Positions 1 through 42,231 of a stretch of DNA of 42,231 nt are shown in pieces. How positions within the stretch are numbered: position 1 is the stretch's first letter; each line of letters opens with the position of its first letter. The notes below the pieces were generated by a model. That model saw only the letters and a list, made by a program, of their open reading frames with translations, had not been told where the DNA came from and did no database searches. The DNA is from Clostridia bacterium (lineage in GTDB: Bacteria; Bacillota; Peptococcia; DRI-13; SM3-B62). Location of the stretch: NCBI GenBank assembly GCA_018433675.1, contig JAHDQS010000001.1:1-42231 (forward strand), in the 5' to 3' direction. The position numbers and the translations under genes are program-made.

Positions 1-140
1 TGGAACAGCTTGAGAAACTGCTTCCCTGGAATACGCCAGAAGAATGCCGTGTACGACGGAAACCAAAGAACCTATAGCCGCCGAACAGTGCTAAGGGGTC
101 ACCGCGGCGGTTCTGTTGTGTATGGAGATTTGACGCTTAC
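1..140 (+). mobile_element. Right end of an IS66-family insertion sequence (partial)
   Basis: Bases 131-140 read TGACGCTTAC, whose reverse complement GTAAGCGTCA matches the GTAAGCG ends typical of IS66-family elements. The 24-residue coding tail at 3-77 supports this. The element enters from outside the window and ends 41 bases beyond the stop codon of the SLH gene. IS66 elements usually make an 8-bp target duplication, so bases 141-148 (ATTTATTC) should recur at the other, unseen end. The family call rests on the terminal bases and a short protein tail, so family is likely but the specific element is unknown. Confidence 0.7.
3..77 (+). CDS. IS66-family transposase, C-terminal fragment (cut by window edge)
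   Basis: The frame open from base 3 ends at a TAG at 75-77 and encodes 24 residues containing LLPWNTPEECRV. IS66 transposases (TnpC) characteristically end with a similar LLPW...P..CR segment a few residues before the stop. The stop lies 63 bases inside the element's terminal repeat, the usual spacing for this family. Only the tail is visible, so it cannot be said whether the transposase is intact. A competing 63-codon frame at 10-201 runs through the IS end into the neighbouring gene and is not believed. Confidence 0.6.
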   Translation, partial: EQLEKLLPWNTPEECRVRRKPKNL

Positions 141-180
141 ATTTATTCTCTTTAATTCTAAATATCGTCAACTGTATTCT

Positions 181-2295
181 TTATGGATTAATCAAACCTG
201 ATTTTATGAGCATATTCCTAATGGCTGTTGCTGCTTCCGCATAGGTCAGTGTTCCCTGAGGTGCGATGGTATCGACCGTTCTACCGTTAAATACGTTTGC
301 ACTGACAACCTTTTTAACAGATAAATATGCCCATGATGAAACTTTATTTGCATCTTTGTAAGTAGCAATTTTATTATTATCAACTTCACTCAGCTTAACA
401 ACATCCATGGCCCGCGAATACATTGCCATTGCTTCTTCTCTGCTTATTTTATTGTCCGGACGGAAGGTGCCATCCGGGTAGCCGCTGATAATACCATAGT
501 CAGTGGCAATTGTGATGGCATCTGCCAGCTCATTGGATATATTTACATCTGCGAACTTACCGGCTTTGGCAACCTGTATCCTGTACAGACCCAGTGCTTT
601 TGTGATATATTCCGCGAACTCACCTCTGGTAATTGCTCCGTCGGGTGTAAATGTCTCAGGATTTTTTATTACCATTCTTGCAGGCATATCATTAACAGGA
701 ACTTTTGCCCAATGGTTTTCTACTGATTTAACAGTTATCGGATTCCAGATAACTGAATAGGCTGAGTTGGTTAAAGAACTTAACCTGGCATAATATTTAC
801 CGTTTTCATAGAATACCTCTGTTGGAATATGGGATATTGTACCATCCGCATTAAATACAATCCCTGTTGTAATTTTGCTGGGATCAACTCCTGCAGGTAT
901 TTCCATTACCCTTTCAACATAACCGCTGAATCTTGTTACGTCTACTGTTTTATCACCACTGGTGCAGGTGATTTCAAATTCAATAGGTTTTACAACGATT
1001 TGGTAGTTGTTTTTATTGGCTGTATCTTCGACGATTTTCACTGTATCAGCAGGCGGCTCGGCAATTCTTATACTAACTTTGATATCTTCTAAGGGCACCT
1101 CTTTTCCGAGTTCCTGCCAAACAGCATCAATATTAATTTGTGAGGCTGGCAAGGTATAAGTGACTTCTTCGGTCTTGATTTCAAGTACTGCTTCCTTGTT
1201 CTCCATACTCTTCACTGTCTGACCGTTTAATACGCCCTCGACTATATCAGAGCTACCACTAACAGGAATTACGACTGTAGCCTTATTGCCTGCAATCTCC
1301 AACCTTTGCTCAAGCTTATGTGAATCAATAGTAACGGTAGTTACGGTCTGACCATCTTCAGTGGACGTTGTGGTGGTTCCTGCCGTTTGACTGTTAACAA
1401 TGATTTGAGGTGTGCTGTCACTATCCCCGCTTGAAGCAGCTGCGGTTGTCTGAGCTACTGATGTATATGCCGTTTTATTTCCTACTTCATCTTTTACAAG
1501 CACATTGAAATAATATTTTGTGCCAGACGTTAGAGACGTTACTATATTGTCCGTCAAGTTTGCTGTCCAGTCTTGCACGATGATGCCGTTAGTTTCAGCA
1601 TCAGCTACTGTATCTATGTTGTCATCAGAAGAGCTAAGGATTCTGTATTGTAAGCTGGCCTGTGCTGTTATATCATCAGTTGCTGCTGTCCATGATAAAT
1701 CAACTGAACTTTGTGTAACATTACTTACTGTAATTGTTCCGTCCCCTCCTGCTCGTGGGCCTGCTTGGTCATTTAAGGTTTTGGTACCGGTTGTCTGCGT
1801 ACTTGCCATGGCATTTCCTGCTCTATCATATATTGCTGTGGCATTTAACGGCTTTATTTCTATTGTTTCTATACCCGAGGTTATTCCAGTTATTGTTATA
1901 AATACTCTTACTTCCGTTTCTCCTCCGCTGAGGGCTGTTGCTGAGCTTTCTTCTGCATTGTCATTCTTTTTTATGGAGCCTATTACGGCATTGGTGGCTG
2001 TCCCTGAGTTTTTTGTAAAGATCAAGGTCATATTAGCTGCAGTCAATGCTGTTGCTCCGTTACCTGCCCCGTATATTCCCTCATCAAAGGTTATATCCAA
2101 ATAGGCGTTGTCTCCATTTAATGTTGAAGTGTTTACTGTAGGGGCTGTGGTATCCCATCCTGTTATGTCTTTTCCGGTTCCGTCTGTGGCCATGGCATTG
2201 GCTGGCACCTGGGTTCCCCTGACCAGCGGAGTGGAGGGAGAAGCAGATATGCAAGGCGGTGTAGGCCGAATTAGGGTAACTGCTAAAGCCGGCAA
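181..2295 (-). CDS. SLH-domain surface protein, probably 5'-truncated
   Basis: The 704-residue open frame has a partial Ig-like/SbsA-type segment (about 1-175), a fibronectin type III domain (about 187-285), a beta-rich middle region typical of Firmicute SLH proteins (about 320-520), and three C-terminal SLH repeats (about 525-570, 580-633 and 644-700). SLH repeats anchor proteins to pyruvylated secondary cell-wall polymers, so the product should sit at the cell surface. No signal peptide is present: the first residues (MPALAVTLIRPTPP) do not form one, and the first recognisable domain begins in its middle near residue 27. There is no good ribosome binding site before the nominal start. I infer that the 5' end was lost by deletion or rearrangement around 2220-2295. 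The C-terminal half looks intact. Its 3' end lies 41 bases from an IS66 end. Confidence 0.75.
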   Translation of the reverse strand: MPALAVTLIRPTPPCISASPSTPLVRGTQVPANAMATDGTGKDITGWDTTAPTVNTSTLNGDNAYLDITFDEGIYGAGNGATALTAANMTLIFTKNSGTATNAVIGSIKKNDNAEESSATALSGGETEVRVFITITGITSGIETIEIKPLNATAIYDRAGNAMASTQTTGTKTLNDQAGPRAGGDGTITVSNVTQSSVDLSWTAATDDITAQASLQYRILSSSDDNIDTVADAETNGIIVQDWTANLTDNIVTSLTSGTKYYFNVLVKDEVGNKTAYTSVAQTTAAASSGDSDSTPQIIVNSQTAGTTTTSTEDGQTVTTVTIDSHKLEQRLEIAGNKATVVIPVSGSSDIVEGVLNGQTVKSMENKEAVLEIKTEEVTYTLPASQINIDAVWQELGKEVPLEDIKVSIRIAEPPADTVKIVEDTANKNNYQIVVKPIEFEITCTSGDKTVDVTRFSGYVERVMEIPAGVDPSKITTGIVFNADGTISHIPTEVFYENGKYYARLSSLTNSAYSVIWNPITVKSVENHWAKVPVNDMPARMVIKNPETFTPDGAITRGEFAEYITKALGLYRIQVAKAGKFADVNISNELADAITIATDYGIISGYPDGTFRPDNKISREEAMAMYSRAMDVVKLSEVDNNKIATYKDANKVSSWAYLSVKKVVSANVFNGRTVDTIAPQGTLTYAEAATAIRNMLIKSGLINP

Positions 2296-2505
2296 CTACA
2301 AAATATATGAGTTTTACTTTGTTGATTGATTGTAACAAGAATTAAAGGCAAAAAGGATGGAAACCGCATCAGACACAAACTGAGGATAAGGCTACTGAAC
2401 AAGTCGAAGTCCAATAACTACGGGGAGATCTCACGGACGGGAGAAGCGCATTTGCAAAAGCCGGATAAAAGTGTGGCAATGATCGTTTTTGAGACTCCCA
2501 AGATA
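2296..2505. other. Short intergenic stretch with probable gene debris
   Basis: Between the truncated SLH frame and the histidine kinase gene there is no plausible start with a ribosome binding site. On the plus strand, 2220-2329 reads as a protein-like tail (ending YKIYEFYFVD, then TGA), and 2326-2500 reads as a lysine- and arginine-rich segment beginning VTRIKGKKDGNRIRHKL that does not look like random sequence. Both look like remnants of plus-strand genes, but neither can be assigned to a family with confidence. Confidence 0.3.
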
Positions 2506-3867
2506 TCACGAATCAGCAGACTCATTTTTCAATGCGGCCCTGACCATAAATGAACCCTGGGAGAGATTAATATCAAAAGCGCCGTTGTACTTACTGACAA
2601 TTCTTTGTATGATGGGAATGCCGTAGCCGTGTTTTCCCTTGTCCTTCTTGGAGGTGATAAATTCATCGCCCTCCATTACGGGCGCACCGACAGACGAATT
2701 GGAAACACTGAAATAAACAAAATCGTTTTTCATTCCCAGGGTAAGCTCCAGCTTTCTTTCTTTTCCGTCAGGTACCTTGCCGCAAGCCTCTATGGCATTG
2801 TCCAGCATGTTAACCAGCAGGCTGCATATATCGTTGCCCTGAATATGCAGTTTCTCCGGCAAATTTCCGCTGAAGCTTGTTTGAATGCCTTTGCTTTGTG
2901 CTTCTGAAAGCTTGTCGGTCAGAATGGCGTTGACCAGCCTGTTTTCACAAAAATAGGCGTTTTTTGTTTTTTTCATATCATAGCCGGCGTCGGCCAGGTA
3001 ATGCTTTAACTCATCATACTCCTCATTCTCAGCCAGTTGACCTATCACTGAAAAATGCTTGCCGATGTCGTGCCAGATCATTTTGGTTTCCTCTATATAT
3101 TTTTCCGTCTGATGATAGTTCTTATACAGCAGTTCTCCTTCAAGCCGCAGAGTCATGTTTTCACTCATAATGCGGTATTCTTTCTGGATAGAGTTTAAGA
3201 TTGTGTTGCCGGTTATGAGTACAAGAACGGGAAAAGCTGCAATCACCACATTATAGTTTATGTTATAATGCTCGCCGTATATATAAAACATACACGTATC
3301 CAATATGTCTGTAAGAAAAATGGCGGCTATTGCTGTGGCAACAGCCGGCCGGCCGACGCCGGACCTGAATTCCTGTATAAAGGTTCTTGCCAAAATGACC
3401 GCAAGCAGGATATACAGGGGCAGATGCCAGTACAAAAGGAACAAGTCCAGTTTAAAAAGATTGCAGAACACCCATACACATAAAAGAGCACTATTAAACA
3501 CGGCCATTGTTAAAAGCAGCCGGCTTTTTTCAAATTTCTTGTCCGCCGCAACGAAAAGCAGTACCCAAATGGGAATAGCCAGCCTGGAAATACCGGCAAT
3601 CCAATAACTAAAAGCCGGTCCGGTAAAGTAAGCGATGACAGCGATCTTAATAAGAACGTTAAAGCCCATAAACAGGCTGATGAAAGCAAGTGACAGCAGT
3701 GTGATATCAACTTTTTTGAATTTAAAAGCGATGGAGATAACTGCAAATATCAATATGAATACGCCGATGGAAATATAAAACAGAGCGTATATGATTTTAG
3801 ATATCATTGAGCGTATAAGTGCGCTTATGATGGAGGATATATCGTCCAGTATAACATGGCTGGACAC
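2506..3867 (-). CDS. AgrC-like GHKL sensor histidine kinase, orphan
   Basis: The 453-residue protein has six or seven hydrophobic segments in residues 20-225, a dimerisation/phosphoacceptor region with IWHDIGKH (His266), an N-box LLVNMLDNAIEAC (Asn353 region) and a G-box KGKHGYGI near 410-417. This is the AgrC/CitA-like GHKL layout. Such kinases sense extracellular signals and phosphorylate a LytTR-type response regulator, but no regulator gene is adjacent. The start used is GTG, with no clear ribosome binding site. The frame stays open upstream for only nine codons to a stop at 3895-3897. Residues 1-25 look like the juxtamembrane end of a longer sensor rather than a normal N-terminus, so an extracellular domain may have been lost. 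The kinase core is complete; the signal is unknown. Confidence 0.75.
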   Translation of the reverse strand: MSSHVILDDISSIISALIRSMISKIIYALFYISIGVFILIFAVISIAFKFKKVDITLLSLAFISLFMGFNVLIKIAVIAYFTGPAFSYWIAGISRLAIPIWVLLFVAADKKFEKSRLLLTMAVFNSALLCVWVFCNLFKLDLFLLYWHLPLYILLAVILARTFIQEFRSGVGRPAVATAIAAIFLTDILDTCMFYIYGEHYNINYNVVIAAFPVLVLITGNTILNSIQKEYRIMSENMTLRLEGELLYKNYHQTEKYIEETKMIWHDIGKHFSVIGQLAENEEYDELKHYLADAGYDMKKTKNAYFCENRLVNAILTDKLSEAQSKGIQTSFSGNLPEKLHIQGNDICSLLVNMLDNAIEACGKVPDGKERKLELTLGMKNDFVYFSVSNSSVGAPVMEGDEFITSKKDKGKHGYGIPIIQRIVSKYNGAFDINLSQGSFMVRAALKNESADS

Positions 3868-4044
3868 CGCTATACTGGCGGGATGGTTTGTTATCTATCA
3901 ATAATAAAAGATATAATAATAGTGTTTATAAGGATTTTTTTGAGATGTGGTGTTACCTTTTTCCTATTACCTATGCTTTAGAACAAATAATTATTGTCGT
4001 AATATTGTTTTGATATATTGTTTGAATAATTGAAAAATTTTGTG

Positions 4045-4073
4045 TTGACTTCTAGTAATATCATCGTTACAAT
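4045..4073 (+). promoter_or_regulatory. Sigma-A promoter for the small gene at 4102-4317
   Basis: A -35 TTGACT (4045-4050) and a -10 TACAAT (4068-4073) are separated by exactly 17 bases. Transcription would start near 4080, just before the strong ribosome binding site AAGAAGGGGG at 4088-4097. The surrounding 3896-4080 region is very AT-rich and holds no gene. Confidence 0.65.
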
Positions 4074-4101
4074 CCTTTCCGATTTCTAAGAAGGGGGTAT
4101 T

Positions 4102-4317
4102 ATTGTATTTAATGAACAAGATATAAAGAAAATGTCGAACTCACTTCACACGACGAGGAGAAAATACAAAGGCGAATTAGTTGACGGCGTCAACATAGAC
4201 AGCAAGCAATTAATAAAGATGTTTTTCGGCGAGACAAAAGAAAATATAACAAGCAGATATCCTGTAGAAAAAGTGGACGGGAATATGTTGGCAATTAACA
4301 TTGAAAAAGAACTTTAA
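4102..4317 (+). CDS. Small protein of unknown function, possible ATT start
   Basis: The family is not recognised. From ATG 4132 the frame encodes 61 charged residues (MSNSLHTTRRKYKGELVDG...), but that ATG has no ribosome binding site. The strong site AAGAAGGGGG ends at 4097, and the same frame is open back to a TAA at 4087-4089, giving the protein-like extension VFNEQDIKKM with no ATG, GTG or TTG. The only near-cognate starts at proper spacing are ATT 4102 and ATT 4099. I give the ATT 4102 start (71 residues) as most consistent with the ribosome binding site; ATG 4132 is the conservative alternative. There is no signal peptide or membrane segment. The gene has its own sigma-A promoter and lies ahead of another unknown gene; both are more AT-rich than the neighbouring housekeeping genes, which suggests acquisition. 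Confidence 0.55.
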   Translation: MVFNEQDIKKMSNSLHTTRRKYKGELVDGVNIDSKQLIKMFFGETKENITSRYPVEKVDGNMLAINIEKEL

Positions 4318-4346
4318 AGCGTGCTTGGAGAATTTTAATGAACTAG

Positions 4347-4381
4347 TTAGATAACATATGGAAGGAACGGATGTTATCTAA
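4347..4381 (+). promoter_or_regulatory. 11-bp inverted repeat between two small genes
   Basis: TTAGATAACAT (4347-4357) and ATGTTATCTAA (4371-4381) are perfect complements with a 13-base loop. The following bases (TTTG) are a poor terminator tail. The repeat ends 21 bases before the start of the 4403 gene, so an operator or an RNA hairpin controlling that gene is as likely as an attenuator. Confidence 0.5.
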
Positions 4382-4402
4382 TTTGAAAAGGAAGGTGTAC
4401 TT

Positions 4403-4804
4403 ATGGCCAATCTTGCAAATGCAGATTTTTATTATGGGGCAGTATTATCCCATCTACTAACAAGTAATAAGGAGCATAACCCAGCTTTGTTTGAAGACTC
4501 TGACGAACCTCGAGTTTTTAATATTATAGCTGGCAAACATGAATATGTGCTACATACTCACAAAAGTGAAGGAAAGAGAGATGTAAAAGGGGATGCAATT
4601 AGTTGGGCTTTTACTCTTTCTGATAAAACGGTGCAAGAATTACAAGATAATCATTTAGAATCAAAAGGCGTTTTCAAAGAATCAGCCAAATCCATTGGTA
4701 TGACTATCAGAAAATACTCTAATAAAAACGACTATTTACTGTTTATTGATAAAAGAATTGAAAACGCAATCCCAGTTAAACAAAATTTAAGTCTGGATTA
4801 TTGA
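4403..4804 (+). CDS. Hypothetical protein, 133 residues
   Basis: The start ATG has a good ribosome binding site (GGAAGG, about 7 bases away). The protein begins MANLANADFYYGAVLSHLL and is soluble, with no membrane segment or signal peptide. The DFYYGA..S.LL opening followed by a beta-rich middle (SWAFTLSD) is something I associate with uncharacterised proteins found near mobile or defence genes, but I cannot name a family, and this is recollection rather than a search. It follows the 4102 gene after an 85-base gap holding an inverted repeat and is closed by a terminator at 4819-4854. Base composition is AT-rich compared with the next gene. It could be co-transcribed with its upstream neighbour. 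Confidence 0.7.
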   Translation: MANLANADFYYGAVLSHLLTSNKEHNPALFEDSDEPRVFNIIAGKHEYVLHTHKSEGKRDVKGDAISWAFTLSDKTVQELQDNHLESKGVFKESAKSIGMTIRKYSNKNDYLLFIDKRIENAIPVKQNLSLDY

Positions 4805-4818
4805 ATGACCGAGAATTA

Positions 4819-4854
4819 GGGAAGCTGCTATTTGTATAGTAGCTTCTCTTTTTA
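4819..4854 (+). terminator. Rho-independent terminator after the 4403 gene
   Basis: GAAGCTGCTA (4821-4830) pairs with TAGTAGCTTC (4841-4850), with one G-U pair and a 6-base loop, followed by a T-rich tail. A TATAAT at 4859-4864 directly after it may be the -10 of the yyaL promoter, though no good -35 is visible. Confidence 0.75.
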
Positions 4855-4890
4855 TGGGTATAATAGATGAAAATGAGGAGAAAGAAGGCA

Positions 4891-7035
4891 ATGCCCATGA
4901 CAACTAAAACAAAGGCCCCCAATAGATTAGCCCAGGAAAAATCCCCTTATCTCCTCCAGCACCAGTACAATCCTGTGGACTGGTACCCCTGGGGTGAAGA
5001 AGCTTTTTCCAAAGCCAAAGAGGAAGATAAGCCTATCTTCCTCTCTATTGGTTATTCCACCTGTCACTGGTGCCACGTGATGGAAAGAGAATCCTTTGAA
5101 GATGAGAAGGTTGCAGAAGTGCTGAACGAAGGATACGTTGCCATCAAGGTAGACCGCGAGGAAAGACCCGACATCGACCATTTGTACATGACCTTTTGCC
5201 AGGCCATGACAGGCCAGGGAGGATGGCCGCTGACGATAATTATGACGCCGGAAAAAAAGCCTTTTTTTGCAGGAACATATTTCCCCAAACGTGGAAGAAT
5301 GGGAATTCCGGGCTTAATCGAGATATTAGAGAGGGTCAAGGAATCATGGTCCTATGACAACAGTCTGCTGGTCGGTTCAGGAAACGAGGTAACAGAAGCA
5401 ATTCTTGCCGAAAGCCTTACACCGCAACGAGGAGAATTAAAGCCGGAATTGTTGGATGAAGCTTTCCGAACTTACCGTGCAGCTTTTGACAGTTCCTACG
5501 GAGGTTTTGGAAGAGCCCCTAAATTCCCCTCTCCCCACAATCTGTCTTTTTTACTTCGTTACGGCAAGGCTAGGGATGACAAGAAGCCCGCCGCAACCAA
5601 AGAAGCTTTACGTATGGTGGAAAAAACGCTGGACTCGATGTATCAGGGAGGACTGTTCGATCATATCGGTTTTGGCTTCTCCCGCTACTCTACGGACAAG
5701 AAATGGTTTGTCCCCCATTTTGAAAAGATGTTGTACGATAACGCCTTGCTTTCTCTTGTCTATCTGGAAGCATACCAGGTTACCAAAAAACCCCTCTACC
5801 ACGAAGTAGCGGAAAAGACCTTCACTTATATCCTGCGGGACATGACCTCCCCGGAGGGAGCTTTTTATTCGGCTGAGGATGCTGATTCCGAAGGAGAAGA
5901 AGGCAGGTTTTATCTCTTAACCCTGAAAGAAGTCGTGGATATATTAGGCGAAAAAAAGGGACGGCTTTTTTGCCGGGTATATGACATATCCAAACAGGGT
6001 AATTTCGAGGGTAAAAACATTCCTAACCTGGTAGGCAAAAATCTGGAAGATCCTTTGATCAAAGATAATCTTCCCTTGTTAGAAGAATGCCGCCGACAGG
6101 TCTTTTTAGAAAGGGAAAAAAGGATACACCCCTATAAGGACAACAAAATCCTGACCTCCTGGAATGCTTTGATGATAACAGCTTTTGCCGTCGGAGCCAG
6201 AGTTTTTGATAACCGGTATTATCTTACTGCGGCAGAAAAAGCGGTCGAGTTCATCTTCAAACACCTGCAGCAGCCGGACGGAAGGCTGTTAGCCCGTTAT
6301 CGGGACGGTGAAGCTGCCTATCCCGGATATCTGGATGATTATAGTTTTTTGACCTGGGCCTTAATCGAGCTCTACCAGACAACATACCGCCCGGATTATC
6401 TAAAAAAAGCCCTGGAGCTTAATTCTCTGATGTTAAAACTGTTTTGGGATTGGGAAAACGGCGGGCTTTTTATGGTCGGCGAAGACGGCGAAGCTCTATT
6501 AGCCCGCACAAAGGAGATATACGACGGAGCTACTCCTGCCGGCAACTCGGTCGCCGCCATGAATTTATTGCGGCTAGCAACGTTAACAGGAGCGTACGAA
6601 CTGCAAGAAAAAGCAGAAGAAATCTTCGCATCCTGCGGAGGAGAGGTTCGGGAAAGTCCTTCAGGTTATGCGTTCCTTTTACAGGCCTTTCTCACTTCGC
6701 AAACTCCCTTCCGGGAAATAGTGATTGTTGACGATACGGGAACGAAAGAAAGCAAAGAAATGATCAGCGTCCTGCAAAAGAATTTTCTGCCAGACACGAC
6801 AAGTCATTATTTGCCCCCGCAAAGAGATGATCTTCTTGAAGTAGTCCCTTATCTTCAGGATTATAGCAGCATAGAGGGTAAACCAACCGTCTATATCTGT
6901 GAAAACGGAGCCTGCTCCACACCCCTTGTCGGATCAGAAAAATTCAGAGAGAAGCTGGAAGGGCGTGTTGCAAAACGTCTTAACACCTCCCGTGATACTG
7001 TAAGAAAATATTGCGATGGTTCCCATGTACCGTGA
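4891..7035 (+). CDS. yyaL: YyaL/SSP411-type protein with thioredoxin-like domain (DUF255)
   Basis: This is a large cytosolic protein of the YyaL / spermatogenesis-associated protein 20 family. The N-terminal DUF255 thioredoxin-fold domain (about residues 10-170) carries the family signature around [16 protein letters not shown] and a CHWC redox motif at Cys58-Cys61. It is followed by an (alpha/alpha)6-barrel region like the N-acylglucosamine 2-epimerase fold (about 190-600). Total length of 714 residues is normal for the family. The biochemical role is not settled in any organism. The longest frame starts at ATG 4867, but ATG 4891 is preferred because AGGAG and AAGG lie just upstream and a possible -10 at 4859-4864 would place transcription start after 4867. 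The protein ends complete. A decayed second copy lies at 7921-8061. Confidence 0.9.
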
Positions 7036-7142
7036 AAACGCTTAGGGAGAAGCGGACAAACACGGTATGCAATTACCATTGGTATACTGGAGTTCATCCC
7101 AAAATAGCTCACTTTTTTATTGGCAATACTGACAAACGCACT

Positions 7143-7171
7143 TTGACTGTTAACAATTATTAGGATATAAT
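7143..7171 (+). promoter_or_regulatory. Sigma-A promoter of the mntA-hepT pair
   Basis: TTGACT (7143-7148) and a perfect TATAAT (7166-7171) are 17 bases apart, about 46 bases before the mntA start. The remaining 7036-7142 stretch after yyaL holds no gene or convincing terminator. Confidence 0.8.
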
Positions 7172-7217
7172 TGAATCAACGAAAAAGCATAAAACTTAAA
7201 ATGTAGAGGTGATAAGC

Positions 7218-7502
7218 GTGACTATCACAGATATAAAAAAAGTAGTTAGTCAAGTTGCACCTGCATATCCAGTACTTAGTATTGATTTGTTTGGCTCATA
7301 TGCAAATGATGAGGCTACTGATGATTCGGACATAGACCTTCTTGTATACTTTAATGAAAAGGTTGCAAGTTTATTTGATGTGTCAGGAATTAAGCTTGAT
7401 ATTCAGGATATATTGAAAACCAAAGTGGATGTAGTTGCCGGCCCCCTTAAGGAGAATAGCTACATCACCATTGACAAAAAGGTAAGAATCTATGAAGCAT
7501 AG
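7218..7502 (+). CDS. mntA: MntA-type minimal nucleotidyltransferase antitoxin
   Basis: The protein of about 94 residues has the minimal nucleotidyltransferase signature GS-X10-DXD (GSY...SDID), which binds the metal ions for nucleotide transfer. In characterised MntA-HepT systems the MntA antitoxin attaches AMP units to a tyrosine of the HepT RNase and so silences it. The start chosen is GTG 7218, about 5 bases after AGAGGTGAT; an in-frame GTG at 7209 lies inside that site. The gene overlaps hepT by 11 bases, which indicates tight co-translation, and a strong sigma-A promoter precedes it. All catalytic motif residues are present, so it should be active. Confidence 0.88.
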   Translation: MTITDIKKVVSQVAPAYPVLSIDLFGSYANDEATDDSDIDLLVYFNEKVASLFDVSGIKLDIQDILKTKVDVVAGPLKENSYITIDKKVRIYEA

Positions 7503-7824
7503 GGATATTCAACTACTGAAAAAAATCATATTGGAATGCAAGGATGTTATACGGTATACTAATGAAATCGGTGAGAAAGGGTTTCTAGAAAGTGATATTT
7601 ACCAGAAGGCAACGGCTATGTCACTTCTTAATATAGGTGAGCATGCCAATGCTCTGACAAGAGAGGTGTGGATGGAGTACAAGGATATTCAGTGGAGAAA
7701 TATTGTTGATCTTAGAAACATCGTAGCACATGGATATGGTGAATTAAGAATGGAGCTTGTCTGGAATTTATCTCAAAAAGAAATTCCGGATTTGATGGGA
7801 CAGCTTGAAGATTTGCTGAAATAG
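7492..7824 (+). CDS. hepT: HepT-type HEPN ribonuclease toxin
   Basis: The 110-residue all-alpha protein has the DUF86/HEPN layout and the catalytic Rx4H motif within RNIVAHGYG near the C-terminus, including the tyrosine that MntA modifies in studied systems. HEPN toxins cleave RNA and halt growth; paired with MntA they act as a type VII-like toxin-antitoxin module, sometimes linked to phage defence or plasmid maintenance. The start overlaps the end of mntA. A terminator follows at 7887-7915. The motif is intact, so the toxin is probably functional. Confidence 0.88.
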   Translation: MKHRDIQLLKKIILECKDVIRYTNEIGEKGFLESDIYQKATAMSLLNIGEHANALTREVWMEYKDIQWRNIVDLRNIVAHGYGELRMELVWNLSQKEIPDLMGQLEDLLK

Positions 7825-7886
7825 ATTTGAATAATAACAACTAAGAATCCAGGCAGAAATATACAACTTACGTTTGTTACAAATAT

Positions 7887-7915
7887 AATCCCACTTCTGG
7901 GATTTTTTCTTTTAT
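7887..7915 (+). terminator. Rho-independent terminator after hepT
   Basis: AATCCCA (7887-7893) pairs with TGGGATT (7898-7904) around a 4-base loop, followed by TTTTCTTTTAT. It closes the mntA-hepT operon. Confidence 0.8.
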
Positions 7916-7920
7916 ATTGG

Positions 7921-8061
7921 CAAAAATATTCCTATCTTCTACAAGATCATTACAATCCCGTAAACTGGTATCCCTGGAGTGAAAAAGCCTTTGCCTTCAG
8001 AGTCAGGGTTTTCAATAACCAGAATTACCTTGCTGCAGCAGAAAAAGCCACAAAGCTTAAT
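7921..8061 (+). pseudogene. Remnant of a second yyaL gene with a large internal deletion
   Basis: The plus-strand frame from CAA 7921 reads YSYLLQDHYNPVNWYPWSE and then KAFAFRVRVFNNQNYLAAAEKA. The first part matches residues about 19-39 of the intact yyaL product; the second matches a segment near residues 430-452. About 390 codons are missing between them. The join falls at a GCYTTT shared by both intact segments, as expected for a deletion across a short repeat. There is no start or stop of its own. Its end touches the 3' end of tilS, which reads from the other strand. Synonymous and amino-acid differences from the intact copy show the duplicate is old or came from a related source. Confidence 0.75.
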
Positions 8062-9454
8062 TATCAGGTGAGATACACTGTAAAACCAGGTACGGCCCGT
8101 TGCCATTCTCCTTATTCAAGCGGCTTGAGACCGCAAGTTCCGGTATCCACAGCACCTCGTCCTCATCGGCAATCATCAACAGCCCGTCACGTTCTCTGCG
8201 CGGTACCTTTTTATCTATAAGGAAATCCTTCAGCTTTTTAGCCTTATTCCTCCCCGGTGGTCTGAAGCGGTCGCCTTCTTGTCTGGCTCTCGCATAAAGA
8301 ATCTTATCATCCTCTCCCCAGGGCAGAAAAACCGTATTTTCCGTTGGCTGCGGAATTTGATGGGTCAAAGAGGCCCGAATGAACTGATTTGTTTCATCAA
8401 TATATGTCTCGCCGGGAATATTGAGCACTCTTTTTTTTATGGTAACAGGATTTTTGTCCTTATCATCTTGAGCAGGATAAATGGTTATAACCTGATACTC
8501 CTTTTCCACAATAATCTTTTCCGGCAGGCACAAGACCTTTCCCACCTGCTTTTCTTCTGCCAACTGCCGCACATCTTCCACATGAAGATAAGGCAACCCC
8601 CTGTTTTGCGCTACATGCGCATAAGCGCGACGAATTATTCTCCTCTGCAGAGCAACTGACAACTGCGACCATTCAGGCAACAGCACCTTTGCCACATGCT
8701 GTGTGCAGGAAAGACATTTAGCGGCGGCCTCTTTTTCCTGCTCTTTCATACTCTCTTCCTCCGCCCAGAAAATCTGGGCGGTTCTATTCAAAGTCTCCAC
8801 CAGATTGGGATTAACATTTCCCTCAAGCCAGGGAATCAGTTGGTTACGGATTTTATTTCGCAGGTAAATATTCTTCATATTGCTGGGATCTCTTCTCGGT
8901 TCTAGACCCTGCTGGCGACAGTATTGTTCGATTTCTTCACGTCTGACAAACAGCAAGGGTCTGATAAAAGGGCCATTGATAGGTAATATCCCTCCTAGTC
9001 CCTCTCCGCCCGCACCCGAAAAAAAGTGTATCAAGACAGTTTCCGCCTGGTCATCAGCATGATGGGCAAGGGCAATCTTATCGGCTTTCTTTTCTTCGAG
9101 CAATTCAAGAAAAAACTTCCTCCTGACTATATGCCCGGCATCCTGGGCCGAAAGACCTTTTTCTTTTGCCAAGGCGGGAACGTCCGCTTTTTTAACAGTA
9201 CAGGCCAACCCCCATTCCAAAGAAATTTTTCTCACCCACTTGGCTTCTTCCTCCGCTTCTTTACCCCTAAAACAATGGTCTAAATGAGCAACATGCACAC
9301 TTATTCCCAATCTTTCTTGGAGCCTGCACAGCATATGAAGCATCGCCAAAGAATCAGGCCCGCCGGAAACACCGGCAATAACCACATCCCCTGCCTTAAG
9401 CAAATCATATTTACTTATTGTAGCCAATGCTTTTTCTAATATCAAACTTATCAC
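8057..9454 (-). CDS. tilS: tRNA(Ile)-lysidine synthase
   Basis: TilS attaches lysine to C34 of the tRNA-Ile with anticodon CAU so that it reads AUA codons. The ATP-pyrophosphatase P-loop SGGPDS is at residues 30-35, the N-terminal N-type PP-loop domain covers about 20-200, and the C-terminal TilS domain (GDRFRPPGRNKAKKLKDFLID region) lies near 395-440. The 465-residue length is normal for Firmicutes. The nominal start is GTG 9454, but GGGG lies too close to it; TTG 9445 has better spacing, so the start is uncertain by three codons. It sits after spoIIE, as in B. subtilis, but separated by a terminator, so it may need its own promoter. Downstream hpt and ftsH are absent: a yyaL remnant follows instead. 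Confidence 0.93.
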   Translation of the reverse strand: MISLILEKALATISKYDLLKAGDVVIAGVSGGPDSLAMLHMLCRLQERLGISVHVAHLDHCFRGKEAEEEAKWVRKISLEWGLACTVKKADVPALAKEKGLSAQDAGHIVRRKFFLELLEEKKADKIALAHHADDQAETVLIHFFSGAGGEGLGGILPINGPFIRPLLFVRREEIEQYCRQQGLEPRRDPSNMKNIYLRNKIRNQLIPWLEGNVNPNLVETLNRTAQIFWAEEESMKEQEKEAAAKCLSCTQHVAKVLLPEWSQLSVALQRRIIRRAYAHVAQNRGLPYLHVEDVRQLAEEKQVGKVLCLPEKIIVEKEYQVITIYPAQDDKDKNPVTIKKRVLNIPGETYIDETNQFIRASLTHQIPQPTENTVFLPWGEDDKILYARARQEGDRFRPPGRNKAKKLKDFLIDKKVPRRERDGLLMIADEDEVLWIPELAVSSRLNKENGNGPYLVLQCISPDN

Positions 9455-9490
9455 TACCCCGGCATGTCTCTTCGTACCCTCAATTCTACC

Positions 9491-9523
9491 AAAAAAAAGG
9501 GGAACCTTCCACCAGGTTCCCCT
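9491..9523 (-). terminator. Rho-independent terminator after spoIIE
   Basis: On the minus strand GGGGAACC (+ strand 9515-9522) pairs with GGTTCCCC (9499-9506), followed by eight T residues (9491-9498). It stands between spoIIE and tilS. Confidence 0.88.
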
Positions 9524-9547
9524 TTTCTCGTTATTGACCTCCCTGCT

Positions 9548-11905
9548 TCAATCGTCCAAAGCTTCAATACGCGCTATTTGAACGCACATGTCATCCCCAG
9601 CCCGATTTCCTCCTGCTTTTTTTGCCAGGTAGAGCAAATTTTTGGCCGCTCGTTGGGTGTTAGTCATGTTGATCTTTTTTAGAACCTCCTCAAACCAACC
9701 TGCGGGGCCCCCGGCGTTATTGATGGCATCCCAGACGCCATCGCTCATCATAATGATGATATTCCCGGAACTGATCATGTGCCGAAAGGTTTTGATCCTG
9801 ATACTGTCCAAAATCCCTGCCGGCGGTGCTTGAGCTTGTACTACCGTAAGTCCCCCATGATTGCAGATGATAGTAGGGGCACTGCCTATTTTTATAAAAT
9901 CCGTCAAGCCGTTAACTCTGTTGACTACAACAATATCCAAGGTCACAAACTTTTCCTGACCCGACCTTAACAGCATCACGGTATTTATCGTCTTAATAAT
10001 GGTATCATATGAAAATCCGGAACAAAAGAGCTTCTCCAATAGGGCCACAGCAGTTGAGCTTTCAAGCCGCGCTTCCTTGCCTACGCCCATGCCGTCACTC
10101 ATAACAAGCACAAACCTGCTGTCAGGAAGGTCAAAAGCGGTACAGATATCCCCCGCTACCTGTACTCCATCCTTCGGACACTGAGCGCTTCCTACTTCTA
10201 CCCGGTATGAACAGCCAGGGGTCAAGGTATATTCGCAACATCCGGCAAAACTGTCGGGACAGCACTGCTGCCTTTTCACGGAATAGGGCCTACCCATAAG
10301 CTGAGAAATATTAGGAGCAACCATGGTTTTGCACCAACTTTGATCATCACACCTCTTTTGAGTTACACAGATTTCCTTTATCCCTTCCGATATCTCTCTC
10401 ACCGCAATTCCTTCAACCACAAGCCCCTTTCTCTTCATTTCCTCATCGAGCAGGACTTCCAAAACCCTATCACGGGCAGTTTCCATTACCAATTCCTTTG
10501 AGAGGTCTTCCAGTACACTGCCTAAGCCTTCCACTTGACTTTTCACCAATTCGCGGCAGCTTTCATTCTCTTTCTCGTAATTTTTGATCGTCCTTAGTAA
10601 TTCCATTTCAGAATCTAAAGTTATACTGAGTTCTCGCAACCTCCGACAGCGCTTTTGTATATTTACTCCAAATTCCTTGCCACCTTCGCCACCTGACTCC
10701 CTCACCTTTTCACAAGCTTTAAGCAGATCCTGATATGTTTTACTAAAATCCTGCTCCCAGCAGACGCGACGCAAACTGCATCCCTCACAAACCTTGACGG
10801 CAACCCTGTTAATTAACGCATCCTGTTCTTTGTTTCCATTTTCTTTTTTTACATCTACCGAAAAGCTGTTTTTCAATTCATAGAAAACCTGGGCCATCCT
10901 TTCCATGCGCGCAGCCAATTCTGTTTTCCATTCTTCAACAGACGAACCATGACTATTGCTATGCCTAAATATGCCTTTCTTCAGCGTGCCGGCACGAAGC
11001 ACCAGAAAACACGCTGCCGCAACCGCCGTTTCGGCAATAGCCCTCATCAATTCTAATTGTTCGCTGAAAAAAAGCGATAACAAAAGATTTGCCAGGGTAA
11101 ACCCTATAATTACCCCCGGTTTGGCAAAAGCATTAAAAACACCGCCCAAGAGACCGGCTAAGGCATAAAAAGCAATAGGTCCGGTAGTAAGCGTCCCCTG
11201 GATGCTCGGAATAAGCCCCACGGCAACACCTACCGCGGCTCCTCCGCCCGGCCCTCCCAAATATGCGGCCCAAAGCACCAGCCAACGGCTGATAACACTT
11301 TGAATCCCTACATTCCAGATTCCAATACCAGATATTCCCACTAATCCACCCAAAACGATTATCCCTAGGCTTGTACTCTCCTCGACCGACAACCGTCCTC
11401 CCTTGCACATACGGGAATACGCCTGCAACCCTGTGGCTGTTACCAATGATAGGATTCCGGCAAAAAAGCTTTCAAAACTCAGCTCCACCCATTGATACAG
11501 CTCATTGCCGAAAAAGTAAACCTCCATACCCCTCACTAATATATTTATCGCCAGCACTACAGCCGGTACGATAAACCAGTGATAGTCTTTTTTGGCATAG
11601 ATGACCAGAACGGTATATATCAAAAGCTGCGCGATAAGATACCCTGCTAAGTTCCAACCGTCCACGACGGCACATGTCCCCGCCATAATACCGATCAGGG
11701 CTACCTTTCCGAACCTCGGATAGGTTATACACACCGCCGCCAAAAAGCCTGTCCCAAAAGGGTAAAGTTCCCCCATTAATACGGCTTTCGCCAGCAAAAA
11801 GGAAATTACCAACATTCCAAGAGCGCTGCGCATAGATAACCCTGAAAAACCTGAACCGATCCTTTTAAAGCCACGGGCAGAAGAGCGGCTTAAAACCTTT
11901 AACAC
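9548..11905 (-). CDS. spoIIE: Stage II sporulation protein E, PP2C phosphatase
   Basis: SpoIIE is the membrane-bound serine phosphatase that dephosphorylates the anti-anti-sigma factor SpoIIAA, releasing sigma-F in the forespore, and it also helps FtsZ form the polar septum. Residues about 25-310 are rich in hydrophobic segments (the multi-pass membrane domain), about 320-560 form the central oligomerisation region, and about 580-780 the PP2C domain with metal-binding motifs (SDGMGVGKEAR; MMSDGVWDA). Length 785 against 827 in B. subtilis is normal. Start is GTG 11905 with GAGGGTGG upstream. A candidate promoter with a Spo0A-like box lies upstream. Confidence 0.96.
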   Translation of the reverse strand: MLKVLSRSSARGFKRIGSGFSGLSMRSALGMLVISFLLAKAVLMGELYPFGTGFLAAVCITYPRFGKVALIGIMAGTCAVVDGWNLAGYLIAQLLIYTVLVIYAKKDYHWFIVPAVVLAINILVRGMEVYFFGNELYQWVELSFESFFAGILSLVTATGLQAYSRMCKGGRLSVEESTSLGIIVLGGLVGISGIGIWNVGIQSVISRWLVLWAAYLGGPGGGAAVGVAVGLIPSIQGTLTTGPIAFYALAGLLGGVFNAFAKPGVIIGFTLANLLLSLFFSEQLELMRAIAETAVAAACFLVLRAGTLKKGIFRHSNSHGSSVEEWKTELAARMERMAQVFYELKNSFSVDVKKENGNKEQDALINRVAVKVCEGCSLRRVCWEQDFSKTYQDLLKACEKVRESGGEGGKEFGVNIQKRCRRLRELSITLDSEMELLRTIKNYEKENESCRELVKSQVEGLGSVLEDLSKELVMETARDRVLEVLLDEEMKRKGLVVEGIAVREISEGIKEICVTQKRCDDQSWCKTMVAPNISQLMGRPYSVKRQQCCPDSFAGCCEYTLTPGCSYRVEVGSAQCPKDGVQVAGDICTAFDLPDSRFVLVMSDGMGVGKEARLESSTAVALLEKLFCSGFSYDTIIKTINTVMLLRSGQEKFVTLDIVVVNRVNGLTDFIKIGSAPTIICNHGGLTVVQAQAPPAGILDSIRIKTFRHMISSGNIIIMMSDGVWDAINNAGGPAGWFEEVLKKINMTNTQRAAKNLLYLAKKAGGNRAGDDMCVQIARIEALDD

Positions 11906-11939
11906 CTTTTATCACCACCCTCGGAAGTAGACTATGACA

Positions 11940-12005
11940 ATTATATAACATCCTCGTGGTAATATTTGGCATATTATGTCTGCCTCTCCGGTTTTTTTAT
12001 CGACA
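11940..12005 (-). promoter_or_regulatory. Candidate Spo0A-controlled promoter of spoIIE
   Basis: On the minus strand a perfect TATAAT (+ 11940-11945) lies 35 bases before the spoIIE start, but the -35 position has no TTGACA. Instead TGCCAAA overlaps that region (about 11966-11972), and TGTCGAT (11999-12005) lies further up, one base from the Spo0A box TGTCGAA. B. subtilis spoIIE is transcribed by sigma-A with Spo0A~P from a promoter lacking a normal -35, so the pattern fits; it is inferred from motifs only. Confidence 0.4.
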
Positions 12006-12042
12006 GAATATCGTTCAATTCACCCTCCTTCTGCCACAAACC

Positions 12043-13212
12043 CTACTCCTTCTTAATTTTCACGACAGTAAATTCTTTTTTCATGTCTTTCTTGTCGTTT
12101 TTACACTTTTTCAAGAACCTTTCCCCAGGCTTTTTTCGAACCGGCTGTACCGACGCTGGCTCTTTTTCCTTCTGTATTGTAAGTTTTCCGACCTCTGATT
12201 CTACCGAAGGCTTCTTCTTTTTCCGCTCATACTCTGTTGTCACGGTACAGATGAAATGATTCCGGCATAACGCTTTTGAAGAACTAAGGCGTACTGAACC
12301 TCCTGCTTTGTTTTCGTAATGGTAAGAAAGCGGCAACAGCGTTACGGGTTGTTTCCAGGAAAGCTTATCCTCCGTGTCAATACTGCAGGAGGCTGTCAAA
12401 AACCTTTCCCCTCCCTTATGACTGCTAATAAAAAGCAGACTTGTTTTCCTGGTATTTTGTAAAAATAACTCCTTTGCCCATTCGTCGGTATAGCAGGAAG
12501 AAAACGCCCTATTCTCCATTACCCCGATGATTTCCTGAATATATCCTTCCTTTACAACCAGCATCAGTTCCTCCGGTGGTAACGGCAAAGAGACACAACC
12601 GGTACTTGTTTTCTCTTTCTCCTTATCCTCCTTCTCTTTTTCAAGCCTCAACAAAACTTCAACCAAAACCGTGCTCAAACCAACCTGTGAAACATGAATT
12701 TTGCTAACAATAGGCTTAATGTCGCCCTCTTCACCTTCCAACCATGTCCGCCAAGGGAGTTTAACCTCCAGTACCTGTCTGTTGACTGTCTCCTCCCTTT
12801 TCTGCGGAACAATACCATTACCGTCGGTGATTAGACTTGAGAAACCGCTTTGATACTCTTCTTTCTGTTCATCCCGCTTCTGAACTGAGGGTTCCTTAAC
12901 CCACATAAAGTATTCTTTGCCGAGACTTTCATCCTCCGGCCAACAACCCTCTGCATCCTTTTCGGAGAATGCTGTACCTTGGCAAATAGCTACGACTCTC
13001 ACTGTCCCGTTTAACAAAGATCCTTCGTCGTCGCAAGCCATATCCCATTCATTATCACTGACTTCAACTCCTGTAACCTTTTCAATGTCTATAAAAGCCA
13101 TAGTTTTCTTTTGCCGCAATATCAACCATCTCTCTGCGCTGCTACCGACCTCCTGCCAGGGATAACCTGCATAATCCGGACGCAATTCAACTTCCTTTTT
13201 CCTTGGTATCAT
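12043..13212 (-). CDS. Unknown sporulation-locus protein, SPOCS (DUF3794)-like
   Basis: The product of about 389 residues is hydrophilic with beta-rich segments. I cannot assign it to a named family. The stretch starting near QVLEVKLPWRTWLEGEEG and ending VSQVGLSTVLVEVLLRLE resembles a SPOCS/DUF3794 repeat, a module found in spore-coat and sporulation proteins; a second similar stretch with VRVVAICQG lies near residues 70-85. The C-terminal 60 residues are highly basic and lysine-rich. The start is set at ATG 13212 with GAGGG upstream rather than the longer frame from 13275; this overlaps the preceding CotS-like gene by 26 bases, so the two are probably one operon leading into spoIIE. Role inferred from position: spore coat or cortex assembly. 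Confidence 0.6.
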   Translation of the reverse strand: MIPRKKEVELRPDYAGYPWQEVGSSAERWLILRQKKTMAFIDIEKVTGVEVSDNEWDMACDDEGSLLNGTVRVVAICQGTAFSEKDAEGCWPEDESLGKEYFMWVKEPSVQKRDEQKEEYQSGFSSLITDGNGIVPQKREETVNRQVLEVKLPWRTWLEGEEGDIKPIVSKIHVSQVGLSTVLVEVLLRLEKEKEDKEKEKTSTGCVSLPLPPEELMLVVKEGYIQEIIGVMENRAFSSCYTDEWAKELFLQNTRKTSLLFISSHKGGERFLTASCSIDTEDKLSWKQPVTLLPLSYHYENKAGGSVRLSSSKALCRNHFICTVTTEYERKKKKPSVESEVGKLTIQKEKEPASVQPVRKKPGERFLKKCKNDKKDMKKEFTVVKIKKE

Positions 13213-14275
13213 TTTCTCTGCCCTCCTCGTCATGACCAAAAGCATCCAAACACATATCGCGTTTATAACATTCAAATATGTAAGACTTCAATCTCGGGAA
13301 AAGTTCTTCGTTTTTTCCCTTTTCACTGAAATACCGGTAGGCATAAAACCACAAACGACCAGGGAAACGCAAATATGACAACAAAAATTCCCTGCCGCTC
13401 AAGGACAGTTCCCCCGACTCACTATAGACACCTATCAGCTTGCGGAATAAGCCTTCTTCCCAATTAAAGAGCGGCAGATAGCTTGCAAGAAGCAAAGCAA
13501 GGTCCATTTCTTGCGGTCCCCTATCCCACTTTTCAAGCCTCAAAAACACTACTCCTTTATCGCTCTTTGCCATGTTCTGCGGCGCAAATGAATTGACTAA
13601 AAAGAACGAATTCCCTTGCCGAACGGTATCGTATCCCAGAACCACCATGTTCTGCAGTGCGGTCTGCCCTTGATCGTATATGTGATCAAAATTTTCAGCG
13701 TAAACCCTTTCAAAATCCGTTCTTGCCCCTTTTTCCTTGAGGTGTCGTCTGTACGTCAACAGGTCCGCAAGTTTTTCTTGCAAAATACTCGCTAAAGACT
13801 TTTCGTAAACCGCTTCACCATTCGCAGAGATATCTTTGTTTAATTGATGCAGTGCGCCTAATTCTCTGACAGCAGATGTCAATTGTACGGCATCCTTTCC
13901 ATCAAACTCCCTCAATTCCGGCCATGGAATAAGGTAAAAGTTCCTCTCACCCAGCTTGCAATACTTTAACCCTTTTTTGTTGATGATTGGCTTTAAGACA
14001 CCGCGGCATCCCCTTTCTCCCAATGTCTCCTGCCATTTTAAAGCTGTTTCCAAACGGGAAGTTGAGCCTATGTATTCCCATACCTTATAACTGCCCTTAT
14101 TTGTCTCTAACAACCAAGATTCCCCTTCACGTTGGCCGCATAACACCTCAAAATCATAGTCTGAAAGCAATTGAATAGGCAACCCTTCCACAGCTACAGG
14201 CTTTTTTTCCGCTCCCATATTGCGCTTTGGGGCGGCCTGCCGACGATAAGGAGCAAAGCCATGCATTCTATTCAT
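13187..14275 (-). CDS. CotS-like protein with degenerate kinase fold
   Basis: The 362-residue protein has the overall pattern of CotS/YutH spore-coat proteins, which share the aminoglycoside-phosphotransferase/protein-kinase fold: an N-lobe (about 30-120), helical C-lobe, and an ending of FPGRLWFYAYRYF type. The catalytic loop normally written HxDxxxxN appears as LVNSFAPQN, and the metal-binding DFD is LEKWD, so the key His and Asp residues are missing while the Asn remains. I infer a non-catalytic structural or scaffolding role. The start ATG has AGGAGG upstream. It overlaps the SPOCS-like gene downstream. In B. subtilis the spoIIE-tilS interval holds the kinase gene yabT, so a kinase-fold gene near here is a familiar theme, though on the other side of spoIIE. 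Confidence 0.65.
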   Translation of the reverse strand: MNRMHGFAPYRRQAAPKRNMGAEKKPVAVEGLPIQLLSDYDFEVLCGQREGESWLLETNKGSYKVWEYIGSTSRLETALKWQETLGERGCRGVLKPIINKKGLKYCKLGERNFYLIPWPELREFDGKDAVQLTSAVRELGALHQLNKDISANGEAVYEKSLASILQEKLADLLTYRRHLKEKGARTDFERVYAENFDHIYDQGQTALQNMVVLGYDTVRQGNSFFLVNSFAPQNMAKSDKGVVFLRLEKWDRGPQEMDLALLLASYLPLFNWEEGLFRKLIGVYSESGELSLSGREFLLSYLRFPGRLWFYAYRYFSEKGKNEELFPRLKSYIFECYKRDMCLDAFGHDEEGRENDTKEKGS

Positions 14276-14340
14276 GCCGGTACCCTCCTATGCTTTTAAT
14301 TCGTTTGTTTATGATATGAAACTTAAATATGATAAGTGCC

Positions 14341-14385
14341 AAAACGCCGGTAATGACCGCAATACGATCATTTACCGGCGTTCCC
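14341..14385 (-). terminator. Hairpin after the flavoprotein pair, probable terminator
   Basis: AACGCCGGTAA (about 14343-14353) pairs with TTACCGGCGTT (about 14372-14382) with an 18-base loop. The minus-strand tail is only TTTT, so termination may be weak. It lies between the flavoprotein operon and the CotS-like gene. Confidence 0.55.
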
Positions 14386-14421
14386 TTTTACTACTTACAC
14401 CGAAGCCAATTTTGAAATTTT

Positions 14422-15099
14422 TTAACATTGATAAGGTTGTCTTTTTGCCTTCCCCAAAACTTTATTCTGCTTGTAAAAGAGCAAAAACATGAAATGCATC
14501 AGTTTCACATAACCCCAGTTTGTAAGCAAGAGCTTTGTTTTTTTCTTCATAACGCCTTGGGGAACATCTTTCCCCTGGGAAATTGCTTCAGCAATTGCCA
14601 TAAGCGCTTTTCTCAAGCCTTTTGTTAAGAACCCTACCTCTTCCAGTTTCTTGCCATTGATAACAGTACCTGAACCAACAGCAAAACTCCCGATAATCTC
14701 CATGCCGCATTTTTTCGCAAATATTTCACAGGTTTTCAACGCCACATTGTTTTGTTTTTTTTCAGGATATCCGGAATTCGAGATTATTAACAGCTTCTGC
14801 TGTTTATTCGGCGACGTAACGGTCTTACTATTCGCAATAAAATCCAATGCCTTGATAGCCCCCGCGGGAAGCGTATCAAAGTATAAAGGAAAAGACAATA
14901 TAATCAAATCACTGCTATTAACCGCTTCTAATATGCTCTTTGCCGTTTCTTCTTTTTTAATGGCCTCATAAATACAAATGGTCTCTTTTTCATATTTTTC
15001 AGCGCTGAGATGCTCCAAGATATAACTCCCTATCGAATATGAAGTGCTGTTTTGATTCTTGGGACTTCCCACCAAAAGCAAGCTCTTCTTGCGGTTCAT
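14422..15099 (-). CDS. Flavodoxin-like NADPH-dependent FMN reductase family protein
   Basis: The 225-residue protein starts MNRKKSLLLVGSPKNQNSTS, the phosphate-binding loop of the flavodoxin-like fold (GSP..N..S), and has a second flavin-contact loop at SFPLYFDTLPAG. This family reduces FMN or uses bound FMN to reduce quinones and small molecules; the substrate here is unknown. The start overlaps the stop of the upstream flavoprotein gene (ATGA), so translation is coupled. The C-terminal 35 residues include a hydrophobic stretch (YVKLMHFMFLLFY) and a basic tail, which may bind the membrane. Together with its partner it interrupts the conserved sporulation block and is more AT-rich than its neighbours. 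Confidence 0.8.
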   Translation of the reverse strand: MNRKKSLLLVGSPKNQNSTSYSIGSYILEHLSAEKYEKETICIYEAIKKEETAKSILEAVNSSDLIILSFPLYFDTLPAGAIKALDFIANSKTVTSPNKQQKLLIISNSGYPEKKQNNVALKTCEIFAKKCGMEIIGSFAVGSGTVINGKKLEEVGFLTKGLRKALMAIAEAISQGKDVPQGVMKKKTKLLLTNWGYVKLMHFMFLLFYKQNKVLGKAKRQPYQC

Positions 15100-15674
15100 T
15101 TCAATCCCCCCAGTCTTTGCACAGCAGTAGCAATACTTGACTTAACGTCATTTTCAGATGTTTTGGGAGATATTACGATTGCATCATACAAAGCTGCGTG
15201 ATAATTGTATGAATTCCGATAAACTAAACTTTTAAAATTCTCTTCCTCTTCCTCATTATATTCATCCATAATACCAATTCCTAATAGATTCGCATTCTCC
15301 GCATATCTCTTTTTGTGATGATAGCCGGCATCACCCATCTTGACAAACGTAGGCAGCACCAACCCCGCCAGCCTGTCGAGCATCACCTTCAACCGTGGCG
15401 AATATCCCCCTAGGACAACAGGAGAAAAAAATACAACCAGATCGCTTTGTACAATTTTAGCTGTTATTTCATCAACTGCATCTTTAACCACACATTTTCC
15501 CGGTGTCACAAACCAACAACCGAAACAAGCCTTACAATAACCGATTTGCTTTTCCGATAGAATTATTCTTTCACATTCTGTACTTTTTTCTTTCAAACCC
15601 TGCATTAAAATGTTCATTACTTTGTTGTGTATACCGCTTGCTTCTTCAAATCCGTCCAGTATTAACGCTTTCAA
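15096..15674 (-). CDS. Flavodoxin-like NAD(P)H-dependent oxidoreductase
   Basis: The 192-residue protein has the flavodoxin-like fold of the FMN-reductase family (MKALILDGFEEAS at the N-terminus; FFSPVVLGGYSPRLKVMLDR as the flavin loop). A cluster of cysteines, CKACFGCWFVTPGKC, near residues 48-62 is typical of the iron-sulfur flavoprotein and multimeric flavodoxin subgroup, which hold a 4Fe-4S cluster in addition to FMN. The start is TTG 15674, seven bases after GGGGGG; a TTG two codons upstream is too close. It is the first gene of a two-gene operon. Electron donor and substrate are unknown. Confidence 0.78.
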   Translation of the reverse strand: MKALILDGFEEASGIHNKVMNILMQGLKEKSTECERIILSEKQIGYCKACFGCWFVTPGKCVVKDAVDEITAKIVQSDLVVFFSPVVLGGYSPRLKVMLDRLAGLVLPTFVKMGDAGYHHKKRYAENANLLGIGIMDEYNEEEEENFKSLVYRNSYNYHAALYDAIVISPKTSENDVKSSIATAVQRLGGLK

Positions 15675-15752
15675 TGCCAATCCCCCCTCACCAAGTTGTT
15701 TACCCTCTTATTAAAGGTTATATTATACATTCTCACCTTTATTTAGGGCGTA

Positions 15753-15770
15753 CCACTATACACATAGTAG
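15753..15770 (-). promoter_or_regulatory. Imperfect palindrome upstream of the flavoprotein operon
   Basis: CCACTATACACATAGTAG is a near-perfect dyad (ACTAT-N4-ATAGT core). A TATAAT lies about 28 bases nearer the gene without an obvious -35. It may be an operator for a repressor or MarR-type regulator; no such regulator is encoded next to it. The rest of 15681-15860 holds no gene. Confidence 0.35.
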
Positions 15771-15864
15771 CACGTTTTTCGATATTTGTATATTGTTTTT
15801 CATATTTTATGTATTTTTTATATTATATTCTTTTTTCTGCTTATTTAACATGCCAGTAAAGTAC

Positions 15865-15889
15865 AAAAAAGCACCTTCACCAGGTGCTC
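15865..15889 (-). terminator. Rho-independent terminator after the yabR-like gene
   Basis: On the minus strand AGCACCT and AGGTGCT (+ 15870-15876 and 15882-15888) pair around a five-base loop and are followed by six T residues. Confidence 0.82.
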
Positions 15890-15901
15890 TTGTTTATCAC
15901 T

Positions 15902-16297
15902 CTATTTACTTGATCCCCTTCTGCCTCTCTTTGAATCGTTACTTCGTTTTACTTCTTGCAATCTTTCGTCGCTTTCCTTTAAAAATTTTGCTAGTTTATC
16001 TTCAAAAGTCTGAGTAGGTTTAATCTTATTCTTCCAAGGCCTCGCAGCGGGCTTTGCTTCCGCAGGCTTAGCTTGTTTTATTGAAAGCCCGATCTTTCCT
16101 TTCGGGTCCACATTGATTACCTTTACCTTGACTGTATCCTTCTCTTTTAGATAATCCTTTACATCCTTGACGTACGCGTCGGCTACCTCGGAAATATGCA
16201 CCAACCCTGTAACCCCGCCCGGCAACTCAATAAAAGCACCAAAAGGAGTAATACTTGTGACAATGCCGTCGAGAATAGCCCCTTCAGTAATAGACAT
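15902..16297 (-). CDS. yabR: S1-domain RNA-binding protein (YabR-like)
   Basis: A single S1 RNA-binding domain fills residues about 3-72 (GAILDGIVTSITPFGAFIEL; GLVHISEVA; KIGLSIKQA). A basic, serine- and arginine-rich tail follows, as in B. subtilis YabR (about 130 residues; here 131). The family is thought to bind RNA or the ribosome; its exact role is not settled. The start is set at ATG 16297, preceded by AGGAGG at slightly long spacing, instead of the longer frame from 16345. It follows divIC as in B. subtilis and is closed by a strong terminator. Confidence 0.88.
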   Translation of the reverse strand: MSITEGAILDGIVTSITPFGAFIELPGGVTGLVHISEVADAYVKDVKDYLKEKDTVKVKVINVDPKGKIGLSIKQAKPAEAKPAARPWKNKIKPTQTFEDKLAKFLKESDERLQEVKRSNDSKRGRRGSSK

Positions 16298-16424
16298 CCA
16301 GCTAAAATGCCTCCTAATCATTATTTTTCGCCACTGCCGCAACAATACTGCTTAGTTATTATATCTTAATCATTCTCTTAGTGTCAACATGTATCTTCGC
16401 TTCTTCGCTTCTTGTGTTCCCTTC

Positions 16425-16883
16425 TCAATCCGCTATAAAGCTATCCTGCATTTCCTTCTTTTCCGGTATACCCGCTTCCAGTTGAGCATTAATAATGATT
16501 GTCTCTCCCGGTTTAACCATTCCCAGGCTTTCCCTTGCCATCTTTTCTATGATCTCTTCGTCATGCAAGGCTTCTATTTCTGCCTCTAATTTCTGCTGTT
16601 CCCTAATAAGCGCTTGTTCTTCCCCTTCCAGCACCTTTAATTGTTCCCTTAACTCCAGCATCCGGTATCCACCAATCATAAAACAAAAGATAAGATATCC
16701 CCCTATGAGCCAAAGGGGAACCTTGATAAACAGCGGCATCCTTCTTTTCTTCTTTTGCAGCAAAGACTCATTATATTCATTCTCCACAACATGCAAACCG
16801 GGACACAGGTTTTGTCCGTCCACAGCTCCTATTGTTTTTCTTTTTCGTTTTATCTTCACCGTCACCACCACGCCAAACATCAT
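16425..16883 (-). CDS. divIC: Septum formation initiator DivIC/FtsB family
   Basis: DivIC is a small bitopic membrane protein that joins FtsL and DivIB in the division complex at the septum. A basic cytoplasmic part is followed by one membrane segment (IKVPLWLIGGYLIFCFMIGG) and a coiled coil (LELREQLKVLEGEEQALIREQ and on), then the conserved ESLGMVKPGE near the end. The frame can be read from TTG 16913, but neither that nor ATG 16883 has a good ribosome binding site, and the N-terminal part is longer than in B. subtilis (125 residues in total). The true start may be further in, so the first 40-50 residues are uncertain. Confidence 0.85.
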   Translation of the reverse strand: MMFGVVVTVKIKRKRKTIGAVDGQNLCPGLHVVENEYNESLLQKKKRRMPLFIKVPLWLIGGYLIFCFMIGGYRMLELREQLKVLEGEEQALIREQQKLEAEIEALHDEEIIEKMARESLGMVKPGETIIINAQLEAGIPEKKEMQDSFIAD

Positions 16884-16905
16884 TCCATCGTAATGGCTTC
16901 TTTCG

Positions 16906-17274
16906 CTATCCAAAGGGAAATATCCTTCTGAATATCTTAAAAATGTAGTTAAATATCGTTGAAACAGTAAGATATGCTTTATACATCCTTCTTAAAATGG
17001 GTTTGCTGAAACAACGTAAATAAGCCGAAAAACCGAGCCCCATCGCTAGAAAGACATATAATCGCACTTCACCCCAATTGTTTAACAATAAAAAAGCATA
17101 TGAAATAACCGTTATCGACAGCCAAAAAAGGATATCACCAAAAGTTGTCCCCCAGTACTTGGGTTGCCAAACTCTTCTCACAGTTCTGTATATATCATAT
17201 ATAAAACCAACCAAACCTCCTAAAATCACAAGCAATAAAAAGGAGATTATTTGCTCAGCTACAGGCCGCATCAT
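16906..17274 (-). CDS. yabQ: Spore cortex biosynthesis protein YabQ
   Basis: This is a 122-residue integral membrane protein with hydrophobic segments at about 8-27, 46-64 and 70-88 and the YabQ pattern GLVGFIYDIYRTVRRVW. In B. subtilis YabQ is a sigma-E-controlled mother-cell protein of the outer forespore membrane needed for cortex formation. It follows yabP by 12 bases. Two tandem ATGs (17274 and 17271) follow AGAGGTGGC; the second has better spacing. Confidence 0.9.
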   Translation of the reverse strand: MMRPVAEQIISFLLLVILGGLVGFIYDIYRTVRRVWQPKYWGTTFGDILFWLSITVISYAFLLLNNWGEVRLYVFLAMGLGFSAYLRCFSKPILRRMYKAYLTVSTIFNYIFKIFRRIFPFG

Positions 17275-17286
17275 GCCACCTCTACT

Positions 17287-17574
17287 TCATTTGAGGAGTT
17301 TTTCCACAATCCCCTTGCCCTTGCGTTTCATCTTTGCCTTTTTGTTCTCTGCATACTGCAGAGTACAAATATTACCTGACAACATTATTTCTCCTTGTTC
17401 AAGATTCAATTGCGTAATATGAAGTCCTTCCCCTTTAATCACCAGCACTCCCAATTTACTCACTGCGATTATCTCTTGCTCGTCAAAACTTTCCACCTCG
17501 ATAATCCCATTTGCCTGAAGCTGTTCCCTACCGTACAGTTCCAGTTTGTAACCGGACTCTTCCCTTTTCTCCAT
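17287..17574 (-). CDS. yabP: Sporulation protein YabP
   Basis: The 95-residue protein has the YabP/YqfC fold signature: LELYGREQLQANGIIEVESF, then VLVIKGEGLHI and LEQGEIMLSG. It is produced in the mother cell under sigma-E in B. subtilis, together with YabQ. The start is ATG 17574 after GGGAGG; an upstream in-frame ATG at 17592 lies inside a hairpin and has no binding site. The first half of the ribosome binding site forms the base of a 19-bp perfect hairpin, so translation may be controlled by RNA structure. Confidence 0.9.
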   Translation of the reverse strand: MEKREESGYKLELYGREQLQANGIIEVESFDEQEIIAVSKLGVLVIKGEGLHITQLNLEQGEIMLSGNICTLQYAENKKAKMKRKGKGIVEKLLK

Positions 17575-17584
17575 GTTTTTCCCT

Positions 17585-17632
17585 CCCGGCATATCAATAT
17601 ATGTTTTTATTTACATATATTGATATGCCGGG
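17585..17632 (-). promoter_or_regulatory. 19-bp perfect hairpin overlapping the yabP ribosome binding site
   Basis: The arms at 17585-17603 and 17614-17632 are perfect 19-base complements with a 10-base T-rich loop. On the yabP transcript the 3' arm ends in GGG, which is the first half of the Shine-Dalgarno GGGAGG; the start codon follows 10 bases later. No U-run follows, so it is not a classic terminator. It could block translation, stabilise the mRNA end after processing, or bind a protein as DNA. The next upstream gene ends 21 bases away. Confidence 0.75.
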
Positions 17633-17653
17633 AAAAAGAAAATATACCCGTTG

Positions 17654-18037
17654 CTAATACTCAATCCCATCGATACTGTCATATTCTCTTTTACATTCTT
17701 GACAAAATGGCGTATAAGGTATTATCTGCAACCTTCCGGGATCAATTTCCTTACCGCATACCCGACATAAACCATAGCTGCCGTTTTCCACATTTGTAAG
17801 GGCCTCTTCAATCAAGGCCAGCTTGTTTTCCGCAAAAATCTTTAATCCTAAATCCTTTTCCCTCTCAAAGAGCACATCTCCAATGTCGGCAGGGTGATTG
17901 TCATACGAAGACAACTCCCCGGTAAAATAATTCTGTCCGCTTTGCAATCCTCTTTTTAGATTGTGGGCAGACGTGCGTTCCATCTCGCGCAATTCTTCTA
18001 ATCTCGTTTTGAAGTATTGTAAGCGACTTTCGTCCAT
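17654..18037 (-). CDS. DksA/TraR-type C4 zinc finger protein (YteA-like)
   Basis: The 127-residue protein has an N-terminal helical region and a C-terminal DksA/TraR zinc finger, CRVCG...FCQEC (Cys-X2-Cys-X17-Cys-X2-Cys), at about residues 93-117. All four zinc ligands are present. The N-terminal QYFKTRLEELREM and the DNHPADIGDVLFEREKD segment match the YteA group of Firmicutes, a conserved family of uncertain function; DksA relatives bind RNA polymerase. It follows the SpoIID-like gene by 13 bases, with AAGGAGG before the ATG, so the two genes are one operon. Confidence 0.85.
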   Translation of the reverse strand: MDESRLQYFKTRLEELREMERTSAHNLKRGLQSGQNYFTGELSSYDNHPADIGDVLFEREKDLGLKIFAENKLALIEEALTNVENGSYGLCRVCGKEIDPGRLQIIPYTPFCQECKREYDSIDGIEY

Positions 18038-18050
18038 TGTGCCTCCTTGA

Positions 18051-19007
18051 TTACTCCCATTCTTTTATGATCTCAACATCTTTATAAAAATAATTCACAA
18101 TTTCCTCTGGCGATTTCCCCTGTTCAGCCAACGCCTTCGCGCCCCATTGGCTCATTCCTACGCCATGCCCAAAGCCTTTTCCAGCCATAACCAGACTATC
18201 GCCCTCTACTTTTATTTCAGTCAGCAGCGCAGAGCGCATCTTTTCCTTATCCAAGGCCAGACGCAATGCAGGCCCACTTACTGTAGCACTTCCCACCTGC
18301 AGCTTTATTACACGTCCGGAGCCTCCTTTTTCAAGCACCTCAACCTGCCCGATATCGCCGGGATCCTCTCCCGTAATTTTTCGTACTGCTTCCCTGACAA
18401 CAGATAATGGGAACTCTGCCTGCCAATTCTTGTTTTCTGGGGCAGTGATTTCATAACCCGGATCCTCTACACTTTGAATATATGGGGCCTCCTCCTCTTC
18501 GTAGGCCAACCCTTCTCTCGCCGATTCTGCGGTAACCCCTCCACCGTCAGCAAAAAACCAGGCCTTGATATACGCCCCTTTGTATTTCACTAATTCTCCT
18601 CTAGTCATCTCAACCGCTTCTTTAACCCTTTCGTTGATTCTTTCCGGATCATAGGCTTGAAATTCCTCGGTATCTGTCGAGGCATCGGTGCCCCTTTCCG
18701 GCACACCTCCGGTTGATGCCATCCTTTCCATGGTAAATGTTCTGGCCAGTATAGCCTGTGCCGCTAACGCTTCGGCCGGCCAGTCGGGTTCCATTTCAGC
18801 CGCCACCACACCTTGGATATACTCCTCCATCTTCAGTTCCTTCGTTTCACCGGTTTCAGCAACATATAATGATATTGTCGGTTCATCGCCGGTCCCTTCC
18901 GTGCCGGGTGTCTTTTCCGGACGCCTCTCCTGTTGTGCACAACCAATTGCAGTTAACAGGATACATAAAACCACCAATGAAGATAGATAGTATTTGATTC
19001 TTGGCAT
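18051..19007 (-). CDS. SpoIID/LytB-domain lipoprotein
   Basis: The 318-residue protein has a signal peptide with a lipobox ending ILLTAIGC (Cys near residue 24), then a SpoIID domain from about residue 45 to the end, with the catalytic-glutamate motif VVAAEMEPDWP and the family ending GMSQWGAKALAEQGKSPEEIVNYFY. SpoIID enzymes are lytic transglycosylases that cut cell-wall glycan strands during engulfment. This may be the engulfment enzyme itself or a paralogue; the lipid anchor in place of a membrane segment and the position in the yabP region favour a paralogue. A TATACTA element upstream hints at forespore expression. Start ATG has AAGGAGGGG. Confidence 0.85.
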   Translation of the reverse strand: MPRIKYYLSSLVVLCILLTAIGCAQQERRPEKTPGTEGTGDEPTISLYVAETGETKELKMEEYIQGVVAAEMEPDWPAEALAAQAILARTFTMERMASTGGVPERGTDASTDTEEFQAYDPERINERVKEAVEMTRGELVKYKGAYIKAWFFADGGGVTAESAREGLAYEEEEAPYIQSVEDPGYEITAPENKNWQAEFPLSVVREAVRKITGEDPGDIGQVEVLEKGGSGRVIKLQVGSATVSGPALRLALDKEKMRSALLTEIKVEGDSLVMAGKGFGHGVGMSQWGAKALAEQGKSPEEIVNYFYKDVEIIKEWE

Positions 19008-19070
19008 TCGAATCCCCTCCTTAATTTAGGCTTAGTATAGCCCTGGAGGGGACCTCTAATGTATGGAAAA

Positions 19071-19313
19071 TTATTCTATCACACGGTATAAGTTCTGCGC
19101 TTCACCCGCAGGAACGCTCTCCTTTAATTCCAAGACCTCTACTGTAATTTTCCTGTTCCCAAAGCCTATCCCTATTATATCCCCCACCTTGACATCATAA
19201 GATGCTTTAGCAACTTTATCGTTTACCGTAACTCGCCCAGCATCAGCGGCATCCCTGGCAACCGTTCGACGCTTAATCAACCTTGAAACCTTTAAGAATT
19301 TATCCAAGCGCAT
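19071..19313 (-). CDS. rqcP: RNA-binding S4 protein RqcP (YabO)
   Basis: The 80-residue protein is almost entirely one S4 domain (MRLDKFLKVSRLIKRRTVARDAADAGRVTVNDKVAKAS). RqcP works with RqcH in bacterial ribosome-associated quality control, stabilising the P-site tRNA on the 50S subunit while alanine tails are added to stalled chains. Length and position after mazG match B. subtilis yabO. Start ATG has AGGAGG about 7 bases away. Strong hairpins separate it from hup upstream. Confidence 0.92.
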   Translation of the reverse strand: MRLDKFLKVSRLIKRRTVARDAADAGRVTVNDKVAKASYDVKVGDIIGIGFGNRKITVEVLELKESVPAGEAQNLYRVIE

Positions 19314-19360
19314 TACCTCAACCTCCTTTTTCCATTATTCTACCCTATTACCTGGACTAA

Positions 19361-19395
19361 GGTAAAAGAAAAATCAGGCTCGAAACGAACCTGAT
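19361..19395 (-). terminator. Second terminator hairpin downstream of hup
   Basis: On the minus strand ATCAGGTTCG and CGAGCCTGAT (+ 19386-19395 and 19373-19382) form a 10-bp stem with a 3-base loop and are followed by TTTTCTTTT. Confidence 0.8.
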
Positions 19396-19440
19396 AAAAC
19401 AATTTAAAATATAATCACAAACTCAATCCAAATCATTTTG

Positions 19441-19475
19441 AAAAACGCCGTGCTCCCGCTCACAAGAGCGGGAGA
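19441..19475 (-). terminator. First terminator hairpin downstream of hup
   Basis: CTCCCGCTC and GAGCGGGAG (about 19453-19461 and 19466-19474) form a 9-bp GC-rich stem with a 4-base loop; on the minus strand a T5 tract follows seven bases later. A second small hairpin, GCCGA-CAAA-TCGGC (19481-19494), with T6 on the plus strand, overlaps the hup stop. Confidence 0.72.
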
Positions 19476-19498
19476 CAAACGCCGACAAATCGGCTTTT

Positions 19499-19771
19499 TT
19501 AAACAACGGCCTCTTTCAAAGCCTTGCCAGGCTTGAATGCCGGAACCTTTGTAGCCGCAATCTTAATCTCTTTACCTGTTTGCGGATTACGACCCGTCCT
19601 GGCAGCTCTGGCCCTTACTTCAAATGTCCCGAATCCTACCAACTGCACCTTGTCACCACTGGCAAGCGCTTCTTCAACGCTAGCAATAATTGCGTTTACT
19701 GCTTTTTCTGCATCCTTCTTTGTCATTTCAGTTTTCTCAGCTACTGCGCTAATAAGTTCTGTTTTATTCAA
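19499..19771 (-). CDS. hup: HU-family DNA-binding protein
   Basis: The 90-residue protein is a typical [27 protein letters not shown] at the N-terminus, the conserved [21 protein letters not shown] arm and the ending KALKEAV. HU coats and bends DNA non-specifically as a dimer. The start is TTG 19771, seven bases after GGGAGG; the longer open frame adds five residues that precede the conserved M/LNKTEL start. It is a single-gene unit with two strong hairpins after it, consistent with a highly expressed gene. In B. subtilis hup (hbs) lies elsewhere, but hup between mazG and rqcP is common in Clostridia. Confidence 0.95.
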
Positions 19772-19867
19772 TACAATCCCTCCCAATTTATTGAAAGTTT
19801 CTTTACTATAGTTCTACAAAGCCAAGGAAAATCCTGCGCCTACAGTAATTTTTTTCGTTTTATTATG

Positions 19868-21385
19868 CTATAATCCTGTTTTTTTTGCTTTTTCCCATAA
19901 TATGTCAAGCATTTCTAGGTTTGTTTGCCCCCATTTTAGATTCTGCTCCCACAGGTTTTTTTCAATATAGTTAAAACGCCGGATGAATTTGTGAACTGCT
20001 TTTATCAGCGCAGTTTCAGAAGATACCCCAATAAACCTTGCTATATTGACCACCGCAAAGAGAAGATCCCCCAATTCTTCCTCCATATTTATTTTTTCCC
20101 TGCAAGCCGCTTTTAATTCATCAATTTCCTCAAATACTTTGTCCCATGCACCTTCAGCGTTTTCCCAGTCAAATCCGACTTTTTTCGCCTTCTTTTGTAC
20201 TTCCTCGGCCAACATCAAGGCAGGCAAGGCTCTATTGAGATTTGATAAGACACCCTTTCTATCTTCACTTTGTTTCTTGCCATTTTCCCGTTTTTCCGCG
20301 GCCTTGATTATTTCCCAGTTTTTTAAGACCTCCCCGGAATCCTTGACAGAAATACTGCCGAAAACATGCGGATGGCGACGAATCATTTTCTCCGTTACCA
20401 CACGCACCACATCGTTACAGTCAAAGTCGCCCCTCTCCTGAGCGAGCGCAGAGTGAAATACTACTTGTAGAAGCACATCTCCCAGCTCTTCGCACAACCC
20501 TGACATATCTTCGTTATCAATAGCCTCTATCACCTCATAGGTTTCCTCCAGCAGGCATTCCTTTAGGGTAAAGTGAGTTTGCTGGCAATCCCAAGGACAA
20601 CCTTGCGGTGAAAGAAGCTTTTGCAGCACCTCGACCAACGGGTCCAGCGGATACCCGCTCATATTATGCTGCTTTTTTCGCAGAGGACTAATATATACCG
20701 ACGTCAAATGATCAAACAGTTCATAATGATCGAGCTCACACAAAGCCGTCTCAACCACCTTTTCTTCACCTGCAACACCCGCAGCTCTCACCACCGTCAC
20801 CGGGTGTTCAGGAGGATACATTTCCAATAAACCTAATTTCAAATCAGAAGCTACCAAGCGTTTATACACTTGAGAAAAAACGATATGATGGCCGGTTATG
20901 ATATCCCCACTGTCAAAACTGAGGGCATCTAAAACCAATAAGCCCTCGGTCGGATCAAGACAAAGAACGTTTAAAACCGTATCGATAAAACTTACACCCG
21001 GTACTACCGTTACCTTTATACCGCACTTTTCCCCTTCCCGCAGGAGCAGTTGTACCGACCGCTCTCCTACCAGAGGATGCCCTGGAACTGCGTAAACAAT
21101 CAGCTTGTCTTCCTCTGCCGCCCGGGCTCTGGTAATCAGTCTTGCCACGATCTCTTCATACACCTCTTCGAAGCTTGCCTTTTTCTCATAAAGATCATCA
21201 AAGCTTGCAAAGCGGATCCCTTTTTCTTTAAGTTCCTCAACCACCGGGTGAACAGCTGTTCTAAAGTGTTTCTCGGCGTCGCTTTCCAACACCCGCCATA
21301 TCTGCCCGGTAAGTTGTTCAATGCCGCCGGGACCGAGCCCAACTACCATTATCTCTTTCAAGGCCGGATTCCATCTCCTTACCAT
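19868..21385 (-). CDS. mazG: YabN-type fusion: SAM-dependent methylase domain and MazG pyrophosphohydrolase
   Basis: The protein of about 505 residues is a two-domain fusion. An N-terminal tetrapyrrole-methylase-like domain (about 10-230; VVGLGPGG, VYAVPGHPLVGERSV) is followed by two MazG segments (about 245-350 and 385-490). Key acidic residues of the first MazG segment are present (EETYEVIEAID; EELGDVLLQVVFHS), which bind Mg2+ for hydrolysis of NTPs to NMP and pyrophosphate. The methylase domain has no established activity. Start is ATG 21385 with AAGGTGG, eleven codons inside the longest frame. It lies between spoVT and hup. Confidence 0.93.
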   Translation of the reverse strand: MVRRWNPALKEIMVVGLGPGGIEQLTGQIWRVLESDAEKHFRTAVHPVVEELKEKGIRFASFDDLYEKKASFEEVYEEIVARLITRARAAEEDKLIVYAVPGHPLVGERSVQLLLREGEKCGIKVTVVPGVSFIDTVLNVLCLDPTEGLLVLDALSFDSGDIITGHHIVFSQVYKRLVASDLKLGLLEMYPPEHPVTVVRAAGVAGEEKVVETALCELDHYELFDHLTSVYISPLRKKQHNMSGYPLDPLVEVLQKLLSPQGCPWDCQQTHFTLKECLLEETYEVIEAIDNEDMSGLCEELGDVLLQVVFHSALAQERGDFDCNDVVRVVTEKMIRRHPHVFGSISVKDSGEVLKNWEIIKAAEKRENGKKQSEDRKGVLSNLNRALPALMLAEEVQKKAKKVGFDWENAEGAWDKVFEEIDELKAACREKINMEEELGDLLFAVVNIARFIGVSSETALIKAVHKFIRRFNYIEKNLWEQNLKWGQTNLEMLDILWEKAKKTGL

Positions 21386-21427
21386 TTCATCCACCTTATG
21401 ATAACACTTTACCGGCATAAGGAAAAC

Positions 21428-21470
21428 ATGGTTTCGTCGTCGCCAAGTCTTTTGACGAAGGCGAAACCAT
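21428..21470 (-). promoter_or_regulatory. Inverted repeat upstream of mazG
   Basis: ATGGTTTCG (21428-21436) and CGAAACCAT (21462-21470) are perfect complements, with further partial pairing inside (CGTC and GACG). No T-run follows, so it is more likely an operator or leader hairpin for mazG than a terminator. Confidence 0.45.
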
Positions 21471-21482
21471 TATCGCACGTAC

Positions 21483-21513
21483 AAAAAAAAGGTGGTGCGT
21501 AACTCCACCTTTT
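21483..21513 (-). terminator. Rho-independent terminator of spoVT
   Basis: On the minus strand AAAAGGTGG and CCACCTTTT (+ 21505-21513 and 21487-21495) pair and are followed by a T8 tract (21483-21490). The hairpin begins directly at the spoVT stop codon. Confidence 0.88.
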
Positions 21514-22071
21514 CTACTGTTCCATTTGTTTGGCCAGAAACGAAGCTGCTGTCTCCACCAGTTTCAATTCCATATCGCCGAATTTGGTGTTAACTTCTTT
21601 GGAGACAATAATCACGGCACCGATTGGGTCTCCCTCCGCAATGATAGGAGCAATAACACCTGCCGAATACTTGCTCACGTCTTCCTCACCGGCACAAATC
21701 TGGCAGGTCTCCTTCTGTCCGGGCTGGTTAACCAGTATTGACTTTCTCTCTTCCATAACCTTTTCTACGGCTTCCCCTACTTGCTTGTTGAGAAATTCCT
21801 TTTTCGGTCCGCCCGCAACCGCAATTATCTGGTCTCTATCCGCAACACATGCTATATGCCCGATAGCCTCATATAATGAATCGGCGTACTCCTTAGCAAA
21901 CTCGCCCAATTCACCTATCGGCGAATATTTTTTGAGAATAACTTCCCCTTCACGATCCACAAAAATTTCCAAAGGGTCACCTTCACGAATACGCAGTGTT
22001 CTTCTTATTTCTTTGGGAATAACTACACGACCTAAATCGTCAATCCTACGAACAATACCGGTTGCTTTCAT
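21514..22071 (-). CDS. spoVT: Stage V sporulation protein T, AbrB-type regulator
   Basis: SpoVT is a forespore transcription factor that tunes sigma-G genes. Residues 1-50 form the AbrB swapped-hairpin DNA-binding domain (MKATGIVRRIDDLGRVVIPKEIRRTL), and about 55-185 a GAF-like sensor domain. Length 185 against 178 in B. subtilis is normal. Start ATG has GAGGAGGG upstream. A sigma-G-like promoter lies at 22117-22147. Confidence 0.96.
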   Translation of the reverse strand: MKATGIVRRIDDLGRVVIPKEIRRTLRIREGDPLEIFVDREGEVILKKYSPIGELGEFAKEYADSLYEAIGHIACVADRDQIIAVAGGPKKEFLNKQVGEAVEKVMEERKSILVNQPGQKETCQICAGEEDVSKYSAGVIAPIIAEGDPIGAVIIVSKEVNTKFGDMELKLVETAASFLAKQMEQ

Positions 22072-22116
22072 TGTGATGATTTTCCCTCCTCGTGGTTTAA
22101 GGGATACTTTTAATTT

Positions 22117-22147
22117 TAGTATATATCCTTGTTATCCCATTTATTCT
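22117..22147 (-). promoter_or_regulatory. Candidate sigma-G promoter of spoVT
   Basis: On the minus strand AGAATAA (+ 22141-22147) is followed after 17 bases by TATACTA (22117-22123). Sigma-G promoters carry TGAATA and CATACTA with 17-18 bases between, and spoVT is a sigma-G gene in B. subtilis. The rest of 22148-22282 shows no gene. Confidence 0.5.
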
Positions 22148-22282
22148 TCTTTTCTCCGAATCTCCCGTCTGACCTCCTCCCTTTGTGAAACCTTCCAGCT
22201 TTAATGTTTGTTTCCAGCACCTTTTTTATACCCAATCACTCGTAAATATTATTTCCCGATAATATACCGATGAAAAACACCG

Positions 22283-22317
22283 ATATAAAAGACACTCCGT
22301 CTTTACACAGAGTGTCT
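22283..22317 (-). terminator. Rho-independent terminator of the foldase gene
   Basis: AGACACTC and GAGTGTCT (22290-22297 and 22310-22317) pair around a 12-base loop; on the minus strand TTTTATAT follows. Confidence 0.72.
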
Positions 22318-22346
22318 CGCTTTAACCCCATTATTTTCTCGCAAAA

Positions 22347-23330
22347 CTATTTACCGTCCTCACTTCCTTCTTGCTCCTCGGCAGACTGTTCGTCAGGTAA
22401 ATGCTTGATTATCTCCGCTTTTTCTTTCAACTCATCCACGTATTCCAGGAATACCGCATTTTTCTCTTCAAAAATAAACCTGTTTTCAAGATTTACTTTT
22501 ACTTCTTCAAAAGAATTATGCTTCGCTTCTTTTTTATCTACAACTTTTATAACATGATAACCATACATTGTTCCTATAGGTTCTTTGGTATACTGTCCTA
22601 CTTCAAGCTGGAATGCGGCTTCCTTAAACTCTTCCAGCAAAGCGTCCTCTTTTGTAATATATCCGATATCCCCCCTGTTGGACTGAGCAGTAGTGTCTAT
22701 GGACAATTCAACAGCCAATTCCTCAAAGCTCTCTCCTTCATCCAAGCGCTTTATAACGTCTTTGGCTTCCTCTTCTGTCTTAACGACAATGTTATAGGCA
22801 TGTACCTGCTCCGGCACAAAAAACTCAGACTGATTATCCTGATAATACTGTTCTATGTCCTTTGTCGTTGAAGTAACATCCTTAGTGATGTCATCAAAAA
22901 GCTCATTAAGGATCAAGCTGTGCTCTATATACATCCGTAAATCTTTTTCTGTTAGCTTAAGCTCCTTTAGATATGCTTCATATTCTTCTTGATTACCGAA
23001 CTGACTTTTACTTTCTTCAAGTTCTTTATCAACCAATTCTTTATCAGCCACAATATCCTTTTCTGCGGCAGCTTGAAGTATTACTTTCTCCTCTATCATA
23101 CTCTGCAGGATTTGCTCCCTCAGATAACCTACAAACTCTTTGCCTTCTTCCGAATCCAAGTCATAGCCGTACCTAGCCGCTGCCTGATCGACCCTGATAT
23201 TCAATTCACTCATGTTAATCTTTTCGCCGTTTACCGTAGCTACAACACTTTCTTTACCACACCCGGGAAAAAGCACTGCTGTTACAAATAATATGATAAG
23301 GCTAAGCCATATTCCCCAGTATTTTCTCAT
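22347..23330 (-). CDS. PrsA/SurA-like parvulin foldase lipoprotein
   Basis: The 327-residue protein has a signal peptide with a lipobox ending VLFPGC (Cys24), a SurA-type N-terminal chaperone region (about 30-160) and a parvulin-type peptidyl-prolyl isomerase domain (about 175-270; EEAKDVIKRLDEGESFEELA; GDIGYITKEDALLEEF; YGYHVIKV). It should help exported proteins fold on the outer face of the membrane. The last 15 residues are acidic and glutamine-rich. B. subtilis has no homologue directly after mfd, but this position is common in Clostridia. An extended -10 promoter lies in the end of mfd. Confidence 0.88.
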   Translation of the reverse strand: MRKYWGIWLSLIILFVTAVLFPGCGKESVVATVNGEKINMSELNIRVDQAAARYGYDLDSEEGKEFVGYLREQILQSMIEEKVILQAAAEKDIVADKELVDKELEESKSQFGNQEEYEAYLKELKLTEKDLRMYIEHSLILNELFDDITKDVTSTTKDIEQYYQDNQSEFFVPEQVHAYNIVVKTEEEAKDVIKRLDEGESFEELAVELSIDTTAQSNRGDIGYITKEDALLEEFKEAAFQLEVGQYTKEPIGTMYGYHVIKVVDKKEAKHNSFEEVKVNLENRFIFEEKNAVFLEYVDELKEKAEIIKHLPDEQSAEEQEGSEDGK

Positions 23331-23389
23331 AACTTTTCTCCTCTTTAATCAATTGAGTAAAAAAACAGATATTTGCGCAAGCTCAGTAC

Positions 23390-23419
23390 ATTATATCAGA
23401 ACAGCTTCTTTTTGAGCAA
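23390..23419 (-). promoter_or_regulatory. Sigma-A promoter (extended -10) of the foldase gene
   Basis: On the minus strand TTGCTC (+ 23414-23419) is followed after 18 bases by TATAAT (23390-23395) preceded by TGA, forming an extended -10 (TGnTATAAT). It overlaps the last codons of mfd and lies about 60 bases before the foldase start. Confidence 0.5.
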
Positions 23420-26400
23420 TAACTGATATTTCCATGACCACTTCTTCCAGTAACGTCAACACTTGCTTTGCTTCAAGATTTCGGGTATTGATTATGATTT
23501 CTAACCCCGCCAGCACCTTAAAACTCACCTGTCTGCGGTAACGCCGAGCCAACTCCATCAATTCCTTGCCAACAAGCCCGTGGTCTTCTTCCATTACAAT
23601 GACTATCCCCTCCGCATTCTGACCGATACTCTTTACCTTGGCTTGGGCTGCAGCAATTTTTATTGAAGCGATCTTCAACAGATTTTGTAAAGGCTCAGGA
23701 ACGGGTCCAAACCGGTCCTCCATCTCCTCAACCAAGCTTTTGATATCCTCTTTTGCACTCAGTGCGTAAATTCTCTGGTAGAAATCTACCTTCACCGCCG
23801 CTTCGTTTATATATTCCTGAGGAATATAGGCCTTTGTTTGGAGGTCAATGATAATACTCTTTTCTTCGTGCTTCTCTTCCCCTTTAACTTCCCTTACTGC
23901 CTCCTCCAGCATACGACAATATAGGTCGAATCCTACCGCCGCCACATGTCCGTGCTGCTCGGCCCCCAGAATGTTTCCTGCACCCCGAATCTCTAAATCA
24001 CGCATCGCAATCTTAAAGCCCGAACCCAGCTCCGTAAACTCCCGAATAGCGCTTAAACGCTTTTCGGCAGTCTCCGACAATATCTTGTCTCTGTTATAAG
24101 TCAGATATGCATAAGCGATCCTGTTGGAACGACCCACCCGCCCCCGCAACTGATAAAGCTGCGCCAAGCCCATTTTATCCGCATTATCCACAATCAACGT
24201 ATTGACGTTTGAGATATCCATCCCTGTCTCTATAATGGTGGTGCAAACCAAGATATCAATTTTACCTTCGATAAAATCAAGCATAACTCTTTCCAGTTCT
24301 TCTTCAGTCATCCTGCCATGCCCAATTGCAATATGGGCTTCCGGAACAAGCTCCTGAATGAAAACAGCAGTACTGTCAATGTCCTCGATCCTGTTGTGTA
24401 CGTAATACACCTGGCCTCCGCGCCCCATTTCCCTTCTGATTGCCTCGCGCACCAAATGAGGGCTATGCTCAACAACGAAAGTCTGTACCGGATACCTGTC
24501 TTCCGGAGGTGTTTCGATGATGCTCATGTCCCGAACACCAACCATGGACATGTGTAGGGTACGAGGGATAGGTGTTGCAGTGAGTGTTAAAACATCCACT
24601 GCCTTTTTCATCTTTTTGATTTTTTCCTTATGGGAGACCCCAAACCTTTGTTCCTCGTCGACAATAAGCAATCCCAAGTCTTTATATTTCACATCGCTGG
24701 ATAACAGCCGATGGGTTCCGATAACAATATCTGTTTGTCCAAGCTTTACTTCCTTCAATATTGCCTTTTGCTCCTGGTAGGAACGAAAGCGGCTCAAAAC
24801 CCCTACCTTAACGGCAAATCCCTCGAATCTCTCTCTAAAGGTATTATAATGCTGTTGAGCCAGTACTGTCGTAGGCACCAAAACGGCAACCTGCTTACCG
24901 TCTGTCACTGCTTTAAAGGCTGCGCGAATAGCCACCTCGGTCTTGCCATAACCAACGTCGCCACATAACAACCTGTCCATCGGACGCTGCCCTTCCATGT
25001 CCTTTTTGACCTCTTCGATAGCCCGCAACTGATCCGGAGTTTCTTCGAAGGGGAAGGCTTCTTCAAAATCCTTCTGCCACGGGGAATCAGCAGCAAACTT
25101 ATACCCCTGGATTGCCCGGCGCGCGGCATAAAGGGCAATCAACTCTTCCGCCAGATCCTTCACTGCCGCTTTAACCTTGCTTTTAACTTTGTTCCATTCG
25201 TTTCCTCCCAGCTTGGACAATCTGGGACTCTGCCCTTCCTGGTAAGAATACTTTTGCAACTGGCCCGCCTGGTCAGTGGGAAGATACAGTTTATCTTCTC
25301 CTTTGTACTTCATGACAAGATAGTCTCTCTCCGAATCGCCCACCTCAAGCTTTTCTATCCCCAGATACTTACCGATACCATGATTGGTATGCACAACATA
25401 GTCGCCAACCTGCAAATCTGCAAGAAAGGTCGTCCGCTTTTCCTCGCGAAAGATCCTGCGCGGCGCTTTCTTTTTTGGCTGATGATAAAGCTCGTGTTCA
25501 GTCAGAACAACTAATTTCCAGGTAGTAAACTCAAACCCGTTGCTTAGATTACCGGGTACAATGTACACGCCCCCGGCTTGCACTGTAAATTCTCCAGTCA
25601 CTAGGCTTGCCTCGACACTCATGTCCCAAAGCATTTGTCTTAATCTTTCCCCGCGTTCAGGTGAGTTGATGAGGATAACCACAGCAAATTTTTGCCTCTT
25701 CCATTCCTTCAACTCGTCCGCCAAAAGCTTTGTTTTACTCATGAACAAACCAGCGGTCTTTGCGGTTACTCCGAACATGTCGACAATATCCATTCCCATG
25801 GATTTTTTTGGTAATAGTGAAAAATAGATCTTTGTTATTTTTGATAGGGTGTACTGTAGTTCCTCCCATGTAAAATAGTTATCGATCTGCCCCGGCAGTA
25901 CTCCCCCTTTTTCAAGCAGGCTCTTGTAAGTCTCTTGCATCTCCCTTTCGTCCAGAACGGCTTTTTCCCGCTGTCGATTGGGCTCATCAATGATAATAAG
26001 AGGCCCTGAGGAGAAGTATTCCACGAGGGTGTGCTTTTCCTTGAAAAAGTATGGCAGAAACTGTTCATAGCCGGGGAAATTCTGTCCTTGACTAATGTTT
26101 TCCACGACCTCAGCGGCCCGCGATTTCAAAAGATCATGGCTTTCAATACGCCCACCTGCCTCCATTTTTTCCAGCAGCTGTTCCGCTTCCTCTTGTATTC
26201 TTTCCGCCACCTTGTCCGTATCCAGCCCTGCCAAGAAAAATTCGGCAGCCGGCGTAATGGTAGCGTTATAAATTTTCTTAATTGAGCGCTGATTATCGGT
26301 AGAAAAAGCTCTAATGGAATCAATCTCATCATCAAAGAACTCAATACGGCAAGCCTCCTCCGCAACAGGCGGAAAAACATCCAGTATACCGCCCCGTACG

Positions 26401-26927
26401 GAAACCTGCCCCCTTTCCTCGACCATGTCGACTCGCTGGTAACCTATTGCCAGCAAATGTCCCATCAACTCTTCTATTTTAATCCTCTGCCCTGTTTTTA
26501 AGGTCATTATCGCTTTCCTTAGTATATCAGGAGGAACCAAGGCTTTCCTTAACGCGTCAACTGTCGTCACAACAGCGTTTTTCCCCCCGCTGATGAGGTT
26601 GTGTAATACCTCCAACCTCTTGCGCTGCGTCTCATGGCTTTGAGCAATGACTTCAAACGGCAGTACCTCAAGGGAGGGAAAATAATGGACTGAAAAACCC
26701 GGCAGCAACCCCACCAGATCGGCGAATATTTCCTTGCCGCGCTGGGGATTTTCAACCACGTACAACAAAGACCGGTCTCTCTCCAAAGCCAGCATCGCCG
26801 TTATAAAGCTTTTTTGTGCCCCTGCCAAGCCATATATCAAAATATCGTCTTTCTGCTTGGCCTTTTCCATAAGAAATTCGTATTCTTTTATCTTTTTTAA
26901 ATATTCAATTAGAAAGTTTTGAACCAT
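23391..26927 (-). CDS. mfd: Transcription-repair coupling factor
   Basis: Mfd removes RNA polymerase stalled at DNA lesions and recruits UvrA. The 1178-residue length equals the B. subtilis protein (1177). The UvrB-like N-terminal module spans about 20-400, the RNA-polymerase interaction (CarD-like) domain about 490-560 (GDYVVHTNHGIGKYLGIE), and the translocase about 610-970 with Walker A GDVGYGKTEVA, the DEEQ box in LIVDEEQRFG and motif VI QLRGRVGRS. A TRCF domain ends the protein. Start ATG has AGGAAGG upstream. It stands downstream of fin, as in B. subtilis. Confidence 0.98.
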   Translation of the reverse strand: MVQNFLIEYLKKIKEYEFLMEKAKQKDDILIYGLAGAQKSFITAMLALERDRSLLYVVENPQRGKEIFADLVGLLPGFSVHYFPSLEVLPFEVIAQSHETQRKRLEVLHNLISGGKNAVVTTVDALRKALVPPDILRKAIMTLKTGQRIKIEELMGHLLAIGYQRVDMVEERGQVSVRGGILDVFPPVAEEACRIEFFDDEIDSIRAFSTDNQRSIKKIYNATITPAAEFFLAGLDTDKVAERIQEEAEQLLEKMEAGGRIESHDLLKSRAAEVVENISQGQNFPGYEQFLPYFFKEKHTLVEYFSSGPLIIIDEPNRQREKAVLDEREMQETYKSLLEKGGVLPGQIDNYFTWEELQYTLSKITKIYFSLLPKKSMGMDIVDMFGVTAKTAGLFMSKTKLLADELKEWKRQKFAVVILINSPERGERLRQMLWDMSVEASLVTGEFTVQAGGVYIVPGNLSNGFEFTTWKLVVLTEHELYHQPKKKAPRRIFREEKRTTFLADLQVGDYVVHTNHGIGKYLGIEKLEVGDSERDYLVMKYKGEDKLYLPTDQAGQLQKYSYQEGQSPRLSKLGGNEWNKVKSKVKAAVKDLAEELIALYAARRAIQGYKFAADSPWQKDFEEAFPFEETPDQLRAIEEVKKDMEGQRPMDRLLCGDVGYGKTEVAIRAAFKAVTDGKQVAVLVPTTVLAQQHYNTFRERFEGFAVKVGVLSRFRSYQEQKAILKEVKLGQTDIVIGTHRLLSSDVKYKDLGLLIVDEEQRFGVSHKEKIKKMKKAVDVLTLTATPIPRTLHMSMVGVRDMSIIETPPEDRYPVQTFVVEHSPHLVREAIRREMGRGGQVYYVHNRIEDIDSTAVFIQELVPEAHIAIGHGRMTEEELERVMLDFIEGKIDILVCTTIIETGMDISNVNTLIVDNADKMGLAQLYQLRGRVGRSNRIAYAYLTYNRDKILSETAEKRLSAIREFTELGSGFKIAMRDLEIRGAGNILGAEQHGHVAAVGFDLYCRMLEEAVREVKGEEKHEEKSIIIDLQTKAYIPQEYINEAAVKVDFYQRIYALSAKEDIKSLVEEMEDRFGPVPEPLQNLLKIASIKIAAAQAKVKSIGQNAEGIVIVMEEDHGLVGKELMELARRYRRQVSFKVLAGLEIIINTRNLEAKQVLTLLEEVVMEISVIAQKEAVLI

Positions 26928-27111
26928 CCTTCTTCCTCCATGTCAAATAGTGGGCATCTACCACGACCCCCACAAAACTTATGCTGTTTTTTTCATTCTT
27001 CTTGGCACTTATATATGTATTATATAGCATAAAACCGGATCTAGACCACATTTTTCTCAGGTATTTCTCTCTATTATAGCTGTTTTAGCCTGAATTTGAT
27101 ACCCGGATTTA

Positions 27112-27345
27112 TTAATGCAGCCTCTCCTCTCCCCGAAATTCTTCTCCCACACCGCCGGAAAGATGCCAGCAGGAATCACAAATTGCCTTTACCGTTCCTA
27201 CTTCCGTACCCCAGTCAAAATGAAGCAGTTCACCCTTTTCCTGGTTGGTCAGAACGTCAAAGCCCAGCATGGACTCATCCCAGACATCTATATTAATTTC
27301 CCCGATATATTTTTGGCAAATATCGCAAATATATATGAGACGCAT
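27112..27345 (-). CDS. fin: Anti-sigma-F factor Fin (YabK)
   Basis: The 77-residue protein has two CxxC zinc-binding pairs (CDICQ near residue 7 and CDSCW near residue 57), as in Fin, and the central GFDVLTNQEKGELL that matches the family pattern LGF..LT..E. In B. subtilis Fin is made in the forespore under sigma-F and helps switch RNA polymerase from sigma-F to sigma-G. Position between pth and mfd matches B. subtilis. Start ATG has GGAGG. GGTTATACTAG, about 40 bases upstream, resembles a sigma-F -10. Between it and mfd (26928-27111) no gene or clear terminator is seen. Confidence 0.85.
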   Translation of the reverse strand: MRLIYICDICQKYIGEINIDVWDESMLGFDVLTNQEKGELLHFDWGTEVGTVKAICDSCWHLSGGVGEEFRGEERLH

Positions 27346-27393
27346 TGACTTCCTCCATTTAGCTCATTCGCGCTAAAACTAGTATAACCAAGC

Positions 27394-27984
27394 CTATGAC
27401 TGTTCATTCTGCATCTCACAACATACACTGTTAAAATCGTTCATCGCCTTTTCCAGGCCATCCCAACACCATGTCTTGAGTCCTGCTGCTGCTGTTTTGA
27501 CAACATTAGCAATCACTTCGCTTTCAGGAACAGAGAAATTACTTAAAACAAAAGAGTCGACCTCCATCTCACCATGGGGCCTCCCAATACCAATCTTCAA
27601 CCTGGCATAATCAGGGGAATTCAGCCTTGCAGTGATGGATTTTAACCCATTATGTCCACCCGTACCGCCCCCATCCCTAAAGCGTAATCTTCCCAAGTCA
27701 ATGTCCAAATCATCATGTATCACTATCAAGTCCTCAATGGTATCCCTGTAAAAATTCAAAAGCTCCAAGACAGCATCCCCACTTCTATTCATAAAAGTCT
27801 GCGGTTTTGCCAATAGTATTCCCTTCCCGGAAATAAAGCCCTTCCCCAGAAGTACACTACCTTGTTTTTTTTTGATTGTCACACCCAATTCCCCGGCCAG
27901 AGCATCAACAACCATAAACCCTACATTATGCCGCGTTCTCTCATATCGCAATCCGGGGTTACCCAAACCAACCAAGAGTTTCAA
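27394..27984 (-). CDS. pth: Peptidyl-tRNA hydrolase
   Basis: Pth (SpoVC) recycles peptidyl-tRNAs that drop off ribosomes. The protein begins MKLLVGLGNPGLRYERTRHNVGFMVVD, holding the catalytic His of the RHNVGF motif, with HDDLDIDLGRLRFRDGGGTGGHNGLKS later. Length is about 196 residues, near normal (188). The start is TTG 27984 with GGGGG upstream; the longer frame adds 13 residues not found in the family. It follows prs by 45 bases and precedes fin. Confidence 0.96.
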   Translation of the reverse strand: MKLLVGLGNPGLRYERTRHNVGFMVVDALAGELGVTIKKKQGSVLLGKGFISGKGILLAKPQTFMNRSGDAVLELLNFYRDTIEDLIVIHDDLDIDLGRLRFRDGGGTGGHNGLKSITARLNSPDYARLKIGIGRPHGEMEVDSFVLSNFSVPESEVIANVVKTAAAGLKTWCWDGLEKAMNDFNSVCCEMQNEQS

Positions 27985-28029
27985 CAGAACAACCCCCTCG
28001 TTTTCAAAAAACCGAACAGACAAACCATC

Positions 28030-28974
28030 CTAATCAAAAAGCTTGCTAACGGAAAGATCCTCATGGATGCGAATTATCGCCTCCCCTAACAAGGGAGCAA
28101 TCGAAAGAACTTTTATCTTTGGCAGACGCTTCTCCTTGCTAAGAGGAATACTATTCGTAATAACAACCTCTTTGATGCAAGACTTATCCAGCCTTTCGAT
28201 GGCCACTCCCGAAAGGACGGGATGCGTACAACAAACGTAAACATCACGGGCACCGTTCTTTATAAGGGCTTGCGCCCCCAGGGTTATGGTTCCCGCAGTG
28301 TCAATGATATCATCGATCATAATTACGTTCTTACCCTTTACCTCTCCAATGAGATTCATCACTTCTGCCACGTTTGGTTTTGGACGTCTTTTATCAATAA
28401 TCGCCAACGGACACTGCAGCCTGTCCGACAGGTTCCTAGCCCTTGTGACTCCACCTAAATCAGGGGAAACAACGACTGCATCCTCCAGTTTTTTATTGAG
28501 AAAGTATTCTGCAATGATAGGCACGGCTTGCAAGTGATCCAACGGGATATCAAAAAAACCTTGAATTTGCCCGGCATGCAAATCAACCGACAAGACTCTG
28601 TCCGCTCCCGATGCCACAATAATATTGGCAACCAGCTTTGAGGTGATGGGATCTCTTGCTTTAGTCTTGCGGTCTTGTCTCGCATATCCGTAATATGGTA
28701 TAACGGCGGTAATCCTCTGCGCCGATGCCCGCCTCAAGGCATCGATCATAATCAACAATTCCATTAAATTGTCGTTAACTGGCGTGCAGGTTGGTTGAAC
28801 CACATAAACATCCACCCCTCTTACGCTTTCGCCTAAATTGACATTTATCTCACCGTCGGAAAAAGTTTTGACAGCAGCCGCACTGACTTCCACCCCCAGA
28901 TATTCCGCTATATCCGAAGCCAGTTCGGGATGTGCATTCCCTGTAAAGATTTTGAGCCTTTTGTAGCTGGACAT
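28030..28974 (-). CDS. prs: Ribose-phosphate pyrophosphokinase
   Basis: Prs makes PRPP from ribose 5-phosphate and ATP for purine, pyrimidine, histidine, tryptophan and NAD synthesis. Length 314 is normal. The ATP/Mg loop [20 protein letters not shown] and the PRPP-binding loop [13 protein letters not shown] are intact, as is the [16 protein letters not shown] flexible-loop region. Start ATG has GGGAGG. It follows glmU by 38 bases; the ctc gene found between prs and pth in B. subtilis is absent. Confidence 0.98.
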
Positions 28975-29012
28975 TACTATGCCTCCCTGTGTATTTTAGT
29001 TTTTACCGTTTC

Positions 29013-30377
29013 TTATTTCTCCTTGCTCTTCCAGTTCGCTATGTTTTTTTGCCGTCCACGCGCAATGGCCAACGCACCGTCCGGTATGTTTTTGGTAACC
29101 GTTGAGCCGGCACCGATATACGCACCCTTGCCAACCTTAAGGGGAGCAACAAGGTTAGTATTACTGCCTACAAATGCACCATCTTCGATTTCTGTAATGT
29201 TCTTACTGTTGCCGTCATAATTACATGTTATTGTACCGGCACCGATATTAACATCTTTTCCGATAATACTGTCACCCACATAACTCAAATGAGGTATTTT
29301 GGAATCTTCTCCTACCTGTGTCTTCTTCACCTCAACAAAACCACCAATTTTTACCCTTGGAGATAATTCAGTGCCGGACCGCAAATAGCTAAAAGGCCCT
29401 ACCGTACAATCCGCAGCAAGCTTGGCTTCAACAATATATGAATAATCGACCTTAACCCTATCCCCCAAACGGGAGTCTACTATTCGTGTGTTCGGCCCTA
29501 TGATACAATTCTCACCTATTACCGTCTTACCCTGCAGAATAACTCCCGGATAAATTACAGTATCTTGGCCAATTTGTACTGTCGCATCAATATATGTATT
29601 TTCAGGATTTATGACTGTGACGCCCTCCAGCATATGCCCTTTAATAATCCGCTGCCGCCAAACTTTTTCCGCTTCAGCCAGCTGCAACCTGTTGTTGATC
29701 CCCTGAGCATCGGCAGGGTTTTCAAGCAGTAATGTTTCGACCCTTTTGCCATCTTCTGCGAGCAATCTGACCACATCTGTCAGATAATACTCACCTTGGG
29801 CATTGACGGGGGTTAGTTTCTTGAGCTTCTCATTTAACTCGGTAACGCTAAAACAATATGTCCCGGTGTTGACCTCGTTAACAGCCTTCTCCTTGTCATT
29901 TGCATCCTTTTCCTCCACGATTCTTTCTAATCCTTGAGCCCCTTTGATTACTCGTCCGTAGCCTGACGGATCAGACAATTCAGCTGTTAAAACCGTGGCT
30001 TGCGCCTTAGTTTTCATATGTTTTTCCCATAGCAGTCTCAAGGTAGCGGCTTGAAGCAAAGGTGTATCGCCACACAAGACAAGACAGTTGCCTCCATCAT
30101 TAGCCTGCAGTTCCGGCAAAGCCTGCATGACGGCATGTCCCGTACCTAATCTCTCGGTCTGATACACCACACGACAATCGTTTTCCAGTACCTTTTCGAC
30201 CTCTTCTCCCCCATAACCGAGCACCACAATAATGTCTTTTATGTCTGCCTCTTTAAGGGCATTGATCACATATCTTATCATGGGCACACCGCATAGCTCG
30301 TGAAGGACCTTTGGCTTTTTCGATTTCATCCTTGTTCCCAACCCTGCTGCCAGAACAATTGCAATGTTTTTGCCCAC
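29013..30377 (-). CDS. glmU: Bifunctional UDP-GlcNAc pyrophosphorylase / GlcN-1-P acetyltransferase
   Basis: GlmU makes UDP-N-acetylglucosamine for cell wall synthesis. Length 454 is normal. The N-terminal uridyltransferase (LAAGLGTRMKSKKPKVLHELCG, residues 10-31) covers about 1-230, and the C-terminal left-handed beta-helix acetyltransferase about 250-445 (hexapeptide repeats; NVSTH-type region replaced by SYVGDSIIGKDVNIGAGTI). Start ATG has GGGAGG. It heads glmU-prs-pth-fin-mfd, all spaced under 60 bases. Confidence 0.97.
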   Translation of the reverse strand: MGKNIAIVLAAGLGTRMKSKKPKVLHELCGVPMIRYVINALKEADIKDIIVVLGYGGEEVEKVLENDCRVVYQTERLGTGHAVMQALPELQANDGGNCLVLCGDTPLLQAATLRLLWEKHMKTKAQATVLTAELSDPSGYGRVIKGAQGLERIVEEKDANDKEKAVNEVNTGTYCFSVTELNEKLKKLTPVNAQGEYYLTDVVRLLAEDGKRVETLLLENPADAQGINNRLQLAEAEKVWRQRIIKGHMLEGVTVINPENTYIDATVQIGQDTVIYPGVILQGKTVIGENCIIGPNTRIVDSRLGDRVKVDYSYIVEAKLAADCTVGPFSYLRSGTELSPRVKIGGFVEVKKTQVGEDSKIPHLSYVGDSIIGKDVNIGAGTITCNYDGNSKNITEIEDGAFVGSNTNLVAPLKVGKGAYIGAGSTVTKNIPDGALAIARGRQKNIANWKSKEK

Positions 30378-30454
30378 ATCTCATTCCTCCCTCTATTATT
30401 GGCACCATTCTATTTATATCATAAAACTTCTTGCCAAGTCACCACTTTTACAAC

Positions 30455-30480
30455 AATAAAGGAGCTAAAAATAAGCTCCC
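30455..30480 (-). terminator. Terminator after spoVG
   Basis: GGAGCT (30461-30466) pairs with AGCTCC (30474-30479) around an AT-rich 7-base loop; on the minus strand CTTTATTGTTG follows, a moderate T-rich tail. Confidence 0.6.
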
Positions 30481-30511
30481 TCCATAAATACCTTTTATTC
30501 AAATAATACTA

Positions 30512-30772
30512 TTACACCGCCTGCCCGTATGCTTTTAATACGGCATTCTGGATAATTTCACGAGCATCGGTTGATATCGGATGCGCTATATCTCTGTATT
30601 CACCATCCGGTGTCTTTCGACTGGGCATAGCCACAAACAACCCGTTTGTTCCTTCGACAACCTTAACATCGTGTACTACAAACGAATCATCAAATGTTAC
30701 CGAGACGATGGCCTTCATCCTTCCTTCATGATTGATTTTTCTAATACGAACATCTGTAATGTTCACTTGCAT
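30512..30772 (-). CDS. spoVG: Regulatory protein SpoVG
   Basis: The 86-residue protein matches SpoVG throughout ([49 protein letters not shown]). SpoVG is a small nucleic-acid-binding regulator affecting septation, sporulation and envelope genes. Start ATG 30772 has AAGGTGG; the longer frame adds seven residues and is rejected. A sigma-H promoter lies upstream at 30810-30834. Confidence 0.96.
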
Positions 30773-30809
30773 CACCACCTTCCCTGACCGCAACTGGTTA
30801 ATATGTCCT

Positions 30810-30834
30810 ATTCGTCATATATTTGGATTTTCCT
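30810..30834 (-). promoter_or_regulatory. Sigma-H promoter of spoVG
   Basis: On the minus strand AGGAAAA (+ 30828-30834) and GAAT (30810-30813) are 14 bases apart, the same spacing as between AGGATTT and GAAT in the B. subtilis spoVG sigma-H promoter. It lies about 40 bases before the start codon. Confidence 0.7.
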
Positions 30835-30902
30835 TCTTCTCTTTATGAAATTTCCCATTATTTAGCTATTTTATACCTGCAAATATCCCTTGCCTCATAT
30901 TA

Positions 30903-31724
30903 TCATTCAAATATTCTACCGGTTGGTTCAACTGCTATTCTTTTGTTCTGTTCATCGACACTTAAAAGCTTAAGCAGCGAGCAATAATTACTTACCAATT
31001 TGCGTTCCGGAAACCCGGTATCAACCAGAACTCCGATCCCCAGTACATGTGACTTAAACTCACTTAGCAGATCGACCATTCCCTTGGCTGTACCTCCGGC
31101 TTTCATGAAATCATCAATAATCACTACCCGGCTTTCCAGCGGCAAAGCCCGGCGGGAAAGAGTCATTGTTCTAATTTGCTTGGATGAACCGGTGACATAA
31201 TTCAAACTGACGGAAGTTCCTTCCGTTACTCTGCTGCCGTCGCGAATAACAACCAACGGCACATTAAGGGCTTTCGCCGTCATTAAAGCCGGAGGGATTC
31301 CTTTTGTCTCCATCGTAACGACATACTGAGGAGCTTCTGCCATAAAATGCTGAGCAAAAATCTCGCCGACCTTCTGCGCCACTCGAGCGTCAAAAATGAT
31401 GTCGGCCATATAGATAAAACCTCCCGGAAGTATCCGCTTGGGATCCTGAAGTCTCATCGCAATAGCTTTAATGAATTCATTTTTATCCTCCGGTTTAATC
31501 TCCGGGTAAAACATTACTCCTCCCCCGGCTCCGGTTAAGGTTTCTATTTTTCCATATCCGAATTTCTGAAATGTATCCCTAATAATACTGATATCTTCAC
31601 TGATGCTTGACTTTGCCGACTGAAACAAATTTGTAAAATAGTTAAGAGACAGCAGTTTGTTGGGATTTTCCAGCAAACACTTGGTTATTACGGAAACTCG
31701 TTCACTTCTACGCCACTTTTCCAA
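30903..31724 (-). CDS. purR: Purine operon repressor PurR (PRTase-like)
   Basis: PurR represses purine genes and is relieved by PRPP. The N-terminal winged helix covers residues about 1-75 (MEKWRRSERVSVITKCLLENP), and the PRTase-fold effector domain about 80-273 with the PRPP loop VVIIDDFMKAGGTAKGM. Length is 273 against 285 in B. subtilis. The start is TTG 31724 with GGGAG upstream; the longer frame adds a cysteine-rich stretch not found in the family. An ATTTCCCGAATGTT at 31758-31771 holds the PurBox core CCGAA, but no second half-site was found, so autoregulation is only a guess. Confidence 0.94.
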   Translation of the reverse strand: MEKWRRSERVSVITKCLLENPNKLLSLNYFTNLFQSAKSSISEDISIIRDTFQKFGYGKIETLTGAGGGVMFYPEIKPEDKNEFIKAIAMRLQDPKRILPGGFIYMADIIFDARVAQKVGEIFAQHFMAEAPQYVVTMETKGIPPALMTAKALNVPLVVIRDGSRVTEGTSVSLNYVTGSSKQIRTMTLSRRALPLESRVVIIDDFMKAGGTAKGMVDLLSEFKSHVLGIGVLVDTGFPERKLVSNYCSLLKLLSVDEQNKRIAVEPTGRIFE

Positions 31725-31822
31725 GCAACAACACTCCCTTATAATGATAGACACGACATTTCCCGAATGTTCCCTTCTTATTTTACCTTATTTATTCATG
31801 TTTCACCAGCAATACCTTCCTC

Positions 31823-31859
31823 AAAAAAATAAGGGCCTGCCTTTGTAAAAGGCTGCCCT
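31823..31859 (-). terminator. Terminator after the MobA-like gene
   Basis: An imperfect GC-rich stem (AGGGC and GCCTTT on one side, AAAGGC and GCCCT on the other, 31831-31859) is followed on the minus strand by TATTTTTTTG. Confidence 0.75.
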
Positions 31860-31868
31860 CCGCTGTCT

Positions 31869-32627
31869 TTAAGCTCCCAGTGCTTTTTGTGCTATTTTAA
31901 AATCACTGCTTTTATCTACGTCAATTCCTACTTCAGCATAATTGGATACAACTACCACTCCTTTTATCCCCAACAAGGAGGAAACCTTTTTTTCCGCTTC
32001 CTTGAGGGAAAGTATCCCCAGTATATAACGCAGCAGCACGTCCCACCCAACATGCGAAGCTAAACGCAGCGGTTTTTTGCGGAGGTCGATCAGTTCTTGG
32101 GCCTTCCGGGCACACTTTGAAAATACATAGGTGTTGAGCAAAAACATATTTCCTCCCGTTACGCGCCCTTCCCTCAAGCGTACATAAGTCCTCTTTATTC
32201 CGGGATATTTCCCCTCACTTATCTTTTTGGGAATAACGGGATAAAACAAATCACCCTCACTGAATTTGCAGCTTTCAAGAAAATCATCAACTGCCTGTGT
32301 AGTCAAGAGGGGAATATCTGCCGTAACAATCAGGACCCGTAGCTGGGGTGGTTTAATAATCCTTAGCCCTTCATATAACGTATCGATTGTTCTTTCCCCG
32401 TTTTTGACCAGGGTGATACGCTGGTCTTCTTTGTACTTTTCTTCTAGTGCCTTAACAGGACCGGAAATAATGACTCGTTCAATGTTCTGCGAGCCCAACA
32501 AAGCATCTACCACATACTCCACCATATATCTGTTGCCAATGGGTATCAAGGCCTCATCAAGGGGTTCCTTACTGTCTCGCTGTATCCCTGTTTTTTTCCC
32601 TCCGGCGAGAATTATAGCAGTAGTCAT
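31869..32627 (-). CDS. MobA-like NTP transferase family protein
   Basis: The 252-residue protein has a nucleotidyltransferase (GT-A) fold: TTAIILAGGKKTG... at residues 2-14, and VLIVTADIPLLTTQAVDDFL (about 90-110) holding the metal-binding aspartate. It resembles the MobA/IspD-like NTP_transf_3 group, but the substrate is unknown; the usual GGxSxRMGxxK loop is altered. It lies between gntR and purR, where B. subtilis has ridA (yabJ). Start ATG is preceded by GGAGAG. The last gene of the trkA-trkH-ispE-gntR run, closed by a terminator. Confidence 0.75.
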   Translation of the reverse strand: MTTAIILAGGKKTGIQRDSKEPLDEALIPIGNRYMVEYVVDALLGSQNIERVIISGPVKALEEKYKEDQRITLVKNGERTIDTLYEGLRIIKPPQLRVLIVTADIPLLTTQAVDDFLESCKFSEGDLFYPVIPKKISEGKYPGIKRTYVRLREGRVTGGNMFLLNTYVFSKCARKAQELIDLRKKPLRLASHVGWDVLLRYILGILSLKEAEKKVSSLLGIKGVVVVSNYAEVGIDVDKSSDFKIAQKALGA

Positions 32628-32647
32628 TACTATGGCTCTCCTTTCGT

Positions 32648-33331
32648 TTACTCATACTTCTGTTTATAGTAATCAATCATAGTATTTGCGGAATATTCAA
32701 TATGATCCCAGATGAGCTGTTCGGACAGCTCGATATTTCCCGAGCTTATCGCCTCAACTATCTTGACATGATCCCAGTGACTGGCAACCTTCCTTCCCGG
32801 TAATGAAGTTACTATCATTCTCGGTCGAGACAACTGTTCGCGTAAATTATTGAGAGTAGCGAGAAGACGTTCGTTATTAGCCGCTTTAAATATTATATAA
32901 TGCAAATCAAGGTCAACCTCAACAGTTGATACGACATCATCATTCTCTAGCAGTTCTGCCTCTTTTTGCAGACACCTTTGCATTTCTTGTATCTCTTGGG
33001 GTGTAACCTTTTCGGCAGCTAATCCCGCGGCAAGAGATTCCAGCGCAGCTCTGATTTCATAAACTTCCTTAATGTCTTTAAGGGAGATTTCCGACACAAA
33101 AGCACCTTTTCTGGGAACTATCGTAACAAATCCTTCTAACTCAAGTCTGCGAATAGCCTCCCTAATCGGCGTTCTGCTCACTCCCATCTCTTCGCCGAGT
33201 TGTTTCTCCATCAAGCGTTCTCCAGGCTTGATTATCTCTTGTAAAATCGCCTGGCGTAACGCCTCAAATACGATTTCCCTCAAGGGCTTATACTGGTCCA
33301 GTTTAACTTCAATCCTCTTCCTCTCTGCCAT
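32648..33331 (-). CDS. GntR-family transcriptional regulator, FadR/FCD subfamily
   Basis: The 227-residue protein has an N-terminal winged helix-turn-helix (about 12-75; LGEEMGVSRTPIREAIRRLELEGFV) and a C-terminal FCD ligand-binding domain (about 85-220) with candidate metal ligands in DLDLHYIIF, HWDHVKIVEA and IWDHIEYS. Such regulators bind small carboxylates or metals. The target is unknown. The start is ATG 33331 with AAGGAGG, nine codons inside the longest frame; it overlaps the end of ispE by 23 bases. Confidence 0.9.
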   Translation of the reverse strand: MAERKRIEVKLDQYKPLREIVFEALRQAILQEIIKPGERLMEKQLGEEMGVSRTPIREAIRRLELEGFVTIVPRKGAFVSEISLKDIKEVYEIRAALESLAAGLAAEKVTPQEIQEMQRCLQKEAELLENDDVVSTVEVDLDLHYIIFKAANNERLLATLNNLREQLSRPRMIVTSLPGRKVASHWDHVKIVEAISSGNIELSEQLIWDHIEYSANTMIDYYKQKYE

Positions 33332-34220
33332 GAACAAACCTCCTTTTCTGCATTTCAACGTCCTCCGGTAAATTCGTTCTTGTGACTATAACATCCCTTC
33401 CAGCTTTTGCACAGCACAGCGCAGCCGCTTTTGCGTCATCTTCATCGTCCATAAACATCAGCAGTGTAGGCCCGCTCCCCGACATCATCACCCTTTTTGC
33501 GCCCAGCGGAAGAAGTTCCTCAACCAATTTCTGCAAGTCAGGATATAAAGCAAAAGTAGAGTATTCCAGTACATTTCCCATCGCCTGATACAACAACTCA
33601 GTATCTGCTTCTTCGATTGCCCTCAGGGCTTCCTTTGTATCCGGTCTCTCTGTTATTGTAACATTTTTGAGGTTTTCGTAAACCTCTTTCGTTGCCACGC
33701 CAAAGAACGGCTTAACAAGCACCAGCCACAGCAGCGGGCATGGGACAATATCCGTCAACCTTTCTCCCCTACCCTCCGCCAGAGCAGTACGGGGAAAGAG
33801 GCAAAAGGGAACATCGCTGCCTAAGCGAAGGGCAATCTCCCGCAAGCGGTCTTTTGTCAATCTTAAATCATACAACTCATTAACCCCAAGAATAACTGCC
33901 GCCGCATCGGCACTTCCTCCCCCCAGGCCGGCAGCCACGGGTATTCTCTTTTCCAAAGTGATCCTTAACCCCTTTATCTGCGGATGATGCAGAAGCATAA
34001 GCTCTGCAGCCCTATAGGCTAGGTTGTGCCTGTCCTCTCCCAGCCCGGGAACGTCACATGACAATCGAATACCGTCGTCACAGCTTTCAAGTGTTACTAT
34101 GTCATACAGATTTATGCCCTGCATAATCATTTTCACATCATGGTACCCATCCGCTCTTTTTTCCAAAACATCCAGAGTAAGATTTATTTTAGCGTAAGCC
34201 TTTAAAGTAATACTTTTCAT
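33309..34220 (-). CDS. ispE: 4-diphosphocytidyl-2-C-methyl-D-erythritol kinase
   Basis: IspE is the GHMP kinase of the non-mevalonate isoprenoid pathway. The opening SITLKAYAKINLTLDV holds the substrate-binding motif, and PVAAGLGGGSADAAAVI (near residue 88) the ATP-binding loop; MMSGSGPTLLMF near 240 is GHMP motif 3. Length of 303 is slightly above the usual 285-290. Start is ATG 34220 with GGCGG about 8 bases away, rather than the longer frame from 34235. It follows trkH by 27 bases. Confidence 0.95.
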   Translation of the reverse strand: MKSITLKAYAKINLTLDVLEKRADGYHDVKMIMQGINLYDIVTLESCDDGIRLSCDVPGLGEDRHNLAYRAAELMLLHHPQIKGLRITLEKRIPVAAGLGGGSADAAAVILGVNELYDLRLTKDRLREIALRLGSDVPFCLFPRTALAEGRGERLTDIVPCPLLWLVLVKPFFGVATKEVYENLKNVTITERPDTKEALRAIEEADTELLYQAMGNVLEYSTFALYPDLQKLVEELLPLGAKRVMMSGSGPTLLMFMDDEDDAKAAALCCAKAGRDVIVTRTNLPEDVEMQKRRFVHGREEED

Positions 34221-34247
34221 GTGTTTAACCGCCAACTTCGCCTATTT

Positions 34248-35696
34248 CTACTTTTTCCAAGTAGAGGGGATCAACAACACTAGTACCGTGTATAACTCGA
34301 GGCGTCCTAAAAGCATCAAAAACGAAAGATAATATTTCCCCCATGCCGGCATAAAAGCGTAATTTTTGGTCGGCCCCACCAGTTCCAAGCCAGGTCCGAT
34401 ATTACCCAAAGTCGCCGCAACGGAGGTAAACGCCGAAACAATATCGATCTTCGCTAAGGTCATTATCACCGTACTGATACAGGTTATTACAACGTAAATG
34501 AAAAAAAACGAAAGCACATTAACAACCACGTTATTGCTGACGGGCTTTCCGTCAATCATCGAATTAAGTACGGCTCGAGGATGCATAGCCCTTGTGATTT
34601 CCAGCTTGCTTTGTTTCAACAGTATTAATATGCGTCCCACCTTGATAGCGCCACCGGTAGACCCCGCGCACCCTCCGACAAACATCAGCGCCACTAACAG
34701 AACTTTCACAAAGGGCCCCCAGCTGTCAAAATCCGCTGTCGCATAACCTGTTGTAGTCATGATTGATGTCACCTGAAAACTCGCCTGTCTTAAGGTTTCT
34801 GCAAAAGGTTGTCCCACAGCTGTGCTTATATTCAAAAAAACTAAAATTATTGCCGCCAAAATCAGAAATGCATACAACCTAAATTCACTATTTCGCCAAA
34901 AGTTTTTCAAACTCCTGCCGCTAAAGGCTTGATAATGCAAGGCAAAATTCACCCCTGCCAAGAACATGAAAAGAATTATCACCCACTGGATAGCGGGACT
35001 GGCATAATGTCCGATACTGGCATTCTTAGTGGAAAATCCTCCCGTCGCTAAGGTCCCGAAGGTATGGCACAAAGCATCAAAAAGATTCATACCGAAAAGC
35101 CAAAGCAACAGTGTCTCAGCCACTGTAAAGGCTAAATAAACCAACCACAATGTTTTGGCCGAATCACTGATGCGCGGTTTTATCTTTTCGGCCACAGGCC
35201 CGGGAGACTCGGCTTTAAACATTTGCAAGCCTCCCACTCCCAACGACGAAAGAACGGCCACAAACATCACAATGATTCCCATTCCTCCCAGCCAATGAGT
35301 TAAGCTACGCCAGAAAAGAACCCCGTGAGGCAGTACTTCAATATCGGTAAGCACGCTGGCCCCGGTTGTAGTGAAACCGGACATCGTCTCGAAAAAGGCA
35401 TCTGCAAACGACGTAAAAGTACCGGAAATAAGAAAAGGAACAGCTCCGAAAGCTGAAGCTAAAAGCCAACTCACCGTTACAATGGCATACGCCTCTTTAT
35501 AGCGGATACTTCCCTTAATATCATTGAGCCTGTATAACACAGCCCCTACCAATACTGTTAGTGTACCTGTTATAAGAAAAGCAGACCAATCGGCATCCCC
35601 GTAATACAACGACCACAACAAGGGTAAAAACATTGCGACCCCTATCAGCATCAACATTATTCCTAAAGCTCCAACAACTTTGCGGTAATTCATCAT
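34248..35696 (-). CDS. trkH: TrkH-family potassium uptake protein
   Basis: TrkH is the membrane pore of the Trk/Ktr potassium uptake system. The 482-residue protein has the TrkH pattern of four M1-P-M2 repeats; ETMSGFTTTGASVL, THTFGTLATGGFST (in CHTFGTLATGGFST), TSIMTTTGYATAD and AATLGNIGPGLELVG are the four selectivity-filter loops with the conserved glycines. Tandem ATGs (35696, 35693) have AAAGGAG. It follows trkA by 9 bases, forming the pore and gating pair in one operon. Confidence 0.95.
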   Translation of the reverse strand: MMNYRKVVGALGIMLMLIGVAMFLPLLWSLYYGDADWSAFLITGTLTVLVGAVLYRLNDIKGSIRYKEAYAIVTVSWLLASAFGAVPFLISGTFTSFADAFFETMSGFTTTGASVLTDIEVLPHGVLFWRSLTHWLGGMGIIVMFVAVLSSLGVGGLQMFKAESPGPVAEKIKPRISDSAKTLWLVYLAFTVAETLLLWLFGMNLFDALCHTFGTLATGGFSTKNASIGHYASPAIQWVIILFMFLAGVNFALHYQAFSGRSLKNFWRNSEFRLYAFLILAAIILVFLNISTAVGQPFAETLRQASFQVTSIMTTTGYATADFDSWGPFVKVLLVALMFVGGCAGSTGGAIKVGRILILLKQSKLEITRAMHPRAVLNSMIDGKPVSNNVVVNVLSFFFIYVVITCISTVIMTLAKIDIVSAFTSVAATLGNIGPGLELVGPTKNYAFMPAWGKYYLSFLMLLGRLELYTVLVLLIPSTWKK

Positions 35697-35705
35697 AAGG
35701 CTCCT

Positions 35706-37049
35706 TTATACTTTGAAAAAATCCATTACTGAAGCAATTTTTTGAGGCAGTGCAAATACAACTACGGTATCACCCGACATGAAAATATCTTCACCGCTGG
35801 GAATAATGACCTGGTTTTTTCGATAGATAGTGCCGACTATGGCACCCTTAGGGAAATTAAGATTCTTTAATTTCTTATTGGCTATTTTAGAGTCCTTCGG
35901 CACAATTAACTCGATCAATTCGGCGCTCTCCTGACTCAATAGAGTCACGGAAAGGACATTACTATTGCGATTAATAAACCTTAAAATGGCATTGGCTATC
36001 AATGTGCGGGGACTGATGCCAACATCTATTCCCACGTCTTCCATCAAGCTTATATAGTCCGAACGTCTGACCTGGGCAATTATCTTCTTTGCTCCCAGAT
36101 GCTTGACGATCAAACTGACCAACAGATTTAGCTTGTCATCGTCCGTTAAGCATACAAAGGCATCAACATCACTGACGCCTTCAGCTTTGAGAAAATCAAT
36201 ATCCGTGGCATCGCCGTGAAGGATTAAGGTGTTTTTCAAGCTGTTGCAAATATCCACACAGCGTTTATATTCTTTTTCTATTATCTTAACGGAATACTTT
36301 CTTTGCTCCAAGATCCTAGCTAAATGATATCCTGCAAAACCGCCACCCAGTATCATCACCCGCTCCGCCTTTTTGCGTTCTGTTCCCAGCAGCTTCTCAA
36401 TACGCACCATTTCCTTTGTCTTACCCAAAAGAAAAATGATATCGTTTGGTAACAGGCGATCGTCGCCACGGGGTATGAGTATTTGTCCGTTCCGGAAAAT
36501 GGCAACAATTACAAAGGGAGATTGGTAATTTATTTCCTTCAAGCATTTATTGGCCACAGGAGCCTGAGCGGGTATCTTCAATTCTAACATTTGAACCATT
36601 CCCTGTGCATAGTACACCACGTCCAGGGCTTCCGGCACATCTATCAGATTCGCTATTTCCTTAGCTATTACAAGCTCAGGGTTTATCATCAGGTCTATGC
36701 CGTTAAAAATGCTTTTGCCCTCACTTTTATTATCTTCGATATATTCGGGATTGCGTACCCTGGCAATGGTCTTTTCCACCCCAAAGTTTTTGGCGAGCAT
36801 ACACGCAATTATATTTATCTCGTCTACCCCTGTGACAGCTACCAGCAGGTCGGTTTCCGCAATACCGGCCTCCTGCAAAGAACCGGCACTGGCACCATTT
36901 GCTATAATCACTTGCACATCAAGGTTTTCTTGTAAGTTTTGTACCCTGTCTTCATCTTTCTCTATCACTACTACGTCATTTTTTTCTTGAACGAGCAGTT
37001 TGGCAATATTAAATCCGATTTTGCCTGCACCGATAATTATCGCACGCAT
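35706..37049 (-). CDS. trkA: Trk system potassium uptake protein TrkA
   Basis: TrkA is the cytosolic nucleotide-binding regulator of TrkH. The 447-residue protein holds two RCK units: Rossmann folds start at IIIGAGKIGFNIAKLL (residue 4) and ILGGGFAGYHLARIL (near 231), each followed by an RCK_C domain (about 140-220 and 365-445). The NAD-binding GxGxxG is present in the first and altered to GGGFAG in the second. Start ATG has GAGGGG. Promoter at 37106-37134. Confidence 0.95.
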   Translation of the reverse strand: MRAIIIGAGKIGFNIAKLLVQEKNDVVVIEKDEDRVQNLQENLDVQVIIANGASAGSLQEAGIAETDLLVAVTGVDEINIIACMLAKNFGVEKTIARVRNPEYIEDNKSEGKSIFNGIDLMINPELVIAKEIANLIDVPEALDVVYYAQGMVQMLELKIPAQAPVANKCLKEINYQSPFVIVAIFRNGQILIPRGDDRLLPNDIIFLLGKTKEMVRIEKLLGTERKKAERVMILGGGFAGYHLARILEQRKYSVKIIEKEYKRCVDICNSLKNTLILHGDATDIDFLKAEGVSDVDAFVCLTDDDKLNLLVSLIVKHLGAKKIIAQVRRSDYISLMEDVGIDVGISPRTLIANAILRFINRNSNVLSVTLLSQESAELIELIVPKDSKIANKKLKNLNFPKGAIVGTIYRKNQVIIPSGEDIFMSGDTVVVFALPQKIASVMDFFKV

Positions 37050-37105
37050 ACTGAAATTCCCCTCTCAAGCTGTGCTTATTCTTTCATTAGAACTTATTCC
37101 TGTCT

Positions 37106-37134
37106 ATAGTACATTTACCTTGTCAAGGAGTCAA
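37106..37134 (-). promoter_or_regulatory. Sigma-A promoter of trkA-trkH
   Basis: On the minus strand TTGACT (+ 37129-37134) and TACTAT (37106-37111) are 17 bases apart, about 57 bases before the trkA start. Confidence 0.6.
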
Positions 37135-37167
37135 TGGATTTTAACTTATTTATCTAAAACCACTGGT

Positions 37168-37196
37168 TTTACAATACTACAATAAAGGGGTATAAT
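37168..37196 (+). promoter_or_regulatory. Sigma-A promoter of clcA
   Basis: TTTACA (37168-37173) and a perfect TATAAT (37191-37196) are 17 bases apart, about 45 bases before the chosen start. The promoter is divergent from that of trkA. Confidence 0.75.
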
Positions 37197-37240
37197 CAAT
37201 CTTGTGCTCATTTCTATTAACTATGATTGGTGAAAAAATT

Positions 37241-38809
37241 ATGAAAAGCTTAACATCTAACATTTTAGAAAATTGGATGCATCTGAGATTAAGGCTCGTT
37301 TTTGAGGGAATTCTCGTCGGACTTGTTGCCGGCATTGTGTCGGTTTTATACAGAGTAATGCTGAACCATGCAGAAGATATCAGGGATGCCGTTTACTCCA
37401 ATATGACGAATGCAAATTTTTCTTCTATTGCTCTTTTATTCCTTAGCCTATTGGTTATCGGCCTCATCCTCGGTTTCCTTGCCAGAAAAGAACCCTTGAT
37501 TAGCGGGAGCGGTATTCCTCAAGTCAAAGGACAACTGGCAGGAAAATTACACGTCAACTGGCTGAGCATAGTGATCAATAAGTTTATCGGCGGGGTTTTA
37601 GCCATCGGTGCCGGTCTTTCCCTTGGTCGTGAAGGGCCTTCGGTGCAGTTGGGTGCAGCTATCGGACAAGGGGCTGCCGCCTCCCTGGGAAGACACAAAC
37701 TGGAAAGCAAGTATCTGATAACAAGCGGAGCAAGCGCCGGGTTGGCAGCCGCTTTCAATGCACCACTGGCAGGCGTTATTTTTGCCCTGGAGGAAATGCA
37801 CAAAAACTTTTCCCCCATCGTTTTAACAGCGGCCATGGCCTCTTCCCTCACAGCCGATTTCGTCTGCCAAAACTTCTTTGGCCAGACCCCTGTTTTTACC
37901 TTTAAAACACTTTCCCTGCTTCCTCTGAAGTATTATCCTTACCTTCTTCTTTTGGGAATAGTAACAGGACTTTTTGGAATTCTTTTCAACCGTTGCCTGT
38001 TTAAATCGCTTGAAATATTTGACAAACTTGCCTTGCCACCTATCTTAAAGCCTGTTATCCCTCTATTCATCGCCGGTCTGTTAGGCTTCTGGCTTCCCGA
38101 GACCCTGGGGGGGGGTCATCACCTCATCGGCACTTTGGTCTCACAAAATAGGGCGCTCACAACTCTTTTGATATTGGTGGTTGTCAAGTTTGTTTTCACC
38201 ATGATCAGCTACGGCTCTGGGGTCCCGGGCGGTATCTTTCTACCCCTGTTAGTAATCGGAGCTTTGATCGGAAATATCTTCGGAACCCTAACTGTTAATA
38301 TCTTCGGCTTAGATCCCTCGTATCTTCCAAACTTTATCGTCCTCGCAATGGCCGCCTATTTCACCGCTATTGTCAAAGCACCCATAACCGGAAGCATCTT
38401 GATTACAGAAATGACAGGCTCCTTCAGTCACCTATTATCTATGGCTACCGTTTCTATGATAGCTTACGTTATCACTGACCTGTTTGATTCGAAACCAGTT
38501 TACGATACCCTCATGGACAAATTGCTGCAATCTGACAAAATCGTTAAAGTATCAACGGATAATAAGAAAAAGGTCATTATTGAAGCTGCTGTATGCATGG
38601 GCTCACAAATCGACCAGAAGAGCATCAAAGAAATTACGTGGCCTAAGGACTGTTTACTGGTTGGTATCATGCGAGGCGAAAAGGAAATTATACCTAAAGG
38701 CAACACTCAACTCCAAGTCGGGGATTTCTTAATAGTTTTGACTAACGAGGACATCGAGGAACAAACAAGGAATCTCTTGCACTGGCTAGCCTGCGAAGGA
38801 TCCTCTTGA
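37241..38809 (+). CDS. clcA: ClC-type chloride/proton antiporter with RCK_C tail
   Basis: The protein of about 522 residues has the ClC membrane domain (about 15-425) with anion-site motifs GSGIPQ (about 89-94), GREGPSVQ with the gating Glu131, and GSGVPGGIFLP; the proton-path pair EE at about 184-185 (ALEEMHKNF) is present, so H+/Cl- exchange rather than a simple channel is expected. A C-terminal RCK_C (TrkA-C) domain at about 440-520 is fused, suggesting ligand control. Start is ATG 37241 with GGTG at 8 bases; the longer frame from 37202 lacks a binding site. It is divergent from trkA, and its end faces the PAS gene 20 bases away. Confidence 0.92.
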   Translation: MKSLTSNILENWMHLRLRLVFEGILVGLVAGIVSVLYRVMLNHAEDIRDAVYSNMTNANFSSIALLFLSLLVIGLILGFLARKEPLISGSGIPQVKGQLAGKLHVNWLSIVINKFIGGVLAIGAGLSLGREGPSVQLGAAIGQGAAASLGRHKLESKYLITSGASAGLAAAFNAPLAGVIFALEEMHKNFSPIVLTAAMASSLTADFVCQNFFGQTPVFTFKTLSLLPLKYYPYLLLLGIVTGLFGILFNRCLFKSLEIFDKLALPPILKPVIPLFIAGLLGFWLPETLGGGHHLIGTLVSQNRALTTLLILVVVKFVFTMISYGSGVPGGIFLPLLVIGALIGNIFGTLTVNIFGLDPSYLPNFIVLAMAAYFTAIVKAPITGSILITEMTGSFSHLLSMATVSMIAYVITDLFDSKPVYDTLMDKLLQSDKIVKVSTDNKKKVIIEAAVCMGSQIDQKSIKEITWPKDCLLVGIMRGEKEIIPKGNTQLQVGDFLIVLTNEDIEEQTRNLLHWLACEGSS

Positions 38810-38828
38810 TTTTTACTGTTGATTTCTC

Positions 38829-39527
38829 TCAGAGTTTGCTGCGTAATACAACCAGGAAATACCTCCTGTTATCGCAAACAAAAGCTTCAACATCAAGAAT
38901 GCCGGGCTTCCTTTCCCCATTCTTGTCACACCACAAAATTGCCTGCTCCCTGATAGCGGCGTTTTCAAAAGCAAGTCCCTTCAAGGATATAGTACGACCT
39001 TCCTGGTACGACTCCAGAATTCCAATGTCATCAAGACAATGTCCCACAATCTCCTCTTTTTTATAAGCAGTCATTTCCAACCAGGCATCGTTAACATCCG
39101 CTATCTCACAAAATGGAAAAACAAGAATTGCTGCAGACAGAGGATGATGTCCAAAAGCTATCTGCCGCAAATTCTTTTCTTTTCCTTCCGCTTTCTTCGC
39201 AGTTATGTCAAAATAGTAGAGGTAAATACTCTGCTCCACAGGCTGAATGATTACTTGATACCACCTGTTAAAAGCCGGAAAAAATGACTCTGTCAGACAT
39301 TCCCTTTGCTCATGATGTAACAGTTTAAGTTCTCTTTGTAAAAAGGAATTCATGGTTTGTGCCAAAGCATACCAAATCTTTTTGCCGATAACCTGTTCCT
39401 TTCTTTTGGAAATTATCCTTTCTGCCCTTTTGTTTATGCCAATTATTTCCCCATCGGCATTGACTTCAATGCGTGCAACAGGCACTTCATAGTCGTGATT
39501 GATCATGGTATCCTCAAAGCTTTTCAT
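38829..39527 (-). CDS. Protein with two PAS domains and no output domain
   Basis: The product of about 232 residues appears to hold two PAS-type folds (about 10-110 and 115-232; ARIEVNADGEIIGINKRAERI and EIADVNDAWLEMTAYKKEEIVG). There is no kinase, GGDEF or HTH domain after them, and no membrane segment. The gene may encode a sensory partner of another protein, or the end of a lost larger protein, but the stop is natural and there is a good start: ATG 39527 with GGGAG. It is convergent with clcA. Ligand and partner unknown. Confidence 0.7.
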   Translation of the reverse strand: MKSFEDTMINHDYEVPVARIEVNADGEIIGINKRAERIISKRKEQVIGKKIWYALAQTMNSFLQRELKLLHHEQRECLTESFFPAFNRWYQVIIQPVEQSIYLYYFDITAKKAEGKEKNLRQIAFGHHPLSAAILVFPFCEIADVNDAWLEMTAYKKEEIVGHCLDDIGILESYQEGRTISLKGLAFENAAIREQAILWCDKNGERKPGILDVEAFVCDNRRYFLVVLRSKL

Positions 39528-39656
39528 AACCCGTCTCCCAAGTCTGATTTGCATATTAAGCCATTTTCTCGCACCTTCTAGTAAGTATTTCTCTGTAATC
39601 TATCATAATCCTTTTGATTTAACGGTGTTTTTCGATAATATAATTCTATTCGATAT

Positions 39657-40895
39657 CTAATCTTCCAGTTGCTCAAATAGCTTCAGGTAGTTCAATAGAT
39701 GGCTGGTAATGAGAAATTTGGCTCGCACCTTTTCTCTGCCGGCCTCTCCTATTTCAACCGCCAAAGCCATGTTTCTTAACAGGGTGAGGATCCGTACGGC
39801 ACATTCCTCTACAGTATCTGCCAGGTAACCATTAATACCGTCGTCAATCTGCAGCTTAATTCCTCCCGCCCGCCCGCCAATAACGGGAACTCCTTTCCAC
39901 ATACCTTCGGCCACTGTGAGCCCGAAGCCTTCTTTGATCGATTTTTGCAAAATAACGTCAGATGCTGTTTGAAAAGCGTTGACCTCCAGGTCGGATACAC
40001 CGTTAAAGTTTGTAATGACCTCTATGTCATAGTCTTCGCCAGCTCTTCTTAGCGTCCGATAAAGATATTCCCAGCCTTCGGGATCGTCGCTGGCCATGGA
40101 ACCAATCAAAGCCAGCTGAACACTGGGATATTCTTTTTTTACAATTTTATAGGCTTCAATGACGCCAAGGGGATCCTTCCAGGGATCAAATCTTGAAACT
40201 TGCGATATTAACGGTCTATTCACATCGATTCCAAACCGGCTGATAATCTCTTTAGCCTCTTCTTCTGCCAAGGGGATATTTTTCTTGGAAAGCGGATCAA
40301 TGGACGGAGTTATTATCGCAACATTGCTTAACACCGCCTTCTCATAAATAAACTCCTCCATCGTAAAAACACAGGCCTCATACTTTTTAATAAAGCCCGA
40401 TAAAAAACTCCAGTATTCCTCATTCGGTGCCGACGTATCAATATGACAGCGCCAGATCCATTTTGCTTTGCGGCTCTTTGGTATATAATCAATCATCGCC
40501 GCCGGCTGCGGGTCGTGTACAATGATGTAATCGTATTCTTCGTCCGCAAAGTCCTCGGCATTTTTATTGTTATACTTTAAATATATTTCCTTTTCCTTTG
40601 CTGTCAGCTCGTGTTCCATCCCCTGCAGACAGTTATGCATCATCTTTGTGGCCTTATAAAATTCATCAATTCCTTCCATATTCCACCAGTCGATAACAAG
40701 CCCCGCACTACAGGCCAGGGGTACAAGTGAATGGAGGATTTCAGCCACTCCTCCGCCAAAAGAAGTGGCATTTATCATGGCAATTTTTTTGCCTTTATTT
40801 TTTTTTATGTAATACTCCATTTCAATCTCTGCGTCATGGTTGAGGAACTCGGAATACTGCCGATAATTTTTGACCCCTGTTTTTACTTTTCTCAT
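39657..40895 (-). CDS. treT: GT4 glycosyltransferase, trehalose synthase TreT type
   Basis: The 412-residue protein has a GT-B fold. The N-terminal half contains MINATSFGGGVAEILHSLVP, IIVHDPQPAAM and WRCHIDTSAPN, the pattern of TreT trehalose glycosyltransferases, and the C-terminal half has the nucleotide-sugar site SRFDPWKDP and the GT4 motif KEGFGLTVAEGMWKG. TreT forms trehalose from an NDP-glucose and glucose (reversible). Start ATG follows AGGAGAT. It diverges from treZ by 90 bases, consistent with a trehalose locus, which supports the assignment over other GT4 enzymes. Confidence 0.85.
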   Translation of the reverse strand: MRKVKTGVKNYRQYSEFLNHDAEIEMEYYIKKNKGKKIAMINATSFGGGVAEILHSLVPLACSAGLVIDWWNMEGIDEFYKATKMMHNCLQGMEHELTAKEKEIYLKYNNKNAEDFADEEYDYIIVHDPQPAAMIDYIPKSRKAKWIWRCHIDTSAPNEEYWSFLSGFIKKYEACVFTMEEFIYEKAVLSNVAIITPSIDPLSKKNIPLAEEEAKEIISRFGIDVNRPLISQVSRFDPWKDPLGVIEAYKIVKKEYPSVQLALIGSMASDDPEGWEYLYRTLRRAGEDYDIEVITNFNGVSDLEVNAFQTASDVILQKSIKEGFGLTVAEGMWKGVPVIGGRAGGIKLQIDDGINGYLADTVEECAVRILTLLRNMALAVEIGEAGREKVRAKFLITSHLLNYLKLFEQLED

Positions 40896-40985
40896 TTGAC
40901 ATCTCCTAATATCCTTAATAATTGTCTTCTTGACTAAGATTCGTCAAAAAACCATATTCTATTCTTTAAGAAGGGAGGAAGGTTT

Positions 40986-42231
40986 ATGCGAATCTTAGAT
41001 ATGGGACCGCGAGTAATAACAGGAACACCAAACATGATTGTGTTTACTGTCTTTGCCTATGACAAAAAGGGTGTCAACCTTGTACTCGAAAACAACGACC
41101 AAACGAAAAGGTCTCCTATGAAAGAAGTAGCGCCACATGTCTATCAAGCTATTATCGAAAACCCCGCACCAAATTTGCTATACAGCTATGAATTGGATAA
41201 TCAGCGGGAATACCCCGACCCATATTCACACTTCCAGCCCTTTGGCGTGCACGGTCGTTCACAGGTAATAGACCATTTGTCATACAACTGGCAGACCTCA
41301 ACTTGGCAGGGCAAAAACCTGGAAGAACTGATTATCATGGAGATCCACATCGCTGCTTTCACGGAAGAAGGCACTTTTAAGGCCGCAGCGGAAAAGCTGG
41401 ATTATCTTTGCCATTTGGGAATAAACGCCCTTGAACTGATGCCTGTCACCCCAACCCCCGGCCGCTGGAACTGGGGTTATGACGGCACTTGTTTATTCAG
41501 TGTCAACTGTAACTACGGTAGCCCCGACGATTTAAAATACTTTATTGATTCTTGCCATCAAAGACAAATGACCGTCATTCTGGACGTCGTGTACAACCAT
41601 TTTGGCCCGGAAGGAACTTATTTGTCAGCCTTTGGCCCTTATTTTACCGACAAACATCATACTCCGTGGGGACCGGCGGTAAACTTCGACGATAACTACT
41701 GCGAGTACACACGAAAAATGATTTTGGATAATGTGGTTTTTTGGCTCGATACCTACCGTTTCGACGGCCTGCGCCTTGATGCCGTCCATGCCCTCAAGGA
41801 CACCTCCCATCCCCATATCCTGCAGGATATTAGCACTGTCGCAACAAGACTTGCCGCACAAAACAACCGCAAACTCTTTGTCATAGCGGAAAGTGATCAA
41901 AACGACAGAGTATTAATCTCCCCTGTCCGCGAGGGAGGCAAGGGCGTAGATGCCCAATGGATGGATGACTTTCACCACACCGTACATACCCTGCTGACAG
42001 GTGAAAGGGAAGGATATTATCAAGACTACGGCAAATTGGAGGATCTTAAAAAGGTCTACCAGAACTTTTTATATACCGGAGAGTTTTCTACCTACCTGCA
42101 AAAAAACAGGGGAACCGACGCTTCCCTGCATCTCGGAAAACAATTTGTTGTTTCCATCCAAAATCATGACCAAGTCGGTAACCGTGCTCATGGCGAGCGC
42201 CTCTCCTCCTTGGTCGAGTTCCCCTTTTTAA
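40986..42231 (+). CDS. treZ: Malto-oligosyltrehalose trehalohydrolase (partial, runs off the window)
   Basis: The frame is open from ATG 40986 (GGGAGGAAGG upstream) to the window end, 415 residues so far. It is a GH13 enzyme with region I DVVYNHFG (about 200-207), region II GLRLDAVHAL with nucleophile Asp265, region III VIAESD with acid/base Glu302, and region IV QNHDQVGN with Asp395. TreZ-specific features are PWGPAVNFDD and DAQWMDDFHHTVHT. TreZ releases trehalose from malto-oligosyltrehalose made by TreY, which should lie beyond the window. GlgB is a less likely alternative. Its promoter probably uses TTGACT (40930-40935) with a long 19-base spacer to TATTCT (40955-40960). Confidence 0.9.
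   Translation, partial: MRILDMGPRVITGTPNMIVFTVFAYDKKGVNLVLENNDQTKRSPMKEVAPHVYQAIIENPAPNLLYSYELDNQREYPDPYSHFQPFGVHGRSQVIDHLSYNWQTSTWQGKNLEELIIMEIHIAAFTEEGTFKAAAEKLDYLCHLGINALELMPVTPTPGRWNWGYDGTCLFSVNCNYGSPDDLKYFIDSCHQRQMTVILDVVYNHFGPEGTYLSAFGPYFTDKHHTPWGPAVNFDDNYCEYTRKMILDNVVFWLDTYRFDGLRLDAVHALKDTSHPHILQDISTVATRLAAQNNRKLFVIAESDQNDRVLISPVREGGKGVDAQWMDDFHHTVHTLLTGEREGYYQDYGKLEDLKKVYQNFLYTGEFSTYLQKNRGTDASLHLGKQFVVSIQNHDQVGNRAHGERLSSLVEFPFL

Follow-up and report, generated by a model that had tools for sequence, protein, structure and literature searches.

We wanted to know why, in the 42,231-nucleotide stretch of DNA analyzed here (the window), the sporulation gene yabP is preceded by a long perfect inverted repeat that reaches into its Shine-Dalgarno (SD) sequence. 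On the minus strand, the genes of this region are arranged in the order hup, rqcP/yabO, a SpoIID-domain gene, a yteA-like DksA/TraR gene, yabP, yabQ, divIC and an S1-domain gene, and the following are relevant here:

19071-19313, minus strand: rqcP/yabO (S4 domain), a vegetative gene upstream of yabP
17654-18037, minus strand: yteA-like DksA/TraR zinc-finger gene, directly upstream of yabP
17287-17574, minus strand: yabP, encoding a sporulation protein (PF07873), with its ATG at 17574
16906-17274, minus strand: yabQ, downstream in the operon
16425-16913, minus strand: divIC, a division gene, downstream in the operon

The order rqcP-yabP-yabQ-divIC-S1 was also read from the open reading frames at the loci L064, L073 and L067. 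The B. subtilis counterpart is the operon yabMNOPQ-divIC-yabR, within which yabPQ have an internal sigma-E promoter (PMC1925097); yabP is thus a sporulation gene located between growth-phase genes. In the window, two terminator-like hairpins and a weak sigma-A-like promoter are present between hup and rqcP/yabO, and no terminator-like sites were found from rqcP to yabP, including the gap between the yteA-like gene and yabP. Judged from the sequence, rqcP with this weak promoter is a possible source of read-through transcription into yabP.

The two arms of the inverted repeat, 17584-17604 and 17613-17633, pair without a mismatch over 21 bp and are separated by 8 nt. A previous inspection of the DNA letters, the sequence-only reading, had rightly noted a perfect hairpin but assigned it 19 bp (17585-17603/17614-17632), and it had paired the GGG of a GGGAGG motif; the SD is indeed partly paired, but the bases taken into the stem are the GGGA (17587-17584) of GGGAGGG. 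The elements of the hairpin and of the promoter that overlaps it are:

17641-17647, minus strand: -35 element GTATATT of a sigma-E-type promoter, a motif conserved in the order
17619-17628, minus strand: -10 element GCATATCAAT, within the 5' arm of the hairpin and separated from the -35 element by a 12-nt spacer
17613-17633, minus strand: 5' arm of the hairpin, TCCCGGCATATCAATATATGT, which covers the last part of the promoter spacer, the -10 box and what follows up to -1
17605-17612, minus strand: loop of 8 nt, AAATAAAA, with the predicted sigma-E start (17612) as its first base
17584-17604, minus strand: 3' arm of the hairpin, ACATATATTGATATGCCGGGA, which is the opening part of the sigma-E mRNA leader and ends within the SD
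17581-17587, minus strand: SD of yabP, GGGAGGG, of which GGGA is paired in the hairpin

The RNA of the yabP strand (111 nt) has a predicted folding energy of -43.1 kcal/mol, against -18.3 +/- 3.2 kcal/mol in dinucleotide shuffles (z = -7.8), and none of 200 shuffles matched the native energy. No second perfect inverted repeat of at least 14 nt with arms at most 100 nt apart was detected in the 42-kb window. Perfect stems of such length are rare in this genome, though not unique: seven of at least 19 bp were found in 442 kb, three of which belong to one dispersed REP-like family. The hairpin upstream of yabP is a single-copy element, as the only DNA matches in the genome are those of the palindrome against itself, and a 14-mer of its core gave only scattered matches when two mismatches were allowed. 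A dispersed MITE-like repeat, which the sequence-only reading had named among the findings that would overturn a regulatory role, did not materialize, and a MITE or REP-like palindrome was rejected because similar copies are lacking elsewhere in the genome. A known riboswitch or thermosensor family was likewise discarded, since the cis-regulatory RNA families of Rfam 15 gave no match in the window above the gathering threshold.

Some other palindromic and local features were observed. Near-perfect REP-like palindromes (GGGGTCAGGCTTGAAAWATTC) are dispersed in the genome (L395, 5548-5612, 18358-18418 and 19249-19312; L388, 18345-18383), and two parS-like sites (TGTTTCACGTGAAACA) face each other at 2247-2302 of L390. 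The window itself contains an imperfect 19-bp inverted repeat between spoVT and mazG (21428-21470), and an in-frame ATG without an SD of its own lies inside the yabP stem at 17592, 18 nt 5' of the yabP start.

The 5' arm coincides with a promoter, which had been overlooked previously. A motif GNATAWT - 12/13 nt - GCATANNNWT is present 25-44 nt (98 nt in one case) 5' of the yabP start in this genome, in its sister and in all the closer families of the order that have readable upstream DNA. It has an ATA in the -35 element and a CATA-type -10 element, about 14 nt apart and upstream of a sigma-E gene; sigma-E promoters of C. difficile also have ATA in the -35 element and a CATA-type -10 element (PMC3789822). 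The yabP promoter thus appears to be of the sigma-E type, with both its dependence on sigma-E and its start site being predictions from the motif. The spacing of the promoter elements places +1 at 17612, so that a stage-specific transcript would start at the loop, with the -10 box in the 5' arm. Since the whole 5' arm lies before the predicted +1, mRNA made from this promoter would lack the 5' arm, and only read-through mRNA would fold into the hairpin.

These features suggest the following scenario. yabP sits in a region that would be transcribed during growth (from rqcP through yabP-yabQ-divIC to the S1-domain gene), but its product would be needed only in the sporulating mother cell. Read-through mRNA would contain both arms, the 21-bp stem would form, the SD would be partly buried and a rigid helix would stand 9 nt ahead of the AUG, which together would prevent the synthesis of YabP. 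Once sigma-E is active, transcription would begin at the promoter whose -10 box forms the 5' arm, and the resulting mRNA, starting at the loop and lacking this arm, would have an open SD. The predicted cost of opening the SD and start codon is 15.1 kcal/mol in the read-through RNA vs. 2.1 kcal/mol in the sigma-E RNA for the window, and 12.7 vs. 4.2 kcal/mol for the sister species; shifting the start site by +/-2 nt does not affect these predicted costs. For most members of the order, the two RNAs differ little in predicted opening cost. Lower translation from read-through than from promoter-made mRNA is a prediction from these energies, and the block may be incomplete, as the stem takes in only half of the SD.

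We therefore favor the view, with a probability of roughly two in three, that the hairpin is a promoter-embedded, SD-sequestering insulator that silences yabP on read-through mRNA; its most likely role is to shield yabP from transcription of the rqcP-yabP-yabQ-divIC region in vegetative cells. Sequence and computation provide the hairpin, a conserved promoter motif that overlaps it, the predicted folds and, as described below, spacer-to-SD pairing that recurs across families; from these we infer the exact start site, that read-through transcripts arrive at yabP, how strongly translation is blocked and what the benefit is. The translational control suggested before thus retains SD hiding as its best-supported form; as the 5' arm is a sigma-E promoter (-10 box and start region), the origin of the mRNA from one promoter or the other, rather than temperature or cleavage, most likely sets the switch.

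The anatomy itself is already known from other systems. Long early transcripts of gene e (lysozyme) of phage T4, and also of soc, 49 and I-TevI, fold into a stem that hides the SD, and the transcripts of late promoters located just upstream of the ribosome-binding site lack the 5' strand and are translated; in relatives, the DNA that specifies this 5' strand also contains the late promoter (PMC3014915). Gene e and yabP are alike in that a read-through RNA that hides the SD, as predicted for yabP, goes with a stage promoter overlapping the 5' strand of the stem. However, gene e depends on a phage late sigma factor and serves the timing of lysis, whereas yabP would depend on sigma-E and serves sporulation, and the T4 effect of about 100-fold was measured, whereas that at yabP is a prediction from sequence. 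In B. subtilis, a hairpin of more than 20 bp upstream of sigG (spoIIIG) and downstream of spoIIGA-sigE has been proposed to block read-through translation (PMC5942855). Like the yabP hairpin, it belongs to a sporulation gene that lies behind an expressed operon and is served by a developmental promoter of its own, and it cannot form in promoter-made mRNA; sigG, however, is a forespore gene with a sigma-F/sigma-G promoter, whereas yabP is a mother-cell sigma-E gene. A second, short hairpin at the sigG ribosome-binding site does form in promoter-made mRNA and dampens expression 2-4 fold (PMC5942855); it hides the SD as the yabP hairpin would, but the latter is predicted to be absent from promoter-made mRNA. 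In the genome studied here, sigG (L113) has a terminator in place of a read-through hairpin, and yqfC (L368) also has an ordinary terminator upstream of its promoter, where yabP has the embedded hairpin. No report of such hairpin control for yabP was found in the openly searchable literature, and the repeated presence of such hairpins at yabP in different families appears not to have been described before.

The main competing view is that the hairpin is a neutral by-product, left when the -10 region was copied into the leader by a template switch or an inverted duplication, with a stem of little function that persists owing to the closeness of the two species. The hairpin itself is indeed confined to two sister genomes of one genus, and members of the order beyond these two retain the promoter but lack the stem. 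The conservation check proposed by the sequence-only reading thus has a mixed outcome: within the order the sequence is shared, identically, with one sister only, but unrelated sequences form the same arrangement in many families. The 5' arm and loop resemble the ancestral promoter and leader of the relatives without the stem (for instance GCATAGAAATATATGTAAAAG at L042), which makes the 3' arm the recent part and probably an inverted copy. The other long perfect stems of the genome, mentioned above, also fit with a neutral origin. On the other hand, the window and its sister species (MAG contig JAHDSQ010000017.1) are 100% identical over the 79-nt gap preceding yabP, whereas neighboring gaps are 91-92% identical and third codon positions mostly 83-93%, although the 79 nt include the promoter and the bases specific to the 3' arm are too few to separate the hairpin from it. 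With the sister's gap identical and the hairpin confined to these two genomes, base-pair covariation was unusable, and we used recurrence and arm swapping across families instead. As described next, many families have evolved this arrangement with differing sequences, an outcome not expected under neutrality, and we regard a neutral origin as unlikely.

To this end, 177 yabP loci were collected, mostly from a phylum-wide set of 398 genomes; some of the loci from outside this set had been inspected before the hypothesis was formed. Promoters were scored with a position weight matrix made by hand from the loci of the order and the published consensus, which is blind to complementarity, and 109 loci contained a promoter scoring above 95% of shuffles. 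At 28% of these 109 loci, the SD was significantly more buried in the read-through RNA than with shuffled upstream sequence, where 5% is expected. At 82 non-redundant loci of Firmicutes, the spacer and -10 box paired with their own leader and SD at -12.1 kcal/mol, vs. -9.5 kcal/mol when arms were swapped between loci (z = -9.0; 0 of 20000 permutations). The signal persisted with one locus per family (z about -7.4) and when loci fetched after the hypothesis were tested alone (z = -6.4). It is located in the spacer and -10 box, the four windows further upstream being weak (z from -1.4 to -3.0). A strong case, with differing sequences, was found in at least one locus of 22 of the 50 families. The stems at other yabP loci are shorter (7-12 bp), and SD-hiding stems with the 5' arm in the promoter spacer include:

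L064: CCTCCTTCG/CGAAGGAGG
L050: ATCCTCCCCG/CGGGGAGGAT
L191: GCCCTCCT/AGGAGGGC
L065: ACACCTCC/GGAGGTGT

In a fixed-window test, z was -9.2 for yabP, -0.1 for spoIVA, -2.9 for yqfC and -3.0 for assorted other genes, the latter having one third of the effect size of yabP; a promoter-anchored version for spoIVA, comprising 16 loci only, gave z = -3.7. Compared per locus, yabP differed only moderately from other genes (Mann-Whitney p = 0.016). The effect is therefore strong at yabP, yet some SD-pairing hairpins exist everywhere. As a set, yqfC did not exceed other genes in the fixed windows despite single striking cases, and as spoIVA lacked a signal there, we do not claim a general sigma-E rule. 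The single yqfC genes concerned (L385, L302, L353, L285 and L294) have CCCCTCC-like spacers that pair with GGAGGGG SDs. Embedded hairpins, called at an arbitrary cut-off of -5 kcal/mol, were associated with the lack of an upstream terminator in the expected direction but not significantly (1/24 vs. 11/58, p = 0.17), nor was this link significant under two looser definitions (p = 0.28 and 0.07). Taken together, we lean slightly towards the view that in many endospore-formers the sigma-E spacer and -10 box of yabP have been selected for complementarity to the gene's own SD, so that the choice of promoter would decide translation; the logic would be conserved while the sequences change fast, and vegetative transcripts would reach divIC without spore proteins being made.

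Recurrence also bears on the idea that a dimeric repressor binding the palindrome over the -10 box times yabP. Operators often overlap -10 boxes, and each arm contains a quasi-palindrome (CATATcaatATATG). A palindrome resembling the yabP hairpin was observed in the same genome, where 16 bp cover the -10 box and SD of a TetR-like regulator gene (L406, 8887-8922); it is probably an operator. However, perfect arms of 21 bp exceed what an operator usually needs, the other families share complementarity to the SD and not a sequence, the element is single copy and no regulator of that kind is known for yabP, which makes an operator improbable.

A perfect RNA duplex of 21 bp is near the length that RNase III-type enzymes use. 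A double-strand ribonuclease might hence cut the stem in read-through mRNA, separating yabP-yabQ-divIC from the upstream genes or releasing the SD, and the gap upstream of yabP, lacking a terminator-like site, would accommodate such processing. This would leave unexplained why the 5' arm is a promoter and why stems of 7-12 bp are present at other yabP loci, and we consider it slightly less probable again than an operator. A terminator or attenuator ahead of yabP is the least credible reading: a T-run follows the embedded stem at 6 of 24 other yabP loci (a simple count) and a terminator hairpin encloses the -10 box at L056, but no T-run follows the stem on either strand in the window, for which reason an intrinsic terminator was rejected, in keeping with the impression gained from the letters alone.

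The loci at which a T-run was seen after a promoter-embedded stem include L056, L191, L065, L142 and L200, and the same pairing may terminate transcription at such loci, not in the window. At L056, the terminator hairpin of yabP (AGCTGTC..GACAGCT, T8) would exist for read-through transcription only.

The promoter-embedded insulator also carries a caution, as a hairpin seen in genomic DNA may be missing from the relevant mRNA. Complementarity between promoter spacer and SD is a signal that lends itself to genome searches and, in B. subtilis, to tests by compensatory mutation, and further sigma-E genes within vegetative operons may use the same promoter-choice logic. If true, the proposed insulation would carry the logic of T4 gene e and sigG over to a gene of the mother cell and to many families of bacteria, and would explain how a gene needed only for sporulation can sit amid vegetative operon genes without yielding its product in growing cells.
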